Part shown: in pieces, positions 1 through 64,000 of the stretch
How positions within the stretch are numbered: the stretch's first letter is position 1
Layout: every line of letters starts with the position of its first letter
NCBI GenBank assembly: GCA_016214955.1
Contig: JACRMN010000010.1
Coordinates: 62,001-126,000, forward strand
DNA length: 64,000 bases
DNA from: Deltaproteobacteria bacterium
GTDB taxonomy: Bacteria; Myxococcota; Myxococcia; Myxococcales; Anaeromyxobacteraceae
Reading direction: 5' to 3'
Notes under the pieces: model-generated
Database searches by the model: none
Seen by the model: only the letters and a program-made list of their open reading frames with translations
What the model was told of the DNA's origin: nothing
Made by a program: the position numbers and the translations under genes

Positions 1-573
1 TTCCACCTGGCCATGGCGCGGGAGACCGCGACCCACACCGGCTACGCCGGCACCAAGCTCCCGGGCTATCCGGGCGAGGTGGTGGGCGCCTGGCGCTGGT
101 TCCTGCAGCCGATCTGGTACGTGGATTACATCCAGCCCATGGCCGGGCGACCAGGCATCCCCGAGGGTGGCTTCTTCCTGCCGGCGGTGGCCAATCCGCT
201 GGCCTGGCTCGCCGCGTTGCCGGCGACGGCCTGGGCCGGCTGGCGCTGGCTCCGGGCGCGCGACCCCGGCGCCGGCTGGCTGGCCCTGCTCTTCCTCGCC
301 GCCTGGCTCCCCTTCGCGCTCGTGCCCAGGCCCATCTGGACCAACTCGGCTCTGGCGGTGGTGCCCTTTGCCATGGCCCCGGTGGCCTGGGCCGCGGCGC
401 GTCTCCACCAGCGCTTCCCGCTGCCGGTGCGGGCCTGGGGCGCGGCGGCGCTGCTGGTGGCTGCCTTGCTCTGCCCGCCCGCCATGGGGCTATCCCTGGC
501 GCCGTCCGACGGCCTGGTTCGCGCCCTGGTGGCGCCCGCCGCCCTCGATCCCGCCTCGCACGGCGACCCTTGA
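1..573 (+). CDS. C-terminal part of an integral membrane glycosyltransferase-like protein (5' end outside the window)
   Basis: The reading frame is open from base 1, so the N-terminus lies upstream and the ATG at 13 need not be the start. The visible 190 residues hold about four hydrophobic segments (around PLAWLAALPATAW, WLALLFLAAWLPF, SALAVVPFAMAPVAW and AWGAAALLVAALL) after a hydrophilic loop rich in Trp, Pro and Gly. This layout resembles the C-terminal half of PMT/GT39-type membrane glycosyltransferases. No catalytic motif is visible, so the family is an inference. The TGA stop overlaps the ATG of the radical SAM gene (TGATG), which suggests a coupled envelope-modification operon. Confidence 0.55.
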   Translation, partial: FHLAMARETATHTGYAGTKLPGYPGEVVGAWRWFLQPIWYVDYIQPMAGRPGIPEGGFFLPAVANPLAWLAALPATAWAGWRWLRARDPGAGWLALLFLAAWLPFALVPRPIWTNSALAVVPFAMAPVAWAAARLHQRFPLPVRAWGAAALLVAALLCPPAMGLSLAPSDGLVRALVAPAALDPASHGDP

Positions 574-1667
574 TGGCCCCGCCCTTCGCCCGCGGCCTCC
601 GCGCCGCCTCGCTCCTCTGGCGGCTCCGGCGCGGCCGGCTGGCGGTGGCAAGCGTCAACGTGCTCAACCGCTGCAACCAGGCCTGCCCGATGTGCGCGGT
701 CCACGCCACTCCCGACCGCGAGCCGCCGCTCGACGAGCTCACCCGGGCCTTCCGCGCCCTGCGCGACCGCGGGGTGCGCGCCGTGGAGATCTCCGGCGGC
801 GAGCCCTTCCTGCGGCAGGACCTCCCCGCGCTGGTGGCGGCCCTCGACCGGCTCGGCCTGCTCTTCACCGTCACCACCAACGGCGCGGTGCTCACCGGCC
901 CAGGCCTCGACGCGCTGGTGCGGGCGCGGGGCCTGCTCCAGGTGGCGCTCTCCCTCGACTCGCTCGACCGGGAGCGGTACCGGCTGCTGCGGGGCAGCGA
1001 CCAGCTCGACCGGGCGCTCGCGGGGCTCGAGCGGCTGCAGGCGGCGCGACTCCCGGCCCCCCTCAAGCTCAACTTCGCCATGAGCCGCCACAACCACGAG
1101 GAGACCCCGGCCCTCCTGGCCCTGGCCCGGGAGCGCGGCCTCTTCCTCTCCGCCTTCCCCGTCAACCAGGGGCCGGGCGCCCACCGCAGCCACGGTCAGG
1201 TCTTCGCCGCCAGCACCGGGGAGCGGCAGGCCATGGCCGCCCGCTTCGAGGAGCTGGCCCGGCTCCGCCGCGGCGGCGCGCCGCTCTGGGAGCCCGCGGC
1301 GTTCTACCGGGCCGCGGCCCGCTTCCTCCGCGGCGAGCCGCTCGGTCCCTGCGGCGCCGGGGCGCTCTACCTCGACCTGCGGGCCGACGGCTCGGTCGCG
1401 CCCTGCGTCGAGCTCCCTCCCGTGGCCACCGCCGCTGACCTGGCCTCGGGCCGCGCCGAGGCAGCCATGGCAGCGGCCCGGGCGCGGGTGGAGCGCTGCC
1501 GCGCCGAAACCCCCTGCTGCTACACCTGCACCGTGAACCTGGCCGAGATCTCCCGCCACCCGCTGGCCTTCGCCCTGGAGCAGGCCCGCGTCCTCCTGGC
1601 CCGGCGGCTGCGCCGGCCGGCCGCCGAGCCGGCGGCGCCGGGCGCGCCCAGGGAGCGGAAGGCGTGA
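573..1667 (+). CDS. Radical SAM protein with SPASM-like Cys-rich C-terminus
   Basis: This 364-aa protein has the radical SAM cluster motif C34-x3-C38-x2-C41 (CNQACPMC), followed by the EISGGEPFLR and TTNGAVL segments that bind S-adenosylmethionine in this superfamily. The C-terminal third has scattered cysteines (GPCGAGALYLD, APCVELPP, VERCRAETPCCYTC), which could hold one or more auxiliary iron-sulfur clusters as in SPASM/Twitch proteins. The ATG at 573 was chosen because it overlaps the previous stop; a TTG at 570 is also in frame. The gene ends in a GTGA overlap with the next flavoprotein. The substrate is unknown; the flanking membrane protein and oxidoreductase suggest modification of a lipid or polysaccharide. 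Confidence 0.85.
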   Translation: MAPPFARGLRAASLLWRLRRGRLAVASVNVLNRCNQACPMCAVHATPDREPPLDELTRAFRALRDRGVRAVEISGGEPFLRQDLPALVAALDRLGLLFTVTTNGAVLTGPGLDALVRARGLLQVALSLDSLDRERYRLLRGSDQLDRALAGLERLQAARLPAPLKLNFAMSRHNHEETPALLALARERGLFLSAFPVNQGPGAHRSHGQVFAASTGERQAMAARFEELARLRRGGAPLWEPAAFYRAAARFLRGEPLGPCGAGALYLDLRADGSVAPCVELPPVATAADLASGRAEAAMAAARARVERCRAETPCCYTCTVNLAEISRHPLAFALEQARVLLARRLRRPAAEPAAPGAPRERKA

Positions 1668-3067
1668 GTCGGAGCGCACCGGTGCTGGTGGCGGGCGGCG
1701 GACCGGCGGGGCTCACGGCCGCGCTCACCCTGGCCCGGGCCGGGCGGCCGGTGCTGCTGGTGGAGCGCGAGGCCGAGGTGGGCGGCCTGGCGCGGACCGT
1801 GGAGCGGGACGGCTACCGCTTCGACCTGGGCGGCCACCGCTTCTTCACCCGGGTGCCCGAGGTGCGGGCCCTGTGGGACGCGCTCCTGGGCAGCGACATG
1901 CTGCTGCGCCAGCGCCGCTCCCGCATCCTCTTCCACGGCAGGACCTTCGACTACCCCATCACCGCCGGCAGCGCCTTTCGCGGGCTGGGCGTGGCCGAGA
2001 GCGCCCGCATCCTGGCGAGCTACCTGGGCGCCCGGCTGCACCCGCGGCGGCCCGAGGACACCCTGGCCGACTGGCTGACCAACCGCTTCGGCGCCCGGCT
2101 CTTCGAGACCTTCTTCCGCCCCTACACCGAGAAGGTGTGGGGCCAGCCCTGCGAGACCATCGGTGCCCAGTGGGCGGCGCAGCGGATCAAGGGGCTGTCG
2201 CTGCGCGCGGCGCTGGCCGACATGCTGCGCCGGGGCTCCGGCGGCCAGCGGACGCTGGTCACCGCGTTCCACTACCCGCGCCTGGGGCCGGGGATGCTCT
2301 GGGAGCGGATGCGGGCCGGCATCCTCGCCGCGGGCGGCGAGGTGCTGGTGGGCCAGGGCCTGGCGGCGGTGCACCACCGCTCCGGCCAGGTCACCGAGGT
2401 GGAGCTCGACGGGCCGACCGGCCGGAGCCGCCAGCCGGTCTCGCACCTCATCTCCACCGTCCCGCTGCGCGACCTCGGGGCACTGCTCCGGCCGGCGCTG
2501 CCCCCCGAGGTGACCGCCGCCGCCGGCGCGCTCCGCTACCGCGACTTCCTGGTGGTGGCGCTGGTGCTGGAGGGGCCCGACCCCTTCCCCGACACCTGGC
2601 TCTATCTCCACGACCCGGAGATCCGGGCCGGCCGGGTGCAGAACTTCCGGGCCTGGAGCCCGGAGCTGGTGCCGGTGGCGGGCCACACCTGCCTGGGCAT
2701 GGAGTACTTCTGCACCGCCGGCGACGGGCTCTGGACGCTCCCCGACGCGCGGCTCGTCGAGGTGGCGCTCGAGGACCTGGACGGGCTGCGCCTCGGGAGG
2801 CGCGGCCGGCTGGTGGCCGGCCACGTGGTGCGGGTGCGGGAGGCCTATCCCGTCTACGACGGCCCCTACCTGGCGCACCTGGCCACGCTGCGCCGCGGCC
2901 TCGCCGCGCTCGGCAACCTGCAGGTGGCCGGGCGCAACGGCATGCACCGCTACAACAACATGGACCACTCCATGCTCACCGGGCTACGGGCGGCGGAGAA
3001 CGTCCTGGGCGCGGCGCACGATCTCTGGGCCGTGAACGCCGACGAGGCCTACCTGGAGGCATCCTGA
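1664..3067 (+). CDS. FAD-dependent NAD(P)/FAD oxidoreductase (amine oxidase/protoporphyrinogen-oxidase-like)
   Basis: This 467-aa protein starts with a dinucleotide-binding motif GGGPAG (residues 11-16) and the acidic end of the second strand (LVEREAEVGG), then DLGGHRFF, all typical of flavin amine-oxidase-like enzymes. The VWGQPCETIGAQWAAQRI stretch is typical of uncharacterised oxidoreductases found in polysaccharide gene clusters. A C-terminal GRNGMHRYNNMDHSM segment fits the FAD-closing region. The GTG start at 1664 overlaps the preceding stop by four bases, so the two genes are probably translated together. The substrate cannot be told from the sequence; UDP-sugar, carotenoid or porphyrin-like chemistry is possible. 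Confidence 0.82.
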   Translation: MSRSAPVLVAGGGPAGLTAALTLARAGRPVLLVEREAEVGGLARTVERDGYRFDLGGHRFFTRVPEVRALWDALLGSDMLLRQRRSRILFHGRTFDYPITAGSAFRGLGVAESARILASYLGARLHPRRPEDTLADWLTNRFGARLFETFFRPYTEKVWGQPCETIGAQWAAQRIKGLSLRAALADMLRRGSGGQRTLVTAFHYPRLGPGMLWERMRAGILAAGGEVLVGQGLAAVHHRSGQVTEVELDGPTGRSRQPVSHLISTVPLRDLGALLRPALPPEVTAAAGALRYRDFLVVALVLEGPDPFPDTWLYLHDPEIRAGRVQNFRAWSPELVPVAGHTCLGMEYFCTAGDGLWTLPDARLVEVALEDLDGLRLGRRGRLVAGHVVRVREAYPVYDGPYLAHLATLRRGLAALGNLQVAGRNGMHRYNNMDHSMLTGLRAAENVLGAAHDLWAVNADEAYLEAS

Positions 3068-3109
3068 GCCAGGGTCGGCGATCCGGGCTTCCGGACCGCG
3101 CCCGGCCGT

Positions 3110-3937
3110 TCAGGTGAAGTAGGCCGAGTGGAGCGAGGTGAGGAAGAAGGGCAGGATCAGCAGCGCCAGGATGAAGACGGCGAAGGAGGCCACCGAGAGC
3201 CAGGCGGTGGCGCGCGGCCCGAGCTTCCAGAAGAAGCGCAGGTGCAGGAAGGTCCCGTAGGTGATCCAGGAGACCAGGGCCCAGGTCTCGATGGGATCCC
3301 AGCCCCAGTAGCGGCCCCAGGACTGGTTGCCCCAGATGGCGCCGGCGGCGATGGTCACCGTCCAGAAGATGAGGCCGAAGCCGGCGGCGCGGACGATGAT
3401 GGCGTCGAGCGCGGGCGCCCCGGGGACGCGGGCGATCCAGGCCGGGGGCGCGGGGCGCAGGCGGAGGAGCAGGAGCACGGCCGCGGCCAGCGAGATGAGG
3501 AAGGCCGCCGCCGAGACCTTGGCGAAGGTGATGTGGAACACCAGCCAGATGGAGCGCAGCGACGGGGGGAGCTCGCGGCTCTCGGGGTTGGAGAACATGC
3601 CCAGCGCCACCGAGAGGATGGCCAGCGGCATCACCACCGCCGCCAGCGCCGACCAGGCCGGGCGCCGCACCAGCACCAGGGCCAGCACCGCCACCGCCAC
3701 CCAGGCGTTGGAGGAGAGCACCTCGTACCGCAGCATGTAGGGGCCGTGGCCCACCGCCGCCCAGCGGATGCCGATGGCCGCCGCGTGGGGGACGAGCCCC
3801 GCCGCCGCGGCCCAGAGACCGGCGGTCAGCGCCCGGGGCTTCGCGAACACCACCGAGTAGACCATCGCCACCGCGGCGAGGATGTAGAAGCCCACGCCGA
3901 TCCAGGTGAGCGTGATCTCGAGCGCGTAGCGCGTCAC
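3110..3937 (-). CDS. ccsB: System II cytochrome c biogenesis protein CcsB/ResC type (haem handling, CcmC-like)
   Basis: This 275-aa polytopic membrane protein carries the tryptophan-rich WWD-type motif (GNQSWGRYWGWDPIETWA, about residues 203-221), the haem-presenting signature of the CcmC/CcsA family. About eight hydrophobic segments are visible. The name follows the usage in which the CcsA/ResC-like subunit is called CcsB; other schemes call it ccsA. With ResB it carries haem across the membrane and attaches it to CxxCH motifs. The GTG start overlaps the stop of the lipoprotein gene, so it is the last gene of a resB-lipoprotein-ccsB operon. Its presence fits the many multihaem cytochromes nearby. 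Confidence 0.93.
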   Translation of the reverse strand: MTRYALEITLTWIGVGFYILAAVAMVYSVVFAKPRALTAGLWAAAAGLVPHAAAIGIRWAAVGHGPYMLRYEVLSSNAWVAVAVLALVLVRRPAWSALAAVVMPLAILSVALGMFSNPESRELPPSLRSIWLVFHITFAKVSAAAFLISLAAAVLLLLRLRPAPPAWIARVPGAPALDAIIVRAAGFGLIFWTVTIAAGAIWGNQSWGRYWGWDPIETWALVSWITYGTFLHLRFFWKLGPRATAWLSVASFAVFILALLILPFFLTSLHSAYFT

Positions 3938-4509
3938 GGCCGCTTCTCCCCGGGCTCCCTGGCGCCCGGGACCGGCGGGTGTCCGGCGGGCACCGCCTGC
4001 TCCTCGCCGCCCGGCGGCAGGCCGTGGAGGACGCGCACGTCGTCCGGCAGCGGGGCCACCTTGCGCCCGACCTGGGGCGGCACCGCGAACGCCAGGTCCT
4101 CGAGGACGAGCTTCCCGGCCTTGCGCGAGAACCGGTAGCGCATGGCGTAGGCGTCGGTGGAGTCCTCGCCCACCTGCTCGCCGCTGCCGATCCTGCGGTC
4201 CTTGTAGTACCAGCGCTCGCGGGTCTCGACCACCCAGCCGTCTCCCTCGCGGGCCACGCGGGCGAACTCGATCTCCAGGAGCCTGGCGTCGAGCACCACG
4301 CCGGCGTCGCGCTTCACGCCGATGAGCCCGAGGAGCTTCACGCCCTGCTGGTCGCCGACCAGCGGGTCCACCAGCGAGGCGTCGGAGGTGCGGTAGGCGT
4401 CGATGACGCGAGCGATGTAGGTGCGGACCGCCTGCTCCGCCTCCTCCTTGCCGCCGTCCCGGCAGCCGGCGAGGAGGAGCGCGGCGGCCAGCAGCCCAGC
4501 GACCTTCAT
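3934..4509 (-). CDS. Lipoprotein of unknown function within the ResB/CcsB operon
   Basis: This 191-aa protein begins with MKVAGLLAAALLLAGC, a clear lipoprotein signal with the acylated cysteine at residue 16. The remainder is hydrophilic and looks like a small alpha/beta fold: an early helix (AEQAVRTYIARVIDAYRTSD) and later strands around WVVETRERWYYKDRR. The C-terminus is rich in Pro and Gly. It overlaps resB by four bases upstream (ATGA) and ccsB by four bases downstream (GTGA). This makes it a translationally coupled part of the cytochrome c maturation operon. The fold recalls NTF2/SnoaL-like lipoproteins, but that is a guess; the function is unknown. Confidence 0.8.
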   Translation of the reverse strand: MKVAGLLAAALLLAGCRDGGKEEAEQAVRTYIARVIDAYRTSDASLVDPLVGDQQGVKLLGLIGVKRDAGVVLDARLLEIEFARVAREGDGWVVETRERWYYKDRRIGSGEQVGEDSTDAYAMRYRFSRKAGKLVLEDLAFAVPPQVGRKVAPLPDDVRVLHGLPPGGEEQAVPAGHPPVPGAREPGEKRP

Positions 4510-5786
4510 GCGATCCACTCCTTGCACAGCGCCTCGAACCGCTCGGCGTAGAGCGGGGCCAGGCGCTGGGGGCGCAGGGCGACCACCAGCTGGTCGCCCT
4601 CGGCGAAGACGGCGGTCTCCACGCGGGTGAACCCGAAGAGGAGTACCACGCCGGCGATCGCGATCACCACGCCGGCGAAGAAGAGCGGCCTGGACGGGTC
4701 GCGGCTCCCCCGCAGCTGCACCCAGTACGGCAGCCCCTGCAGCCGGAGCGCCCGCCCGGGACCGAGGGCCACCTGGGTCCCGGGGCGGAGCTGGGCGATG
4801 CCCAGCAGCGCGCCGCCCGCCAGGATGCGGGCCTCCAGCTCGGAGGGCCGCGCCGTCGGCCCGGTGCGGAAGCGCAGCTCCAGGTCGCCGCCGGGCCGGA
4901 CGCCGCCGCGCCACTCGCCGCCCCGCTCGTCGAGGGGCACGGCCAGCCGCTCCACCCCCTGGGGCCCCTCCAGCTCCAGCAGGGCCGCCAGCCCGTGGGC
5001 GTTGTTGACGTAGAGGCGCACGTCGCCGAGGTCGAGGGGCGCGTTGATGGCCGCGGTGGCGGCGCGGCCCGGCTCGCCGCCGTGGGCGTCGAGGCGCAGG
5101 ACGACGCTCACCTGGCGGAGCGCGCCCGACTCGTACCGCTCCTCCTTCACCTGCTCCACCGTCACCGGCTGGGGGAGCGCGAAGGGGCGCGCCAGCCAGC
5201 CGCCGCGCTCCTGCTCGAAGGCGCCCGGGGCGACCTCGTAGCGCTGCCCCTCGTAGGCGCGGGTGACTGCGTCGCTGAAGCCCAGCAGGCGGACCAGGCC
5301 GGCCACCACCAGCACCAGCAGGCCGAGGTGGAACACCGGGGAGCCCAGCAGGCTGGCCCGCCCCGACACCTCGAAGCGCGGCGCCGGCGGGACCGCGCGC
5401 GCCGCCTCCAGCGGCACGGCCCGGCGGAAGGGGGCGCGCCCGAAGGTCGCGGGCTCGAGCCGCGTCCGCCAGGCGCGGAAGAGACGCGGCCACTGCTGCG
5501 CCTGCACCGCCACCAGCGAGAGGAAGCAGAGCCCGGCCAGCGTCAGGAACCAGGCGCTGGTGGTGATGTCGTGGAGCCCGAGCGCGGCGGCGATGCGCCC
5601 CAGCGCCGGCGACCCGTCGGCGAATCGCTTCACCGCGTCGGCGTCGGGCTGCTGCGGCAACGACGCCGCCAGCGCCGCGCCCGCGGCGAAGGCCACCACC
5701 TCCGAGACGATGACGGCGGGGCGGCGGAAGAACCCGACGGCGGCCCTCCAGGAGGCCCCAGCCGTCGCTGCCTGCTGCTGGCTCAC
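4506..5786 (-). CDS. resB: Cytochrome c biogenesis protein ResB
   Basis: This 426-aa membrane protein fits ResB/Ccs1: three hydrophobic segments in the first half, a long extracytoplasmic domain, then a final membrane segment (PLFFAGVVIAIAGVVLLFGF). The soluble domain contains NAPLDLGDVRLYVN, close to the strand-rich region of ResB. In System II, ResB and the WWD-domain protein form the haem lyase. The start is a GTG at 5786 with a weak ribosome site. The stop overlaps the start of the downstream lipoprotein gene. It is first in its operon, with its promoter expected in 5787-6159. Confidence 0.88.
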   Translation of the reverse strand: MSQQQAATAGASWRAAVGFFRRPAVIVSEVVAFAAGAALAASLPQQPDADAVKRFADGSPALGRIAAALGLHDITTSAWFLTLAGLCFLSLVAVQAQQWPRLFRAWRTRLEPATFGRAPFRRAVPLEAARAVPPAPRFEVSGRASLLGSPVFHLGLLVLVVAGLVRLLGFSDAVTRAYEGQRYEVAPGAFEQERGGWLARPFALPQPVTVEQVKEERYESGALRQVSVVLRLDAHGGEPGRAATAAINAPLDLGDVRLYVNNAHGLAALLELEGPQGVERLAVPLDERGGEWRGGVRPGGDLELRFRTGPTARPSELEARILAGGALLGIAQLRPGTQVALGPGRALRLQGLPYWVQLRGSRDPSRPLFFAGVVIAIAGVVLLFGFTRVETAVFAEGDQLVVALRPQRLAPLYAERFEALCKEWIA

Positions 5787-6159
5787 CGGGGCAGGTATAC
5801 CTCAGGCGGCCCCTCATCGCCCGCCGCGGGGCCGCCGGCACCTCCCGAACTACCCTGGAACGGCGGGCACTTGTGACCATGGATGTCGCGGGCCGAGGCG
5901 CGAGGGCCCCATCCGGGACGGCGCCTCCGGAATCCGTCCCCCCTCTCCTCCGGTGCTGCGGGCCGCCGTCTCGGGTGCCCGCCGCCCTTCCCTCCGTCGC
6001 CGCTCGGCCCCGATCCCCGGAACCCGGGGGCTCCCACCCCCGGATTCTTCGTCGGTGGATTGGGTACTCGTCCCAATATCGCGGAGAGGTGAATTGCGAG
6101 AGATTGACACCATGAAGCGCGACGAATTCCACTCCAACCCGCGGCACCCCGAGGCGAAG
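5787..6159. other. Divergent intergenic region between resB and the small membrane protein pair
   Basis: These 373 bases separate resB (minus strand) from the gene starting at 6160. No convincing protein or RNA gene is visible; the short open frames here lack ribosome sites and coding character. The region holds a CCCCGG-AAC-CCGGGG hairpin at 6015-6029, a 6-bp inverted repeat at 6059-6077 and a GGAGAGG box near 6082. It probably contains promoters for both directions, but no convincing -35/-10 pair could be read. Confidence 0.6.
6059..6077. promoter_or_regulatory. Inverted repeat ATTGGG-N7-CCCAAT, candidate operator
   Basis: ATTGGG at 6059-6064 and CCCAAT at 6072-6077 form an exact inverted repeat across a 7-base spacer, in a locally AT-richer stretch about 80-100 bases upstream of the small membrane protein pair. 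The size and position suit a repressor or activator dimer site. Chance occurrence is possible, as no second copy was found. Confidence 0.35.
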
Positions 6160-6588
6160 ATGACGAAGCTCAGCGCAGGCAGCGTGGCGAAGGCCGGCTA
6201 CTACTTCAGCCTGAAGAGCTGGGAGGTCCACCCGGTCCCCGCCGACGGCGAGCGCCTCCCCGGCGAGGCCGGCCAGCAGTGGATCGCGGTCCCCACCATC
6301 GCGGCGCTGGTGCTGACGCCCATCCTCGGCCTCACCTTCCTCATGTTCCTCCCCTTCATCGGCTTCTACCTGACCCTCGAGGCCGCCGTGCGGCCGGTCC
6401 TCCGCTTCTTCCGGCACGAGGCCGGCGAGCTCGCCGCCACGATGAGCCCCGGCTGGCAGCCCGGCGAGGCCCACCTCACCGGCAAGCGCGAGGAGGAGAA
6501 CGAGGTGGTCGAAGGTCAGGGCCCGCCCGCCGGCGAGCTCGAGAAGCTGGCGGCCGAGATCGAGGCCAAGCGCCAGGAGAAGAAGTAA
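6160..6588 (+). CDS. Small membrane protein of unknown function, paralogue of the next gene
   Basis: This 142-aa protein has a short N-terminal domain with GYYFSLKSWEVHPV, a long hydrophobic hairpin (AALVLTPILGLTFLMFLPFIGFYLTL) and a charged tail ending in EAKRQEKK. It is a diverged copy of the downstream gene: both share GYY at residues 13-15, a membrane hairpin at the same place, GEAHLTGK in the tail and a Glu/Lys-rich end. The ATG at 6160 was chosen because it has GAGG five bases upstream and lines the two proteins up residue by residue. An in-frame ATG at 6112 would add 16 residues. The function is unknown. Confidence 0.72.
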   Translation: MTKLSAGSVAKAGYYFSLKSWEVHPVPADGERLPGEAGQQWIAVPTIAALVLTPILGLTFLMFLPFIGFYLTLEAAVRPVLRFFRHEAGELAATMSPGWQPGEAHLTGKREEENEVVEGQGPPAGELEKLAAEIEAKRQEKK

Positions 6589-6622
6589 CCCCTCGGGCGC
6601 GAGCCCGGAAACGGAGGCGGTC

Positions 6623-7030
6623 ATGGCCCGGCACTTCGGCGGCAGCAAGGTGGAGAGCGGCTACTACGTCAACACCCGCAGCCTGGCGGTGGTGAGCCTG
6701 GCCGGCGAGGGCATCCTCCCCGGGACCGAGCGCGACGGCTTCGTGCGCGTCCCCTGGCCGGTGATGCTGGCGGCGGCTCCGGTGCTGGGCGGCCTCTTCG
6801 TCCTGGCCTACCCGGTGATCGGCATCTCGACCATGGCCTACGGGCTGGCGAAGAGGGGCCTGGGCCTGGCCGGCGAGAGCGCGCGGGACATCGCCGCCGA
6901 CCTCGCCACCCCGCCCCACGCCGTGGGCGAGGCCCACCTCACCGGCAAGCCGGGCGAGGGCAAGGAGCTGCGCGACCCGGAGATCGAGGACCTGGAGAAG
7001 GAGATCCGCGAGAAGCGCGAGAAGAAGTAG
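6623..7030 (+). CDS. Small membrane protein of unknown function, paralogue of the preceding gene
   Basis: This 135-aa protein is preceded by a strong GGAGG seven bases before the ATG. It has an N-terminal GYYVNTRSLAVV segment, a hydrophobic stretch (VMLAAAPVLGGLFVLAYPVIGI) and an amphipathic, highly charged C-terminus (DLEKEIREKREKK). GEAHLTGK is shared exactly with the upstream paralogue, which lies 34 bases away. The pair probably forms one transcript that ends at the hairpin at 7058-7088. The single hydrophobic hairpin with a charged coiled tail suggests a membrane-surface scaffold or gas-vesicle/respirasome accessory, but no family was recognised. Confidence 0.72.
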   Translation: MARHFGGSKVESGYYVNTRSLAVVSLAGEGILPGTERDGFVRVPWPVMLAAAPVLGGLFVLAYPVIGISTMAYGLAKRGLGLAGESARDIAADLATPPHAVGEAHLTGKPGEGKELRDPEIEDLEKEIREKREKK

Positions 7031-7057
7031 CCCGGCGCGCACCGGCTCCGGCGAGAC

Positions 7058-7088
7058 GGCCTCCTCCCCGCAGCGCGGGTGGGAGGCC
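7058..7088. terminator. Bidirectional terminator hairpin between convergent genes
   Basis: GGCCTCCTCCCCGC (7058-7071) pairs with GCGGGTGGGAGGCC (7075-7088) across an AGC loop, with one mismatch and one G-T wobble. It lies between the stops of two convergent genes. No U-tract follows, as is usual in very GC-rich genomes. Confidence 0.7.
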
Positions 7089-7111
7089 GGCGCCTCTTCG
7101 GCTCCCGGCGG

Positions 7112-7768
7112 TCAGCCCTCGACGCGGATGACGCCCAGCTTGAGGGCGTAGCGGACCAGCTCGGTACGGTTGTGGAGGGCGAGCTTCTCCATCATGCGCT
7201 CGCGGTGGCTCATGGCGGTCTTGACGCTGATGCCCAGGAGCTCCGCCACCTCCTTGTTGCTCCGCCCCTCGGCCACCAGCTTCAGCACCTGCTTCTCGCG
7301 GTCGGTCAGCGACTCGTAAGGATCGGCACCGGCTGCCGGGCCGCCCGGTGCGGAGCTCTCCATCGCCGCCCGGGCCACCTCGGGGTCGAGCACCAGGCCG
7401 CCGCGGGACACCGCCCGGATGGAGTTGACCAGCTCGGCGCCCGCCGACTTCTTGAGGACGTACCCGGAGACGCCGGCCTTGAGCAGGCGCCGCACGTACT
7501 CCCGGTCCTCGTACTGCGACATCACCAGCACCTTGGCCCGCGCCCCCTGCTTGCGCAGCTCCAGGGTGGCCTCGATGCCGCCCAGGCCGGGCATGGCGAT
7601 GTCCATCAGCACCACGTCGGGATCGAGCTCGGCGCAGAGCTCCACCGCCCGCCGACCATCGGCCGCCTCGCCCACCACCTCGATGTCCTCCGTCGCCTGC
7701 AGCAGCGCGCGCACCCCCTCGCGCAGGATGGCGTGGTCGTCGGCGATCAGCACCCGGATCTTGCTCAC
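7112..7768 (-). CDS. NarL/LuxR-family two-component response regulator
   Basis: This 218-aa regulator has a receiver domain (residues 4-120) with acidic pocket D10-D11, phospho-acceptor D56 (LMDIAMPG) and K106-region lysines. A LuxR-type helix-turn-helix lies at about residues 150-212 (LTDREKQVLKLVAEGRSNKEVAELLGIS). It is the last gene of the 13004-7112 operon and overlaps the kinase gene by four bases, so the kinase at 7765-9693 is its likely partner. By family it should bind DNA as a phosphorylated dimer. Likely targets are the cytochrome operon itself or other respiratory genes, but no binding site is proven. Confidence 0.93.
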   Translation of the reverse strand: MSKIRVLIADDHAILREGVRALLQATEDIEVVGEAADGRRAVELCAELDPDVVLMDIAMPGLGGIEATLELRKQGARAKVLVMSQYEDREYVRRLLKAGVSGYVLKKSAGAELVNSIRAVSRGGLVLDPEVARAAMESSAPGGPAAGADPYESLTDREKQVLKLVAEGRSNKEVAELLGISVKTAMSHRERMMEKLALHNRTELVRYALKLGVIRVEG

Positions 7769-9693
7769 GTCGAGCCTCCGCCCCGATTGTCTCGCGCGGG
7801 ACCCGCGCTGTCACCCGCCACCGGGACCGGCGTGGCGCGGGTCTCGGGCTCGCCCGTCTCGGGCAGCGGCACCACCACCTCGACCCGGGTGCCCCGGCCC
7901 GGCGCCGAGTCGATGGTGGCCTGCCCGCCGAGCAGCTCGGCCCGCTCGCGGATCCCCAGCAGCCCGTAGTGCCGCCTGTCGGTCTTGCCGGGTCCGGCCG
8001 GGTCGAATCCGGCGCCGTCGTCCTCGATCTCGATGCGCAGCCGCCGGTCCTCGGCCTCGAGCTGGATCAGCACCGACTCGGCCTTGGCGTGCCGGGTGAT
8101 GTTGTTGATGGCCTCCTGGCAGATGCGGAAGACGGCGATCTCCACCTCGGGGGGGAGCCGGATCCGCGGCGCCGCACCCACCTCGCAGCGCAGCGCCACG
8201 CCCCGGGCCTGCAGGTGGCGCTCGGCGTACCAGCGCACCGCCGAGAAGAGGCCCAGGTCGTCCAGCACCGAGGGGCGCAGGTCGAGGATGAGCCGGTGGA
8301 TCTCGTCGAGGATGTGGACCGCCAGGGCCTTCACCTCGTCGAGGCGCGGCACCGGGCCGCCGCTGCGCAGGGCCGTGAGCGCCGACTCCAGCCCCATGAC
8401 GAGCACCGCCAGGCTCTGGGTTGTCTCGTCGTGGAGCTCGCGCGCGATGCGCTTGCGCTCGTCCTCCTGGGCGGTGATGACCGTGCGCAGCAGCCGGGCC
8501 CGCTGCTCCTCGCGCTCCTGCAGCTTGTCGTAGGCCTGGTGCAGCTCGCGGGTGCGCTCCTCCACCCGGCCCTCCAGCTCGGCGTTGGCCCGGGCCACCT
8601 GCCCCATGGCCTCGGCGAGCGAGGCCCGCATCCTGTCGAGGGAGCGGCCCAGCCTGCCCAGCTCGTCGCGCCCCAGGTCGGGGATGGGATCGTCCAGCTT
8701 GCCTCCGGCGATCTTCTCGGCCTCGACCGTGAGCACCTCGACCGGCCGGGTGATGCTCCAGGCCACGCCCCAGGCATACCCGCCGGCCAGGAGCAGCACC
8801 CCCAGGGCGAAGACCGCGAAGCCGGCCGGCACGACGCCGGTGGCGGTGAGCAGGTCGGCCTCGGCCTGGACCACCGCCACGCCCCAGGGCGCGGAGGCCA
8901 GCGGCGCGAAGGCCAGCACCTGACCCTGGAAGCCGAGCTCGTGGCAGTCGTTGCAGCGACCGGCGAAACCCTGGTGGGTGGCGATGAGGTTGCCGGTGGT
9001 GGGCGGGCACGGACCGGCGGCGAAGAGGCGGCCGCGCTCGGTGCTGGCCAGCACCCGGCCGCTCCGGTCCACGAGCTCGGTGGTGCCGCGCGAGCGGCCG
9101 CCGGCGCTGCGCAAGAGGGCGGCGTGGCGCGCCAGGCCCGGGTCCACCAGCCCGCCGACGACGCCGGTCACCCGCCCCTGCCAGTCCACCACCGAGACCA
9201 TGGCATAGAGGTGCAGGGTGTCGCCGACCTGAACCAGCCCCGAGACCTGCGGGCGCCCGGTGCGCAGCACCTGCTGCAGCTCCGGCAGATCGGCTGGCGG
9301 GGCCAGGCTGCGCGGGTGCTGCGGCTCCTCCAGCACCAGCCGCCCCTGCTCGTCGAGCAGGAAGACGCCGCCCACGAAGCGCAGCCCCATGAAGGCGCGG
9401 CGCAGCCGCTCGGGGTCCTGCTCGGCGCTGCGCTCCGGGCTCCCCATGGCCAGCGAGGAGGCCAGCCGCTGCAGCACCTCCAGCTCCTCGGTGATGGCCG
9501 CGTCGAAGTGCGCCGCCAGGGCCGCGGCCCCCTGCTGGCTGCCCTGCATCATCCGCTCGTCCTGTGCCCAGAGCCGCGAGAGGGCCAGCGCCGAGACGAT
9601 GGCGGTGGGCAGGAGCACGCCCACCCCCACCAGCAGCAGCACCCGGAAGCGCAGGCCGGCGCGGCCCTGGGGTCGAAGCGGAGCGGCGGACAC
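7765..9693 (-). CDS. NarX/DegS-type sensor histidine kinase with a periplasmic CxxCH haem motif
   Basis: This 642-aa kinase has a membrane segment at about residues 16-40, a large extracytoplasmic sensor (41-288, dCache-like), a second membrane segment (about 290-312), HAMP (about 310-365), a coiled coil, HisKA_3 with phospho-His H421 (ARELHDETTQSLAVL) and a HATPase_c domain. The sensor contains C247-N-D-C250-H251, a c-type haem attachment motif exposed on the side where haem is attached. It probably senses redox state, a gas or electron flux from the co-encoded cytochromes; that is inference. The GTG start directly follows the stop of the upstream gene, and the end overlaps the response regulator start (ATGA). 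Confidence 0.92.
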   Translation of the reverse strand: MSAAPLRPQGRAGLRFRVLLLVGVGVLLPTAIVSALALSRLWAQDERMMQGSQQGAAALAAHFDAAITEELEVLQRLASSLAMGSPERSAEQDPERLRRAFMGLRFVGGVFLLDEQGRLVLEEPQHPRSLAPPADLPELQQVLRTGRPQVSGLVQVGDTLHLYAMVSVVDWQGRVTGVVGGLVDPGLARHAALLRSAGGRSRGTTELVDRSGRVLASTERGRLFAAGPCPPTTGNLIATHQGFAGRCNDCHELGFQGQVLAFAPLASAPWGVAVVQAEADLLTATGVVPAGFAVFALGVLLLAGGYAWGVAWSITRPVEVLTVEAEKIAGGKLDDPIPDLGRDELGRLGRSLDRMRASLAEAMGQVARANAELEGRVEERTRELHQAYDKLQEREEQRARLLRTVITAQEDERKRIARELHDETTQSLAVLVMGLESALTALRSGGPVPRLDEVKALAVHILDEIHRLILDLRPSVLDDLGLFSAVRWYAERHLQARGVALRCEVGAAPRIRLPPEVEIAVFRICQEAINNITRHAKAESVLIQLEAEDRRLRIEIEDDGAGFDPAGPGKTDRRHYGLLGIRERAELLGGQATIDSAPGRGTRVEVVVPLPETGEPETRATPVPVAGDSAGPARDNRGGGST

Positions 9694-10263
9694 TCAGGGC
9701 TCCTCGCGCGCGGTGCGCGCCATCTTCAGCATCTCGTCCACCGTGCCCCGGGAGCGCAGCACCAGCCCGCGCTCCTTCTCGGTCCAGGCCAGCTCCCGCC
9801 AGACGTTGCCGTCGGGGCCGACGATGCGCCGCAGCGTCACCCGCTGCCCCCGCAGCCACACCGGCGACTCGTCGAGCACCGTGGCCGGCGGCAGGAGCCG
9901 GGAGGGCACCTCCGTCGTTCGGGCCGCCTGGACCAGCAGCATGTAGTGGCCGCCGGTGCGCCCGTCGAAGGCCAGGGCCGCGCCACCGGTGCGGCCCTGC
10001 ATCACCCGCACCGAGTGGGGCGGCCACTCGATGGTCTCCGGGAAGTAGCCGGGCAGGAAGAGGCGCACCTTGAGCCGCCGCTCCGCCTCCTCGACGTCCT
10101 TCACGCGGCGCAGGTCGCGAGGCTCGCCCGCCACCCACGAGGGCACCGAGTCGAGGCCCGCCAGCAGCATGGCGGCCGTGCCCAGGACCACGATCAGGCC
10201 GGCGAAGGTCCGCCACAGGTCGGAGGGGCGCCAGGCCGGCGCCGCGGGAGCCTGGGCGCTCAC
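9694..10263 (-). CDS. Single-TM protein of unknown function in the redox-sensing operon
   Basis: This 189-aa protein has one N-terminal membrane helix (TFAGLIVVLGTAAMLLAGL) and an extracytoplasmic domain. That domain contains RLFLPGYFPETIEWPP followed by strand-rich sequence and an Arg-rich helix at the end. The LP-Y-P pattern recalls domains of anti-sigma or RseB/DUF4367-type proteins, but the match is weak. It overlaps the M56 peptidase by four bases and abuts the kinase, so it is translated with both. A BlaR-like peptidase next to it could cleave it as part of a signalling chain; that is a hypothesis only. Confidence 0.7.
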   Translation of the reverse strand: MSAQAPAAPAWRPSDLWRTFAGLIVVLGTAAMLLAGLDSVPSWVAGEPRDLRRVKDVEEAERRLKVRLFLPGYFPETIEWPPHSVRVMQGRTGGAALAFDGRTGGHYMLLVQAARTTEVPSRLLPPATVLDESPVWLRGQRVTLRRIVGPDGNVWRELAWTEKERGLVLRSRGTVDEMLKMARTAREEP

Positions 10264-11231
10264 GTGACGAACACCAGCAGGATGGGGACGGCCAGGGCCA
10301 CCAGGGCGACGCGCAGACCGGCCACCGGCGAACGAGCCGGCGCCGGGCCGTCGAGCAGCCGCCGGCAGCGAAGCTCCACGTCGCGGGAGCGGGCCCTGCG
10401 CAAGGGCTCCTCCAGCGAGGCGCCGAAGGGCAGCGGCGGACGGGGTCCGCCGCCGGAGGCGCGGTGCAGCCGCAGCAGGGCGCTTGCCAGGGCCAGGCGG
10501 TCGCCCGAGACCGAGGAGCCGCTGTCGTCGGCGCGCCGCTCCGACTCCCGGGCCATGGCCCGCGCCAGCACCTGGGCCACCGGGTTGAAGAAGAGCAGCG
10601 CCCGCACCCCCATGAGCAGCCAGGAGACCAGGGGGTCGCGTCCGGCCAGGTGGGCCAGCTCATGGGCCAGGGCGGCGCGCCGCTCGGCCCCGTCGAGCAG
10701 CGCCAGCGCGCCGTGCGAAACCAGGATGGTCGGCCGGCGGATGCCGGCGCAGAAGAGGGCCGGCGCATCGAGCGGCAGCAGACGCAGCGGAGGCGCCGGG
10801 TGCAGCCCCAGCCCTCGCGCCAGCTCGGCCACCTCCGCCTCCTGGGCCGCCGTCGGCAGCTCGGGGGCGCCCCGGGCGCGCCTGCGGCCGCGGAGGAGCG
10901 GCCAGAGGTCGAGCAGGAAGAGCAGGAGCCCGATGCTGGCCATGGCCAGCACGAACAGGTCGAAGAGGCTCACGCCCAGGAGGCGCAGCTCCTCCCAGTG
11001 TCGCCCGGAGAAGAGCGTCCAGCTGTCGTGGAACTCGTCCTCCGAGCGCCAGGGAAGGAACACCAGCACCGGGGTGACGAGGAGAGGCTGGAGCAGCGCC
11101 ATGAGCCGCAGGATCAGCCGGTCCCGCGGGCTCTCGATGCGCCAGACGCGCAGCAACGCCTCGACCACCAGCGCCGCGACGAGGGCGTGGACGATCGATT
11201 GCTCGGCGAGGTCAGCCCATCTTCCCGGCAT
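10260..11231 (-). CDS. M56-family (BlaR1/MecR1-like) membrane zinc metallopeptidase
   Basis: This 323-aa protein has several membrane segments and the zinc motif H190-E-L-A-H194, followed by SERRADD about 40 residues later, where E231 is the likely third ligand. This order matches the antirepressor peptidase domain of BlaR1/MecR1 and related M56 proteins. A last hydrophobic segment sits at the C-terminus, but no penicillin-binding sensor domain is present. The start at 11231 overlaps the end of the cytochrome b gene by 20 bases. No BlaI-type repressor is nearby, so the usual partner is missing; the co-operonic one-TM protein or the kinase could be its substrate. Confidence 0.85.
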   Translation of the reverse strand: MPGRWADLAEQSIVHALVAALVVEALLRVWRIESPRDRLILRLMALLQPLLVTPVLVFLPWRSEDEFHDSWTLFSGRHWEELRLLGVSLFDLFVLAMASIGLLLFLLDLWPLLRGRRRARGAPELPTAAQEAEVAELARGLGLHPAPPLRLLPLDAPALFCAGIRRPTILVSHGALALLDGAERRAALAHELAHLAGRDPLVSWLLMGVRALLFFNPVAQVLARAMARESERRADDSGSSVSGDRLALASALLRLHRASGGGPRPPLPFGASLEEPLRRARSRDVELRCRRLLDGPAPARSPVAGLRVALVALAVPILLVFVT

Positions 11232-11940
11232 CCGCGTGGCCGTGGCCGTGCCCGTGTCCGAGATCGGCCAGGCTCTTCCCCTCCATGCGCGCCAGCTCCA
11301 GCGGGTGCTCGTGGAGCATGCGCTCGCGGGAGATCTTACCCGTGAAGATGGAGGTATCGAAGGGGAAGACGTCGGGGTTCAGGTGGGCGTTGTAGATGTG
11401 CCAGATGGTGATGACCAGGAAGGCCATCAGCCCCTCGTTGGAGTGGGCCACCTTGGCCGCCGGGATGATCTCCCCGGGAACCACCCGCGCCGCCAGCGTC
11501 GGGAAGTAGAGCACGAAGCCGGTGAGCACCATGATGATGTTGCCGGCCACCAGGCCCCAGTACTCGAACTTCATCCGGTAGTCGTACCGGTCGAAGGGCG
11601 GCGCCTTGTCGGCCACGCCCAGGTAGTAGCGCAGCGTCCCGATGGCGTCGGTGAAGTCCTGCTTCGAGGGCACCATGCTGAGCCGGGTGCGCTTGCCCAC
11701 GATGGTGTTGAGCGCCATGGCGAAGTGCACCACGGTGGAGAGCGCCAGCACCACGCCGCAGAAGCGGTGGATGGCCCGGGTGTTGTCGATGCCGCCGAAC
11801 ACGTCCACCAGGACGTGGGCCCAGCCGGTCGTGTAGAACTTCTGCGGCAGGCCGGTGAAGCACAGCAGCGCGAACACCACCATGGTGACCAGGTGCTCGA
11901 TGCGCTGCTGGACGTTGAAGCGGACGATGTACTCGCTCAT
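11212..11940 (-). CDS. Membrane cytochrome b subunit (formate dehydrogenase gamma/Ni-Fe hydrogenase type)
   Basis: This 242-aa protein has four main membrane helices with histidines placed as haem b ligands (RIEHLVTMVVFALLCFTGLP, IHRFCGVVLALSTVVHF, HSNEGLMAFLVITIWHIYNAHL). The pattern matches di-haem cytochromes b that take electrons from or give them to the quinone pool. Its tail is a His/Gly-rich GHGHGHGHADAG that could bind metal. It starts in an ATGA overlap with the end of the nonahaem cytochrome gene. The two would form a quinol:cytochrome c unit like the NrfH/Cbc-type complexes of metal reducers. Confidence 0.88.
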   Translation of the reverse strand: MSEYIVRFNVQQRIEHLVTMVVFALLCFTGLPQKFYTTGWAHVLVDVFGGIDNTRAIHRFCGVVLALSTVVHFAMALNTIVGKRTRLSMVPSKQDFTDAIGTLRYYLGVADKAPPFDRYDYRMKFEYWGLVAGNIIMVLTGFVLYFPTLAARVVPGEIIPAAKVAHSNEGLMAFLVITIWHIYNAHLNPDVFPFDTSIFTGKISRERMLHEHPLELARMEGKSLADLGHGHGHGHADAGKMG

Positions 11941-13004
11941 CGGTTCACCACCACGCGCCAGAGGTGGAGGGCGATCTGCAGCACCAGCCCGCCCACCATG
12001 AAGGGGATCATGAGCCGGTAGAACATCTGCACCAGCCAGACGATGGGAGCCTTCTGCGGGCTCGGCTCGTAGTGGGAGAGCCAGCTGGCCGGGAAGGAGT
12101 CGGTGGCGTCGGGGTGGCACTTGCGGCAGGTCTTCACCAGGTTGGCCCGCACCACCGGGGAGCCCGGGTCCTTCGACTTGGAGATCTCGTGGACGCCGTG
12201 GCAGTCGGTGCAGACGGCGGCGAAGAGCCGGTTGGGGTCCTTGGCCTTGGCGGACCGTGCGTGCCCCTTGGTGAGGGACGCCGACATGCCGTGGAAGTCG
12301 GTCAGGTAGGTGTCGACCACCCGGGTGGAGAGCCCGTACCGCTTCATCATCTTCTCGTCGGTGTGGCAGCGGCCGCAGACCTCGGGGGTGCGCAGGGCCA
12401 ACGACCCGTCCCGCGGGTCGGCGATGTCGTGGGCCCGGTGGCAGTCGGTGCAGACCGGCACGTCCTGGTTGCCGGCGGTCAGCCCCTTGCCGTGCACGCT
12501 GCCCAGGTAGACCTTGTTGACGTTGGCGTGGCAGCTGGCGCAGGTCTGGGAGATGCGGGCCCGCGGCTCGGTGGGCCGCCCGATGTCGTGGGAGCCGTGG
12601 CAGTCGACGCACAGGGCGGCCTTGCGGTTGCCCTTGGCCATGATGGCGAAGTGCACGCCGTCGAGCGTCTTGGTGTAGTTGGCGAAATGGCAGGACTTGC
12701 ACTGCTCGTAGGTCGCCACCGTCACGTCGCGCCGGGTCTTGAACGGCTTCGAGTCGTGGGGGTAGCCGGTCTTGTCGGAGTGGCAGTCGCCGCAGCGCAG
12801 GATCTCGCCGTGGACCGACTTGGCGAAGTGCTCCTGATCCACGTACAGTGACAGCTTCTCGCCGCTCGGCAGGTCCATGGTCTGCGAGGGGTCGCTGCCG
12901 TGGCAGCCCAGGCAGTCGTCCTGCTCGGCCGGGATGGCACCCCTGGCGGTGCCCATTCCCAGCGCGACGACCAGTCCCAAGAGTGCACGATGGGTTGTCC
13001 GCAT
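11937..13004 (-). CDS. Nonahaem c-type cytochrome with C-terminal membrane anchor
   Basis: This 355-aa protein begins with a signal peptide (ALLGLVVALGMGTARG). It carries nine CxxCH motifs: CLGCH, CGDCH, CKSCH, CVDCH, CASCH, CTDCH, CGRCH, CTDCH and CRKCH. A hydrophobic helix near residues 322-350 (IVWLVQMFYRLMIPFMVGGLVLQIALHLW) anchors it to the inner membrane. Extra histidines (SVHGEI, GVHFAI, SVHGKG, DFHGMS) are in position to be second axial ligands. It heads the 13004-7112 operon and is coupled to the cytochrome b gene, so it should carry electrons from quinol to periplasmic acceptors. System II maturation genes occur at 3110-5786. Confidence 0.93.
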   Translation of the reverse strand: MRTTHRALLGLVVALGMGTARGAIPAEQDDCLGCHGSDPSQTMDLPSGEKLSLYVDQEHFAKSVHGEILRCGDCHSDKTGYPHDSKPFKTRRDVTVATYEQCKSCHFANYTKTLDGVHFAIMAKGNRKAALCVDCHGSHDIGRPTEPRARISQTCASCHANVNKVYLGSVHGKGLTAGNQDVPVCTDCHRAHDIADPRDGSLALRTPEVCGRCHTDEKMMKRYGLSTRVVDTYLTDFHGMSASLTKGHARSAKAKDPNRLFAAVCTDCHGVHEISKSKDPGSPVVRANLVKTCRKCHPDATDSFPASWLSHYEPSPQKAPIVWLVQMFYRLMIPFMVGGLVLQIALHLWRVVVNR

Positions 13005-13100
13005 GGCGCTCCTGCCCCAGGAAACTGGGTGCTCGGGTATGGCTTTTCTCTACGCCAACCCGATTGGAGCGTCCAACGAATTCGTCAATTTATTCCACGG

Positions 13101-13118
13101 TGTCTGGCATTCCAGACA
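13101..13118. promoter_or_regulatory. Inverted repeat TGTCTGG-N4-CCAGACA upstream of the cytochrome operon
   Basis: A perfect 7-bp inverted repeat with a 4-base spacer lies about 100 bases upstream of the nonahaem cytochrome start. It sits in a stretch that is much more AT-rich than the surrounding coding DNA (13030-13130). This is where the operon promoter should be. It could be an operator or a hairpin in the leader. A TGCCGGCA palindrome follows at 13126-13133. Confidence 0.45.
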
Positions 13119-13250
13119 GGCCAATTGCCGGCATCGCCCAATGTGCGGCAGGCCGTCGCGGCTCGGGAGAAAAACGCGCCGCTCCCCCGTCCGGACGCAG
13201 AAATCGCGCCGCGGAGGGGGAGCGTGGGGCGGACAGGCTGACGCAACCAC

Positions 13251-13946
13251 TCACCGCAGGAAGGTGTCGGTCAGCTCCTGCCAGGACCTGGCGTCGAGGT
13301 GAGCTGCGACAGGGTCCATGAGCTCGCCGCCGTCGGCGGTGGCGATGCCGAGCCGGGTCTCGAGCCAGTGGTTGAGCCGCTCGCCCTCGGCGGCGAGCCA
13401 GGCCTGGGCCTCGCCCTCCCCGCGCAGCCCCTCGAGGTCGTCGCTCTCGGGGCGCATGACGAAGAGCCAGCCGCGCGCATAGGCGTCGCTCTTCACCAGC
13501 GAGGGGTCGAGCACCACGTCCGGGTTCACGGCCATCACCGTGCCGCCGAGCGGCGCCCGGATGACCGCCTCGCGATCGCCGGCGGAGATGACGGCCGCGG
13601 GCGCGCCGGCCCGGAGCGCGGTGCCGGGCTTCGGCAGGCGCACCGAGACCGCCCAGGGCAGGATCTTCTGGGCCAGGTCGTCGACGCCGACGCGGGCGGT
13701 GCCGCGCTCGCGGCGCACCCAGGTGTGTCCGGGGGCGTAGAGCAGGCCGGGGCGGTAGCGGACGGTCCCGGCCAGCGACAGCCCCTGGGCGCGGCGCCGC
13801 GCCCAGGCGAAGGCCCGCATCAGCCCGAACACCAGCACGGCGGGGACGAGGATGGCGGCCATGGCCAGGAGCACGATGCCGAGCCGCGCCGCGATGCCGC
13901 CGGCGAAGGCCCCGAGGTTCTGGAGGATCCCGAAGATGGCGTCCAT
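13251..13946 (-). CDS. Membrane-anchored GcvH-like protein lacking the lipoyl lysine (distal copy)
   Basis: This 231-aa protein has an N-terminal membrane helix (GIVLLAMAAILVPAVLVFGLM) and then a domain like the glycine cleavage H protein. APGHTWVRRERGTARVGVDDLAQKIL matches the start of GcvH, and RAPLGGTVMAVNPDV matches the strand after the lipoyl hairpin. Where GcvH has the lipoylated lysine (ESVKA), this protein has AGDREAV, so no lipoate can attach in the usual way. The C-terminus is helical. It is the last gene of the NrfD-type operon, and a good ribosome site (GGAAGGG) precedes it. It is probably a structural or redox-complex subunit rather than part of glycine cleavage. Confidence 0.8.
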   Translation of the reverse strand: MDAIFGILQNLGAFAGGIAARLGIVLLAMAAILVPAVLVFGLMRAFAWARRRAQGLSLAGTVRYRPGLLYAPGHTWVRRERGTARVGVDDLAQKILPWAVSVRLPKPGTALRAGAPAAVISAGDREAVIRAPLGGTVMAVNPDVVLDPSLVKSDAYARGWLFVMRPESDDLEGLRGEGEAQAWLAAEGERLNHWLETRLGIATADGGELMDPVAAHLDARSWQELTDTFLR

Positions 13947-13965
13947 GGCTACCCTTCCTTTCGCG

Positions 13966-14310
13966 CTACTTGTGGCAGAGGTCGCAGCTGTCGAAGCCGA
14001 AGGCCTGCTTGCCGTGGCAGGCGCCGCAGGCCTGCCCCTTCTCCATGGCCTCGTGCTTCACCGCCTCGAACCCGACGGCCTGGCCGGGCTTCAGCATCGA
14101 CCAGCGGGCCGGGTGGCAGGCGATGCAGGCCGGGGCCTTCGCGTCCACGTGGGTGGCGTGGCTGAAGGTCACCTTCCCCGGGCTGCCGTCGCCCTGCGGG
14201 AAGGCGTAGTCGGCCGGGAGCTTCGGCAGCCCGCCCGCGCCCGCCACCGCCGCCAGGCCCAGCACCAGCCCGGCCACCGCCCCCTTCGCTCTCGTCCATG
14301 CGGTCGTCAT
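13966..14310 (-). CDS. Trihaem c7-type periplasmic cytochrome
   Basis: This 114-aa protein has a signal peptide (residues 1-25) and three haem motifs: C62-IA-C65-H66, C95-GA-C98-H99 and C109-DL-C112-H113. Additional histidines (SHATH, KHEAM) suit bis-His ligation. The size and spacing resemble the c7/c3 cytochromes that shuttle electrons in the periplasm of metal-reducing Deltaproteobacteria. The ATG at 14310 was chosen for the GAGGGGGA box upstream; an in-frame ATG at 14346 lies inside the neighbouring gene. It sits between the two GcvH-like genes, so it is likely the electron acceptor of the NrfD-type complex. Confidence 0.9.
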   Translation of the reverse strand: MTTAWTRAKGAVAGLVLGLAAVAGAGGLPKLPADYAFPQGDGSPGKVTFSHATHVDAKAPACIACHPARWSMLKPGQAVGFEAVKHEAMEKGQACGACHGKQAFGFDSCDLCHK

Positions 14311-14321
14311 GTCGTTCCCCC

Positions 14322-15035
14322 TCAGCTGCGGAAGTACTCGCGGCACAGCTCGTCCCAGTGTTCCGGCGACAGCTCGCGCGCGATGCCGTGCACCGGCGCG
14401 CCGCCGTCCTGCAGCACCGCCCCCAGCTTCGGCGCGACCCGCGCCGCCAGGGAGTCGGCCGCCGCCTCGAGCCAGCGCCGCCCGCCCTCGCCGGAGAGGA
14501 GCTGCCGCTCGTTGGCCGGGAGCCGGGCCGGCTTCACCCGCACCAGCCAGCCGGCGCCGTAGGGCTCGTGCTGCCAGGTGCCGCCCTGCTCGGCGGCCGC
14601 GTTCACCTCGGCCACCGTGCCGTCCACCGGGGAGACCAGCGGAACCCTCTTGTCGCCGTCCTTGGCCAGGAAGGCGGGCGCTCCCTGGCTGAGCGGCGCC
14701 CCGGCCATGGGGAGGCCGAGCCGCTCCACCGGGCCGAGGAGCCGGGCGGCGAAGTCGTCCATGCCCACCTCGACGAGGCCGCTGGGCAGGGCCCGGGCCC
14801 AGGTGTGGCCCGGGTGCAGCATCACGCCCTCGGGGAGCTGGAACCAGCCCTGGGCCGGTGCCGTGGCCCCGGCGGGCGCCTCGCGGCCGTGCGCCGCGGC
14901 GCGCTCCACCGCCGGCGCCGGGCGGCCGCCCTGCAGGTAGCGCCAGAAGCCGATGAAGAGCAGCAGGTAGCCGACGCCCAGCGAGTACTCCAGCAGCTTG
15001 GCCGGGTAGGCGGAGAGGAACTCGTTGCCGAACAT
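14322..15035 (-). CDS. Membrane-anchored GcvH-like protein lacking the lipoyl lysine (proximal copy)
   Basis: This 237-aa protein begins with a membrane helix (LLEYSLGVGYLLLFIGFW) and a proline-rich linker, then an H-protein-like domain: HPGHTWARALPSGLVEVGMDDFAARLLGP and SPVDGTVAEVN. The hairpin that would carry lipoate reads KDGDKRVPLVSP. Taking the conserved Ser-Pro as anchor, the position of the lipoyl lysine is Asp, though another Lys lies next to it. It is a paralogue of the gene at 13251-13946, with the same anchor-plus-H-domain plan and a helical C-terminus with a Trp. The gene follows nrfD and precedes the trihaem cytochrome. Confidence 0.8.
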   Translation of the reverse strand: MFGNEFLSAYPAKLLEYSLGVGYLLLFIGFWRYLQGGRPAPAVERAAAHGREAPAGATAPAQGWFQLPEGVMLHPGHTWARALPSGLVEVGMDDFAARLLGPVERLGLPMAGAPLSQGAPAFLAKDGDKRVPLVSPVDGTVAEVNAAAEQGGTWQHEPYGAGWLVRVKPARLPANERQLLSGEGGRRWLEAAADSLAARVAPKLGAVLQDGGAPVHGIARELSPEHWDELCREYFRS

Positions 15036-15048
15036 GGCTGGCTCCTTG

Positions 15049-16263
15049 TCAGTGGTGGCCCGCGGCCAGGTCGGCCGGCTCGCGCAGCACGGGCATGCGG
15101 TTGACGATCCAGCGGAAGGCCAGCACGCCCAGGGTCACCAGCGTCAGCGACACCCAGAGCTCGATCCAGCTGGGGACGTAGTGGTCGGGGTTCTGCCAGT
15201 CCCAGGCCACCATCGAGACGTTGACCCGGTTGAGGATGATGCCGAGGACGGCGATGGCGCCGGCGACGCGGACCGCGCCCACCCTGCGGTTGCGGGCGCC
15301 CCAGGCGAAGAGCATCGACGGCAGCAGCACGAAGCCCAGCATCTCCACCAGCCACCACACGCCCAGGAAGCCCTGGCCGATGTAGCCCCAGGCGTGGGCG
15401 TCGATGACGCCCTGCAGCTTGAGGAAGAAGTAGGCGAAGAGCACCACCGCGCCGGCCTTGCCCAGGCCCAGCGTCAGGGCGTCGGCGTCGTGGTGCTGCC
15501 CCTCGAGCTGGTGGGCGAAGACCTTGTGGGAGATGGTGCTCTCCACGATGACCATGGAGATGCCGGCGATGATGGCGGTCATGAAGAAGAAGGCGAAGAT
15601 CCAGGGCGACCACCACAGCGGGTGGAGCTTGCCGGGGGCGATGATGAAGAGCGAGCCCAGCGCCGACTGGTGCATCGAGGAGAACATCACCGAGAGGACG
15701 GTGAGGGCCAGCAGTGCCTTGCGCAGCGGCTGGTAGATCCGCTTCACGCCCAGCCACTCGAAGAAGGGCACCGCGAACTCGAGGGAGAGGACGCAGGTGT
15801 AGCAGACCACGCACCAGGCGACCTCGAAGAGCACCGACCGCGTGCCGTTCTGGGCGAAGATCTGGACCATGTTCCACGGCTTGCCCAGGTCGGCGATGAG
15901 GCCGATGACCGCCATGATGTAGCCCAGGAACCCGGTGAGGATGGCGGGCCGCTCGATGGGGTGGAACTCCTTGAGGCCGAAGATCTCGACGGCGGCGCCG
16001 ATGGTGAAGCCGCCGGCGGCCAGGGCGATGCCGGTCATCATGTCGAAGCCGATCCACACGCCCCAGGGCTGCGACTGGGTGAGGTTGGTGGTGGCGCCCA
16101 GGCCGGCGTAGAAGCGGTACAGCAGCAGGGGCACGCCGATGGCGCAGATGAAGAAGGCCACGCCGTTCATCGGGGTGAGCAGGGTCCGCAGGTAGTCGCG
16201 CGGGGTCAGGCCGAGGAGGATCTTCTCCTGGAACCACCCGCCGTTGGCGTCGGCGCGCATCAT
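15049..16263 (-). CDS. NrfD/HybB-type integral membrane quinol oxidoreductase subunit
   Basis: This 404-aa protein has about ten membrane helices and the features of the NrfD/PsrC/HybB family (TPMNGVAFFICAIGVPLLLYRF, WGVWIGFDMMTGIALAAGGF, ILNRVNVSMVAW). Proteins of this family hold no cofactor; they bind menaquinol and pass electrons to the partner ferredoxin subunit. The gene begins ATGATG and overlaps the end of the ferredoxin gene, which fits a tight two-subunit module. The length and the HPLWWSP loop are closer to HybB than to short NrfD. No hydrogenase catalytic genes are nearby, so the complex must end in the cytochrome partners. Confidence 0.92.
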   Translation of the reverse strand: MMRADANGGWFQEKILLGLTPRDYLRTLLTPMNGVAFFICAIGVPLLLYRFYAGLGATTNLTQSQPWGVWIGFDMMTGIALAAGGFTIGAAVEIFGLKEFHPIERPAILTGFLGYIMAVIGLIADLGKPWNMVQIFAQNGTRSVLFEVAWCVVCYTCVLSLEFAVPFFEWLGVKRIYQPLRKALLALTVLSVMFSSMHQSALGSLFIIAPGKLHPLWWSPWIFAFFFMTAIIAGISMVIVESTISHKVFAHQLEGQHHDADALTLGLGKAGAVVLFAYFFLKLQGVIDAHAWGYIGQGFLGVWWLVEMLGFVLLPSMLFAWGARNRRVGAVRVAGAIAVLGIILNRVNVSMVAWDWQNPDHYVPSWIELWVSLTLVTLGVLAFRWIVNRMPVLREPADLAAGHH

Positions 16264-17135
16264 GGCGTCTCCCTCCCCTCGTGCTTGGCGACCTGCTGGC
16301 GGCGGTGCGAGAAGGCGTAGATCCCCATCAGCAGCGGGGGCCACAGGGTCATGACGAAGGGCGGGACGCCCAGCGCGCCCTTGACCAGCTGCGGGTAGGA
16401 GGCGTCGGCGACCGTGACCTTCATGTCGAGCCTGGAGAAGTCGACGTCGGAGATGTAGAGCCAGTTGGTCCCGCCGGCCTCGTGCTCGCCGTACACGTGG
16501 GGCACGTACTTCGAGCCCTGCGCGTACACCCGGCGCTTGGCCTCGAGCACCAGCTCGCCGCGCTTGCCGAAGGTGAGCGCGCCGCTGGGGCAGGCCGAGG
16601 TGCAGGCCGGCGCCTTGCCCTCCGCCTGGCGCGCGGCACAGAAGGTGCACTTGCGCACCGTGGGGATGGCCTTGGCGTACTCGTACTTGGGGACCTCGAA
16701 GGGGCAGGCCACCAGGCAGTACCGGCAGCCCATGCAGCGCTCCTTGTGGTAGGCCACCGGGCCGTTCGGCTTCTTGTCGAGCGCCCGCACCGGGCAGGCC
16801 GACGCGCAGGCCGGCTCGACGCAGTGCATGCACTGGCGCTTGGCGAACCGCGGCTCGCCCGGACCCTCGAAGCGGTTGACCACCGTGAAGCTGCTCACGC
16901 CGGTCTTCCGCAGCGAGCCGAGCACCGCATCGCCGGAGGGAGGCTCCGGCAGGGCGTTGGCCTCGGCGCAGGCGGCCTCGCAGCCGCGGCAGCCGACGCA
17001 CAGGGTGGTGTCCACCAGGACGGCGTTCTCGCCGGCGCCAGCCGGGTCGCCGAAGTCCGCTCCGGCCTGGCCGGCGGCGGCGGCGACGCCGGTGGCCCCG
17101 GCGACTTTCAGGAAGGTCCTTCGCTGCATGCTCAT
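16260..17135 (-). CDS. Tat-exported four-cluster ferredoxin subunit (HybA/NrfC/DmsB-like) with C-terminal membrane helix
   Basis: This 291-aa protein starts with a twin-arginine signal (QRRTFLKVAG). It has four cysteine groups typical of [4Fe-4S] clusters: CVGCRGCEAAC, CMHCVEPACASACP, CMGCRYCLVACP and CTFCAARQ...ACTSACP. A hydrophobic helix near residues 255-275 (FVMTLWPPLLMGIYAF) anchors it, as in HybA. It should take electrons from the NrfD-like subunit on the periplasmic side. It overlaps nrfD at its stop. The 25-residue peptide gene lies 31 bases upstream, and the Cys-rich small protein precedes that. Confidence 0.93.
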   Translation of the reverse strand: MSMQRRTFLKVAGATGVAAAAGQAGADFGDPAGAGENAVLVDTTLCVGCRGCEAACAEANALPEPPSGDAVLGSLRKTGVSSFTVVNRFEGPGEPRFAKRQCMHCVEPACASACPVRALDKKPNGPVAYHKERCMGCRYCLVACPFEVPKYEYAKAIPTVRKCTFCAARQAEGKAPACTSACPSGALTFGKRGELVLEAKRRVYAQGSKYVPHVYGEHEAGGTNWLYISDVDFSRLDMKVTVADASYPQLVKGALGVPPFVMTLWPPLLMGIYAFSHRRQQVAKHEGRETP

Positions 17136-17166
17136 GGAGTTCTCCCCCTCTACGGTGCGAGACGGT

Positions 17167-17244
17167 TCAGCAGTGGGCGGTCCTGGCGAGCAGGGTGCCG
17201 AGGAATGCGACTCCGAACAGGGCGACGGGGAATGCGAGGATCAT
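17167..17244 (-). CDS. 25-residue single-helix membrane peptide in the NrfD-type operon
   Basis: A small open frame encodes MILAFPVALFGVAFLGTLLA plus RTAHC. It is one hydrophobic helix followed by a short polar tail with a terminal Cys. The AAAGGAG ribosome site lies eight bases before the ATG. It sits 20 bases after the upstream Cys-rich gene and 31 bases before the ferredoxin gene, all on the same strand. Small one-helix subunits are common in respiratory complexes, so an assembly or stability role in the NrfD-type complex is plausible. The evidence is position, ribosome site and composition only. Confidence 0.55.
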   Translation of the reverse strand: MILAFPVALFGVAFLGTLLARTAHC

Positions 17245-17264
17245 GACTGCGCTCCTTTCCTTCT

Positions 17265-17468
17265 TCACTCGTGGGAAGACCGTTCCGACTCGTACGCGCC
17301 CAGCGTGGCGCCCACGCGGTCGAGCGCCTCCCGGTAGGCCGGGCAGCCGCGGAAGCACTCGCCCTCGCAGGTGCTCGCGGTGGTCAGGTGGTCGGAGGGG
17401 ACCAGCTTCTTCACCGGGGTCGCCCGGCAGAACACCATCGTCACTTGGGCCAGGTATGGGCAGGACAT
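17265..17468 (-). CDS. Cysteine-rich 67-residue cytosolic protein heading the NrfD-type operon
   Basis: The ATG at 17468 has a strong GGAGGAGG site upstream. The protein has no signal peptide. Its cysteines are arranged as MSCPYLAQ, VFCRATP and TCEGECFRGCPAYREAL, which could bind zinc or an iron-sulfur cluster. The GCPAYREALD ending suggests a compact alpha-helical metal site. It is the first gene of the operon that continues to 13251. It may be an assembly factor or a redox-sensitive regulator; no family was recognised with certainty. Confidence 0.68.
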   Translation of the reverse strand: MSCPYLAQVTMVFCRATPVKKLVPSDHLTTASTCEGECFRGCPAYREALDRVGATLGAYESERSSHE

Positions 17469-17711
17469 GTGCGCGCCTCCTCCCCGTGCCTTTCCACGCC
17501 GCGGGCCAATGTGCGCCGTCGTCGGAATCCCGGTGTTCCCGGGTGCTTGCGGCTCCGGTGGAATCCGGCAACGGCGGGCGCCGGCGAGAAACACAACGGC
17601 GCCCCGCCCGCGCAGGGCCCGGTGTTCCAGTGACTACGGGGGGTTGACCGCGATCCTCGACGCTGCTGCGTTTCTCATCGCAACGTCGATCTTCTCAACG
17701 GTCCGGGGCGA

Positions 17712-19066
<1,355 letters not shown>

Positions 19067-19070
<4 letters not shown>

Positions 19071-19609
19071 GTCCTGGGCTCCCGGTCCTGCGCCTGGTCG
19101 AGCAGCGTCCGGCAGTCGGCACAGAGCTGCCCGCCCTTGCGATCCACGTCCCGAAGTCCGGCCGAGCGCGACATGGCGCACTCGGGCCGCGAGCAGTGGG
19201 TGAGCCCGAGCGCGTGCCCGAGCTCGTGCACCGCCTCCTTGGCGAGCCGCTCCCAGAGCACCCGCCGGTCCACCAGCACCGGCTCGGAGAGGCGCGCCGT
19301 CGAGACCACCGCGGCGCGGCCGTTGAGCTGCGCCTCGCCGAACACGAAGGTGAGGATGGGGATGAAGAGATCGACGTCGGTCATCCCCAGCACCCTGCCC
19401 TCCCCTGGCCCCTCCCGGAGCAGCCACTCCAGCATCCGGCCCGAGGCGTGCTGCTTGCGGCGCACGTCGAGGGTGCCCTGGGGCCGGGCCTGGCCCGCCC
19501 AGACGGCCGCCGGGACCCGGAAGGCCCGCTCCACGTGCAGCCGGACGTGCTCCATCGCCTCCCTCTCGATCTGCCCTTCGCCGATCCACCAGAGCCAGAG
19601 CCCGCCCAC
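19067..19609 (-). CDS. amzA: Archaemetzincin (peptidase family M54)
   Basis: This 180-aa protein carries the full archaemetzincin signature: H128-E-L-G-H132-A-L-G-L-T-H138-C139, then C144 and M146, and the distal C163-A-D-C166 pair. These hold one catalytic and one structural zinc in this family. The protein has no signal peptide and is probably cytosolic. The start is GTG with GAGGGG upstream. It is inserted between a sensor kinase and its sigma-54 regulator: the kinase ends 12 bases upstream and the regulator overlaps by four bases. Family members are often found without known substrates; the context suggests a role in turnover within this signalling route. Confidence 0.93.
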
Positions 19610-19621
19610 GCGGCCCCTCGC

Positions 19622-21343
19622 TCAGGCTCCCGGCGCCCGCACCGCCGGCAGCCGGATGGTGAAGGTGGTGCCCTTGCCCACCTCGCTCCTCACCAGCACG
19701 GTCCCGCCGTGCCGCTGGATGATCCCGTAGACCACCGAGAGGCCGAGCCCGGTGCCCTTCTCCTTGGTGGTGAAGAAGGGGTCGAAGATGTGGGGCAGGT
19801 GCTCGGCGGCGATGCCGGGGCCGGTGTCGGTGATGGCCGCGTCCACCCATGCGCCGTCGGCGCTCATCCCGGTGACCACGGCGATCTTCCCGCCCTTCTG
19901 CATGGCCTCGCAGCCGTTGAGGATCACGTTGACCAGCGCCTGGCGCAGCTGGCCGAAGTCGGCGCGCACCGGGGCCACCTGGCCGAGCCGCTTCTCGAGC
20001 TGGTGGCCCTGGATGGCGATCTGGTGGGCGATGAGCTGGAGCGACTCGGCGACGGCCACGTTGAGATCCACCTCGCGGAGCTCCAGCGGGCGCTCGCGGG
20101 CGAAGTCCAGGAGGTTGCGGACGATGGCGCTGCAGCGCTCGGTCTCGCGCTGCACCAGGGCCAGGTTCTTGGCCATGGTCTTGCGCCGGGCCTCGTCGGG
20201 GACGGCCTGGTCCACCTCGCGGAGGATGAGCTTGGCGAAGGTGAGGATGCCGGCCAGGGGGTTGTTGATCTCGTGGGCGATGGAGGCCGAGAGGCGGCCC
20301 AGCGAGGAGAGCTTCTCCGACTGCACCAGGGCGGCCTGGGCGGCCTTGAGGTCGGCGGTGCGCTGCTCCACCTGGAGCTCCAGCCCGGCCTGCAGCGCCG
20401 CCAGCTCGGCCTTGGTGCGCCGCAGCGAGCGGGTCATGTCGTTGAAGGAGGCGGCCAGGAGCCCCAGCTCCCCCTTGGAGCGCACGTGGATCTCCACCGC
20501 CAGCTCCTCGCTGGCGACGCGGCGCGTCCCGTCCACCAGCGCCGACACCGGCAGCACCACGTGGCGCCGGGCCAGCCAGAGGAAGAACCCGGCCAGCAGC
20601 ACCACCCCGAGCGCGGTGCCCACGATGCTCCAGCCGCGGAACTCGGCGATGCGCCGGTCCACCTCGCGGAGCGACACCGCCACGTCGAGGACCCCCAGCA
20701 CCTGGGCCTCGCGGGGGTGGACGTGGCAGGAAGCGCCGGAGCAGCGGGCCTCGTTGTAGATGGGCTTGAGGAAGGCCATGGCCCGGTGCTCGTTGGTCCC
20801 GAAGACGCGGGCGCGGGAGCCGCTGGGCAGGCGGGAGATGGGGCGGTCGGCCTGGTGGCAGACGAAGCAGGCCTCGGCGTTCTTGTCGACGAGCGAGTTG
20901 ACGTCGCGCGGATCGGTGGAGAAGGTGATGCGCCCTTCCTTGTTGAAGATGCGCACCTTCTCGGTGCCGGGCTCGGCGCCGATGACCCGCATGATCTCGT
21001 AGGCGTCCTCGCGCCTGTCCTCCAGCATGGCCCGGTGGGTGGCCCGCTCGATGGTGTGGCTGAAGAGCTCGGCGCCGGCCTCGACCTGCTCCATGAGCGA
21101 GTCCTGGAAGCGGGCCTCGGTGACGGCGAAGACCACCACCCCCACCAGCGTGAGCACCGCCGTCAGCGACAGGAGCTTGGTGGAGAGCCGGTGGCGCCAG
21201 GGGATGGCGACCGGAGGGCGCAGGACGAAGTCGCCGGTGCGATCCCCCACGCTGGCGACGTCGAGCTCCGCCTCGTCCTGCACGCCCAGCCCCCCACCTT
21301 CGGCTACCTTGGGCTCGGCGGGAGTGGCCCCTTCCCCTGGCAT
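19622..21343 (-). CDS. Sensor histidine kinase with two c-type haem motifs in its periplasmic domain
   Basis: This 573-aa protein has membrane helices at about 52-75 and 239-258. The periplasmic domain between them contains C159-F-V-C162-H163 and C201-x4-C206-H207. The first is a normal c-haem motif; CX4CH is also used in some cytochromes. HAMP, a coiled coil, HisKA with phospho-His H357 (ASIAHEINNPLAG) and HATPase_c with DTGPGI and GTGLGLS follow. It is first in the operon with archaemetzincin and the NtrC-type regulator. Sensing of redox potential, NO, O2 or electron flow by haem is likely but unproven. Confidence 0.93.
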   Translation of the reverse strand: MPGEGATPAEPKVAEGGGLGVQDEAELDVASVGDRTGDFVLRPPVAIPWRHRLSTKLLSLTAVLTLVGVVVFAVTEARFQDSLMEQVEAGAELFSHTIERATHRAMLEDRREDAYEIMRVIGAEPGTEKVRIFNKEGRITFSTDPRDVNSLVDKNAEACFVCHQADRPISRLPSGSRARVFGTNEHRAMAFLKPIYNEARCSGASCHVHPREAQVLGVLDVAVSLREVDRRIAEFRGWSIVGTALGVVLLAGFFLWLARRHVVLPVSALVDGTRRVASEELAVEIHVRSKGELGLLAASFNDMTRSLRRTKAELAALQAGLELQVEQRTADLKAAQAALVQSEKLSSLGRLSASIAHEINNPLAGILTFAKLILREVDQAVPDEARRKTMAKNLALVQRETERCSAIVRNLLDFARERPLELREVDLNVAVAESLQLIAHQIAIQGHQLEKRLGQVAPVRADFGQLRQALVNVILNGCEAMQKGGKIAVVTGMSADGAWVDAAITDTGPGIAAEHLPHIFDPFFTTKEKGTGLGLSVVYGIIQRHGGTVLVRSEVGKGTTFTIRLPAVRAPGA

Positions 21344-21481
21344 TGCGCCCCCGTTCAGGGGCCGATTGTGGAGTTATTCATCGTGGAGCTGGTGCGTCCG
21401 GCTGACGCGCGCCAGAGTGCCGCGCCGGAGCGGATGGCCCGCGCCGCGCGCCGGGCAGCTCGAGGTCGGCCGGGTGGCAAG

Positions 21482-21511
21482 TTGGCGCGCCCTCGGGGCG
21501 TTGTGTAGGTT
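21482..21511 (+). promoter_or_regulatory. Promoter of purU, probably giving a leaderless transcript
   Basis: TTGGCG (21482-21487) and TAGGTT (21506-21511) are separated by 18 bases and resemble a sigma-70 promoter. The GTG start of purU begins seven bases after the -10 box, so transcription would start at or next to the start codon. No convincing Shine-Dalgarno sequence is present. Confidence 0.5.
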
Positions 21512-21517
21512 GACCGG

Positions 21518-22375
21518 GTGAACGAGAACCTCGCCGTCCTCCTCATCAAGTGCCCGGACCGACCCGGTATCGTCGCCGCCATCTCCAGCCTGCTGTTCCG
21601 GCACGGCGCCAACATCACCGACCTCGACCAGCACTCCTCCGACGAGGCCCCGGGCGTCTACTTCATGCGGCTCGAGCTGCAGACCCAGGGGCTCGGCATC
21701 ACCCTCGATGAGCTGCGCGCCCGCCTCGCCGAGGAGGTGGCCCGCCCCTTCGCCATGGAGTGGACCCTGACCCGCGCCTCCGACAGGAAGAAGGTGGCGC
21801 TCCTGGTCTCGCGCCACGACCACGCCATGCTGGAGCTGCTCTGGGAGTGGCGGCGCGGGGACCTGCCCTGCGAGGTGACCCAGGTGATCTCCAACCACCC
21901 CGACCTCGGGCCGGCTGTGGCCCCCTTCGGCGTGCCCTTCCACCACGTTCCCAACTCCCGCGACGGCCGCGGCCCGGCCGAGACCCGCATGGCGGAGCTG
22001 CTCCGGGGCACCGACCTGGTGGTGCTCGCCCGCTACATGCAGATCGTGAGCGACGACTTCGTCTCCCGGTTTCCCCACCGCATCATCAACGTCCACCACT
22101 CCTTCCTCCCGGCCTTCGCGGGCGCCGACCCCTACCGGCAGGCCTGGGAGCGCGGCGTGAAGATCGTCGGCGCCACCTCCCACTACGTCACCGCCGAGCT
22201 GGACGCCGGCCCCATCATCGAGCAGGACGTGGGCCGGGTCTCCCACCGGCTCTCGGTGGAGGACCTGCGCCGCATGGGGCGCGACCTGGAGCGGCGGGTC
22301 GTCGCCCGGGCGGTACGCTGGCACCTCGAGGACCGGATCATCGTCCACGGCAACAAGACGGTGGTCTTCGCCTGA
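21518..22375 (+). CDS. purU: Formyltetrahydrofolate deformylase
   Basis: This 285-aa protein has an N-terminal ACT domain (VLLIKCPDRPGIVAAISSLL) and a formyltransferase-like hydrolase domain. The catalytic segments are visible: QVISNHPDLG, FHHVPNSRDGR and INVHHSFLPAFAGADPY, followed by VGATSHYVTAELDAGPII. PurU releases formate from 10-formyl-THF, balancing one-carbon units and supplying formate to PurT. The length matches the family. It begins with GTG at 21518 directly downstream of a promoter. The nhaR gene follows after 37 bases, but its own ribosome site suggests independent control of level. Confidence 0.96.
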   Translation: MNENLAVLLIKCPDRPGIVAAISSLLFRHGANITDLDQHSSDEAPGVYFMRLELQTQGLGITLDELRARLAEEVARPFAMEWTLTRASDRKKVALLVSRHDHAMLELLWEWRRGDLPCEVTQVISNHPDLGPAVAPFGVPFHHVPNSRDGRGPAETRMAELLRGTDLVVLARYMQIVSDDFVSRFPHRIINVHHSFLPAFAGADPYRQAWERGVKIVGATSHYVTAELDAGPIIEQDVGRVSHRLSVEDLRRMGRDLERRVVARAVRWHLEDRIIVHGNKTVVFA

Positions 22376-22412
22376 GTTGCCGGGGGCCCCACTCCGGGAG
22401 AAGAGGTCGCCC

Positions 22413-23309
22413 ATGGACTGGCTCAACTACCACCACCTGCTCTACTTCTGGACGGTGGCCCGGACCGGCAGCATCGCCCGGGCCAGCCAGGAGCTGCACC
22501 TCTCGCAGCCCACGATCTCCAACCAGCTCAAGACCCTCGAGTCCTCGCTGGGGGTGAAGCTGCTGGAGCGCCAGGGGAGGCGCCTGGTGCTCACCGACGT
22601 GGGGCGCACGGCACTGCGCTACGCCGACGAGATCTTCCGCACCGGGCGCGAGCTGCAGCTGGCGGTGAAGGGCATGGCCCCGGGCGACCGGCTGCGGCTC
22701 TCGGCGGGCGTGGCCGACGTCATCCCCAAGCTGGTGGCCGAGCGGCTGCTGCGGCCGGCGGTGGAGGCCTCGCCGCGCCTCACCCTCTCCTGCCGCGAGG
22801 GGCCGCTGCCGGAGCTGCTGGCGGCGCTCGCGCTCCACGAGCTGGACGTGGTGCTCTCCGACGCGCCCGCCGACGAGTCGATCCGGGTGAAGGCCTTCAG
22901 CCACCGGCTGGGGGAGTGCGGCCTCTCGTTCGTGGCTGCCCCGGCGCTGGCTCACCTCAAGAAGCGCTTCCCCAGGTCGCTCGACGGGGCCCCGGCGCTG
23001 CTCCCGTCGCGCGGCACCCAGCTGCGGCGCGGCGTCGAGGGCTGGCTCGAGGGGCAGGGGATCCGTCCCGACCTGGTGGGCGAGTTCGACGACAGCGCGC
23101 TCCTGGAGGGCTTCGGCCGCACTGGCCTGGGCTTCTTCGCCGTGCCCACGGTCATCGAGGCCGAGGTCTGCGCCCACGGCGGCGTCCAGCCCATCGGCCG
23201 CATCGACGAGGTGCGGGCCGCCTTCTACGCCATCACCGTCGAGCGCCGGCTTCGCCACCCCTCGGTGGTGGCCATGGCCGAGGCGGCCCGGGGCGCGACC
23301 TTCGCCTGA
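22413..23309 (+). CDS. nhaR: LysR-family transcriptional regulator, NhaR type
   Basis: This 298-aa protein opens MDWLNYHHLLYFWTVARTGS, the hallmark of NhaR, followed by a winged helix-turn-helix (ASQELHLSQPTISNQLKTLE). A ligand-binding domain runs from about residue 90 to the end. NhaR activates Na+/H+ antiporter and stress genes in enterobacteria; no antiporter is in this window, so the target here is unknown. The ATG at 22413 was chosen because AGAGG lies upstream and the protein then begins at the conserved MDWLNYHH. Confidence 0.9.
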   Translation: MDWLNYHHLLYFWTVARTGSIARASQELHLSQPTISNQLKTLESSLGVKLLERQGRRLVLTDVGRTALRYADEIFRTGRELQLAVKGMAPGDRLRLSAGVADVIPKLVAERLLRPAVEASPRLTLSCREGPLPELLAALALHELDVVLSDAPADESIRVKAFSHRLGECGLSFVAAPALAHLKKRFPRSLDGAPALLPSRGTQLRRGVEGWLEGQGIRPDLVGEFDDSALLEGFGRTGLGFFAVPTVIEAEVCAHGGVQPIGRIDEVRAAFYAITVERRLRHPSVVAMAEAARGATFA

Positions 23310-23342
23310 GCCCGGACCGCTGCGCGGTTGCCGCGGGCGCGC

Positions 23343-23348
23343 TAGATT
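23343..23348 (+). promoter_or_regulatory. -10 element TAGATT for grxC, leaderless-type spacing
   Basis: TAGATT ends six bases before the grxC ATG, and no Shine-Dalgarno sequence lies between. Transcription from this box would begin at the start codon. No clear -35 box was found. Confidence 0.4.
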
Positions 23349-23354
23349 CGAGCC

Positions 23355-23609
23355 ATGGCCCACGTCCGCGTCTACACCAAGGCGAATTGCCCCTTCTGCG
23401 TCCGCGCCAAGGCGCTCCTCGGGAAGAAGGGCGTGCCCTACGAGGAGATCGACGCCGAGGGGAACGACGACCTCCGCGTCTGGCTGGCAGAGACCTCCGG
23501 CCAGAAGACCCTGCCCCAGATCTTCGCCGGCGAGCGCTCGCTGGGCGGCTTCAGCGACATCGACGCCCTCGACCGCAAGGGCGAGCTCGACGCCATCCTC
23601 CGCGGCTGA
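23355..23609 (+). CDS. grxC: Glutaredoxin 3-type thiol oxidoreductase
   Basis: This 84-aa protein is a complete dithiol glutaredoxin with active site C12-P-F-C15, the cis-proline segment KTLPQIFAG and the GSH-binding GGFSDIDALD. It reduces disulfides and mixed glutathione disulfides in the cytosol using glutathione. It lies 45 bases after nhaR and 22 bases before the HIT gene, on the same strand. The start seems to coincide with its own promoter, so it is probably transcribed on its own as well. Confidence 0.95.
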   Translation: MAHVRVYTKANCPFCVRAKALLGKKGVPYEEIDAEGNDDLRVWLAETSGQKTLPQIFAGERSLGGFSDIDALDRKGELDAILRG

Positions 23610-23617
23610 AGCTGCGG

Positions 23618-23623
23618 TAGGCT
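23618..23623 (+). promoter_or_regulatory. -10 element TAGGCT for the HIT gene, leaderless-type spacing
   Basis: TAGGCT ends eight bases before the ATG of the HIT gene, with no ribosome site in between. Like the box at grxC, it would place the transcript start at or near the start codon. Confidence 0.35.
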
Positions 23624-23631
23624 CGGCCGCG

Positions 23632-24093
23632 ATGGCCGACCCCAACGACCCCTGCATCGCCTGTCGCATCGTCCGCGAGGATCACCGCCCGCCCGGCGGC
23701 GTGCTCTGGCGCGCCGGCGGCCTCGCGGTCCACGCCCTCGACGGCCCCACCCCGCTGCCCGGCTGGCTGGTGATCACCAGCGAGGCGCACGTGCGCGCCT
23801 GGTACGACCTGCCGGCGGAGGCGGCCGCGGCGCTGGGCGGCGTCGCCGCCCGGGCGATGCAGGCGCAGCGGCAGTCGCTCGGCGCCGAGCACGTCTACGC
23901 CTTCGCCATCGGCGACGTGCTCCACCACTTCCACCTCCACTTGGTGCCGAGGTACGCCGACACCCCGGCCAGGCTGCGCGGAAGGGGTGCCTTCGAGTCC
24001 CGCCCGGAGGACGCGCTGCCCGCCTGGCGCGTGGTCGCGGCGCTCGAGACGCTGCGGCGGGAACTGGGCAGAACGCCGCAGAACGGCTCGTGA
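23632..24093 (+). CDS. HIT-family nucleotide hydrolase/transferase-like protein
   Basis: This 153-aa protein has the histidine triad H99-F-H101-L-H103 in LHHFHLHLVPRY, the nucleotide-binding and nucleophile site of HIT proteins. An N-terminal C8-I-A-C11 pair may hold a zinc, as in many HIT proteins. The substrate (dinucleoside polyphosphate, AMP-lysine or AMP-NH2-type) is not clear. The C-terminal helix is longer than in short HINT proteins. It lies immediately after grxC. Confidence 0.9.
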   Translation: MADPNDPCIACRIVREDHRPPGGVLWRAGGLAVHALDGPTPLPGWLVITSEAHVRAWYDLPAEAAAALGGVAARAMQAQRQSLGAEHVYAFAIGDVLHHFHLHLVPRYADTPARLRGRGAFESRPEDALPAWRVVAALETLRRELGRTPQNGS

Positions 24094-24420
24094 AAGCGAG
24101 CAAGTCAGGCGATCTTGCAGGAGAACTATTCGTGAAAAGAGCGCGCGGAATTCCGGGTTCCCGCCTCCGGGCCGTGGCGATCTGACGCCGTCCCCCGTCC
24201 CGGGGACACACCTGCACCCACCTGTATGCCCCGTCACGTCCGCAGCCGCGCACGGCATTTTTGCCGGCAATGACGTACGTCAATACCACCTTTCGTTCAC
24301 CCTGCGTTCTTGACGCTTCGCGCCTCCGGGGCCTCCGGCAGCGGCGCGCGGGAAGGGGCCGCCTGTCACCTTCGCGCCAGATGCGCTTCCTTTCCGCCAC
24401 CCACCCTCGGAGGCCGGAGC
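24094..24420 (+). other. 327-base upstream region of the PNWSN-repeat protein
   Basis: The region between the HIT gene and the giant secreted protein is less GC-rich than the surroundings. It contains no convincing gene. Visible signals are a CGGCA-TTTT-TGCCG hairpin at 24253-24266, the palindrome at 24271-24282, a TTGACG hexamer at 24310-24315 and a strong GGAGG ribosome site at 24409-24413. Expression of the large gene is probably controlled here. Confidence 0.6.
24271..24282. promoter_or_regulatory. 12-bp palindrome TGACGTACGTCA, candidate operator
   Basis: TGACGTACGTCA is a perfect palindrome about 140 bases upstream of the giant gene, flanked by AT-richer sequence. It has the look of a dimeric regulator site. 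No second copy was seen in the window. Confidence 0.4.
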
Positions 24421-27400
24421 ATGCACGCACAGCCCACCCGTCGGACCTCGCGCCTCGCCCTGGTCGCGCTGTCATTGCTGGCCGCCCCGAGCACGCGGGC
24501 CCAGATCGCCGGCGAGAACGTGAACATGGTCTCGGGCGTCGAGTGGCCCGGCGGCGACCCGTTCCTGCAGCGGCAGAACGAGCCCACGGTCGCGGTGTCG
24601 TCGGCCAACCCGCAGCACCTGATGGCCGGGGCCAACGACTACCGGTCGGTGGACGTGCCGGTCCCGGCCGAGCACTTCGCCAAGATGAAGTCCACGCCCG
24701 ATGCCTGGCTGGGCGTCTTCAAGTCGCTCGACGGCGGCCAGACCTGGCGGAGCACCCTGCTCCCCGGCTTCCTCGGCGACTCGAGCGCTGCCGGCGCGGC
24801 CTCGCCGCTGCGGGTCCCGCTCCAGCTCACCCGGGCCGACGGCTCGAAGGAGAGCATCGACCTGCCGGCCTGCGCCGACCCGGTGATGCGGGCCGGCACC
24901 GACGGCATGTTCTACTACGCCGGCATCAACTTCTCGCGCGACAAGCGGGCCAACCGGCTCTTCGTCGCCCGCTACCTCGACCTCAACGACCGCGAGAACG
25001 GCGACGCCTCCAGGGCCGAGCCCGGCGACCCCATCCGCTACGTCGACACGGTGGTGATCTCCGCCAACCTGCCGGCCCGCCCCGACGTCTTCATCGACAA
25101 GCCCTGGATCGCCGTGGACGTCCCGCGCGCCGGCGCCGCCACCTGCACGGTCACGACCAGGAACGCCCGGGGCGAGCCGGTGACGCGCTCCTTCCCCGGT
25201 GGCACCGTGTACGCGGCCTGGGCCGAGTTCGCGCAACCCGAGGAGCAGTCCAGCACCGTCATGTTCACCTGGTCGAGCAACTGCGGCCAGACCTGGGTGC
25301 CGCCCTTCCCCATCAGCAGCAAGAACAGCGTCCTCTCCCAGGGCGTGAGCCTGGCCGTGGAGCCCATCTCGGGCCGCGTCTACGCCGCCTGGCGGCGCGC
25401 CGCCACGCCGCTGGCGCCCAAGCAGACCGACGCCATCATGGCCACCCGCTCCGAGGGGCGGAAGCGCCACTTCAGCCACGCCCGCGTGGTGGCCCCGCTG
25501 GCCGCCAACCCGTTCGACCAGGGCACCTCCTACGGGAGCTTCCGGTCCAACGTCTTCCCGTCGCTGGCCATCTCCAGCGACGGCACCCAGAGCTGGGCCC
25601 ACGTCGCCTTCGCCGACAGGCAGCCGAGCGGCGACGCCCGGGTGGTGCTGTCCTCGGCCCGCGTGCACCCCCGGCCGAGCGGCGACGACGACGACGACGA
25701 TCCCGAGGAGAACGACGACGAGACCAGGGTGGGCTGGTCGCGGCCGATCGCCGTCGACGCCCAGCCCTCGGTCGACGACTCCAACCACCTCTTCACCCGC
25801 GGTCACCAGTTCATGCCGGCGCTCACCTCCAGCCAGGGGCGCCTGCTGCTCACCTGGTACGACTCCCGCTTCGACCACACCCGGCGGTACTTCCGGCCGC
25901 GACAGCCGGTGAACGGCGAGTTTCCCGGCGGCAAGTTCTACGACGAGGAGCTGGCGCCCATCGGCGACTACTTCCAGCAGCTGGAGGCCGACTACCGGGC
26001 CGGCGCGGCGGTCGAGGGGCCGGTCTTCAACCGCTGGCTGGCCGACTCCTTCGGCAACGCCGACCCGGCCACCGGCAAGGTGGCGGTGGTGGACCAGGCC
26101 ACCGGCGCGCTGGTCTCCACCACGCTCACCAGCTGGGTGAAGGTGCGCCACAGCGTCGAGGTGCGCGCCGCCATGGCCGACGCCGGCCCGAGCCCGGCCT
26201 TCCGGTCGATCACCGTCTCCCGCTACCCCTTCGGCGCCTCGGGCGAGGGCAACCCGGCCCCGGGCACGGCCCTCACCGTCCCGCGCTTCGACGTGACGGG
26301 GGCGCAGGCGGCCCCGGGCAGCGACCAGGCTGCGCTCCTCACCCTGGTGGACGGCGGCGGCGGGCTGCAGCACCTGGCGCAGTTCCAGATGAACACGCCC
26401 AACTTCCCCATCTTCAGGAACGGCACGGTGGCCTTCATCGGCGACTACATCGACGTCGCCGGGCCGCAGTTCGTGGTGAAGAACGGCGCCTGGAGCTTCA
26501 ACACCGCCCGGAGCGCCACGCCGGTGTTCCACGCGGTCTGGACCTCGAACCAGGACGTGCGCACCCCGCCCGTCGACCGATCCACCGGCCTGCCGGCCTG
26601 GGACCAGTACGTACCGCCGGGCATGGGCGGGGCGCTCAGCAAGTACGACGGGCGCAGCACCACCCAGGCCTGCGACCCGCGCTTCCCGGCCTTCGCCGGC
26701 AGCCGCGACCAGAACATCTACACCTCGCGCATCACCGACGGGCTCTCGGTCTCCACGCCCCAGAACGCCAAGCCGCTGGCCGAGCCCGACGCCTCCGGCC
26801 ACCTCGCCCCCGTCCAGCGTTCCTTCGTCATCTCGGCCAACAACGCCACCGCCCGGCCGATGACCGTGGCCTTCTCGGGCGCGCTGCCCGCGGGACAGGG
26901 CGGCGTGGAGCTCTCCTGGTCGGCCGCCGGGCCCTTCACCGCCGCCCCCGCCGTCGGTGACATCGTGGTGCCCGCCTTCTCCTCGGTGAGCCAGACGCTC
27001 TTCGCCCGCCTCACCGGGACCAGCTTCAACCCCGGCGCCACCATCCTGGCCCGGGTGGACCAGGCAGGCGCCTGCGCCACCGCGGCCGGCGGCTGCGCCT
27101 CGGCCACGCTGACCCTCAACCCGCCCGTGGCGCTGGCTGCCCTGCTGCAGCCCGACGGCGTGCCCTCGAGCCTCGACATCCGCGCGGGCGAGCGGCTCCA
27201 GGCGGTGACCTTCGACCGCTTCCTCTCCGATCCCAACTGGTCGAACCCCAACTGGTCCAATTCCAACCCGAACCCCAACTGGTCGAATCCGAACTGGTCC
27301 AACCCCAACTGGTCAAACCTCGGCTACACCGGGCCCAACTGGTCCAACCCCAACTGGTCGAACCTGGGCTTCACCAATCCGAACTGGTCGAACCCCAACT

Positions 27401-30327
27401 GGTCCAATCCCAACTGGTCCAATCCCAACTGGTCCAACCCCAACTGGTCCAACCCCAACTGGTCCAATCCCAACTGGTCCAACCCCAACTGGTCCAATCC
27501 CAACTGGTCCAATCCCAACTGGTCCAACCCCAACTGGTCCAATCCCAACTGGTCCAACCCCAACTGGTCGAACACCGCCATCGCCGACCTGAACTCGTCG
27601 GTGCAGAACACCGGCAACACCACCACCGCCTACTCGGTGAAGCTGGTGCGCGACGAGAGCAAACCGGTGAGCATCACCGGACCTATCCAGCTGCTCATCA
27701 CCAAGATCTACGAGACCCCGACGCTCGACGGCTGCTTCGTCCGCCCCAGGCCCAGCTTCCAGCTGGCGGTCAACGTGCCCGACATGCCCATCGTGCCCTC
27801 CACCGCCTCGGTGGACCCCCGCCTCGATGCGGCCACCGGCTTCGCCACCGTCACCCTGGCGCCCGGTGAGCGGGCCCTCATCACCCTGCGGGCCCAGGCC
27901 AGCCTCACGCAGATGGCCGACCTCGGGAAGGCGGTGGCGCCGGCCACCGTCCCGCAGGACTTCCCGGCCAACACCGTCACCTACGACGCGGTCCGGGGCG
28001 TCGCCTCCTCCCCGGTCTCGCTGCCGGGCAGCATCTCCACCACCACCGCCCTCGCGCCCCAGGGGCCAACCGCCTTCAGCGCCTTCCGCGCCACCGTGAC
28101 CGCGGCCGGCACGCCCACCGGCACCGTCACCTTCGTGCGCACCCGGGCCGGCGTCAGCCGCACTGCGGCCCTCGTGCCGCTGACCGCGGGGGTCGCCGAC
28201 GTCTCCATCTCACCGGTGCTGGCCCAGGGCGAGAGCCTGGTCGCCTACTACGGCGGCGACCTCCGGTACGACCCGAGCACCTCGGGCGCCTACGCCCCCA
28301 CGCTCAGCAACACCCAGGTCGCGCTCTCCACCAGCCCGAGCCCCTGGGTCTCCGGTCCGCTCACCGTCCAGGCCCAGGTGAGCTCGCTCGGGCCCGACAT
28401 GGACATGACCGCCGCGGTGGTGGCCGGCGCCACCGTCACCTTCCACATCGACGGCACGCCGCACACCGTGGCCATGTCGCCGGCCGGCGGCACGCGGGTG
28501 ACCTACACCACTCCGGCCCTCCCCGCCGGCATCCACACCGTGAGCGCCCGGTTCGATGGCCTCGCCTCCTGGCTCCCGAGCCAGGCGAGCGCCACGGTGG
28601 GCGGGCAGGCCTTCACCGCCAACGCCGGCTACGTCTCGCAGGACGGCGGCTCGTCCTTCGGCGTCTGGGTCAGGGACGCTGGCGGGAGCCCGCTTTCGGG
28701 CGCCACCGTCACCGCCACCGGCACGCCCGGCGGCGTCACCGGCCCGGACGGCTGGTACGTCCAGGCCACACCCGACCTGGCCCCGGGGACCACGGCCACC
28801 TTCTCGGTGGTGGCTGGCGGCTCGACGGTGAGCGGCAGCGTCACCGTCCCCTCGGCGCCCAGGCTCACCTCGCCCGCCACCGGCGCCACCTTCGCCTCCT
28901 CAGCCTCGATCCCCTTCCGGCTCGTGACCGAGACCCCGGGCGTGGCCCCAGGTCAGTTCGAGGTGGTCGCGAAGTGGCTGGACGCCGGCGGCGTCGAGCA
29001 CCTCTCGGGCGGCTGGGTGCCGTCGCCGGCCGAGGACACCCTCACGCCGGGCGGCCCGTTCTGGACCGGCCAGGTCAACCTGACGATCCCGGCGCCGGGC
29101 ATGACCCCCACCGTCTACATCCGGTCGGTGGCCGACGGGACCATCGGGATGAGCCCGGCCCCCGGGTCGAGCCTCTACTACTCGCACGCCGGGACCAACT
29201 CGGCCGTCCGGATCGTCACCGTCCTCCGGCCGGTGGGAGTCGCCGACGCGGTGGTTGCCCACCCCGGCTCGGGAAGCCTGCTGGTCGCGGGCGCCATCGC
29301 CGACAGCTTCGGCGGGCCCGGGACCGACATCACCGTGCAGGGGCTGAGCCTGGCGTCCGGCACCGGGTGGCTCGCGCAGTACACCAGCCCGCTCTACGAG
29401 CGGGCGGCGGCCATCGCCACCGACGCCGGAGGCGACGCCTACGTGGTGGGGCGGCAGACCGGCGGCACGCCGACCCAGCAGATGCTGGTGCAGAGGGTGA
29501 GCGCCACCGGCACGCCGCTGTGGACCGTCCTGGTCCCGGATGAGTGGGGCGTCGGCATCGCCTTCGACCAGGCCAGCGACCGGCTCTACACGGTCGGCCA
29601 CCTCCGGGTCGGCGGGCTGGAGGACACCATCCTGCACCGCCTCGACCCGGCCACCGGTGCGGTGCTGGCCACCCAGCGCTTCAACCTGGCGAGCTACAAC
29701 CTGCCCTCCGGGCTCGCGCTCGACCCGACCGGCAACCTGTACGTGTCGGGCACCGTCCACCCGCCCACCGGCTGGGAGGACGGCTACCTGGCACGGCTCG
29801 ACGCCGACCTCAACCTGGTGTGGAGCTCCTCCTTCGGCGGGACCGTCGGAGCGGGCGCCTCGGCGCGCGCGGTCGCCGTCGGTCCCGGCGGGGAGGTCTA
29901 CGTCGGGGGCTGGGACACCTACGTGTCGAGCGCCGACTTCCAGAGCTTCGTCGCCCGGTACAATCCCTCCACCGGCGCGCGCCTGTGGCGGACCGGCACG
30001 GCCGGCAACGTGGTGCCCGCAGGGATGACGGCGGACGCGGCGGGCAACCTCTACCTGGCCGGCACCACCAGCCGCGACCTCACCTCCGGGCTGGCGCTCG
30101 CCAGCCAGGATTCCGCGGTGCTCAGCTACGCGCCGGCGGGCGCGCTCCGCTGGGCCCGGCGGGCCGGGCAGGAGTCAGGCACAAGCTCGAGCGGCGCGGC
30201 CGGCATCGCCCTCTCCGGCAGCGACCTGTACGTCTCCGGCGCCTACGTCGGCGGCTTCTTCGGGCTCCAGGCGCCGGACGGGGCCGGCTTCGTCCTCCGG
30301 TACACCACCGGCGGAACGCAGGACTGA
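24421..30327 (+). CDS. Giant secreted multidomain protein with sialidase-like N-terminus, PNWSN repeats, Ig-like domains and C-terminal propeller
   Basis: This 1968-aa protein starts with a signal peptide (about residues 1-28). Residues 40-830 resemble BNR/sialidase-type beta propellers, with Asp-box-like S-L-D-G-G-Q-T-W (102-109) and SNCGQTW (about 287-293). An acidic run (GDDDDDDPEEND, near 421) may bind calcium. Residues 937-1051 are the PNWSN pentapeptide array. Strand-rich Ig-like domains follow (about 1080-1390), a carboxypeptidase-regulatory-like domain (GVWVRDAGGSPLSGATV, about 1410-1480), another Ig-like part, and repeats such as ALDPTGNLYVSG and AVGPGGEVYVGG (about 1600-1968) that fit a C-terminal SBBP/NHL-type propeller. 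It should be exported by Sec, but no anchor or sorting signal was recognised. The start has GGAGG at the right spacing. The function is unknown; adhesion, cell-surface structure or glycan binding are possible. Confidence 0.88.
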   Translation: MHAQPTRRTSRLALVALSLLAAPSTRAQIAGENVNMVSGVEWPGGDPFLQRQNEPTVAVSSANPQHLMAGANDYRSVDVPVPAEHFAKMKSTPDAWLGVFKSLDGGQTWRSTLLPGFLGDSSAAGAASPLRVPLQLTRADGSKESIDLPACADPVMRAGTDGMFYYAGINFSRDKRANRLFVARYLDLNDRENGDASRAEPGDPIRYVDTVVISANLPARPDVFIDKPWIAVDVPRAGAATCTVTTRNARGEPVTRSFPGGTVYAAWAEFAQPEEQSSTVMFTWSSNCGQTWVPPFPISSKNSVLSQGVSLAVEPISGRVYAAWRRAATPLAPKQTDAIMATRSEGRKRHFSHARVVAPLAANPFDQGTSYGSFRSNVFPSLAISSDGTQSWAHVAFADRQPSGDARVVLSSARVHPRPSGDDDDDDPEENDDETRVGWSRPIAVDAQPSVDDSNHLFTRGHQFMPALTSSQGRLLLTWYDSRFDHTRRYFRPRQPVNGEFPGGKFYDEELAPIGDYFQQLEADYRAGAAVEGPVFNRWLADSFGNADPATGKVAVVDQATGALVSTTLTSWVKVRHSVEVRAAMADAGPSPAFRSITVSRYPFGASGEGNPAPGTALTVPRFDVTGAQAAPGSDQAALLTLVDGGGGLQHLAQFQMNTPNFPIFRNGTVAFIGDYIDVAGPQFVVKNGAWSFNTARSATPVFHAVWTSNQDVRTPPVDRSTGLPAWDQYVPPGMGGALSKYDGRSTTQACDPRFPAFAGSRDQNIYTSRITDGLSVSTPQNAKPLAEPDASGHLAPVQRSFVISANNATARPMTVAFSGALPAGQGGVELSWSAAGPFTAAPAVGDIVVPAFSSVSQTLFARLTGTSFNPGATILARVDQAGACATAAGGCASATLTLNPPVALAALLQPDGVPSSLDIRAGERLQAVTFDRFLSDPNWSNPNWSNSNPNPNWSNPNWSNPNWSNLGYTGPNWSNPNWSNLGFTNPNWSNPNWSNPNWSNPNWSNPNWSNPNWSNPNWSNPNWSNPNWSNPNWSNPNWSNPNWSNPNWSNTAIADLNSSVQNTGNTTTAYSVKLVRDESKPVSITGPIQLLITKIYETPTLDGCFVRPRPSFQLAVNVPDMPIVPSTASVDPRLDAATGFATVTLAPGERALITLRAQASLTQMADLGKAVAPATVPQDFPANTVTYDAVRGVASSPVSLPGSISTTTALAPQGPTAFSAFRATVTAAGTPTGTVTFVRTRAGVSRTAALVPLTAGVADVSISPVLAQGESLVAYYGGDLRYDPSTSGAYAPTLSNTQVALSTSPSPWVSGPLTVQAQVSSLGPDMDMTAAVVAGATVTFHIDGTPHTVAMSPAGGTRVTYTTPALPAGIHTVSARFDGLASWLPSQASATVGGQAFTANAGYVSQDGGSSFGVWVRDAGGSPLSGATVTATGTPGGVTGPDGWYVQATPDLAPGTTATFSVVAGGSTVSGSVTVPSAPRLTSPATGATFASSASIPFRLVTETPGVAPGQFEVVAKWLDAGGVEHLSGGWVPSPAEDTLTPGGPFWTGQVNLTIPAPGMTPTVYIRSVADGTIGMSPAPGSSLYYSHAGTNSAVRIVTVLRPVGVADAVVAHPGSGSLLVAGAIADSFGGPGTDITVQGLSLASGTGWLAQYTSPLYERAAAIATDAGGDAYVVGRQTGGTPTQQMLVQRVSATGTPLWTVLVPDEWGVGIAFDQASDRLYTVGHLRVGGLEDTILHRLDPATGAVLATQRFNLASYNLPSGLALDPTGNLYVSGTVHPPTGWEDGYLARLDADLNLVWSSSFGGTVGAGASARAVAVGPGGEVYVGGWDTYVSSADFQSFVARYNPSTGARLWRTGTAGNVVPAGMTADAAGNLYLAGTTSRDLTSGLALASQDSAVLSYAPAGALRWARRAGQESGTSSSGAAGIALSGSDLYVSGAYVGGFFGLQAPDGAGFVLRYTTGGTQD
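27232..27573 (+). repeat. Intragenic tandem repeat of 15 bp encoding 20 PNWSN pentapeptides
   Basis: Twenty copies of the CCC-AAC-TGG-TCC-AAY unit encode PNWSN. Two occur first, then SNPN, three more, a variant LGYTG, two more, a variant LGFTN, and finally 13 in direct succession (27379-27573). The protein sequence is almost invariant. At DNA level the variation is mainly at synonymous sites: AAC/AAT in the Asn before Pro, TCC/TCG/TCA in Ser, and a few CCG for CCC. AAT is rare elsewhere in this GC-rich region. The variants keep an aromatic residue followed by Thr at the W-S position, which shows selection on the pattern. Confidence 0.97.
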
Positions 30328-30338
30328 GCGAGGGGGCG

Positions 30339-30369
30339 GGCGGTCCGGGGCACCTCGCCCCGGACCGCC
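30339..30369 (+). terminator. Strong terminator hairpin after the giant gene
   Basis: GGCGGTCCGGGGC (30339-30351) and GCCCCGGACCGCC (30357-30369) form a perfect 13-bp stem with the loop ACCTC. It begins 12 bases after the TGA stop. No U-tract follows, but the stem is very stable. It separates the giant gene from the next operon. Confidence 0.8.
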
Positions 30370-30388
30370 TGGCCGCAGGGGAGGCACC

Positions 30389-31765
30389 ATGGAGAGGGCG
30401 GCACGGCGAGACGGCCTCGAGCTCGGCGACGGCTCCCGCGTGGCCGTCATCGGCGCCGGGCCGGCCGGCTCGCTCTTCGCCTACTTCCTGCTGGAGATGG
30501 CCGGCCGGGTGGACGTGCCGCTGGAGCTGGACCTCTGGGAGCCCAAGGGCACCTTCGCCACGCCCGGCCCCGCCGGCTGCAACATGTGCGGCGGCATCGT
30601 CTCCGAGACGCTGGTGCAGAACCTGGCGGTGGAGGGCATCAACCTCTCGTCGAAGGTGGTCCAGCGCGGCATCGACTCCTACGTGCTCCACACCGACGTG
30701 GGCTCGGCCCGCATCGCCACGCCGCTGCAGGAGGCCCGCATCGGCGCGCTGCACCGTGGCGCCGGCCCGAAGGACGTGAAGGACCCGCGCTGGGAGAGCT
30801 TCGACCACCACCTGCAGGCCCGCGCCCTGGCCCGCGGCGCCCGGCTGGTCGCCACCCGGGTGGAGGAGATCGCCCGGGAGCCCGACGGCCGCCCGCGGCT
30901 CGGCGGGAAGGACGGCACCGCCCGCACCTACGACCTGTGCGTGGCGGCGGTGGGCGTGAACTCGCCGCTGCTGAGGCAGCTCGAGGCCCTGGGCATCGGC
31001 TACGCCAAGCCGCGGGTCACCCGGACCGCCATCCGCGAGTACCACCTGGGCCAGGAGGTCATCTCCCGCACCCTGGGCAGCTCCATGCACGTCTTCCTGC
31101 TCGACGTGCCGCGGCTCGAGTTCGCCGCCGCCATCCCCAAGGGCGACTACGTCACCGTGGCGGTGCTGGGCGAGGACATCGACAACGAGCTGGTCGATCG
31201 CTTCCTGGCCTCGCCCGAGGTCCGCCGCTGCATGCCGCCGGAGTGGCGGCTGGAGCAGCGCTCCTGCCAGTGCATGCCCAACATCAGCGTGCAGGCGGTG
31301 GAGAAGCCCTTCGCCGACCGCTTCCTCTTCATCGGCGACTGCGGCGTCACCCGGCTCTACAAGGACGGCATCGGCGCCGCCTACCGCACCGCCAAGGCGG
31401 CGGCCCGGGCCGCGCTCTTCCACGGCATCTCCGAGGAGGCCTTCCGGCGGCGCTTCCAGCCGGTGTGCCGCGCCATCGCCGGCGACAACCGGGTGGGCAA
31501 GCTGGCCTTCCAGGCCACCCGGGTGGCCCGCGGCTTCCGCTTCCTGCGGGCCGGGATGCTGCGGATGGTGACGGACGAGCAGCGCCGGCCCGGCGCGCGG
31601 CCGCGGATGAGCGGCGTGCTCTGGGACATGTTCTCGGGGAGCGCGCCCTACGCCGACATCCTCGCCCGCATGCTGCGACCCGCCTTCCTGGGCCGCTTCC
31701 TCTGGTCCACACTCCTCTCCCTCTGGCCGCGGCGACGCACCCCGGCCCTCACGGAGGCCCCATGA
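30389..31765 (+). CDS. FAD-dependent geranylgeranyl-reductase-like oxidoreductase
   Basis: This 458-aa flavoprotein has the FAD motif G22-A-G24-P-A-G27, a PGPAGCNMCGGIVSETLV segment with C64 and C67, and the FIGDCGVTRLYKDGIGAAYRTAK segment that closes over FAD. This matches geranylgeranyl-reductase-like enzymes, which saturate isoprenoid chains of lipids, quinones or chlorophyll, though the CNMC pair is not standard. The C-terminal part is basic and may contact the membrane. It is preceded by GGGGAGG and ends in an ATGA overlap with the cyclic-nucleotide-binding gene. A menaquinone or membrane-lipid substrate is a guess. Confidence 0.8.
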   Translation: MERAARRDGLELGDGSRVAVIGAGPAGSLFAYFLLEMAGRVDVPLELDLWEPKGTFATPGPAGCNMCGGIVSETLVQNLAVEGINLSSKVVQRGIDSYVLHTDVGSARIATPLQEARIGALHRGAGPKDVKDPRWESFDHHLQARALARGARLVATRVEEIAREPDGRPRLGGKDGTARTYDLCVAAVGVNSPLLRQLEALGIGYAKPRVTRTAIREYHLGQEVISRTLGSSMHVFLLDVPRLEFAAAIPKGDYVTVAVLGEDIDNELVDRFLASPEVRRCMPPEWRLEQRSCQCMPNISVQAVEKPFADRFLFIGDCGVTRLYKDGIGAAYRTAKAAARAALFHGISEEAFRRRFQPVCRAIAGDNRVGKLAFQATRVARGFRFLRAGMLRMVTDEQRRPGARPRMSGVLWDMFSGSAPYADILARMLRPAFLGRFLWSTLLSLWPRRRTPALTEAP

Positions 31766-32145
31766 TCGGCGAGCTGGGACGGAGCTACCGGGACGGCGAG
31801 GTGGTGTGCCGCCAGGGCGACCCCGGCGACTGCCTCTTCGTGATCCAGGAGGGGGAGCTGGAGGTGGTGCGCGAGGAGGAGGGCCAGGAGACGCTGCTGC
31901 GCGTGGCCGGCAAGGACGAGCTGCTGGGCGAGATGGCCATCTTCTACCGCCAGGCGCGCTCGGCCACGGTGCGCGCCCGCGGGCCGGCCCGGGTGCTGAC
32001 CCTCGACAAGCGCAACTTCCTGAAGCGCATCGACGAGGACCCCTCGCTGGCCTTCCGCATCGTCGAGACCATGAGCCGGCGCGTCCGCGAGCTGTCCACC
32101 CAGGTGGTCGAGCTCCGCAGGGCGCTGGCCGCCAGGGGTGGGTGA
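31762..32145 (+). CDS. Cyclic-nucleotide-binding domain protein
   Basis: This 127-aa protein is one CNB domain (Crp-like beta roll): DGEVVCRQGDPGDCLFVIQEGELEVV, then GEMAIFYRQARSATVRARG where the phosphate-binding cassette lies (GEMA and the RSAT Arg). The C-terminal helix extends without a DNA-binding domain, so it acts as a sensor or partner, not a transcription factor. It overlaps the flavoprotein gene by four bases and lies three bases before the FHA-cyclase gene. The cyclase could supply its ligand. Confidence 0.9.
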   Translation: MIGELGRSYRDGEVVCRQGDPGDCLFVIQEGELEVVREEEGQETLLRVAGKDELLGEMAIFYRQARSATVRARGPARVLTLDKRNFLKRIDEDPSLAFRIVETMSRRVRELSTQVVELRRALAARGG

Positions 32146-32148
32146 GCC

Positions 32149-33135
32149 GTGTCGCCCGGCGGGAGCGGGCTGCGCTACCTGGCGCCGGCCCCGGTGCCGG
32201 GCCAGGTGGCAGTGGCCCTCCTGGCCGCCGGGGGCGCCGGGGGGCTGCGCTTCCCCTTCTACGAGCGGCTGGAGATCGGGCGCGACGACCCTGCCCGCGT
32301 GCTCACCCCGGGGCTCCTGCTCGTCGAGGACGGGCTGGTCTCGCGCCACCACTGCGTCGTCACCCGCCGTCACGACGGGCACTGCACCGTGCGCGATCTC
32401 TCCCGCAACGGCACCCGGCTCGGCGGGCGCCGGCTGGTGCCCAACGTCGAGACCGAGTGGCGCACCGGCGACGCCCTCGTGCTCGGCGCCCACCGCAGCT
32501 TCCTCCTCGACGGCGACGGCGCCGGGGAGGCATCCCTCTCGGGCGTGGGCATGTCCACCATCCCCCGTGCCGACCGCACCATCGCCACCGTGCTGGTGGG
32601 CGACATCCGCGACTACACCGTGCTGGTGCGCCGCAGCCTCTCCGAGGAGATGCAGCGCGCGGTGCGCTCGGTCTTCGAGGCCCTGACCGCCGGGGTACTG
32701 GCTCACGGAGGGACCGTCAAGGAGTTCCAGGGCGACGCCATCCTGGCCTACTGGGAGGGGGATGCCGGCGGCTGCCAGGCGGCGGAGGCCTGCCGCGCCG
32801 CCCTGGCGCTCGACCGCCTGGCCTGCGACATCGCCGCCGACCCGGCGCGCTGGCCGGTGGCCGACCACCCGCTGGAGCTGCACTGGGCCCTGTCCACCGG
32901 GCTGGTGCTCATCGACAGCATCGGCCACGGCACCCCGGTGGGCCTCTCGATGATGGGTGAGCCGGTGGTGCGCGCCTTCCGCATGGAGAAGCACGCCGGC
33001 GGCGCGGCCGGGCGCATCCTGGCCTGCCAGGCCACCCGCGACGCGGCCGGAGCTGCATTCACGTTCCGTGACCTGGGTTCCGTCCAGGCCAAGGGCTTCG
33101 ACCGGCCGGACCGCATCCACGCCCTGGTGCGGTAG
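32149..33135 (+). CDS. FHA domain-class III nucleotide cyclase fusion
   Basis: This 328-aa protein has an FHA domain (about residues 35-120) with IGRDD, VSRHHCVV and LSRNGTRLGG, the phosphothreonine-binding signature. A class III cyclase domain follows (145-320) with metal-binding D152 (VGDIRDYT) and D196 (FQGDAILAYW), and a Lys at 191 that could read adenine. The transition-state Asn seems replaced by Val (GEPVVRAFRM), so activity needs testing. The start is GTG at 32149. The Ser/Thr kinase downstream could provide the phosphothreonine read by the FHA domain. Confidence 0.88.
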   Translation: MSPGGSGLRYLAPAPVPGQVAVALLAAGGAGGLRFPFYERLEIGRDDPARVLTPGLLLVEDGLVSRHHCVVTRRHDGHCTVRDLSRNGTRLGGRRLVPNVETEWRTGDALVLGAHRSFLLDGDGAGEASLSGVGMSTIPRADRTIATVLVGDIRDYTVLVRRSLSEEMQRAVRSVFEALTAGVLAHGGTVKEFQGDAILAYWEGDAGGCQAAEACRAALALDRLACDIAADPARWPVADHPLELHWALSTGLVLIDSIGHGTPVGLSMMGEPVVRAFRMEKHAGGAAGRILACQATRDAAGAAFTFRDLGSVQAKGFDRPDRIHALVR

Positions 33136-33159
33136 CCGGGGAGCCCGGGGCCGGCGTGC

Positions 33160-33165
33160 TAGGAT
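33160..33165 (+). promoter_or_regulatory. -10 element TGcTAGGAT for the Ser/Thr kinase gene
   Basis: TAGGAT, preceded by TGC as in an extended -10, ends ten bases before the ATG at 33176. No Shine-Dalgarno sequence precedes that start. The transcript would be nearly leaderless. Confidence 0.4.
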
Positions 33166-33175
33166 GCGCCGTCGG

Positions 33176-36100
33176 ATGATCTGCGCCGTCTGCGAGCAGG
33201 AGAACGAGCTGGGCGCGAAGCACTGCGCGCGCTGCTCCTCGCTGCTCCCGCCTCCTCCCGGCAGCCCCGGCTCCGCCGCGGCCGGCGCGACCCTGGAGGC
33301 CTCGCGCCCGACCCTGGAGGCCCTCCTCCGGGAGGTGGCCGCCACCCCCGCCGGCGAGGGAGCCCCGGCGGCCTCGTTACTCGCCCCGGGTTCCTCGGTC
33401 GGCAGGCGCTACGAGATCGTGCGCCAGCTGGGAAAGGGCGGCATGGGCGCGGTCTACCTGGCCCGCGACCGCGAGCTCTCGCGGCTGGTGGCCCTCAAGG
33501 TCATCGCCCCGCACCTGGCCGCCGAGGAGTGGGTGGTGGACCGCTTCAAGCGGGAGATCCAGCTCTCGTCCATCGTCACCCACCCCAACGTGCTGCGGGT
33601 CTTCGACCTCTCCGAGGCCGACGGCCTGCGCTTCCTGACGATGCAGTACATCGAGGGAGACACGCTGGCCGGGCTGATGAAGAGGCACCGGCCCCTGCCC
33701 ATCGAGTGGTCGCTGGCCCTCTTCCGGCAGATCGGCGCCGGCCTGCAGGCGGCCCACGAGAAGGGCGTGCTCCACCGGGACCTGAAGCCCCAGAACGTGC
33801 TGGTGGATCGGGACCGGAGGGCCTACCTCACCGACTTCGGCCTGGCCACCTCGGCCTCGCTCTCGCCGCTCACCCAGACCGGCGCGCTGCTGGGCACGCC
33901 CCACTACATGTCGCCGGAGCAGGTGAAGGGGCAGCAGGCCGACGTCCGCTCCGACGTCTTCAGCATGGGGGTGCTGCTCTTCGAGATGCTGGCCGGGGAG
34001 CTGCCCTACGCCGGCGACAGCGTCTACGCGGTGATGATGGCCCGGACCCGCCCGCTGGCGCGCAGCGCCAGCGACATCAACCCCGAGGTGCCGCGCCACC
34101 TCCAGGCGCTCCTCGACCGCTGCCTGGCCATCGGGCCCGCCGACCGGTACGGCTCGGTGGCCGAGCTGCTCGCCGACCTCGACGCCTCCCAGGTCCGCGC
34201 CCCTCCCCGGCGGCCGGTCGGAGCCGCGGCCGCGGGGCCCGGAGCCGCCGCCTCCCCGGCGAACGGCGTACCGCGCTGGCTGGCGTGGGCGGCGGTGCCG
34301 GTGGCGCTGGCGCTGGCGGCGCTCGCCGGCTGGTGGCTCTGGCCCCGGCCCGGGCCGGCCTCGCAGGTGACCAAGACGGTGCTCATCGGCGACTTCGACA
34401 ACCGCACCGGCGAGGACGTCTTCAATGGCACGCTGGAGCCGGCTTTCGGGCTGGCGCTGGAGGGCGCGGCCTTCGTCAGCTCCTACGCTCGCGCCGCCGC
34501 CCTCCGGGTGGCCGACCAGCTCAAGCTCGACGGCGCCGGACTGCCGGAGAAGCGAGCCCGGCTGGTGGCCCAGCGCGAGGGGATCTCGGTGGTGGCCACG
34601 GGCTTCGTGGAGCGGGACGGCGCCGGCTACCGGGTGGGCATCCGCGCCGTGGACGCCTTCACCGGGCAGAAGATCGCCGAGGAGAGCGTGGAGTCGGCCG
34701 ACCGGGCCGCCACGCTTGGCGCTGCCACCAGGCTGGCCGCCCGGGTGCGAGGCGCCCTCGGCGACGTGACCCCGGAGGCGGTGCAGCTCAAGGAGGGCGA
34801 GACCTTCAGCGCCGCCTCGCTGGAGGCGGCCCACGAGTACAGCCGGGCCAACGACCTGGCGCTGTCCCAGGGCAAGTACGACGAGGCCCGCCGGCACTAC
34901 CTGGAGGCCATCCGCCTCGACCCGGGGATGGGGCGCGCCTACAGCGGCCTGGCGGCCATCGAGTACAACCGGGGCCGCGCCGCCGAGGCCGAGAAGCAGC
35001 TGGGGGCGGCGATGTCCCGGCTCGACCGCATGACCGAGCGGGAGCGGCAGCGCACCCGCGGCCTCTGGTTCATGCTCAGGCGCGACGCCGACAAGGCCAT
35101 CGACGCCTACGGCGCGCTGGTGAAGCAGTACCCGTCCGACAGCGCCGGCCACGCCAACCTGGCCCTGGCCCAGGTGATGCGGGGCCGCTTCGCCGAGGCC
35201 CTGGAGCCGGCCCGCCGCGCCCTCACCATCCACCCCCGCAACGTGCCGCAGCGCAACAACCTGGGGTTCTTCGCCATGTACGCCGGGGACCACGCGGCGG
35301 CCATCGCCGAGCAGCAGCGGGTGCTGGAGCTCAACCCCGGCTTCGTCAACGGGTACATCGGCCTGGCCCTCGCCCGCCAGGCGGCCGGGGAGCGCGACGA
35401 GGCCCTCGCGACCTGGAGGCGGCTGGAGGCGCTGGGACCGGGCCCCCGCTCGGCCGCCCTCGAGGGGCTCGCCGACTCGGCCCTGGCGGAGGGGCGCGTG
35501 GCGGAGGCCGCCTCCCTCCTGGAGAAGGGCGCGGAGGGCGACCTGCTGCAGCGGGAGCCGGAGGCCGCGGCACGCAAGCTGGCGATGCTGGCCGACGCCG
35601 AGCTGGCCCGTGGCAGGTTTGCGGCGGCGGCCGCGGCCGCCGAGCGCGCCCTGGGGGCCGGCCAGCAGGACTTCATCCAGCTCCTCGCCGGGCTGGCCCT
35701 GGCCGAGGCGGGAAAGGGCCGCCGTGCGCTGGCCCTGGCCGAGGCCATGGACGGGCGCGTCGAGCCGCTCCCCCGCACCTGGGCCCGCGTCCTCCGCGGT
35801 GCGGTGGCCCGGAGGAAGCGCCAGCACGCCGAGGCCGTGGCCCAGCTCCGCGGCGCCGTGCAGCAGCAGGACCACTGGCTGGCTCGCTACCACCTGGCGC
35901 TGGCCTACCTGGACGCCGGGTCGGCGGCGCAGGCCGCCGACGAGCTGGAGCAACTCGAGAAGCGGCGCGGCGAGGCCACCGACCTCTTCATCGAGAACGC
36001 GCCCACCTGGCACCACCAGGCCTCCGTCTCCTACTGGCAGGGACGGGCCCGGGAGGCGAGCGGGAGCCCCTCGGCGCGGGACGCCTACCGGGCCTTCCTG

Positions 36101-36187
36101 GCCTCGAAGCGCGCCGACGAGGAGCCCCTCGTGGCCGACGCCCGCAGGCGGCTGGCGGCCCTGGAGGCAAGTAACCCGGCCCGGTGA
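33176..36187 (+). CDS. Ser/Thr protein kinase with N-terminal zinc ribbon, membrane helix and TPR repeats
   Basis: This 1003-aa protein starts with a zinc-ribbon (C3-x2-C6, C17-x2-C20). The kinase domain (about 79-340) has the Gly-rich loop GKGGMGAVYLARD, catalytic lysine in ALKVI, HRDLKPQNVL (about 200) and DFGLA (about 221), and is of the bacterial Pkn type. A membrane helix (WLAWAAVPVALALAALAGWW, about 365-390) leads to an extracytoplasmic region with a domain (about 395-540) and many TPRs to the end, as in myxobacterial kinases. The ATG at 33176 gives a start just before the zinc ribbon; an ATG at 33164 is alternative. Confidence 0.92.
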   Translation: MICAVCEQENELGAKHCARCSSLLPPPPGSPGSAAAGATLEASRPTLEALLREVAATPAGEGAPAASLLAPGSSVGRRYEIVRQLGKGGMGAVYLARDRELSRLVALKVIAPHLAAEEWVVDRFKREIQLSSIVTHPNVLRVFDLSEADGLRFLTMQYIEGDTLAGLMKRHRPLPIEWSLALFRQIGAGLQAAHEKGVLHRDLKPQNVLVDRDRRAYLTDFGLATSASLSPLTQTGALLGTPHYMSPEQVKGQQADVRSDVFSMGVLLFEMLAGELPYAGDSVYAVMMARTRPLARSASDINPEVPRHLQALLDRCLAIGPADRYGSVAELLADLDASQVRAPPRRPVGAAAAGPGAAASPANGVPRWLAWAAVPVALALAALAGWWLWPRPGPASQVTKTVLIGDFDNRTGEDVFNGTLEPAFGLALEGAAFVSSYARAAALRVADQLKLDGAGLPEKRARLVAQREGISVVATGFVERDGAGYRVGIRAVDAFTGQKIAEESVESADRAATLGAATRLAARVRGALGDVTPEAVQLKEGETFSAASLEAAHEYSRANDLALSQGKYDEARRHYLEAIRLDPGMGRAYSGLAAIEYNRGRAAEAEKQLGAAMSRLDRMTERERQRTRGLWFMLRRDADKAIDAYGALVKQYPSDSAGHANLALAQVMRGRFAEALEPARRALTIHPRNVPQRNNLGFFAMYAGDHAAAIAEQQRVLELNPGFVNGYIGLALARQAAGERDEALATWRRLEALGPGPRSAALEGLADSALAEGRVAEAASLLEKGAEGDLLQREPEAAARKLAMLADAELARGRFAAAAAAAERALGAGQQDFIQLLAGLALAEAGKGRRALALAEAMDGRVEPLPRTWARVLRGAVARRKRQHAEAVAQLRGAVQQQDHWLARYHLALAYLDAGSAAQAADELEQLEKRRGEATDLFIENAPTWHHQASVSYWQGRAREASGSPSARDAYRAFLASKRADEEPLVADARRRLAALEASNPAR

Positions 36188-36248
36188 CGGCGCCGCCACC
36201 CGCCCCGCCGACCCGTTGCCTGCGGGCGACCGGGCTGCGAGATTCCGG

Positions 36249-36263
36249 GTGATCGCCGATCAC
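36249..36263. promoter_or_regulatory. Inverted repeat GTGATC-N3-GATCAC upstream of the histidine kinase
   Basis: GTGATC-GCC-GATCAC is a perfect 6-bp inverted repeat centred 40 bases upstream of the kinase ATG at 36296. It is a possible operator for a dimeric regulator. Confidence 0.35.
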
Positions 36264-36295
36264 ACCACGGGTGACATCCTCACGGCCCACTCCGG

Positions 36296-37747
36296 ATGAA
36301 CTTCGCCGTCTACCTCGCCCTCTCCTCCGCCAGCCTGGCGACCGGCCTGGGGCTGACCGCGTTCTGGATGGGCCGGGCGCCGGGCTGGTCGCAGATGCGC
36401 TGGTTCGCCCTCATCGCGCTGGGCTCGGCCGTCTACTCGGCGGGCAACGTCGCCACCAGCTCCGGCCTCTCCGACCCGGCGGTGCTGCTGGCCTCCCGCT
36501 TCCAGCTGGCCGGCGTGCTGGTGGAGGGCTGGGCCTGGTTCCACCTGGCCGACCACTTCCTGGGGGAGGCCCCGGGGCCGGCGGAACGGCGGCTGCGGCT
36601 CGGGCTGCCGCTGGGGGCGCTGGCCTCGCTCGTCCCGGGCGCGGTCTACGGCACCGAGGTGGCGCGCCACACCTTCGCTCCCTGGGGCGTCACCTACCAC
36701 GACGCCGTCCCCTCGCTCCTCGGCTCGATCTTCTTCGCCGGGGGCCTGGCCTCGGCCCTGCTGGTGGCGGTGCGCCTGGCCGCCGGCTGGCGGCGCGGCG
36801 TCCCCCACGCCGCGCTCCACACCCTCACGCTGGTGCTGATGGTGGTCCTGGCCGCCAACGACGCCCTGGCCGCTTCCGGCCTCACCGGCGCCCCCTACCT
36901 GCTGGACATCGGCATCCTGCTCCCGGTGGGCGCCCTGGCCTGGAGCCAGACGAGCCGCTTCGTCAGCGACGCTCGCTCGCTGCGGCAGCTCCGGCGCGAG
37001 CTGGAGGCGCTGGTCGAGTCGCGCAGCCGCGAGCTGGCCCGCACCGAGCTGGCGCTGCACCAGGCGGAGCGGCTCGCCTCGCTGGGCCAGTTCGCCGCCG
37101 GCGTGGCCCACCTGGTGAACAACCCGGCGGCGGTGGTGACCAGCGGGCTGGCGCAGCTCTCCCAGGTGGACACCCTCGCCGGCGCCACGCCCGAGGCCCG
37201 CGAGATCGTGGCCGACGCCCGCGCCGCCATGGAGCGCATCTCGGTGCTGGTCCGGCAGCTGGTGGACGCCGGCCGGCTCGTCGGGGGCGCGCTCCAGGGC
37301 GGGGCGACGCCCCTCGCCGAGGCGGTGGAAGCGGCCCTCACCCTGGAGCGGACGCGCCAGCCGAAGGTGGCCTTCATCGGCCGGGTGCCCGAGGGCACCC
37401 AGGTGCAGACCGGCCCCGACGTGCTGGCGCGGATCCTCGGGGCGCTGGTGGCCAACGCGGCCCAGGCGGTGCCGGCCGAACGAGCGGGGCGGGTCGAGGT
37501 GGTGGCCGAGCGAATCTCGCCGGAGCGGGTGCTGGTGGAGGTGGTTGACGACGGCGTGGGCATGCCGCCCGAGGTGCTGCGCCGCGCCTTCGACCCGTTC
37601 TTCTCCACCCGGCCGGAGCTGGGAGCCGGCCTCGGCCTGCCGGTGGCGCTGGCGCTCACGGAGGGCGTGGGCGGGGCGCTCACGGTGGAGAGCGTCCCGG
37701 GCGTGGGCACGCGGGTGCGGCTCCTCCTGCCGGCGGCCCAGGTCTAG
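36296..37747 (+). CDS. 7TM-type sensor histidine kinase with unusual H-box
   Basis: This 483-aa protein has seven N-terminal membrane helices (residues 1-220) and then a coiled segment, HisKA and HATPase_c. The phospho-accepting histidine is H272 in GVAHLVNNPAAVV; the Glu that usually follows the His (HEINNP) is Leu here. The nucleotide-binding domain retains DDGVGMPPEV, DPFFSTRPELGAGLGL and the final G-box. No response regulator is adjacent, so it is an orphan in this window. Its stop overlaps the stop of the convergent CPBP gene by four bases. Confidence 0.88.
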   Translation: MNFAVYLALSSASLATGLGLTAFWMGRAPGWSQMRWFALIALGSAVYSAGNVATSSGLSDPAVLLASRFQLAGVLVEGWAWFHLADHFLGEAPGPAERRLRLGLPLGALASLVPGAVYGTEVARHTFAPWGVTYHDAVPSLLGSIFFAGGLASALLVAVRLAAGWRRGVPHAALHTLTLVLMVVLAANDALAASGLTGAPYLLDIGILLPVGALAWSQTSRFVSDARSLRQLRRELEALVESRSRELARTELALHQAERLASLGQFAAGVAHLVNNPAAVVTSGLAQLSQVDTLAGATPEAREIVADARAAMERISVLVRQLVDAGRLVGGALQGGATPLAEAVEAALTLERTRQPKVAFIGRVPEGTQVQTGPDVLARILGALVANAAQAVPAERAGRVEVVAERISPERVLVEVVDDGVGMPPEVLRRAFDPFFSTRPELGAGLGLPVALALTEGVGGALTVESVPGVGTRVRLLLPAAQV

Positions 37748-38361
37748 GCAAGCGGGCGGAGGAGCAGCACCGTCCCCGACCAGAGCAGGTGGGCGATCAG
37801 CGGCGGCCAGAGGGAGCCGGTGGCCAGCCGCAGCAGGCCCCAGCCCACGCCGAAGGCGAAGGCCAGGAGCGGCAGCAGCCAGGACCCGCTGGCCACATGG
37901 GCGAGGCCGTAGAGGGCCGCCGCCGCCAGCGTCCGCTCCACCTCGTCAGGGCCGAGCGCCGGACCCCCTGCGCCGGGCAGGCTGCGCCCGCGCCACGTCA
38001 CCTCCTCGGCGGCCCCCACCACCAGGACGACGAGCGGGAGCAGGCCCGGCGCCAGGCCGCCCGCGCCCAGGAGCCGGTACAGGCCGGCGGCGGACTCGGC
38101 CAGCGCCGGCAGCGCCCGCGAGAGCGGCGGGAAGAGCAGGTAGGTGGCGAGCACGGAGAGGAGCCCCGCGCCGGCGCCCAGCCCGAGCGCCCTCACCCCG
38201 GGCCAGCGCAGCAGGCCGCGGGTGACGGGGTCGGCCAGGAGCCGCAGCGCGGCGGCCACCGCCAGCGCCACCAGCAGCGCGAAGCTGCCGCTGTGGACCA
38301 GCCAGCGGAAGCCGAGGAGCCAGGCCGCCAGGGCGATGGGAAGGTCGAGGCGCGGGGACAA
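37744..38361 (-). CDS. CPBP-family intramembrane metalloprotease-like protein
   Basis: This 205-aa polytopic membrane protein has the CPBP (Abi/CaaX-like) motifs: AAEEVTWRGR (E-E-x3-R), LYGLAHVASG and PPLIAHLLW, in the right order and spacing. These place Glu and His residues for metal-dependent proteolysis. The start is TTG at 38361 just downstream of a good -10 element. The gene is convergent with the upstream kinase, and their stops overlap by four bases. The role is unknown; related proteins process prenylated proteins or peptide toxins. Confidence 0.85.
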   Translation of the reverse strand: MSPRLDLPIALAAWLLGFRWLVHSGSFALLVALAVAAALRLLADPVTRGLLRWPGVRALGLGAGAGLLSVLATYLLFPPLSRALPALAESAAGLYRLLGAGGLAPGLLPLVVLVVGAAEEVTWRGRSLPGAGGPALGPDEVERTLAAAALYGLAHVASGSWLLPLLAFAFGVGWGLLRLATGSLWPPLIAHLLWSGTVLLLRPLA

Positions 38362-38369
38362 GGCGCCGG

Positions 38370-38375
38370 ATGCTA
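38370..38375 (-). promoter_or_regulatory. -10 element TGcTAGCAT for the CPBP gene
   Basis: On the minus strand TAGCAT with an upstream TGC lies eight bases before the TTG start, and there is no ribosome site. This again suggests a leaderless transcript. Confidence 0.4.
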
Positions 38376-38407
38376 GCAGAGCGGTCCGGCGGCCGGATCC
38401 CCCGCCC

Positions 38408-40213
38408 TCACCAGCCGCAGGTGCGGCCCCTGTTCTGCTCCGCCAGCCAGGTCCGCAGCGGGGCGAAGTACTCCAGCAGCGCCGAGGGGTCGGCGCGGCG
38501 CTCGCCGGTGAGGGCCTGGAGGGCGTCGGCCCAGGGGCGGGAGGCGCCCAGGGCCAGCATCGCCGCGAGGCGGGCGCCGGCCTCGCGACTGCCGGCGATG
38601 GAGCACTGGTGGAGCGGCCCCGTCTGGCCGGCGGCGCGGCACAGCGCCCGGTGGAACTGGAACATGTAGACCGAGGCCAGGAAGTAGCGCGTGTAGGGCG
38701 TGTGGGCGGGCACGTGGTACTTGGCGCCGGGGTCGAAGTCGGCCTCGCTCCGGGCCACGGGCGCCTCCACCCCCTGCACCTTGCGGCGCAGCTCCCACCA
38801 GGCCGCGTTCCAGCGCTCCGGCGGGACCTTCCCCGAGAACACGTCCCAGCGCCACTGGTCGATGAGCTTGCCGAAGGGCAGGAAGGCCACGCGGTCGAGC
38901 GCCACCCGCATCTGGAAGTTCACCAGCGCCCGCTCGTCGGCCGGCGCCTCACGGGCCAGCCCCAGCCTGGCGTAGTAACCGGGCGTCATCGACAGCACCA
39001 GGGCGTCGCCGATGGCCTCGTGGAAGCCCTCGTTGGCGCCGGTGCGGAAGAGGTGGGGCTGGGCCTGGTAGGCCCGCTGGTAGTAGTTGTGGCCCAGCTC
39101 GTGGTGGACGACGCGCAGGTCCTCCTCGGTGGGGCGGATGCACATCTTGATGCGGAGGTCGTCGCGGGCGTCGAGGTCCCAGGCGCTGGCGTGGCAGACC
39201 ACCTCGCGGTCGCGGGGCTTCACCAGCATGGAGCGCTCCCAGAACGTGGCCGGCAGCGCCGGGAGGCCGAGCGAGGTGAAGAAGGACTCGCCGGTGCGGA
39301 CCATGCGCTCCGGGGTCCAGCCCTGGGCCCGGAGCGCACCGTCCACGTCGAGCGGCGCCACCCCGGGGTAGGGCTCGAGGAACGGGTAGAGCGCGTCCCA
39401 CTGCTGGGCCCACATGTTGCCGAGGACGTGCGCCGGGATGGGCTTGCCGTCGGGCACCCGCTCCTTGCCGTACCGCTCCTGGAGCCGGGCGCGCACGTGG
39501 CAGTGCAGCTCCCGGTAGAGCGGCAGCATCTCGGCCCAGAGCCGGTCCACGTCGGCCTCGAAGGCGGCCGGCGACATGTCGAAGCCGGAGCGCCACAGCT
39601 CGCCCATGTCGCGGAAGCCGATCTGGCGGGCCCCCTCGTTGCCCAGCTCCACCAGCCGCCGGTAGTCGGACCGCAGCGGCGCCCCCACGGCGTGCCAGCC
39701 CTGCCAGGTGTCGAGCAGCTCCTCCCAGCTCGCGCTGCGCGACATGGTCTCCTCCAGCTGGCCGAGGTCGCGGCAGGTGCCGGTGCCGCCGGGGCCGCAG
39801 TACTTCCCCTTGCCGTAGCTGCCCTCGAGGCGCGAGCCCACCGACGCCAGCTCCGCCCGCCGGGCCGGGTCCACCGGCGCCGGCAGCTTGCCGCCGGTGC
39901 GCAGCAGCTGCAGCGCCCGGGCAGTCTCCGGATCGAGCCGCAGGCCGCGGAAGCGCTCGGCCTCCAGGATGGCCCGGGTGGTGGCGGCCATCTGCGCCTC
40001 GGTGGCCCAGGCCGCCTGCCGCTCGGTGTCGCCGGTGATGAAGGTGCCGGCGATCCACTGGGCGGTGTTCTCGCGGTAGGCGAGCGGCTCGAGCTCGGCG
40101 TTGATCCGGCCCACGAAGGCGCGGGCCTCGGCGGGCGTGGCCGGGCGGCCAGGGGAGGCGGGCGCGGCGGACAGCGGCAGCAGCAGGGCGTGTGCGAGGG
40201 CGATGGCGAGCAT
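38408..40213 (-). CDS. M2-family peptidyl-dipeptidase (ACE-like), secreted
   Basis: This 601-aa protein has a signal peptide (residues 1-17, ALAHALLLPLSAAPA) and the zinc site HELGH in VVHHELGHNYYQ, followed by NEGFHEAIGD, where the Glu is the third ligand. YHVPAHTPYTRYF and HRALCRAA are characteristic of angiotensin-converting enzyme-like M2 peptidases, which remove C-terminal dipeptides. The length matches the single-domain bacterial enzymes. It is probably periplasmic or secreted. The promoter element at 40222-40227 suggests a leaderless transcript. The start ATG at 40213 fits the signal peptide. Confidence 0.93.
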   Translation of the reverse strand: MLAIALAHALLLPLSAAPASPGRPATPAEARAFVGRINAELEPLAYRENTAQWIAGTFITGDTERQAAWATEAQMAATTRAILEAERFRGLRLDPETARALQLLRTGGKLPAPVDPARRAELASVGSRLEGSYGKGKYCGPGGTGTCRDLGQLEETMSRSASWEELLDTWQGWHAVGAPLRSDYRRLVELGNEGARQIGFRDMGELWRSGFDMSPAAFEADVDRLWAEMLPLYRELHCHVRARLQERYGKERVPDGKPIPAHVLGNMWAQQWDALYPFLEPYPGVAPLDVDGALRAQGWTPERMVRTGESFFTSLGLPALPATFWERSMLVKPRDREVVCHASAWDLDARDDLRIKMCIRPTEEDLRVVHHELGHNYYQRAYQAQPHLFRTGANEGFHEAIGDALVLSMTPGYYARLGLAREAPADERALVNFQMRVALDRVAFLPFGKLIDQWRWDVFSGKVPPERWNAAWWELRRKVQGVEAPVARSEADFDPGAKYHVPAHTPYTRYFLASVYMFQFHRALCRAAGQTGPLHQCSIAGSREAGARLAAMLALGASRPWADALQALTGERRADPSALLEYFAPLRTWLAEQNRGRTCGW

Positions 40214-40221
40214 GGCGCGGC

Positions 40222-40227
40222 ACGGTA
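40222..40227 (-). promoter_or_regulatory. -10 element TACCGT for the M2 peptidase gene
   Basis: On the minus strand TACCGT lies eight bases before the ATG at 40213, without a Shine-Dalgarno sequence. It has the same arrangement as the elements at grxC and the CPBP gene. Confidence 0.3.
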
Positions 40228-40320
40228 GACCGGATCCAGCCCGGTGGCCCTCGGCCCTGGTGGGGCCCCCGGCGCCACGTGCCGCTGGCGCCATGGGCCG
40301 ATCCGCGCTGAGATGGACGG

Positions 40321-41211
40321 GTGCCACGCGGCCCGGCTGCGCAGCCTCACCTCCCTGCGGCGGACCTGCGCCCGGTGGACCGGCTCCTCCTCGCCGGCAG
40401 CGCCGCCCTGGCAGCGGCGACGCTCGCGCTCCATCCCCGGCCGTTCCCGCTCCTCGTCCCGCTGGCCGCTGCCGCCCTGGCCGTGCCGGTGCTGGCCGCC
40501 GCCGCGCGCCGCTGGCCGGCGGCGGCGCCGCTGCGCGACCTGCAGGCGATGCTCCACCTCGCGGTGCTCTTCAGCCTCTGCGGCCCGGTCCTCGCCGTGG
40601 GCACCAGCGCCCGGTGGGACGCGGCGCTGGCCGCCGCCGACCTCCGGCTCTTCGGCGCACTGCCGGAGCGCTGGCGCGGCCTCGGCGGGCGGCCCGGCTG
40701 GCTGGTGGACCTCTCGTCGGCGGCCTACTTCAGCTATTACCTGCTGCCGCCCGCCCTGGTGGCGGGGCTGTGGCGCGACGGCCGGCGCGCCGAGCTCGAT
40801 CGACTGCTGCTGGCCATGGCCCTCACCCTGCTGCTCTCCTACGGCGGCTACTTCGCCCTGCCCGCCACCGGGCCCCGGGTGGCGCCGGCCGACGCCGACC
40901 GGCTCCTGGGAGGCGGTGCGCCGAGCCGGGCGCTGCGCGCCTTCCTCACGCTTGCCGAGGTCAACCTGCTCGACGCCTTCCCCAGCGGCCACACCGCCCT
41001 GTCGCTGGTGCTGCTGCACCGGGGGTGGCGCCTCTTCGCCGCCTGGCGGGTGCCTCTCGCGCTGGTGGTGGGAGGCATCGTCTTCTCCACCGTCTACCTC
41101 TCGCTCCACTACGTCGTGGACCTCGCCGCCGGCGCCCTGCTTGCCGCTGCGGTCCCGTTCCTCCTCCCGCCGCTCGAGCGGCTGCTGTCGCGCCCACCCG
41201 CGCCGAGGTGA
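40321..41211 (+). CDS. PAP2-superfamily membrane phosphatase
   Basis: This 296-aa protein has about six membrane helices and the PAP2 signature: ALPATGPR, DAFPSGHTALSL (PSGH) and STVYLSLHYVVDLAAG, where the His and Asp complete the active site. Such enzymes remove phosphate from lipids (phosphatidate, undecaprenyl or inositol lipids) on the outer face of the inner membrane. The start GTG at 40321 has only a weak ribosome site. The E2-like gene follows four bases later, so the two are co-transcribed. Confidence 0.86.
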   Translation: MPRGPAAQPHLPAADLRPVDRLLLAGSAALAAATLALHPRPFPLLVPLAAAALAVPVLAAAARRWPAAAPLRDLQAMLHLAVLFSLCGPVLAVGTSARWDAALAAADLRLFGALPERWRGLGGRPGWLVDLSSAAYFSYYLLPPALVAGLWRDGRRAELDRLLLAMALTLLLSYGGYFALPATGPRVAPADADRLLGGGAPSRALRAFLTLAEVNLLDAFPSGHTALSLVLLHRGWRLFAAWRVPLALVVGGIVFSTVYLSLHYVVDLAAGALLAAAVPFLLPPLERLLSRPPAPR

Positions 41212-41215
41212 CCCC

Positions 41216-42085
41216 GTGCCCCTCTTCGGCAGACCCGACGGAACCCTGGTGTCCGACCTGCCGCGGGTGCGGCAGGTGATGCCCTACCTCATGGCCGGGC
41301 GCAACGAGAGCGCCGTGCTCCACGAGGCCCTGTACGACCTCTCGCGCACCGGCCCGTGGCTGGCGGCCTACAACCGGAGCCACGCCGAGCCGGCCACGCT
41401 CTTCCACCTGCTCGTCTACGCCTTCGCCCGCGCGCTCCATGAGCGGCCTGGCCTCAACCGCTTCGTCTCCGGCGGGCGCATCTACCAGCGCGGCGCCGTC
41501 ACCGTCTCCTTCGCGGCCAAGTACGCCTTCGAGGACCACGCCCCCTTCGTCACCGTGAAGCTCGCGATCCCCTTCGCCGACGACCTGCCCACGCTGGTGG
41601 GCCGGGTGCGGCGCGCGGTGGAGGGCGCCCGCTCCGGGCGGCGCGGCCGCGTCGACATGGAGCTCCGGCTGCTGCTGGCGCTCCCGGGCTTCGGCATCCG
41701 GGGCGTCATGGCGCTCTTGCGCCGGCTCGACGCCTGGAACCTCCTGCCCCGCTCCTTCCTCGAGCCCGATCCCATGTACACGAGCCTCTTCGTGGCCAAC
41801 CTGGGCTCGGTGGGCATCGACAACGCCTATCACCACCTGTACGAGTACGGGACCTGCAGCCTCTTCGCGGCGGTGGGCCGCGCCGGCCCGCGGGTCTTCG
41901 CCGGAGCGGCCGGCGCCGAGGTGCGGCAGGGGCTCCGGCTGGGCTTCACCTTCGACGAGCGCATCGCCGACGGCCACTACTGCACCGCGGCGCTGGCCAT
42001 CGCCCAGCGGGTGGTGGAGGATCCGCAGGGCCACCTCGGGCCCGCCGAGCAGGTGGGGGCGGTCAGCTCGCGCGCCGGCCCATGA
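41216..42085 (+). CDS. E2-like acyltransferase domain protein with the catalytic His replaced
   Basis: This 289-aa protein is similar to the catalytic domain of 2-oxoacid dehydrogenase E2 (chloramphenicol-acetyltransferase-like fold): NRSHAEPATLFHLLVYAFARALHE, YTSLFVANLGSVGID and GLRLGFTFDERIADGHYC. The active site motif normally reads DHRxxDG; here it is D247-E248-R249-I-A-D252-G253, so the catalytic His is Glu. No lipoyl or peripheral-subunit-binding domain is present. It may be a scaffold or bind acyl carriers instead of catalysing transfer. It starts with GTG four bases after the PAP2 gene and converges with the cyclase-like gene, overlapping its 3' end by 23 bases. Confidence 0.75.
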   Translation: MPLFGRPDGTLVSDLPRVRQVMPYLMAGRNESAVLHEALYDLSRTGPWLAAYNRSHAEPATLFHLLVYAFARALHERPGLNRFVSGGRIYQRGAVTVSFAAKYAFEDHAPFVTVKLAIPFADDLPTLVGRVRRAVEGARSGRRGRVDMELRLLLALPGFGIRGVMALLRRLDAWNLLPRSFLEPDPMYTSLFVANLGSVGIDNAYHHLYEYGTCSLFAAVGRAGPRVFAGAAGAEVRQGLRLGFTFDERIADGHYCTAALAIAQRVVEDPQGHLGPAEQVGAVSSRAGP

Positions 42086-42707
42086 GGAACCAGGCGTCGA
42101 GGGGACGCGCCCCGGGGAGCCCGGGCCGCGACTCGAGCCGGTAGCTCCCCTGGAGCCGCGCCGCCGCGGCGCCGCTCACCTGCACCAGGCCGGGCACGCC
42201 CTGCGTTGCCATGCGCTCGGCGATGCGGGTCGACTCGCCCCAGACCTCGCGAACGCCGGCGCGCCCCTCCAGCGCCGCGACCACCGGCCCGGTGTGGAGG
42301 CCGACGCGGATGGCGATCCCCTGCCCGCCGGGCGCCTCGATCCGCGCCGCGGCCTGCATCATCTCGATGGCCAGGTCGGCCGCCGCCTCGGCGTGGTCGA
42401 GGCGCGGCGCCGGCACGCCGCCGACGACGGCGTAGAAGCCGCCGGCCGCCGCCACGCGGGAGAGCCGCCGGTTCCCGGCAGCCCGGTCCGCGACCCGGAA
42501 GAGCTGGTCCAGGATGGCCACCAGCCGGTCGGCCCCGGCCGACCGGGCGAGCCCGGGGAGATCCAGGACGTCGGCGACGAGGAGCGTGGCATCGCGGTAC
42601 CCGCGCACCACCAGTCCGGTCCCCGCCGGGGCGCGGCGGGTGGGCGGCAGCTGTCCCCGGTCGGCGCGAAGTTCCTCGACCCGGGCTGGAAAGGCTCGCT
42701 CCTGCAT
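42063..42707 (-). CDS. Degenerate class III nucleotide cyclase domain protein
   Basis: This 214-aa protein is a stand-alone cyclase homology domain. The first metal Asp is kept (LLVADVLDLPG), but the second motif reads AAAGGFYAVVGG where active enzymes have GD, and the Asn of VNxAAR is Thr (WGESTRIAERM). It is probably a pseudoenzyme or a regulator. The ATG at 42707 was chosen because AAGGAG lies six bases upstream; a GTG at 42725 would add six residues. Its 3' end overlaps the convergent E2-like gene. Confidence 0.78.
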   Translation of the reverse strand: MQERAFPARVEELRADRGQLPPTRRAPAGTGLVVRGYRDATLLVADVLDLPGLARSAGADRLVAILDQLFRVADRAAGNRRLSRVAAAGGFYAVVGGVPAPRLDHAEAAADLAIEMMQAAARIEAPGGQGIAIRVGLHTGPVVAALEGRAGVREVWGESTRIAERMATQGVPGLVQVSGAAAARLQGSYRLESRPGLPGARPLDAWFLMGRRAS

Positions 42708-42879
42708 CTCACGCTCCTTGGCCACGTGCCACCCTGGTCATCACACCCGCGAGGTGCAATCGGTCTGGATGGCGCATGCCCACCACGATTGCCTGACACC
42801 GCCTGCTGGCTGTTTGGGCGTACCCTGACCTCGGCACGGAGCGCTTGCCGGGTGGCCCGACGGGGGCGATGCTCGCGCC

Positions 42880-44259
42880 ATGACCCAACCACGAGGCAGG
42901 GACGCGCTGCGGGACAGGGCGCGGCGCGTGTTCGAGGCAGCCGTCGCCGCCGTGGATCCCGGAGAGGTGGTGCGGCGCAGCCTCGCCGCACGCGGGCAGA
43001 CCCTGGTCGTGGGACAGGCGCGGCTGCCGCTCCGGCGCGGCGGCCGGCTCCTGGCGCTGGCGGTGGGCAAGGCGGCCGTGCCCATGCTGGCGGCCGCCGA
43101 GCGCATCCTCGGGGCGCGGCTCTCGGCCGGGCTCGCGGTCACCAAGCGGGGCCACGGCGAGCCGCTGCGGCGCTCGCGCGTCCTCGAGTCCGGCCACCCG
43201 GTGCCCGACGAGGCCGGGCTCTCCGCCAGCCGGGAGGTGGAGCGGCTCCTCGCCGGCCTCTCCGCCGACGACGTGGTGCTGGTGCTGGTCTCGGGCGGCG
43301 GCTCGGCGCTGCTGCCGGCGCCGGCCGAGGGCATCACCCTCGCCGAGAAGCAGGCGGTCACCTCGCTGCTGCTCGCCTCGGGGGCCGACATCGGCGAGAT
43401 GAACTGCGTCCGCAAGCACCTCTCGCGGCTCAAGGGCGGCGGGCTGGCCCGCTGCGCCGCGCCGGCGCGAGTGGCCACCGTCGTCCTCTCCGACGTGGTG
43501 GGCGATCCCCTCGACGTCATCGCCTCCGGCCCCACCGTCCCCGACCCCACCACCTTCGCCGAGGCGCTCGCGGTGCTGGAGCGGCGCGCCATCCTCGGCC
43601 GCGTCCCGGCGGCGGTGCGGCAGCGGCTCGAGGCAGGCGTCCGGGGCGAGCTGGCCGAGACCCCCAAGGCCGGCGACCCGATCTTCGCCGGCGCGGTGCA
43701 CCACCTGGGCGGCACCAACCGCGTGGCGGTGGCGGCGGCTGCCCGCGCCGCCCGCAAGCTCGGCTTCCGGCCGCTGGTGCTCACCACCTCGGTGACCGGC
43801 GAGGCGCGCGAGGTGGCGGCGGTGCTGGCGGCGATGGCGCGCGAGGTCCGCCAGAGCGGGCAGCCGGCGCGCCCGCCCTGCTGCCTGCTCTCGGGCGGCG
43901 AACCCACCGTGACCCTGCGCGGCCAGGGGAAGGGCGGGCGCAACCAGGAGCTGGCCCTGGCGGCGGCCTTCGGCATCGAGGGGCTCGCCGAGGTGGTGCT
44001 GCTCTCGGGCGGCACCGACGGCAACGACGGCCCCACCGACGCCGCCGGCGCGCTCTGCGACGGCACCACGCTCTCGCGGGCGCGGGCGCTGGGGCTCGAC
44101 CCGCGCAGGCACCTCGCCGAGAACGACGCCTACCCGTTCTTCGAGGCGCTCGGCGATCTCGTCATCACCGGCCCGACGCGCACCAACGTGATGGACCTGC
44201 ACGTGGTGCTGGTGGGGGCGGAGCGGCAGCGGGCGGGGACGCGGAGGAGGAAGCGGTAG
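42880..44259 (+). CDS. Glycerate 2-kinase, MOFRL family
   Basis: This 459-aa protein has the two domains of the MOFRL-type glycerate kinase (GckA/TtuD): AVGKAAVPML, VLVSGGGSALLPAPAEGI, MNCVRKHLSRLKGGGLA and SDVVGDPLDVIASGPT in the N-terminal part, and LSGGEPTVTLRGQGKGGRNQE, SGGTDGNDGPTDAAGA and GPTRTNVMDL in the MOFRL domain. It phosphorylates D-glycerate to 2-phosphoglycerate and would connect glyoxylate or tartrate metabolism to glycolysis, next to pgm, malic enzyme and pgi in this window. No ribosome site is obvious. The C-terminus is basic. Confidence 0.93.
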   Translation: MTQPRGRDALRDRARRVFEAAVAAVDPGEVVRRSLAARGQTLVVGQARLPLRRGGRLLALAVGKAAVPMLAAAERILGARLSAGLAVTKRGHGEPLRRSRVLESGHPVPDEAGLSASREVERLLAGLSADDVVLVLVSGGGSALLPAPAEGITLAEKQAVTSLLLASGADIGEMNCVRKHLSRLKGGGLARCAAPARVATVVLSDVVGDPLDVIASGPTVPDPTTFAEALAVLERRAILGRVPAAVRQRLEAGVRGELAETPKAGDPIFAGAVHHLGGTNRVAVAAAARAARKLGFRPLVLTTSVTGEAREVAAVLAAMAREVRQSGQPARPPCCLLSGGEPTVTLRGQGKGGRNQELALAAAFGIEGLAEVVLLSGGTDGNDGPTDAAGALCDGTTLSRARALGLDPRRHLAENDAYPFFEALGDLVITGPTRTNVMDLHVVLVGAERQRAGTRRRKR

Positions 44260-44409
44260 GAGCCCGTCGGAGCAGAGGGGATCGCGCGGCAGGGACGGCG
44301 CTGCGGCGGGGCCTCACGCCTCCGCCCGATCGAGTGACCGCGCAGCCGGCGCGCCGGCCGGAGCCGCCTTCCGGAGCGAGCCATGCGCGCGGGTTGTTCG
44401 CGCGGCTCC

Positions 44410-45264
44410 TCACCCCGGCGGCAGGAACGCGCCCAGCCCCTCGCGCAGCGAGGGCCAGCGGAGCGCGAAGCCCAGCTCGGCCCGGGTGCGCTCGCCGAGG
44501 ATGCGCCGGTTGGGGCCGTCCGCCGGGGCGCTGCGGGCCGCCTGGGGCGGCGGGATGCCGAGCCGCCCGGCCACGAAGGCCACCACCTCCCGGCGCCGCA
44601 TGGGCTCGGCGTCGGTGCCGTGGTAGACCCCGCCCGTGCGCCCGCGGTCCAGCGCCGCCAGCACCGCCGCCGCCGCGTCGTCCTGGTGGCAGGCGTTCAT
44701 CCAGGCCTCGTCGCCGGCCCCCTGGGCGAAGAGGCCGCTCCGCACCCGGTCGATCATCCAGGTGCGCCCCGGCCCGTACAGCCCCGAGAGCCGGACGATG
44801 CGCACCGGCTGCCCCTGGGCGGCGGCCTCGAGGAGGCGCGCCTCGGCCTCGGCCAGGATGCGGCCGCTCGCGGTGGCCGGCGCCGGCGGCGTGGACTCGT
44901 CCACGTCGGAGCCGTCGCGCTGGCCGAAGAGGCCGGTCGAGCCGGTGTAGACGAAGGCCCGCACCGGCCGGGTGCGCGCGGCGGAGAGCAGCGTGCGGTT
45001 GGCCTCCAGGTAGGCGCGCCGGTAGGGCGCCTCCCCCTCCCCGCCCGCCGACTGGCAGGCGACGATGGCCTCGAGGTCCCGCGGCAGCGTGGCGCCGGCG
45101 GCCGGGTCGGAGAGCTCGAGGCAGAGCGGCTCGATGCCCAGCGGCCGCAGGGCCTCGGCCCGCGCCGCGTCGGAGCGCACCCCCGTCACCCGGTCGCCGC
45201 GCGCCAGGAGCGCGCGCGCCACCGCCGTGCCCAGCCACCCGCAGCCCGCGATCAACACGTGCAT
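44410..45264 (-). CDS. NAD-dependent epimerase/SDR family protein (YeeZ-like)
   Basis: This 284-aa protein starts with a Rossmann motif G7-x-G9-x2-G12 (IAGCGWLGTAVA), then VYTGSTGLFGQRDG and VRIVRLSGLYGPGR, typical of extended SDR proteins of the YeeZ type. The catalytic YxxxK is replaced: TASGRILAEAE lies where the Tyr would be, so the enzymatic role is unclear. It is encoded just downstream of the aldo/keto reductase (three bases apart), so both belong to one operon with pgm. Confidence 0.84.
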   Translation of the reverse strand: MHVLIAGCGWLGTAVARALLARGDRVTGVRSDAARAEALRPLGIEPLCLELSDPAAGATLPRDLEAIVACQSAGGEGEAPYRRAYLEANRTLLSAARTRPVRAFVYTGSTGLFGQRDGSDVDESTPPAPATASGRILAEAEARLLEAAAQGQPVRIVRLSGLYGPGRTWMIDRVRSGLFAQGAGDEAWMNACHQDDAAAAVLAALDRGRTGGVYHGTDAEPMRRREVVAFVAGRLGIPPPQAARSAPADGPNRRILGERTRAELGFALRWPSLREGLGAFLPPG

Positions 45265-45267
45265 GGC

Positions 45268-46053
45268 CTAGCCGTGCACCGCGCGGCCGAAGGCGCGGAA
45301 TCGCTCCGCCTCCTCGGCCGAGAGCGGCCCCTTCTCCAGCGCGGCCAGGTTCTCACGCAGCCGGTCGGCCTTGCCCGGCGCGGTCAGCACCACGTCCACG
45401 AAGGGGCTCGAGAGGCAGAACCGGTAGCAGTCACCGGCGGTCATGGGCGGGCCGTCGAAGCGCCGGGTCCGGCGGAGGAGCTTCGTCCACGAGGTGGCGG
45501 TGTAGGCCACCACCGCCGGGCGCGCCGCCGGGAAGTGGGGGAAGACGTCCACCTCGGCGCCGGGGTGGGCGGCGTTGTAGCGGAGCATGTACAGGTCGAG
45601 GGGCGAGCCGGCCGCCAGCTTTCCGGCCCGCGGCCGGTCGTGGATGGAGATGCCGATGGCCCGCACCTTCCCCTCCTCGCGCAGCTTCAGCAGCGCGTCG
45701 AGCATGCGGGGCGCGAGCGACGCGCCCACGCCCACCCAGAAGAGCTGGAGCACGTCGAGGTAGTCGGTGCCGAGCGCGCGCAGCGCCTCCTCCACGCGCT
45801 TGCGCGGCGAGCCCTGGAAGAAGCCCAGCGTCGGGCCGCTGGCGATGACGTACCGCTCCCGGTCGCGGCGGCAGGCCTCGCGCAGCGGCGCGGTGAGCGC
45901 CCGGGCGGTGCGCGGCCAGAAGACGTACTGGAACGGCCCATCGAGCGCCTCGCGGGCGGTGCGCTCGTCCATGCCGTAGCTGGCCGAGAGCCCCAGCCGG
46001 TAGACCCGCTTTCCGACGCGCGGCAGCGTGCAGTGGGTGAAGGCCTCGGCCAT
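45268..46053 (-). CDS. Aldo/keto reductase family protein
   Basis: This 261-aa protein fits the aldo/keto reductase TIM barrel: LGLSASYGM with the Tyr, VEEALRALGTDYLDVLQLFWVG, LREEGKVRAIGISIHDR and SPFVDVVLTAPGKADRLRENLAAL, where the NADPH-binding loop occurs. It is shorter than most members (about 300 residues), and the conserved catalytic segment around the active-site Asp and Lys is altered. GGAGG precedes the ATG at 46053. It follows pgm by two bases in the same operon. Confidence 0.84.
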   Translation of the reverse strand: MAEAFTHCTLPRVGKRVYRLGLSASYGMDERTAREALDGPFQYVFWPRTARALTAPLREACRRDRERYVIASGPTLGFFQGSPRKRVEEALRALGTDYLDVLQLFWVGVGASLAPRMLDALLKLREEGKVRAIGISIHDRPRAGKLAAGSPLDLYMLRYNAAHPGAEVDVFPHFPAARPAVVAYTATSWTKLLRRTRRFDGPPMTAGDCYRFCLSSPFVDVVLTAPGKADRLRENLAALEKGPLSAEEAERFRAFGRAVHG

Positions 46054-46055
46054 GG

Positions 46056-47702
46056 CTACCTCCGGGCGAAGGCCTCCGAGACCATGGCGCGCGCCTCGGC
46101 CAGGATGGTCTCGAGGTGGCGCTCGTCGCGGAAGCTCTCGGCGTAGATCTTGTACACGTCCTCGGTGCCGGAGGGGCGGGCCGCGAACCAGCCGTTCTCC
46201 GCCGTCACCTTGAGGCCGCCGATCTCGGCCTGGTTGCCCGGGGCGCGGGTGAGCTTCTGGAGGATGGGCTCGCCGGCCAGCGTGGTGGCCTTCACGGCGT
46301 CGGGCGAGAGCTTCTTGAGCGCCGCCTTCTCGGCCGGCGTGGCCGGCGCGTCCACCCGCCTGTAGAGGGGCCGCCCCAGCTCCGCCGACAGCGCCTGGTA
46401 GAGCTCTCCCGGATCGCGCTCCGTGCGGGCCCGCATCTCGGCGGCCAGCAGGTCGAGCAGGATGCCGTCCTTGTCGGTGGACCAGACGGTGCCGCTCCGG
46501 CGCAGGAAGCTGGCGCCGGCGCTCTCCTCGCCGCCGAAGCCGAGCGTGCCCTGGTGGAGCCCGTCCACGAACCACTTGAAGCCCACCGGCACCTCCACCA
46601 GCTTGCGGCCCAGCCGCGCCGCCACCCGGTCGATGAGGCTGGAGGAGACCAGCGTCTTCCCCACCGCCACCGCCGGGCCCCAGCCGGCCCGGTGCCGGAA
46701 GAGGTAGTCGATGGCCACCGCCAGGTAGTGGTTGGGGTTCATGAGCCCCACGCTCCGGGTGACGATGCCGTGCCTGTCGGAGTCGGCGTCGTTGCCGAAG
46801 GAGAGGTCGTAGGCGTCCTTCAGCGCCACCAGGTTGGCCATGGCCCAGGGCGAGGAGCAGTCCATGCGGATCTTGCCGTCGTGGTCGAGCGGCATGAAGC
46901 CGAAGGCGGGGTCGACGACCGGGTTCACCACCGTGATGTCGAGCCCGTGCCGCTCGGCGATGGCCGCCCAGTAGCCCACGTTGCTGCCGCCCAGCGGGTC
47001 GGCGCCGAGCCGCAGCCCGGCCGACTTCACCACCTCCAGGTCGAGGACCGCGGCGAGGTCGCCGACGTAGGGGCCGACGAAGTCGTGGGTGCGGACGCAG
47101 GCCGCCCGCCGCGCCTCGCCGGGGGGCAGCGCCTTCACCCCGCGGTTGCCCTCCCGGAGCAGCTCGTTGGCCCGCTTCTCCACCCAGCCGGTGACGTCGG
47201 TGTCGGCCGGCCCGCCGCTGGGCGGGTTGTACTTGATGCCGCCGTCGTCGGGCGGGTTGTGCGAGGGCGTGATGACGATGCCGTCGGCGAGCCGGTCCTT
47301 GCGGCTCCGGTTCCAGCCCAGGATGGCGTGGGAGATGACCGGCGTGGGGGTGAAGCCGTCGCCGCCCGCCACCAGCGTCTCCACGCCGTGGGCCGCCAGC
47401 ACCGAGAGCGCGGTCTCCTCGGCCGGCGCCGAGAGGGCGTGGGTGTCCTTGCCGAGGAAGAGCGGTCCGGTGGTGCCGGCGCGGGCGCGCCACTCGCAGG
47501 TGGCCTGCACCACCGCCAGGACGTGGGCCTCGTTGAAGCTCCGGCGCAGCGAGCCGCCGCGGTGGCCGGAGGTGCCGAAGGCCACGGCCTGCTGCGGGTC
47601 GGCGGGGTCGGGCTGCTCGGCGCGATAGGCGGCCAGGAGCCGCGGGACGTCGACCAGCGCTTCGCGGGGAGCCGGCTTTCCGGCAAGGGGATGGAGGGCC
47701 AT
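46056..47702 (-). CDS. pgm: Phosphoglucomutase (alpha-D-glucose phosphate-specific)
   Basis: This 548-aa enzyme has the phosphoserine loop [20 protein letters not shown], the metal loop NDADSDRHG, the sugar loop [10 protein letters not shown] and the phosphate-binding [12 protein letters not shown]. It interconverts glucose-1-phosphate and glucose-6-phosphate, feeding nucleotide sugars, glycogen and trehalose. The length matches the bacterial Pgm of about 545 residues. It heads an operon with the aldo/keto reductase and the YeeZ-like gene. The malic enzyme gene is divergent, 189 bases away. Confidence 0.97.
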
Positions 47703-47891
47703 GCCGGGAAGGTAACGCGCCCCGGGGCGTGCCGGCGACTGGTTCCGCGCAAGTTTGGGAGGTGCGGGTTGACTCGCGGCAACGTGTCGGGTCGGCCCCC
47801 TCCGCGAGGTCTAGGATGGCCTCGCGCTCCGTTCACGCGCAGCGACCCATCCTGGCCGCGCGCCAACCGGGCGGAGCCAAGGAAGGTCGTC

Positions 47892-49547
47892 ATGGGCGAG
47901 AACAGGGGAGTTCCGGCGGGCACCGCCCTGCCGAAGGGCGAGGCGCTGCTGCACGATCCACTGCTGAACAAGGGCACGGCCTTCACGCTGGCCGAGCGCG
48001 AGGCGCTCGACCTGCGAGGCCTCTTGCCTCCCAACGTCCACACCATCGAGGAGCAGCTGGCCCGGGTGATGGACAACTACCGGCACAAGAGCACCGACCT
48101 CGAGCGGTACATCCACCTCGTCAGCCTGCAGGACCGGAACGAGACCCTCTTCTACCGGCTGGTGACGGACCACATCGAGGAGATGATGCCCATCATCTAC
48201 ACCCCGACGGTGGGCCAGGCCTGTCAGCAGTGGGGCCACCTCTTCCGGCGCCCGCGCGGCATGTACCTCTCCTGGAACGACCGCGGGCTGATCAAGGACA
48301 TCCTCCGCGACTGGCCCAACCCCGACGTGCGGGTCATCGTCGTCACCGACGGCGAGCGCATCCTCGGCCTGGGCGACCAGGGCGTGGGCGGCATGGGCAT
48401 CCCGGTGGGCAAGCTCTCGCTCTACACCGCCTGCGCCGGCATCGACCCCGCCAAGACCCTGCCCATCATGCTCGACGTGGGCACCGAGAACGAGGGCTAC
48501 CGGCGCGACCCGCTCTACATGGGCCTGCGCCAGCACCGCGTCCGCGGCGCGCCCTACGATGCGTTCGTGGCCGAGTTCGTCGAGGCCGTGCACCAGGCCT
48601 ACCCGAAGGCCCTCATCCAGTTCGAGGACTTCGGCAACCAGAACGCCTTCCGGCTCCTGGAGCAGTGGCGCGAGAAGGTCTGCACCTTCAACGACGACAT
48701 CCAGGGCACCGCCGCCGTGACCCTCTCCGGCCTCTACTCGGCGCAGCGGCTCACCGGCAAGAAGCTCGCCGACCAGACCGTGCTCTTCCTCGGGGCCGGC
48801 GAGGCGGGCATCGGCATCGGCGACCTCATCGCCTCGGCGATGGTCGACGAGGGCATGGACCTGGCGACGGCGCGGAAGCGCTGCTGGTTCGTGGACACCA
48901 AGGGGCTGGTGGTGAAGTCGCGCACCGACCTGGCGCCGCACAAGCTCCGCTTCGCGCACGACGCGCCGCCGGTGGGCGATCTCCTGGCCGCCATCCGGAC
49001 GGTGCGGCCCACCGCGCTGGTGGGCGTCTCCACCATGCCCAAGGCCTTCAACAGGCAGGTGGTCGAGGAGATGAGCCAGCGCAACCCGCGGCCCATCCTC
49101 TTCGCCCTCTCCAACCCGACCTCGAAGTCGGAGTGCTCGGCCGAGGAGGCCTACACCTGGTCGAAGGGCAAGGCCATCTTCGCCTCCGGCAGCCCGTTCC
49201 CGCCCTTCGTCCTCGAGGGGAAGACCTACGTGCCGGGCCAGGGGAACAACAGCTACATCTTCCCGGGCGTGGGCCTGGGGGTGGTGGCGGCCCAGGCCCG
49301 CCACGTCACCGACCGGATGTTCGCGGCGGCGGCCCGCACGCTGGCGTCGCTGGTGCTGGAGAGCGACCTGGAGATGGGCCGCATCTACCCGGCCCTCACC
49401 CGCATCCGCGAGGTCTCGGCCCACATCGGCGCGGCCGTGGCCGAGGTGGCCTTCCAGGACGGGCTGGCGGGCATCCCGCGCCCGGCCGACGTGAAGGCGA
49501 TGGTGAAGGCCGAGATGTGGGAGCCGAAGTACCGGGACTACGCCTAG
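47892..49547 (+). CDS. maeA: NAD(P)-dependent malic enzyme (decarboxylating), large form
   Basis: This 551-aa protein has the malic enzyme segments IIYTPTVGQACQQW, VVTDGERILGLGDQGVGGMGI, the NAD-binding FLGAGEAGIGIGDL, FEDFGNQNAF and FNDDIQGTAAV, all close to the E. coli SfcA/MaeA type. It converts malate to pyruvate and CO2 with NAD(P)H. AAGGAAGG precedes the ATG at 47892. TAGGAT at 47812-47817 is a possible -10 element. Transcription ends at the strong hairpin at 49563-49599. Confidence 0.97.
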   Translation: MGENRGVPAGTALPKGEALLHDPLLNKGTAFTLAEREALDLRGLLPPNVHTIEEQLARVMDNYRHKSTDLERYIHLVSLQDRNETLFYRLVTDHIEEMMPIIYTPTVGQACQQWGHLFRRPRGMYLSWNDRGLIKDILRDWPNPDVRVIVVTDGERILGLGDQGVGGMGIPVGKLSLYTACAGIDPAKTLPIMLDVGTENEGYRRDPLYMGLRQHRVRGAPYDAFVAEFVEAVHQAYPKALIQFEDFGNQNAFRLLEQWREKVCTFNDDIQGTAAVTLSGLYSAQRLTGKKLADQTVLFLGAGEAGIGIGDLIASAMVDEGMDLATARKRCWFVDTKGLVVKSRTDLAPHKLRFAHDAPPVGDLLAAIRTVRPTALVGVSTMPKAFNRQVVEEMSQRNPRPILFALSNPTSKSECSAEEAYTWSKGKAIFASGSPFPPFVLEGKTYVPGQGNNSYIFPGVGLGVVAAQARHVTDRMFAAAARTLASLVLESDLEMGRIYPALTRIREVSAHIGAAVAEVAFQDGLAGIPRPADVKAMVKAEMWEPKYRDYA

Positions 49548-49562
49548 CGGCGCGCCGCACAC

Positions 49563-49599
49563 GAGGAGGGCGCACCGGAGATCGGGGTGCGCCCTCCTC
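49563..49599 (+). terminator. Perfect 14-bp terminator hairpin after malic enzyme
   Basis: GAGGAGGGCGCACC (49563-49576) pairs completely with GGTGCGCCCTCCTC (49586-49599) across a 9-base loop. It starts 16 bases after the stop. No U-run follows. Confidence 0.85.
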
Positions 49600-49692
49600 C
49601 CGTCTCCGCCGCCTCGCGCGCCGGGCGCGGCGCCGTGCGATGGCCGCCCACGCGGCGCCAGCGAACGGGCCGGGCCCGCGCGAGGTCTGGGC

Positions 49693-49698
49693 TATGCT
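49693..49698 (+). promoter_or_regulatory. -10 element TATGCT for the EGF-like lipoprotein gene
   Basis: TATGCT ends six bases before the GTG start, with no ribosome site between. The transcript would start at the start codon, as at grxC. Confidence 0.4.
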
Positions 49699-49704
49699 CT
49701 CCCC

Positions 49705-50892
49705 GTGCGCCCTGCCCTCCTCGTCCTCTGCGCCGCCGCGGTGGCCTGCGGCGGCTCCATCCTCCCCGCCATCCCCGAACCGCCGGCGGCGGACCCCTGC
49801 GCCACCATCACCTGCGCCGCCCACGCGGGCTGCCAGGGCGGCGCCTGCGTCTGCGATCCCGGCTACACCGGCCCGGCGAGCGCCTGCGTCGCCAGCGCCG
49901 CGCCCGCCCTGGGCGGCTGCAGCCTCTTCCCCGCCGACCACGTCTTCAACACCCCCATCGACGCCTTCCCGGTGCACGCCGGCTCCGCCGCCTTCCTGGC
50001 CCGCATCGGGAACCACCCCCTGCACCTCGACCTCGGCCAGATCGAGGACATGGCCAGCAGCGGCTACTACGGCATCCCGTACAACGTGGTGCGCAGTGGC
50101 ACCGTGGGCTGGAGCGCGGTGGCCTTCGGCAACCCGGGCTGGGACCCGCGGGCCGAGAGCGACTGCGCCGTGGCCTCGGGCGGAGGGCACGCGGTGGTCT
50201 CGCCTTGCACGGCAGCGGCGGCGCCGACGCCGCTCTTCCCGCTGCCGGCCGCGCCCCTCGTCGAGGGCGGCCTCCCCGCCAGCGAGGCCACCGGCGGCGA
50301 CCACCACCTGCTCGTCGTGGATGCCGACGCCTGCCGGCTCTGGGAGCTGTACCACTTCTACCGGAGCACCGGCGGCTGGGGCTCCTGGGGCGCGGCGAGC
50401 TGGGACCTCTCCTCGAATGCGCTGCGCACCGACGGCTGGACCTCGTCCGACGCCGCGGGCTTTCCCGTCCTGCCGCTCCTGCTCCGCGCCGACGAGGCGT
50501 CGAGCGGCGAGATCCGGCACGCGCTGCGCTTCACGCTCCCGTCCACGCGTTCGAGCCACGTCTGGCCGGCGCGCCACCACGCCGGCAGCGGCACCGCGCC
50601 GGACCTCGCGCCCATGGGACAGCTCTTCCGGCTGAAGAGCAGCTTCGTCATCCCCGCGACCTACTCCGCCCAGTCGAAGGCCATCCTGCGGGCGCTGCAG
50701 CGGTACGGCATGTACCTGGCCGACAACGGCTCGGCCCTCTACGTCCAGGGCGAGCCCAGCGCCGCCTGGAGCGACGCCATCTGGAGCGAGGTCCAGACCG
50801 TGCGGACCGCCGACCTCGAGGCAGTGGATCTCTCCTCCATCGCCGGCCGCACCGGGTTCGACGCCGGCTCGGCGCGGGTGCCGCCCCCGTAG
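49705..50892 (+). CDS. Secreted lipoprotein with EGF-like segment, function unknown
   Basis: This 395-aa protein has a lipoprotein signal ending at C15 (LLVLCAAAVACGG). An EGF-like segment with six cysteines follows (CATITCAAHAGCQGGACVCDPGYTGPASAC, about residues 32-61). The rest is a large extracellular domain with GGCSLFPADHVFNTPIDAFP, HHLLVVDADACRLWELYHFYR and RYGMYLADNGSALYVQGEPS. Similar plans occur in secreted proteins of myxobacteria, but no enzymatic motif was recognised. It could be an adhesin or a glycan-binding protein. A terminator follows at 50906-50938. Confidence 0.75.
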   Translation: MRPALLVLCAAAVACGGSILPAIPEPPAADPCATITCAAHAGCQGGACVCDPGYTGPASACVASAAPALGGCSLFPADHVFNTPIDAFPVHAGSAAFLARIGNHPLHLDLGQIEDMASSGYYGIPYNVVRSGTVGWSAVAFGNPGWDPRAESDCAVASGGGHAVVSPCTAAAAPTPLFPLPAAPLVEGGLPASEATGGDHHLLVVDADACRLWELYHFYRSTGGWGSWGAASWDLSSNALRTDGWTSSDAAGFPVLPLLLRADEASSGEIRHALRFTLPSTRSSHVWPARHHAGSGTAPDLAPMGQLFRLKSSFVIPATYSAQSKAILRALQRYGMYLADNGSALYVQGEPSAAWSDAIWSEVQTVRTADLEAVDLSSIAGRTGFDAGSARVPPP

Positions 50893-50905
50893 CCGCCAGG
50901 GACGG

Positions 50906-50938
50906 CGGGGCGGCGTACCCTGGGGTCGCGCCGCCCCG
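50906..50938. terminator. Bidirectional terminator hairpin between convergent genes
   Basis: CGGGGCGGCG (50906-50915) pairs with CGCCGCCCCG (50929-50938) across a 13-base loop. It lies between the stops of the EGF-like lipoprotein and the transglutaminase-like gene. Confidence 0.65.
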
Positions 50939-50944
50939 GCGGCT

Positions 50945-51649
50945 TCAGCCCTCGCGGCGGATGGCGTCGGTGTCGAACTTCCCGGCCGCCACCTTCGACT
51001 CGGCGAGCGCGATGAGCCGCGGGTAGACCCGCCGCATGTCGGCCGCCATCTCGGCGAAGGGGAGGTCGTCGTAGAGGCCGCGGTCGCGCACGTACTCCAT
51101 GTGGCGCTCGGCCCGGGCGTTGAAGGGGTGCATCAGCGAGTCGGCGGTACCGTCGAACTCCAGCGGCAGCACCTCGAAGCGCCGGCACATCTCGATGTTG
51201 AAGGCCGGCGTGGCCTTGACCCACTTCCCCTCGATCCGCATCGAGACGTAGCCGTGCCAGATGAACTGGTCGGTGTCCATGAGCTGCAGCAGGCGCTCGG
51301 TGGCCAGGTGGTTCTTCACGTCGGCGAAGCCGAGCCGGGCCGGGATGCCCTGCTGCCGGCAGCAGGCCGCCAGCAGGATGGCCTTGGGCACGCACCAGGC
51401 GGAGCCGCTCCGCAGCGTCTGGCTGGCCCGGAAGTCTGCCTCGTCCATGAGGAAGGCGTAGGGGTCGTAGCGGATCGAGTCCCGCACCGCGTAGTAGAGC
51501 CGCACCGCCCGCTCCCGCTCGCTGCCGCCGCCGGCGTGGCGCCGGGCGAAGTCGGCCACGACGGGGTCGTCGAAGTCGACGGTGCGGGTCGGGGCGAGGT
51601 GGGGCGGGAGGGCGGTCATGAGGGCTCGCGGCGCGTGGGGAGGGGCCAT
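50945..51649 (-). CDS. Transglutaminase-like cysteine protease-fold protein
   Basis: This 234-aa protein has the transglutaminase-like core: SGSAWCVPKAILLAACCRQQGIPARL with Cys86, then FIWHGYVSMRIEGKWVKATPAFN with His132. The Asp that normally completes the triad (LDP) is Thr147 here, so activity is uncertain. It has no signal peptide and is probably cytosolic. The ATG at 51649 was chosen for the GAGGGG upstream; ATGs at 51688 and 51619 are alternatives. It is downstream of napB in the same direction but separated by a terminator hairpin. Confidence 0.8.
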   Translation of the reverse strand: MAPPHAPRALMTALPPHLAPTRTVDFDDPVVADFARRHAGGGSERERAVRLYYAVRDSIRYDPYAFLMDEADFRASQTLRSGSAWCVPKAILLAACCRQQGIPARLGFADVKNHLATERLLQLMDTDQFIWHGYVSMRIEGKWVKATPAFNIEMCRRFEVLPLEFDGTADSLMHPFNARAERHMEYVRDRGLYDDLPFAEMAADMRRVYPRLIALAESKVAAGKFDTDAIRREG

Positions 51650-51688
51650 TGTAGACGACCCCTCGCCACCCGGGAACGCCGAGGCCAC

Positions 51689-51735
51689 GGGCTGCGGGCT
51701 CCAGGCTTTCGCCTGCTTCCCGTGGTCCGCAGCCC
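51689..51735 (-). terminator. Compound hairpin downstream of napB
   Basis: GGGCTGCGG (51689-51697) pairs with CCGCAGCCC (51727-51735), enclosing a smaller CAGGC-TTTC-GCCTG hairpin (51702-51715). It lies 35 bases past the napB stop in the direction of transcription and probably ends the nap transcript before the transglutaminase-like gene. Confidence 0.6.
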
Positions 51736-51769
51736 GAGGTGAGGCCCGAGGCCTTTCCCGTGCCCTTGC

Positions 51770-52231
51770 CTAGCCTCCGAAGCGGTTCCCCATGATCGGC
51801 CGGGCGTCGGTCTGCTGCACGTGGCAGGAGGTGCAGACCCAGCGGGCCCCCGACAGCTTCTCCCCCGCCACCGGCGGGCGGCGGGTGTAGTCGGTGTAGT
51901 GGGTCGGCGGGATGGGCGTGGGCTCCCCCGCCTTCTTCACCTTGGCCTCGCCGTGGCAGGCGATGCAGGAGTTCTCCTTCGGCGTGATGGGCAGGAACCC
52001 CTGGATGCCGTGGGGCACCACCGGCGCCGCGCCGGCGAAGGGGCGCGGCCGCACCCCCTTCTCGCCCGGCGACGAGTCCTCCTCGGCGACGGCGGGCGGG
52101 GTGAGCACCTCGAAGGCGCTGCCCTTGGCGAGGCCGAGGCTGGCGTCGCGGATGGGCGCGGCCGGCGCCTCGGCGGTGCGAACGGCGGCGCAGCCGGCGG
52201 ACAGCGCCAGGACGACGAGCAGGCTTCTCAT
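51770..52231 (-). CDS. napB: NapB, dihaem cytochrome c subunit of periplasmic nitrate reductase
   Basis: This 153-aa protein has two haem motifs, C89-IA-C92-H93 and C133-TS-C136-H137, with histidines ([28 protein letters not shown]) in position for bis-His ligation as in NapB. The N-terminus is a signal sequence with LSAGC14, which could be a lipoprotein site, unusual for NapB. It transfers electrons from a quinol-linked cytochrome to NapA. It overlaps napA by four bases. No NapC, NapG/H or NapD gene is in the window. Confidence 0.93.
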
Positions 52232-54996
52232 GGCTGGCTCCGGGCCACGGCGGCGGCCGGGTAGACCTTGACCGCGCACTTCTTGTAGTCGGTCTCGCGG
52301 GAGATGGGGCAGGTGGCGTCCAGGGTCACGCGGTTGATGAGCACCCCCTCGTCGAACCAGGGCACGTAGACGAGGCCGCGCGGCATGCGGTTGCGGGTGG
52401 TGGTGAGGTCCACGCGGGCCTGCACCTTGCCGCGCCGCGACTCCACCCAGGCCAGGTCTCCGGCCTTGAGGTTGCGGGCGGCAGCGTCCCCGGGGTGCAG
52501 GTAGAGCACCGCCTCGGGCACCGCGGAGTGGAGCTGCGGCACGCGCCGGGTCATGGTGCCCGAGTGCCAGTGCTCCAGCACGCGGCCGGTGCAGAGCCAC
52601 AGGTCGTAGGTGGCGTCCGGGCTCTCCGGCGGCGAGGCGTAGGGGCGGAAGAAGATCTTGGCCTTGCCCGCCAGCCCCACCGGCTTCGGGTCGGTGACCC
52701 TGTCGAGGTCGCCGGTGGGGAGCTTCTTCATGGCCTTGCCGTAGAAGTCGAAGCCGCTCCCCTTGGCGGCGTAGGGGTCGTGCTGCTCGTTGAAGCGCCA
52801 GCGGGTCTCCTGGCCGTTCACCACCGGCCAGCGCAGCCCGCGGACGTCGTCGTTGTAGTAGACGTCGAACTCCGCCAGGTCGTGGCCGTGGCCGCGGCCG
52901 AAGCGGGCGTACTCCTCGAAGAGCGCCTTCTCCGGGAACCAGTCGATGCCGGCGGCCTGCACGGTGGCGTTCCGGGCGCCGCGGGCCACCGGGTCGGGCC
53001 AGCGGAGCTTCCGGTTCTCCGGGGTGGCGTAGAGCACCTCGTAGAGCGTCTGGTCGGGCCGGTATCCCATCTTCGCCGCCTCGGCCAGCACCGAGGGGAG
53101 CTTGCCGGTCTCGAAGCCCTCGGCCTGGAGGCCGGGGATGCTCTTCTCGCCCCAGACCTCGGCCAGGGTGAAGCGCTTGGAGAACTCCATCATCTGCCAC
53201 AGGTCGGTGCGGGCCTCGCCCGGTGCGTCCACCTGCTGCCGCCAGGTCTGGGTACGCCGCTCCGAGTTCCCGTAGGCACCCCACTTCTCGAAGATGATGG
53301 CGCTGGGGAGGATGAGGTCGGCCACCTTGGTGGAGAAGGTCGGGTAGACGTCGGAGACGACGATGAAGCTGTCCTTCTCCCGGGCCGCGGTGAGCCAGTG
53401 GCCGGCGTTGGCGGTCGACTGGAAGGGGTTGGTGACCTGCACCCAGAGCCAGCGGATCTTCCCGTCCTCCAGGTCGCGCATCATCTGGACGATGTGGCTG
53501 CCGACCTTGGGGTTGAGGGTCCTGGCCGGCAGGCGCCAGAGGTGCTCGGAGTGGGCCCGGTGCTCGGCGTTGTCCACCACCATGTCGGCGGGGAGCCGGT
53601 GCGAGAAGGTGCCGACCTCGCGGGCGGTGCCGCAGGCCGAGGGCTGCCCGGTGAGGCTGAAGGCGCCGCTGCCTGGCCTGGCGTGCTTCCCGGTGAGCAG
53701 GTGGACCATGTAGGCCTGCTCGTTCACCCAGGTGCCGCGGGTGTGCTGGTTGAAGCCCATGGTCCAGTAGGAGACCACCTTGGTGGCGCGGGCCGCGTAC
53801 ACGTCGGCCAGGCGCCGCAGCTTGCCCTGGAACGACTCCAGCGACTCGTCGGGGTCGCCCTTGGCGAGCTGGGCCACGAACTCCAGCGTGTAGGGCTCGA
53901 GGGCCTTCCGGAAGTCCTCGTAGGAGATGAGCCAGTGGGCGCCGGCCTTGTCGGCGCTGGCCTGGGCCACCGTCTCCCCTTCCTTGCGCCGCAGCCCCAC
54001 CGCCTCCTCCCTGGTCAGCACCACCGCCCGCTGGCGGGCGCGGTTGGGGAGCTCCGCCGGCGGCGCGTGACCGTCGTCGCCCCGCAGGCCGAAGCCGATG
54101 TCGGAGGGGCCGGTGGCGAAGACGCAGTGGGCCTTCACGAAGGCCTCGTCCACGGCGCCGCGGGCGATGACCTCGCGGGCCAGCCAGTTCCAGATGGCCA
54201 GGTCGGTGTTGGGCTTGAAGACGATCTCCAGGTCCGCGCCGTCGGAGGAGCGGTTGGAGTAGGTGGTGAGGTTCACCACCTGGTACCTCGGGTCGGAGAG
54301 CTTCCTGTCGATGATGCGCGCCCAGAGCATGGGGTGCATCTCGGCCATGTTGGCGCCCCAGAGCACCACCGCGTCGCAGAGCTCGATGTCGTCGTAGCAG
54401 CCGGCCGGCTCGTCGATGCCGAAGGTCTGCATGAAGGCCGCCACCGCCGAGGCCATGCAGTGCCGGGCGTTGGGGTCGATGTTGTTGGTGCGCCACCCGG
54501 CCTTCGCGAGCTTCACCGCCGCGTAGCCCTCCTGGATGGTGTACTGCCCGGAGCCCATGATGGCGACGCCGGTGGGGCCGAGGGCCGCCACGTGGCGCTT
54601 CCACTCCCGCTCCATGACGTCGAAGGCCTCCTTCCAGGAGACCGGCTCGAAGTCGCCCTTCTTGTCGAACTTGCCGTCCTTCTTCCGCAGCAGCGGCTTC
54701 GTGAGCCGGTCCTCCCCGTAGGGGATGAGCGGCAGGTTCATCCCCTTCACGCAGAGCAGCCCGCGGTTCACGGGGCTGTCGGGGTCGCCCTTCACGCCCA
54801 CCACCCGGCCGCCGGCGGTGGCCACCTGGATGCCGCAGCCGACGCCGCAGAAGCGGCAGACGTGCTTGTCCCAGGTCCAGCCCTGCTGCCTCTCCGCCTC
54901 GGCCGCCTCGGCCGGCGAGAGCACGCCGCTCGCCCCCACCACTGCGCAGGTCGCGCCCGCCTGGATGAACTCCCTGCGCGTCGGTTGCCAGGCCAT
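52228..54996 (-). CDS. napA: NapA, molybdopterin periplasmic nitrate reductase catalytic subunit
   Basis: This 922-aa protein has a twin-arginine signal ([12 protein letters not shown]), a [4Fe-4S] site C47-x2-C50-x3-C54...C82 ([19 protein letters not shown]), and the Mo-ligand Cys180 in [14 protein letters not shown], the exact NapA signature. The Mo-bis-MGD domains follow ([60 protein letters not shown]). It is longer than E. coli NapA (about 830), mainly by an insertion around residues 320-355. It reduces nitrate to nitrite in the periplasm. The ATG at 54996 has GAGGAGG upstream, and a sigma-54-like promoter lies at 55073-55088. Confidence 0.96.
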
Positions 54997-55072
54997 GCAC
55001 GGCCTCCTCGTTGACGGTTCCGCGCCCGCCTGACGGGGCCCTCCCGGGGCGGGGCGCGTGGCGCCCATCCCT

Positions 55073-55088
55073 CGCAAGGCCCATGCCG
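55073..55088 (-). promoter_or_regulatory. Sigma-54-type promoter upstream of napA
   Basis: On the minus strand CGGCATGGGCCTTGCG has GG and GC separated by ten bases (GGCAT-N5-TTGC), the -24/-12 pattern of sigma-54 promoters. It starts transcription about 65 bases upstream of the napA ATG. The window also encodes a sigma-54 activator at 17712-19070. FNR-type boxes were not found here. Confidence 0.55.
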
Positions 55089-55205
55089 GCGGCCATCCGA
55101 GTCCCCACGCGCCCTTCGGCCCGGCGCGATCGGATCCGCCCATCCGTTCCAGGCCCGGCGGACCGACATGCGGGTGCGTGGCTCGCCGGATCCGCCCGCC
55201 GCCGC

Positions 55206-56285
55206 TCAGGGGGTGACGGGTGGCGGTGCCTGCGGGGCGCGCCCGTCGAAGGCGATCTCGAGCCGCAGGGTGATGGCGTGCTCCTTGTGCCGGCCCAGGG
55301 GCGGCGCCGTGGGCCAGAGCACCTCCGGCTCCAGCTCCAGGAAGAGCCAGCGGCGCCAGACGTCGCGCCGCACCCGCGTGAAGATGCGGTAGACGGTCAC
55401 GTCGTTCATCGGCCTGGTGGCGCCGCTCACCGCGCCGCCCAGGTAGAGGCCGAGCCGCAGCGCCTGGAGGTCGTACGCCAGGCCCAGCTCGGAGCCCCAC
55501 TCCAGCCCCTTGCTCACCTCGGAGAGCAGGCCGCGGTTTCGCCAGCGCAGCAGCAGGTGCTCCGCCAGCGGCCGGTCCACGTCCAGGTCGGAGCTGGTGC
55601 CGAAGCGATCCCGCGTGCTGTAGAAGGCCACCTGGGTGAAGCGGGCGCTGAAGCCCCCCACCGGCCCGAGCCGCTGGCGCAGGCGGGCCGCCAGGTGGCC
55701 CTCCAGCGGCCAGCGCAGGCCCACGCCCGGCCCGGCGTCCACCACCGTGGCCGGCCGCTTCCAGAGCTGGAAGCGCAGGTCCAGGCTGGCCTGCTCCGCG
55801 CGGAGCGTGGGGGTGAGCCCGGCTCCGGCGTTCGCCTCGTCGGAGATGCCGCGGCTGGGATCGGCGAGGCTCTCGCCGGTGAGCACCAGGCTGGCCCGCG
55901 CCAGCCGCCGCTCCAGCCCCGGCAGGGCGAGCGCGGCGCGGAGCCGGGTGCGCGCCGCCACCCGGTTGCGGTCGTCGTAGCGCAGCTCGTTGCGCCAGCG
56001 AAGCTCGGAGGCCGCGGGCTCGAGGTCGGCGTCGCGCTCGTCGCCGAAGAAGCGGTCCACCCAGCCGGTCATCCCGCCCAGCTCCTGCTCCAGCAGCGCG
56101 TGAGTCTCGTCGATCCAGCCCGGCGGCGGGGGCGGCGGGACGTAGGGGGGCGGCGGCGGCGGCCGGTCCTCGTCCAGCACCGGCGCCTGGGCGGGAGCCG
56201 GCGGGGGCTCCTGGGCCTCGGCCGGCGCGCCGGCGAGGGCGAGCAGTATGGCGGCGGCCAGTGTCGCGGTCGGGGGTGTACGCAC
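55206..56285 (-). CDS. Secreted outer-membrane-type protein with proline-rich N-terminus, function unknown
   Basis: This 359-aa protein has a signal peptide (residues 1-24, [12 protein letters not shown]), a proline-rich stretch ([15 protein letters not shown]) and a strand-rich domain with alternating hydrophobic residues ([50 protein letters not shown]). The pattern suggests a beta barrel of the outer membrane. The start is GTG at 56285. It precedes napA in the same direction, 209 bases upstream, and is probably separate. The function is unknown. Confidence 0.72.
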
Positions 56286-56406
56286 GGTGGGAGGGACCCG
56301 CGGCGCGCACCCTATCAGCGAGCGCGGCCCAGCGAGCCCTGAAATGCTCCTCCGGCTGCCGAAAAGTGGCCCCTTGGAGGGAGCCCCATCCAGAGGGCAT
56401 GGCCCC

Positions 56407-56435
56407 TTGACGGGTCTCTGCGAACTGTGTAGTCA
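56407..56435 (+). promoter_or_regulatory. Sigma-70-like promoter of the Nfn-rubrerythrin fusion gene
   Basis: TTGACG (56407-56412) and TAGTCA (56430-56435) are separated by 17 bases. This would give a leader of about 47 bases before the ATG at 56489. Confidence 0.5.
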
Positions 56436-56466
56436 CGCACACTCACGCCCCGACCCCGCCTTCCTC

Positions 56467-56478
56467 TTTCCCGGGAAA
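56467..56478. promoter_or_regulatory. Palindrome TTTCCCGGGAAA in the leader of the Nfn-rubrerythrin gene
   Basis: TTTCCCGGGAAA is a perfect 12-bp palindrome that ends ten bases before the ATG at 56489, inside the predicted transcript leader. It is a possible operator of a redox-responsive repressor. Confidence 0.45.
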
Positions 56479-56488
56479 ATCCACGGCC

Positions 56489-59488
56489 ATGTACAAGATC
56501 GTCAAGCGCGAAGCCTTCTCCGACGTGACCTTCCTCTGGGAGGTCGAAGCCCCCGACGTGGCGCTGTCTGCCCAGCCCGGCCACTTCGTGATGGTGCGCC
56601 TGCGCGAGGGCGCCGAGCGCGTTCCCCTCACCGTGGCCGACTACGACCGCAAGCGCGGCACCATCACCATGGTGGTCCAGGCCCTGGGCAAGACCACCAG
56701 GGAGATGATGGCGGACTACAAGGAGGGCGACACCTTCTCCGACTTCGTCGGTCCGCTGGGCCTGCCGCAGCACATCGAGAAGCGCGGGCACGTGGTGCTG
56801 GTCGGCGGCGGCCTGGGCGTGGCCCCCGTCTACCCGCAGCTGCGGGCCTTCAAGGAGGCCGGCAACCGCACCACCGGCATCATCGGCTTCCGCTCCAAGA
56901 ACCTGGTGTTCTGGGAGGACAAGTTCCGCAAGTACTGCGACGAGACCGTGGTCTGCACCGACGACGGCAGCTACGGCAAGCCGGGCTTCGTCACCCAGGC
57001 GCTGAAGGAGGTCTGCGAGAAGGACAAGCCCGACCTCGTCATCGCCATCGGCCCCCTGCCGATGATGAACGCCTGCGTCGAGACCACCCGGCCCTTCGGC
57101 GTGAAGACCATGGTGAGCCTCAACGCCATCATGGTGGACGGCACCGGCATGTGCGGCTCCTGCCGCGTCACCGTCGACGGCCAGGTGAAGTTCGCCTGCG
57201 TCGAGGGCCCCGACTTCGACGGCCACAAGGTCGACTTCGGCGAGCTCATCCAGCGGCAGCGGCGGTTCAAGAAGGAGGAAACCATCGCCTCCGAGGACTA
57301 CGCGCACGTCTGCAACCTGGAGAAGCAGCTCTTCATCGAGAACAAGCACAACTACAAGAAGATCAAGGACCTCGCGCCCAAGCAGACCAAGATGCCGGAG
57401 CGCGATCACCACGAGCGCGCCCAGAACTTCAAGGAGGTGAACCTGGGCTACACGCTCCAGGACGCCCTGGGCGAGGCCGAGCGCTGTATCCAGTGCGCCA
57501 AGCCCACCTGCATCTCCGGCTGCCCCGTCTCCATCGACATCCCGGACTTCATCCGCCACCTGGTGGTCCGCGACTTCGACGGCGCCCTGGCGGTCATCCA
57601 CGAGTCGAACCTCTTCCCCTCCATCTGCGGCCGGGTCTGCCCCCAGGAGTCGCAGTGCGAGGCCCAGTGCGTCATCGCCAAGAAGGTCGAGTCGGTCGGC
57701 ATCGGCCGCCTCGAGCGCTTCGTGGGTGACAACGCCCGCGCCCCCAAGGGCAAGCCGCCCGCCAACGCCGGCCAGCTCGGCAAGGTGGCGGTGGTGGGCT
57801 CCGGCCCTGCCGGCCTGGCCGCCGCCGCCGACCTCGTCCGCTTCGGCGCCGACGTCACCGTCTACGAGGCCCTCCACGTGGTGGGCGGCGTGCTCCGCTA
57901 CGGCATCCCCAGCTTCCGCCTGCCGCGCGAGATCATCGAGCGCGAGGTCCAGTACCTCCGCGACCTGGGCGTGAAGTTCGAGACCAACAAGGTCATCGGC
58001 AAGACCTTCACCGTGCCCCAGCTCCTCGGCGAGAAGGGCTACGACGCCGTCTTCCTGGGCGTGGGCGCCGGCGCCCCCACCTTCCTCGGCATCCCCGGGG
58101 AGTTCGCGGGCCAGGTCTACTCCGCCAACGAGTTCCTCACCCGCGTCAACCTGATGGGCGGCGACAAGTTCCCGTTCCAGGACACCCCGGTCAACATCGG
58201 CAAGAGCGTGGTGGTCATCGGCGCCGGCAATACCGCCATGGACTGCCTGCGCGTCTCCAAGCGGCTCGGCGCGCCCACCGTGCGCTGCGTCTACCGCCGC
58301 TCCGAGGCCGAGGCCCCGGCCCGCATCGAGGAGATCCGGCACGCCAAGGAGGAGGGCATCGACTTCTTCTTCCTCCACACGCCGGTGGAGATCTACACCG
58401 ACAAGGACGGCAACGTCCGCGGCATGAAGGTCGAGGAGATGAAGCTGGGCGAGCCCGACGAGAAGGGCCGCCGCAAGCCCATGTCCACCGGCATCTTCAA
58501 GGACCTGGAGTGCGACACGGTGGTCTACGCGCTCGGCACCAAGGCCAACCCCATCATCACCCAGTCCACCCCGGGCCTGGGCCTCAACAAGTGGGGCAAC
58601 ATCGTGGCCGACGACTTCACCCAGGCCACCACGCTGCCGGGCGTCTTCGCCGGCGGCGACATCGTCACCGGCGGCGCCACCGTGATCCTGGCGATGGGCG
58701 CCGGGCGCCGCGCCGCCAAGGGCATCGGCACCTTCCTGGCCTCGAAGAAGAAGTGGCCGCTCGGCAAGGAGGAGGTCATGGCCTACGACCCGTACAAGAA
58801 GGCGGGCAGCGGCGCCGAGGGCGCGGTGGCCACCGGGCCCCAGACCTCCGCGGGCAAGCTCTGCCCCAAGTGCCGCCAGCCGCTGGACGGTGACGAGGAG
58901 TACCTCTGCTGCGCCAGCGCCAAGCTGCAGTGGCACTGCCAGGACTGCGGCAAGGTCAGCGAGGGCTTCGCCTTCCCCTACGGCATGTGCCCGGCCTGCG
59001 GCGGCAAGCTCGCCGTCCGCGACCCGCTCCAGGTGGACCAGGCCGCCGCCCTGGAGGCCATCCGCATCGCCTTCGAGATCGAGCTCGGCGGCCAGGCCTT
59101 CTACCGGCGGGCCGCGGCCGAGTCCAAGGACCCGATCCTGAAGGAGCTCTTCCAGAAGTTCGTGGGCATGGAGGAGGAGCACATGGCCACCCTCTCGGCC
59201 CGCTACCACGCGGTGGTGCCCAAGCCGGCCGAGGACTTCAAGATCGACCGCGCCGCCGTCTACGCCGGGATCCCCAACCGCCCCGAGGACCCGGGCAACC
59301 TGTTCCGCATCGCCATCGCCTTCGAGCAGCGCGCGGTGCAGTTCTTCACCGAGCGCAGCGGCAAGGTGCCGGCCGGCTCGGTGGAGCACCAGCTCTACAA
59401 GGAGCTGGCCGCCGAGGAGCAGGAGCACGTGGCGCTCCTGACCACCGAGTTCGAGCGCTGGAAGCAGGGCAAGCCCGGCCTGCTCTAG
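56489..59488 (+). CDS. NfnAB-rubredoxin-rubrerythrin fusion flavoprotein
   Basis: This 999-aa protein joins four parts. Residues 1-280 are the NfnA/ferredoxin-NADP reductase-like domain with FAD/NAD sites (VVLVGGGLGVAPVYPQL) and a [2Fe-2S] site (GMC222GSC225 and C237; the Asp217 before them may be the fourth ligand, as in NfnA). Residues about 300-770 are the NfnB/GltD-like part with two [4Fe-4S] groups (CIQCAKPTCISGCP, CGRVCPQESQCEAQC) and the GSGPAG and GAGNTAMD nucleotide sites. A Cys-rich zone (792-837), with HC817QDC820 and CPAC837 like rubredoxin, comes next, then a rubrerythrin-like diiron domain (850-999) with ligands E865, E895xxH898, E946 and E977xxH980. The fused NfnAB part is known in anaerobes as an NADPH/ferredoxin enzyme; the fused rubrerythrin is not familiar. 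It could pass NAD(P)H electrons to peroxide or oxygen. No cysteine or ligand is missing. Confidence 0.92.
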   Translation: MYKIVKREAFSDVTFLWEVEAPDVALSAQPGHFVMVRLREGAERVPLTVADYDRKRGTITMVVQALGKTTREMMADYKEGDTFSDFVGPLGLPQHIEKRGHVVLVGGGLGVAPVYPQLRAFKEAGNRTTGIIGFRSKNLVFWEDKFRKYCDETVVCTDDGSYGKPGFVTQALKEVCEKDKPDLVIAIGPLPMMNACVETTRPFGVKTMVSLNAIMVDGTGMCGSCRVTVDGQVKFACVEGPDFDGHKVDFGELIQRQRRFKKEETIASEDYAHVCNLEKQLFIENKHNYKKIKDLAPKQTKMPERDHHERAQNFKEVNLGYTLQDALGEAERCIQCAKPTCISGCPVSIDIPDFIRHLVVRDFDGALAVIHESNLFPSICGRVCPQESQCEAQCVIAKKVESVGIGRLERFVGDNARAPKGKPPANAGQLGKVAVVGSGPAGLAAAADLVRFGADVTVYEALHVVGGVLRYGIPSFRLPREIIEREVQYLRDLGVKFETNKVIGKTFTVPQLLGEKGYDAVFLGVGAGAPTFLGIPGEFAGQVYSANEFLTRVNLMGGDKFPFQDTPVNIGKSVVVIGAGNTAMDCLRVSKRLGAPTVRCVYRRSEAEAPARIEEIRHAKEEGIDFFFLHTPVEIYTDKDGNVRGMKVEEMKLGEPDEKGRRKPMSTGIFKDLECDTVVYALGTKANPIITQSTPGLGLNKWGNIVADDFTQATTLPGVFAGGDIVTGGATVILAMGAGRRAAKGIGTFLASKKKWPLGKEEVMAYDPYKKAGSGAEGAVATGPQTSAGKLCPKCRQPLDGDEEYLCCASAKLQWHCQDCGKVSEGFAFPYGMCPACGGKLAVRDPLQVDQAAALEAIRIAFEIELGGQAFYRRAAAESKDPILKELFQKFVGMEEEHMATLSARYHAVVPKPAEDFKIDRAAVYAGIPNRPEDPGNLFRIAIAFEQRAVQFFTERSGKVPAGSVEHQLYKELAAEEQEHVALLTTEFERWKQGKPGLL

Positions 59489-59647
59489 CCTCACCCTGAC
59501 CCTCCCGGAGGCGAGGGCGATCGCCCTCGCCTCCTGCCACCGGCTGCGCCGGCGGAGAGGGAAGAGAGCACCGGAGCGGGACGACCTTCGCTGACGCGCG
59601 GTCCTCTCCCTCTCCCCCGCGGAGCGGGGGAGAGGGGCAGGGTGAGG
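59489..59647. repeat. REP/BIME-like intergenic inverted-repeat element
   Basis: CCTCACCCTG (59489-59498) and CAGGGTGAGG (59638-59647) bound a block. Inside are a perfect 28-bp palindrome (59507-59534, half-site GGAGGCGAGGGCGA) and a 13-bp stem CCCTCTCCCCCGC (59608-59620) with its partner (59624-59636) across the loop GGA. The CCTCACCCTGACCCTC-CTCTCCCCCGC form is like the repetitive intergenic elements dispersed in many GC-rich genomes. It also probably terminates the fusion gene. Confidence 0.75.
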
Positions 59648-59744
59648 GGGGGACCTCGCGCGTCACCGCACCTTCCGGGCCCCTGGAAGGGCGCCGGGGC
59701 GGGAACCGGGGTGCGCTACACTGCCCCGCCGGAGGTCACCCACC

Positions 59745-61325
59745 GTGAGCGCCAATCCCTGGGACCGCTTCTGCCGCCAGCTCTGCGAGGTGCCCGCGCT
59801 GGGCCTGAGCGTGGACCCGAGCCTCGCGGGGCTCGACGAGCCCTTCCTGGCGGCCATGGCGGCACCGCTGGCCCGCGCCTTCGACGAGATGGAGGCGCTG
59901 GAGCGCGGCGCCATCGCCAACGCCGACGAGAAGCGTATGGTGGGCCACTACTGGCTCCGTGCCCCGGGTCTCGCCCCCACCCCGGAGATCGCCCGGGAGA
60001 TCGGGGCGGCGCTGAAGGCGGTGAAGGCCTTCGCCCGAGCCGTCCACGCCCGCAAGGTGAAGCCGCAGCGGGCCCCGGCCTTCCGGCGGCTCCTGTGCGT
60101 CGGCATCGGCGGCTCGGCGCTCGGCCCCATGTTCGTGGCCGACGCCCTGGGACGGCCCGGCAAGGACCGGCTGCAGCCCGAGTTCCTCGACAACACCGAT
60201 CCCGACGGCTTCGCCCGCGCCTTCGCCCGGCTGGGGCCGGCGCTCCGGGAGACACTGGTGGTGGTCACCAGCAAGAGCGGCGGCACCCCCGAGACCCGCA
60301 ACGGGCTCCTCGCCGCCCAGGCCGCCTTCCGCGCCGGGCGCCTCGACTTCGCGCGCCACGCCGTGGCCATCACCCAGGCCGGCTCGGCCATGGACGTGCT
60401 GGCGGTGGAGCAGGGCTGGCTGGCGCGCTTCCCGATGTGGGACTGGGTCGGCGGTCGCACCAGCGAGCTCTCCGCGGTCGGCCTCCTGCCTGCGGCGCTC
60501 CAGGGGCTCGACGTCTCGGCGCTGCTGGCCGGCGCCGCTGCCTGCGACGAGGCCACGCGGCTCCGCGACCCCTTCCGCAACCCGGCGGCGCTGCTGGCGC
60601 TCTGCTGGTTCCGCGAGACCGCCGGCCAGGGCAACAGGGCCATGGTGGTCCTGCCCTACAAGGACCGCCTGCTGCTCTTCTCGCGCTACCTGCAGCAGCT
60701 GGTGATGGAGTCGCTGGGCAAGCGGCTCGACCGCGAGGGGCGCCGCGCCGACCAGGGCATCTCGGTCTACGGCAACAAGGGCTCCACCGACCAGCACGCC
60801 TACGTGCAGCAGCTCCGCGACGGCGTCCACGACTTCTTCGCCGTGCTCCTGCGGGTCCGGGCCTCGGGCGGCAAGAGGGCCGAGGTGGAGCCCGGCGTCA
60901 CCGCGGGCGACTACCTGCACGGCTTCCTGCTCGGGACCCGGGCGGCGCTCGCCGAGAACGGCCGCCGCTCCATCACCCTCAGCGTGCCGGAGGTCGATGC
61001 CCGCACCGTGGGCGCCCTCATCGCGCTCTTCGAGCGGGCGGTGGGGCTCTACGCCTCGCTGGTGGGCGTCAACGCCTACCACCAGCCTGGCGTCGAGGCC
61101 GGCAAGAAGGCGGCCGCGGGCGTGCTGGCGCTGCAGCGTCAGGTGGAGGCGGCGCTGTCGAAGGAGCCCGCCACCGCCGCCGGGCTGGCGGCCCGGGTGG
61201 GCTCGCCCGACGTCGAGGCCGTGTGGCTGCTCCTCGAGCACCTGGCCGCCAACGGCCGCGCCCGCCAGTCCGGGAGCGGGCCGCTGGAGGCGCGGTTCGC
61301 GTCCGCCGGGAAGCGGGCGAAGTAG
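59745..61325 (+). CDS. pgi: Glucose-6-phosphate isomerase
   Basis: This 526-aa protein has the phosphoglucose isomerase pattern: [50 protein letters not shown] and, near the C-terminus, [18 protein letters not shown] with the catalytic His. It interconverts glucose-6-phosphate and fructose-6-phosphate. Start GTG 59745 has GGAGG nine bases upstream; TACACT at 59717-59722 is a likely -10 element. It is next to the CHAD-CYTH and otsA genes, which converge from the other side. Confidence 0.96.
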
Positions 61326-61347
61326 GGCGGGGCGAGGTCGCGCCCCC

Positions 61348-62745
61348 CTACTTCCCCTTCCCTCTCCGCGCCAGCGCCTCGTCCCCGTACCCGCGCTCCC
61401 GGGTGACGTCGCGGACGAAGACCGGCTCCAGCCACTGCGGCACCGCCGCGCCGCCGCCGTCCACGGCCACCGCCAGGACCAGCTTGCGGTCCAGGTACTC
61501 GTCGAACGCCCAGCCCGGCGCCGCGGCCGGACGGTGGCGCCGCTTGTGGATGCGGCGCCCCTCCGTCAGCGGCCAGTAGTCCTCGAACGCCTCGCGGGTC
61601 GACTCCTCCACCGCCTCGAAGCGCGCCGCCCCCTTGCCCTGCGACGTGGAGCGGAAGAAGCGCTCGCCGTCCGGGCCCGCCACCCGGCCGTACCCCTCGC
61701 GGCCGCTCGCCAGCCAGCCCTGCCAGAGTTCCTCGGTGGCGTCGCCGCGTCCCTCCGGCGGCAGGTCGGCGAGCAGGAGCCGCTGCTCGGGCTCGGCCTC
61801 CTCGGCGTCGCGCCACTCCAGCGCCGCCACCACCTCGAAGACCCGGTCGAAGAGGGCGCCAGCCCCGCCGCCCAGCCAGTCGTCCCGCAGCCTGGCGAAG
61901 TGGGACTCGGTGCGCTCCACCGCCAGCCGCTCCAGGAAGAGCAGCCCCGGCCTGAGCGACGCGTCCCCCTCTCCGCGGGCCCGCTCCGCGGCGGCCACCA
62001 CCAGCGCCGCCGCCAGCTCGGCGGCCGCCTGGTGGGCGTCGGAGAGCTGGCCCAGCACCTCCTGCAGCGCCTTCAATCCGCGCACCGCCTCGCCCGCGTC
62101 GGCCCGGGCGTTGCCCCGCAGGGGCTCCAGCAGGTAGCGGAGCCGCTTCACCTCGATGCGGGCCCGGTGAGCCTCGGCGGCGTCGGCAGGCACCTCCACT
62201 GCCTGCAGCGCCTCGCGGACCGCCAGCACGTGGCCCCGGAGGAGCCCCGCCAGCGAGGCGCCGAAGGTCTCTGTCGCGCCCCCCGGCGCGCCACCGGCCG
62301 CCAGCCGCTGGGCCAGCGCCGGCGCCGCCTCGGCGAAGCGCGGCACCAGCCCCTCCTCCACCTGGTCGTAGGCCTCGCCGCGGGCCGCCTCCACCCGCGC
62401 CGCCAACCAGTCGCGCGCCGGCCGGTAGCGCTCCGGGACCGCGTCGCCCAGGCCCGAGAGCCACCCGTGCAGCACCTCGGCGTCGCGCGCCGGCCCGGTG
62501 GCCCGACCCAGCTCCCGGAGCTCCCTCCGCAGCGGCGCCGGCACCAGGTCGCCCAGCAGCGGCGCGAAGGCCCGCAGCGCCGAGCGCAGCCGCCGCAGCG
62601 CCACCCGGAAGTCGTGCAGCGCCTCCTCGTCCTCGCCGCCGGCCACGCGGCGCCCCGCCTCCTCGGCGGCGGCGCACAGGGCCAGGCAGACCACGCGCGC
62701 CCCCTCGTCGGGCAGGCGGTCCAGGGTCTCGGGGTCGAGCCTCAT
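61348..62745 (-). CDS. CHAD-CYTH domain protein in reversed order
   Basis: This 465-aa protein has an N-terminal CHAD domain (residues 10-280, all-helical, HDFRVALRRLRSALRAF and RARIEVKRLRYLLEPL with Arg/His faces that bind polyphosphate). A CYTH-like triphosphate tunnel domain follows (about 297-465): EPEQRLLLADLP in place of ExExK, QGWLAS, GKGAARFEAVEES, FEDYWPLTEGRRIHKRRHR and EPVFVRDVTRERGYGDEALA. CYTH usually precedes CHAD, so the order is inverted, and the ExExK lysine is Arg. GGAGGGAT precedes the ATG at 62745. It is likely involved in polyphosphate or inorganic triphosphate handling. Confidence 0.85.
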   Translation of the reverse strand: MRLDPETLDRLPDEGARVVCLALCAAAEEAGRRVAGGEDEEALHDFRVALRRLRSALRAFAPLLGDLVPAPLRRELRELGRATGPARDAEVLHGWLSGLGDAVPERYRPARDWLAARVEAARGEAYDQVEEGLVPRFAEAAPALAQRLAAGGAPGGATETFGASLAGLLRGHVLAVREALQAVEVPADAAEAHRARIEVKRLRYLLEPLRGNARADAGEAVRGLKALQEVLGQLSDAHQAAAELAAALVVAAAERARGEGDASLRPGLLFLERLAVERTESHFARLRDDWLGGGAGALFDRVFEVVAALEWRDAEEAEPEQRLLLADLPPEGRGDATEELWQGWLASGREGYGRVAGPDGERFFRSTSQGKGAARFEAVEESTREAFEDYWPLTEGRRIHKRRHRPAAAPGWAFDEYLDRKLVLAVAVDGGGAAVPQWLEPVFVRDVTRERGYGDEALARRGKGK

Positions 62746-62815
62746 TCGGATCCCTCCGGTGGCGCCATCTTGGCCGGTGCGGAGGGGCTCGGCAACGTTC
62801 GGGCCGCTCTCCCGG

Positions 62816-64000
<1,185 letters not shown>

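Follow-up and report, generated by a model that had tools for sequence, protein, structure and literature searches.

Lipoate-free GcvH-like proteins in a predicted Hmc-type quinone oxidoreductase operon and the recurrent company of their family

In the 64,000-nucleotide stretch of DNA analysed here (the window), two predicted membrane-anchored GcvH-like proteins, GH1 and GH2, have lost the lipoyl lysine, and our analysis supports their placement in an operon for a putative Hmc/Hyb-type quinone oxidoreductase, unrelated to the glycine breakdown in which the GcvH fold usually serves. Both are members of a large lipoate-free family, which has a C-terminal extension of its own and representatives in Myxococcota, Acidobacteriota, Planctomycetota and Desulfobacterota. 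This family is shown by association to accompany Hmc-type or HdrA-type complexes, mostly near an archaemetzincin (peptidase M54), a kinase and a sigma54 activator. What began as an odd ‘glycine cleavage H protein’ annotation in a respiratory operon is thereby turned into a defined, widespread family with sharply reproducible company. The features of the locus are as follows:

11212..11940, minus strand: cytochrome b561-type subunit (PF01292, 1.2e-13; orthologues)
11937..13004, minus strand: downstream nine-CxxCH membrane cytochrome (multihaem families, CxxCH count; kept in orthologous loci)
13251..13946, minus strand: GH2, 231 aa, N-terminal membrane helix, lipoate-free GcvH-like domain and C-terminal extension
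13966..14310, minus strand: trihaem c7-type cytochrome, predicted periplasmic, 114 aa, three CxxCH (PF14522, 2.5e-10; TIGR04257, 58.7 bits, cut-off 40)
14322..15035, minus strand: GH1, 237 aa, HmcD-like membrane helix fused to lipoate-free GcvH-like domain and C-terminal extension
15049..16263, minus strand: NrfD/HybB/HmcC-like integral membrane quinone subunit (PF03916, 2.5e-12; HmcC model, 437.7 bits, cut-off 550)
16260..17135, minus strand: HybA/HmcB-like 4Fe-4S (FeS) subunit with TAT signal (PF13247, 5.7e-20; HmcB model, 337.5 bits, cut-off 420)
17167..17244, minus strand: 25-aa membrane peptide, a conserved short ORF (12 loci including the window)
17265..17468, minus strand: SML, 67-aa Cys-rich protein (no Pfam or NCBIfam family above cut-off)
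17493..17508, minus strand: sigma54 -24/-12-like element TGGCCCG-N4-GTGGA, 24 nt before SML
17712..19070, minus strand: sigma54-activating response regulator, NtrC type (PF00158, 2.1e-73; PF00072, 5.6e-30; PF02954)
19067..19609, minus strand: archaemetzincin (PF07998, 1.2e-20; NF033823, 149.2 bits, cut-off 145)
19622..21343, minus strand: membrane histidine kinase with one CxxCH motif (HAMP, HisKA, HATPase_c)

Gene calls and Pfam bear out the earlier note, which had described membrane-anchored H-protein-like domains flanking a trihaem cytochrome beside NrfD and FeS subunits. Other Anaeromyxobacteraceae and two Acidobacteriota MAGs share the order FeS-NrfD-GH1-c7-GH2, and the arrangement in the window therefore exceeds chance. 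The remoteness from glycine cleavage genes claimed in the same note also holds: the true gcvH of the genome lies on another contig (C19, locus L041), surrounded by genes whose starts, read by eye, we take to be those of gcvT and gcvP. A single-protein scan of genome contigs with GH2 gave no match, and the contigs were scanned with an NrfD profile instead.

GH2 and GH1 match Pfam GCV_H (PF01597, cut-off 22.2 bits) with 72.9 bits (E 2.7e-20) and 52.8 bits (E 4.6e-14), respectively. GcvH crystal structures are the best Foldseek matches of their AlphaFold (AF2) models (GH2, E 2.0e-11, mean pLDDT 89.8; GH1, E 5.9e-11, mean pLDDT 86.9) and, judged from these models, both proteins have the GcvH fold. 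In the gapless hairpin alignment to GcvH, the lipoyl-lysine column is occupied by Asp in GH1 and GH2, as expected from the loss noted before, and careful alignment exposed no conserved lipoylation lysine, the observation that the note had named as speaking against it. Lys occupies this column in 13 of 154 distinct family sequences versus 12 of 12 true GcvH. The next position (column +1) is often basic (Arg in 53 and Lys in 33 of the 154); GH1 has a Lys there, which is not conserved among its relatives. Lipoylation after all, at this shifted lysine, is scarcely credible, given that GH2 has Arg at column +1, that the true column so rarely holds Lys and that the E-S-(V/T)-K setting of the lipoylation site is lost in the family; from the column counts over the 154 sequences we reject lipoate on the neighbouring lysine. 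The intact fold and the common basic residue at column +1 could accommodate a different cofactor, covalent or non-covalent, or a bound metal. We consider this very improbable, as no Cys, Lys or extra His is conserved family-wide in 44 aligned members and the sole invariant His (PGHTW) is also present in GcvH, so that the suggestion of another cofactor made from the sequence earlier finds no new ligand.

The two window proteins score 61.2 and 43.5 bits with the gcvH model TIGR00527 (cut-off 115.85), and a FastTree tree splits 12 GcvH from the 154 family members with support 1.0; these sub-cut-off scores, the lysine loss and the tree split rule out canonical GcvH paralogues. Scores also stay below cut-off with the NCBIfam models not_gcvH (GH2 22.9 and GH1 24.9 bits, cut-off 144.05) and GcvH_rel_desulf (GH2 24.2 and GH1 19.2 bits, cut-off 150). 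GcvH of glycine cleavage thus shares the fold and ~30% identity with the window domains, whereas these have no lipoyl lysine, carry a membrane anchor and a C-terminal ‘ADGG’ extension, and have no gcv genes nearby.

The membrane anchor of GH1 points to the Hmc complex, which the note had not recognised, nor had it noticed how large the family is or that it goes with the protease and the two-component genes. With a profile of 30 stand-alone HmcD peptides, GH1 is the sole real match of 571 window ORFs (E 1e-5; next ORF E 6), and over 22541 ORFs, 65 of 101 matches at E<=0.01 are GcvH-like among the matches listed, non-GcvH-like matches in the training loci having been removed before counting. Because its anchor is homologous to HmcD, GH1 is a predicted HmcD-GcvH-like fusion, shown by homology to be an HmcD to which a GcvH-like domain has been added. 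The HmcD model NF045712 gave no match on the window piece; stand-alone HmcD peptides above its cut-off occur at loci L070 and L099. The HmcB and HmcC models stay below their cut-offs (see list), yet they are the best-scoring models for their proteins, and the GH1 N-terminus supplies HmcD after HmcC, as in the Hmc gene order. The HmcA model gives 10.8 bits (cut-off 400) on the c7 protein, and no HmcE- or HmcF-like ORF was noticed on reading the gene call of 9-24 kb. The Hmc complex of sulfate reducers (HmcABCDEF) shares with the window the order of HmcB-like FeS subunit, HmcC-like NrfD subunit and HmcD anchor as well as a periplasmic c cytochrome partner. It differs in that the window HmcD bears a GcvH-like domain predicted to be cytoplasmic and in its cytochrome, a 16-haem HmcA in place of a trihaem c7.

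The membrane anchor has its positive charges on the side towards the GcvH-like domain in 15 of 16 GH1 and 15 of 16 GH2 sequences. The domains should therefore face the cytoplasm, and the occurrence of soluble fusions in the family points the same way. The c7 protein carries an export signal, and we predict cytoplasmic GH1 and GH2 domains and a periplasmic cytochrome. It had been proposed that the domains hold or position the cytochrome; predicted opposite membrane sides argue against this, as do family members that lack any cytochrome and are fused, as soluble proteins, to HdrA-type or to 2Fe-2S/4Fe-4S proteins. By the charge rule, we reject a role as cytochrome holder.

Among 61 context loci, FeS and NrfD genes are found at 22 and HdrA at 21, with both complexes together at none, whereas M54 is found at 38, a kinase at 42 and an activator at 43; these loci were picked from the top-scoring matches, several (L212-L218) for their long fused ORFs, so that the shares are not unbiased, and the counts come from six-frame ORFs, with L208 and L216 overlapping on one contig. 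The fused-ORF gene calls used a simple longest-ORF method, by which some GC-rich loci were mis-framed. In Desulfobacterota, 74 of 297 sampled genomes have the family at a strict cut-off (best E<=1e-42, fixed after the weaker scores of true GcvH had been seen), and M54 is present in 70 of these 74 versus 37 of the 223 genomes without the family, lying within 8 kb of a family gene in 64 of the 74 among the matches listed. The picture is the same with thresholds of 1e-36 (M54 in 74/81 versus 33/216) and 1e-40. In 5 of the 33 Acidobacteriota genomes, the matches do not cover the C-terminal extension completely. The archaemetzincin of the window has the motif HExxHxxGxxHC..CxM, as read by eye in the translation. 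At Hmc loci, 12 of 16 kinases have two membrane helices and CxxCH, whereas at Hdr loci CxxCH is found in 0 of 18 and no helix in 15 of 18, in a table that rests on gene calls and thus misses some kinases.

The sigma54-like site of the window is weak alone (32 of 300 shuffles are equally good). In 14 of 14 loci, four of which are unlinked GH1 cassettes, a site lies at most 66 nt from the start, with the 8-66 nt range chosen after the sites had been seen; a whole-region score comparison, independent of that range, gives p 5.5e-8, a P-value that, like all here, ignores relatedness among genomes.

GcvH is known to dock on a flavoprotein disulfide reductase (dihydrolipoyl dehydrogenase) and on other enzymes. 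From homology, topology rules and gene neighbourhood we infer an adaptor mechanism, and we see about an even chance that GH1 and GH2 are cofactor-free docking or regulatory subunits that link the Hmc-type quinone complex with a control module of its own. In this model, an Hmc-type complex (HmcB-HmcC-HmcD-like), a putative quinone oxidoreductase, would exchange electrons with periplasmic c cytochromes, with GH1 and GH2 as its cytoplasm-facing subunits. Docking as GcvH does, the domain would offer the complex to a partner in the cytoplasm, for which the control module of the complex is the likeliest candidate. The redox state would be sensed by the kinase, whose sensor carries a haem motif and is periplasmic in the membrane form and is mostly soluble in the Hdr form. 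The operon and the GH1-GH2 cassettes unlinked to it would be driven by the sigma54 activator, and the M54 protease would act on the complex or the adaptor in assembly or turnover. Against this reading stand an Anaeromyxobacteraceae MAG (locus L062) with the operon present and the GH genes not in place, the 37 genomes with M54 and without the family, some family loci whose fetched flank shows neither M54 nor a kinase or activator (e.g. L040, L050, L051, L058 and L198) and the weak sigma54-like site of the window; the gene order could reflect shared regulation alone.

A possible but less probable role is that of assembly factors: the GcvH-like proteins would be the chaperone and M54 the maturation protease of Hmc- or Hdr-type complexes, and the two-component system would set expression only. 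Such a role would suit the constancy of both beside variable complexes, the persistence of the L062 operon without linked GH genes and the GH1-GH2 cassettes found unlinked, away from the operon. However, GH1 bears the helix of HmcD, an Hmc subunit, and at least GH1 should therefore stay in the complex. More doubtful is that the domain, itself carrying no electrons, brings a flavoprotein of the HdrA or sulfide:quinone reductase (SQR) type to the complex for electron transfer. Family members are linked or fused to HdrA-type proteins, with a NuoF-GltD-like flavoprotein nearby at L218 and a type III SQR at L198 (669 bits, cut-off 525), but no FeS-NrfD context locus yielded an HdrA-like gene, and the gene call around the window operon shows none either.

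The docking and control reading can be generalized, more tentatively: the lipoate-free GcvH-like domain may be a dedicated adaptor that reports on or controls anaerobic electron-transfer complexes, interchangeably membrane-bound (Hmc) or cytosolic (HdrA, SQR), via a private module of kinase, sigma54 activator and archaemetzincin. Knowledge of the biological importance of archaemetzincins is reported to be very scant (PMC3427221). If true, the adaptor reading would give the bacterial enzymes a cellular function, regulated proteolysis of the adaptor or guided by it. The role of lipoate-free GcvH-fold proteins and the purpose of archaemetzincins thus both become testable, and the family suggests how anaerobes might tie gene expression to the way in which quinone-linked or flavin-based redox complexes are controlled. 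A literature search, with subscription papers mostly outside its reach, found no publication joining lipoate-less GcvH-like proteins to NrfD/Hdr complexes or to an archaemetzincin.

Related systems combine similar parts. The menaquinone reductase QrcABCD has a multihaem cytochrome c, an FeS and an NrfD-type subunit, as here, but the QrcD and QrcA models fall far below cut-off on the window (81.7/570 and 24.6/180 bits), and we know of no H-like subunit in it. The Act complex also has NrfD-type subunits. LarG of Pelobacter carbinolicus, an H-like protein encoded near the Act operon, is described in PMC3543383 as a lipoyl carrier with a dihydrolipoamide dehydrogenase, unlike the window proteins. 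LbpA of the sHdr sulfur-oxidation system is a lipoate-binding GcvH-like protein that works with an Hdr-type complex and keeps a strict lysine and mostly two Cys, as given in the accessible text of PMC6067878, whereas the lipoate-free family conserves neither. Two small genes of the window recur elsewhere as well: the 25-aa membrane peptide is found upstream of FeS or GH1 genes, and an N-terminal domain homologous to SML is fused to GcvH-like domains at loci L192, L193, L196 and L220.

GH1 and GH2, two membrane-anchored proteins, belong to a family of GcvH-like (GH) domains that associates with an archaemetzincin (M54), a histidine kinase and a sigma54-activating response regulator (hereafter activator). 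Their locus reads, in transcription order:

Minus strand, first: histidine kinase with one CxxCH
Minus strand: M54
Minus strand: sigma54 activator
17265-17468, minus strand: SML, a 67-aa Cys-rich protein
17167-17244, minus strand: 25-aa membrane peptide
Minus strand: TAT-signal 4Fe-4S protein
Minus strand: NrfD-type protein
14322-15035, minus strand: GH1
13966-14310, minus strand: trihaem c7 cytochrome
13251-13946, minus strand: GH2
Minus strand, about 250 bp past GH2: nine-CxxCH membrane cytochrome
Minus strand: b561-type cytochrome
10260-11231, minus strand, downstream of the b561 gene: M56/M48-type (M56-type) membrane peptidase
7765-9693, minus strand, downstream of the b561 gene: second kinase

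Genes resembling the last two stand at the matching position in orthologous loci. The genome is Anaeromyxobacter-like: relatives with the same locus, found by an NrfD-profile scan, bear that name.

GH1 and GH2 have the GcvH fold and have lost its lipoyl lysine. Both match Pfam GCV_H well over the cut-off, and their AlphaFold models, for which GcvH is the top solved-structure match, show a GcvH-type domain together with a membrane helix and additional C-terminal helices. The hairpin that bears lipoate in GcvH aligns without gaps and has Asp in the lysine column in both proteins; 154 distinct relatives have G (52), S (26), D (19), A (14), K (13) or others there, and true GcvH in the same alignment has K in 12 of 12. 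A separate GcvH is encoded elsewhere in the genome, clustered with genes named gcvT- and gcvP-like from their protein starts by eye. The Asp sets GH1 and GH2 apart from LbpA, in which, according to the part of PMC6067878 consulted, the lysine is kept in 95 aligned sequences. Likewise from partial texts, LarG is a lipoyl H-like carrier near Act (PMC3543383) and GcvH is discussed as carrying electrons for MetVF (PMC8760232), while the parts examined of PMC2330069 and PMC6295460, on the Anaeromyxobacter genome and EET quinol oxidases, do not contain the text 'glycine cleavage'.

A 44-row profile of the domain plus its C-terminal extension matches family members to position about 168-172, mostly above 110 bits (a few divergent ones only 60-92), and true GcvH no further than about 143, mostly below 100 bits (one 114). 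It is positive in 74 of 297 Desulfobacterota genomes at E<=1e-42, a threshold set after the weaker true-GcvH scores were seen, and in 33 of 199 Acidobacteriota genomes at E<=1e-36, five of them with matches ending before the end of the extension. Within the window's own taxonomic family, a search with GH2 alone gave matches at E<=1e-40 in 18 of 24 sampled genomes. Four architectures occur (L-numbers denote loci from other contigs or genomes):

HmcD-GH: the GH1 type
SML-GH: L192, L193, L196, L220 and, by eye, L103
2Fe-2S/4Fe-4S-GH: L057, L218
HdrA/MvhD-like protein with GH at the C-terminus: L212 4196-7099 (968 aa), L215 6607-9522 (about 970 aa)

Both of these HdrA/MvhD-like proteins end in a lipoate-free domain, and the L212 gene is one of a row that includes a methylenetetrahydrofolate reductase of MetF type.

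GH1 is HmcD joined to a GcvH-like domain. The NrfD-profile scan gave 80 named loci, of which 15 have a GcvH-like ORF nearby; in many of the others NrfD is followed by a short membrane peptide instead. At its cut-off of 34 bits, the HmcD model of NCBIfam accepts this peptide in L070 (45.4) and L099 (39) but not in L075 (31.2) or L093 (20.5). A profile from 30 such peptides finds the GH1 N-terminus (E 1e-5) as its sole match among 571 window ORFs (next E 6), and GcvH-like ORFs make up 65 of the 101 matches listed at E<=0.01 among 22541 ORFs, non-GcvH-like matches in training loci having been removed beforehand.

The K/R-rich side of a membrane helix is cytoplasmic under the positive-inside rule. 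Because K/R are in excess on the side entering the GcvH-like domain in 15 of 16 GH1 and 15 of 16 GH2 sequences (the exceptions being L040 GH1, its helix mis-picked, and L059), the domains are predicted to be cytoplasmic. Since the c7 cytochrome is exported, like the TAT FeS subunit, the domains should not directly hold it, a role that the earlier note had raised as a possibility.

Among 61 loci with flanks, M54 is present in 38, a kinase in 42, an activator in 43, FeS in 22, NrfD in 22 and HdrA-like proteins in 21, counted within the fetched stretch; these are top-scoring matches, several (L212-L218) picked for long fused ORFs and two (L208, L216) overlapping on one contig, so that the shares are not unbiased. 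FeS/NrfD never occur together with HdrA (0 of 61). Among the 80 NrfD loci, M54 is present in 6 of the 15 GH-bearing ones and in 1 of the 65 GH-less ones (L062), c7 likewise in 6 of 15 and 1 of 65, a kinase 11 of 15 and 28 of 65, and an activator 11 of 15 and 24 of 65. Independently of locus choice, M54 is found in 70 of 74 family-positive versus 37 of 223 family-negative Desulfobacterota genomes, and thresholds of 1e-36 (74 of 81 versus 33 of 216) and 1e-40 give the same picture. Among the positions listed, it lies <=8 kb from a family gene in 64 of the 74 positives, as do 73 of the 96 M54 copies listed there. Domain, M54, kinase and activator are constant and the electron-transfer complex varies; most simply, the domain would serve as an adaptor linking the complex to its control module. 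In two live rivals the GcvH-like proteins would be an assembly factor, or the domain would be a dock for a flavoprotein. The analysis establishes the fold, the loss of the lysine, the HmcD fusion, the association and the match in sensor location, and infers the cytoplasmic side, docking, what M54 does and which way control runs. A literature search, with subscription papers mostly outside its scope, found no description of such a module.

Kinase type follows complex type, as judged from gene calls within 7 kb. At loci with an FeS-NrfD (Hmc-type) membrane complex, 12 of 16 kinases have two membrane helices and CxxCH; at loci with an HdrA-like cytosolic complex, CxxCH occurs in 0 of 18 and a helix is absent in 15 of 18; at the remaining loci 12 of 12 lack CxxCH. 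The sensor is therefore placed where its complex is active.

The operon and the unlinked tiny-peptide-GH1 cassettes were scanned over the preceding 243-300 nt. The best -24/-12-like site lies 10-65 nt from the start in 14 of 14 loci and falls in that range in 80 of 337 control regions, the counting range (8-66 nt) having been set once the sites were known. Whole-region site scores, independent of that range, also exceed controls (p 5.5e-8, ignoring relatedness). The window's site is weak alone, 32 of 300 shuffles being equally good. A second cassette of the same genome, unlinked to the first (L040 9561-11140, on another contig), tiny peptide-GH1-GH2, has zero electron-transfer genes and a weak sigma54-like site.

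A membrane peptide of 22-25 aa directly precedes the FeS gene or unlinked GH1 genes at 12 loci (the window, 17167-17244, minus strand; L040, L043-L049, L052, L067, L068). In an Anaeromyxobacteraceae MAG (L062 5851-7430), the window's operon recurs with its NrfD, c7 and multihaem genes but with neither GH1 nor GH2 among them. Beside GH loci there recurs a small protein, often paired, that has GYY close to its N-terminus (L042 8835-9697, L043 15389-16315, L046 1977-2396, L052 180-1070, L194 11210-11524). By gene call, L198 (5103-10112) and L200 (4515-8802) have three tandem soluble GcvH-like genes (four domains in a six-frame scan of L198). Their neighbours are a DUF1641 protein and a sulfide:quinone reductase of type III, the latter tested in L198.

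Follow-up and report, generated by a model that had tools for sequence, protein, structure and literature searches.

The window (the whole stretch of DNA analyzed, 64,000 nucleotides) contains a gene for a protein of 1968 residues, inside which the sequence-only reading had reported 20 PNWSN pentapeptides and two variant units, LGYTG and LGFTN. The open reading frame and the unit count confirm this description (Table 1). Of the 20 exact units, 18 share one reading phase. The codons are mixed (CCC/CCG, TCC/TCG/TCA, and AAC/AAT), giving seven different 15-mers. Despite this codon variation, no amino acid difference exists among the 20 units, which bears out the earlier description of a nearly invariant peptide. 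Tandem Repeats Finder scored the array at 411 and the runner-up array in the window at 72. A two-unit PNWSN pattern occurs at a single place in the genome, and a search of 194 other genomes of the same phylum did not find it.

Table 1. Features of the gene with the PNWSN array and of its surroundings in the window.
Feature	Position	Strand	Basis or remark
Two-component pair (sigma-54-dependent response regulator and histidine kinase)	17712–21343	−	
Gene for the 1968-residue protein	24421–30327	+	Open frame; start codon ATG at 24421, preceded by GGAGG a few bases away
Probable signal peptide, MHAQPTRRTSRLALVALSLLAAPSTRA followed by Q	24421–24501	+	Assigned by eye, without a predictor; similar start (LARA followed by Q) in the homolog L018/L031
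BNR/Asp-box (sialidase-like) beta-propeller region, approximate limits	24550–26810	+	Asp-box motifs close to residues 102 and 285
Ig-like beta-sandwich preceding the array	26818–27117	+	AlphaFold2 model residues 15–114, pLDDT mostly 80–90; conserved in homologs
Pentad array: 20 PNWSN, LGYTG, LGFTN, and one SNPN step	27232–27573	+	AlphaFold2 pLDDT about 33
Interruption, one four-residue step (SNPN)	27262–27273	+	
Variant unit LGYTG	27319–27333	+	
Variant unit LGFTN	27364–27378	+	
Unbroken run of 13 contiguous PNWSN	27379–27573	+	
Ig-like beta-sandwich after the array, motif DxxxxxxNTGNT	27580–27897	+	AlphaFold2 model residues 269–374; conserved in homologs
Big_3_5 bacterial Ig-like domain	28081–28296	+	Pfam PF16640, 9.4e-12 (whole-protein value)
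SBBP beta-propeller repeat, best of the second, C-terminal propeller	29995–30072	+	Pfam PF06739, 4.4e-7
Ser/Thr kinase with TPRs	32957–36187	+	
M2-type peptidase (angiotensin-converting enzyme family), near full-length	38408–40327	−	PF01401, 1e-212

The host protein of the array, which is presumably secreted, resembles sialidases only in its Asp-box motifs and in weak BNR_2 (PF13088) matches; the latter were obtained in homologs (9e-4 to 4e-6) and lie under the family cut-off, and the Pfam search of the window protein gave no match in the propeller region. For the C-terminal propeller, NCBIfam matches to LipL53/SBBP and delta_60 are weak and under the cut-off. The same domain set occurs in BNR/Asp-box sialidase-like secreted proteins with Big_3_5. 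However, none of the library descriptions examined for such proteins includes a pentad array between Ig-like domains.

Homologs were searched for with the flanking domains, the array being excluded. With the part preceding the array as the query, relatives were found in three other genomes among the 24 in the family; two of them, L018 and L021, extend into the array slot, with 18 and 17 ANLSN units there, respectively. An array-free alignment of the flanks, scanned against 84,980 species genomes, gave 43 loci, chiefly in Acidobacteriota and also in Aminicenantes, Myxococcota, and Pseudomonadota. In the phylum of one Acidobacteriota host, 17 of the 396 sampled genomes have the gene, indicating a sporadic distribution. 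Whole-genome searches of 12 hosts found one copy in 11 and two copies in one, and a plasmid search with the flank gave no match. The host genomes of the family are mostly metagenome-assembled. One Pseudohongiella genome (G203) has two paralogs (L058 and L071), both with PGIFN units and with flanks only about 60% identical.

Nearly all homologs that cover the slot have a pentad array there, between two Ig-like domains and after a BNR-like propeller. The window protein fits this order (BNR-like region, Ig-like domain, pentad array, and Ig-like domain with DxxxxxxN-x-GNT). Each lineage has its own near-uniform five-residue unit, and 36 unit types were found among 58 proteins (54 after four repeat sightings or near-copies are set aside). 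The PD-type units are PDIEN, PDISN, PDIAN, PDVEN, PDVSN, PDVAN, PDITN, PDIQN, PDFEN, PDLSN, PDLAN, and PDPNN; other P-type units are PNVSN, PNISN, PNITN, PSITN, PAIQN, PAILN, PSVGN, PGIFN, PGIYN, PTMFN, PNAPN, PALLN, PALFN, PFVIN, PRIEY, and PTRRH. Units without Pro at position 1 are ADIEN, ANLSN, QNISN, QDLAN, and IFTPK; a six-residue unit, PTVSGD, and further types also exist. In a first set of 31 arrays, Asn occupies position 5 in all 31 and Pro occupies position 1 in 25. Slot units without Asn at position 5 are IFTPK, present as scattered units (L061 and L062), PTVSGD (L066), PRIEY (L103), and PTRRH (L099). The PNWSN array thus represents, for one lineage, a repeat block that occupies a fixed slot in a little-described family of secreted proteins. 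The earlier remark that no described family has this repeat stands for the PNWSN unit itself in the libraries and papers searched, and the search of papers by unit letters gave no mention of PNWSN or the units of its relatives. It does not stand for the wider family of lineage-varying arrays, which includes recognized pentapeptide repeats.

Uniformity within arrays is held by purifying selection across the family, a conclusion that is well supported. For all in-phase pentads from the first to the last exact unit, variants included, the median pS is 0.70 and pN is 0.12; among like units only, pN is 0.029, a value biased by selecting these units for likeness. Synonymous codons are near random while the peptide is nearly constant, indicating that the uniformity of the unit is selected. 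Close orthologs keep the array peptide while their codons approach random pairing, and uniformity is therefore not merely a result of array youth. For example, L043 and L049 have 94% amino acid identity in the flank and nearly identical array peptides with nearly randomized codons (same-codon share of 0.66 in the flank, 0.55 in the array, and 0.50 under random pairing). The claim that the unit is under selection, made initially from the window alone, is thus upheld by the family-wide divergence and by the orthologs. Synonymous divergence in the window array (0.43) is lower than in the family, in part owing to the single codon of Trp and to the G+C content of 73% in the window.

At the DNA level, neighboring units resemble each other no more than distant units do, and recent tandem duplication is accordingly rejected as the family-wide source of uniformity. 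No evidence of gene conversion between units emerged; the codons at matching ortholog units are near random pairing. For spider silk genes, intragenic homogenization is reported (PMC3933166). The array might instead be a young, neutral, minisatellite-like coding expansion without a role, which is a frequent origin of tandem arrays and would accord with only seven 15-mers among the 20 window units. Nevertheless, the synonymous saturation with a conserved peptide, the lack of closer likeness between neighbors, the slot common to several phyla, and the interruptions kept in place all count against neutral expansion. This explanation is already largely refuted, and we regard it as very improbable.

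The flank tree, built by maximum likelihood from 49 sequences, requires at least 34 unit changes (4, 13, 15, 21, and 2 at positions 1 to 5, respectively), with about four changes involving Ala or Gln at position 1. In this tree, the window protein is sister to two ANLSN proteins (L031 and L032) with support of 100/100, and these three are nested in a larger group of Pro-type arrays that has weaker support. This placement suggests that PNWSN is more likely an older Pro-type unit altered at its third position than a descendant of ANLSN. In the PDIEN/PDISN/PDIAN/PDVEN group, odd units (AEVYN near the start and VRVAN-like near the end) are fixed in position, and the ordinary units differ throughout; this pattern fits coordinated replacement better than loss and regrowth. 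The unit was apparently replaced wholesale, in most units of an array together.

The period of five with a fixed aromatic residue had also been likened to the pentapeptide-repeat beta-helix. Pentapeptide repeat proteins (PF00805; HglK, MfpA, Qnr, Rfr23, and Alr5209) share with the family the period of five, polar residues at i−1 and i+1, a hydrophobic residue at i in most units, and Asn at i+2. However, the family differs in having Pro at i−2 in most units, near-perfect unit uniformity, and an array placed between Ig-like domains. The likeness is genuinely supported by the sister ANLSN arrays in the same slot, which match PF00805 at 1e-49; ADIEN (2e-13) and PDLSN (6e-7) also match. PDFEN (6e-4) is just under the PF00805 cut-off and above those of Pentapeptide_3 and Pentapeptide_4. 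The likeness does not extend to PNWSN in Pfam: PNISN, PDIEN, PNITN, QNISN, QDLAN, and PNWSN have no pentapeptide model above the cut-off, and the window array has none at E 1 or better. PNWSN does not fit the published consensus, (A/C/S/V/T/L/I)(D/N/...)(L/F)(S/T/...)(G/D/E/N/...). Pro at i−2 is outside it, and its short form does not include Trp at i, a residue nevertheless present there in known structures. The run of 13 contiguous pentads in the window exceeds the minimum of eight expected of a pentapeptide repeat protein. Three other candidates were rejected. Extensin_1 matches (to 1e-16) are always under the cut-off and reflect the composition of Pro-rich repeats. The N-glycosylation sequon N-x-S/T, present in PNWSN, ANLSN, and PNITN, is no common rule, being absent from PDIEN, PAIQN, and PGIFN. 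Finally, a coil register of four pentads is not apparent from the spacings of interruptions in the PDIEN group, which range from 7 to 12 units (counted by eye) without a fixed multiple of four.

The PNWSN array itself might form a canonical quadrilateral beta-helix with Pro at i−2. The PNWSN register obeys the pentapeptide rule at all other positions, and the backbone angles at i−2 (phi about −70, psi about 147) are suitable for Pro. Moreover, Trp is observed at i and Asn is accepted at i+2 in pentapeptide repeats (PMC7337050). Besides the sister ANLSN matches, the family profile has its best match in the PDB to solenoids of the 4yfo/4yc5 type (3e-14), and the pentapeptide-repeat structures that it matches are 4yfo, 2o6w, and 2j8k. 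The 4yfo and 4yc5 proteins are designed pentad beta-solenoids of the beta1 series with Ala-type units, and they are not known to have Pro in every repeat. A solved-structure search with the N-terminal part gave no match, and Foldseek of the window model gave nothing at E 0.001 and only weak Ig-like and complement domains. Against a helix for PNWSN, the C-delta of Pro clashes with the preceding residue in its left-handed i+2 conformation. In a repeating-backbone model (coarse, with eight starting points), the canonical quadrilateral helix closes without Pro near the published angles (score of 0.04), whereas with Pro at every i−2 no good solution was found (strained, 13.6, with the side chain at position i turned out). 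A coil containing four Trp and four Pro would also require a core about 60% larger in volume than a coil with Leu and Ala in their place. The units PDPNN, PNAPN, and PTRRH in the same slot have no large hydrophobic core residue and could not form such a core. In the AlphaFold2 models, the two flanks are beta-sandwiches, and neither the PNWSN nor the PNISN array has strands or other regular structure (pLDDT about 33); this absence is weak evidence given the perfect repeats, the gappy alignment of 25–30 rows, and the lack of an ANLSN control. The beta-helix proposed for PNWSN is thus not borne out, and we consider it unlikely. The array is best seen as a pentad spacer related in position to pentapeptide repeats, and its putative Pro-turn form is probably not the canonical helix.

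The family combines a common slot, a lineage-uniform unit, selected uniformity, repeated wholesale change of the unit, and flanks that are Ig-like by model. In the architecture of propeller, Ig-like domain, pentad array, and Ig-like domain, the array would extend a linker of period five (P1-x-x-x-N5) that joins two beta-sandwich domains. This linker probably forms a regular, extended, and solvent-exposed stalk that keeps the propeller head off the C-terminal region. For units of the P type (PNWSN, PDIEN, and PNISN), each Asn-Pro step probably introduces a kink or turn, one per pentad, and the resulting coil would be repetitive but not a canonical pentapeptide helix. In the same slot, A-type units (ANLSN and ADIEN) may fold as a canonical right-handed quadrilateral beta-helix. 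With moderate confidence, we interpret the window array as the PNWSN version of this conserved pentad spacer, probably an extended stalk in a Pro-turn form. Elastin (VPGXG) and flagelliform silk (GPGXX) are Pro-turn pentapeptide elastomers, and the array is similar in its probable Pro-containing turn every five residues and its long, uniform organization. However, the array is bacterial, not Gly-rich, and under strong purifying selection with a lineage-varying unit, and the likeness is without demonstrated homology. The low-confidence AlphaFold2 model is compatible with elastomer-like disorder but does not prove it. Neither the uniformity of the unit nor the joint change of units is explained by a simple flexible stalk.

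Recognition or self-association is the most interesting alternative to the stalk. The uniform unit could be a recognition surface, in which repeated identical sites bind a periodic partner, whether a polysaccharide of the cell surface, another protein, or the protein's own kind, and changes of the unit follow that partner. Uniformity is also selected at positions 2 and 4, which would be exposed in a solenoid, and position 4 is the most changeable between lineages. In addition, some proteins have one to three pentads at a second site, in a loop of the C-terminal Ig-like domain, and these tend to echo the protein's own main unit (permutation P of 0.0016 among 22 representatives, approximate as related representatives are counted as independent). 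The echo is exact in L037, L053, L060, L068, and L069. L033, whose slot holds just two units and whose second site also holds two, is likewise among the proteins with an echo. However, second-site pentads are absent from the window protein, no neighbor of the window gene has an obvious functional connection, and no binding partner was found. A recognition surface is a tentative and rather unlikely explanation. A more specific form, in which the unit is a lineage-specific code and identical pentads stack on or bind those of partner molecules or a periodic partner, is more doubtful still. If true, uniformity within arrays would be selected, and units would change only as a whole set, in rare switches.

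With one slot, more than 35 near-perfect pentad units, and selection set against drift at the codon level, the family resembles a natural experiment in the evolution of repeat proteins. The repeated wholesale switches include exchanges between the Ala type, whose units match a known fold, and the Pro type, whose units apparently do not fit that fold. The family makes it testable how all repeats of an array change in concert and whether units that differ greatly can serve one job.
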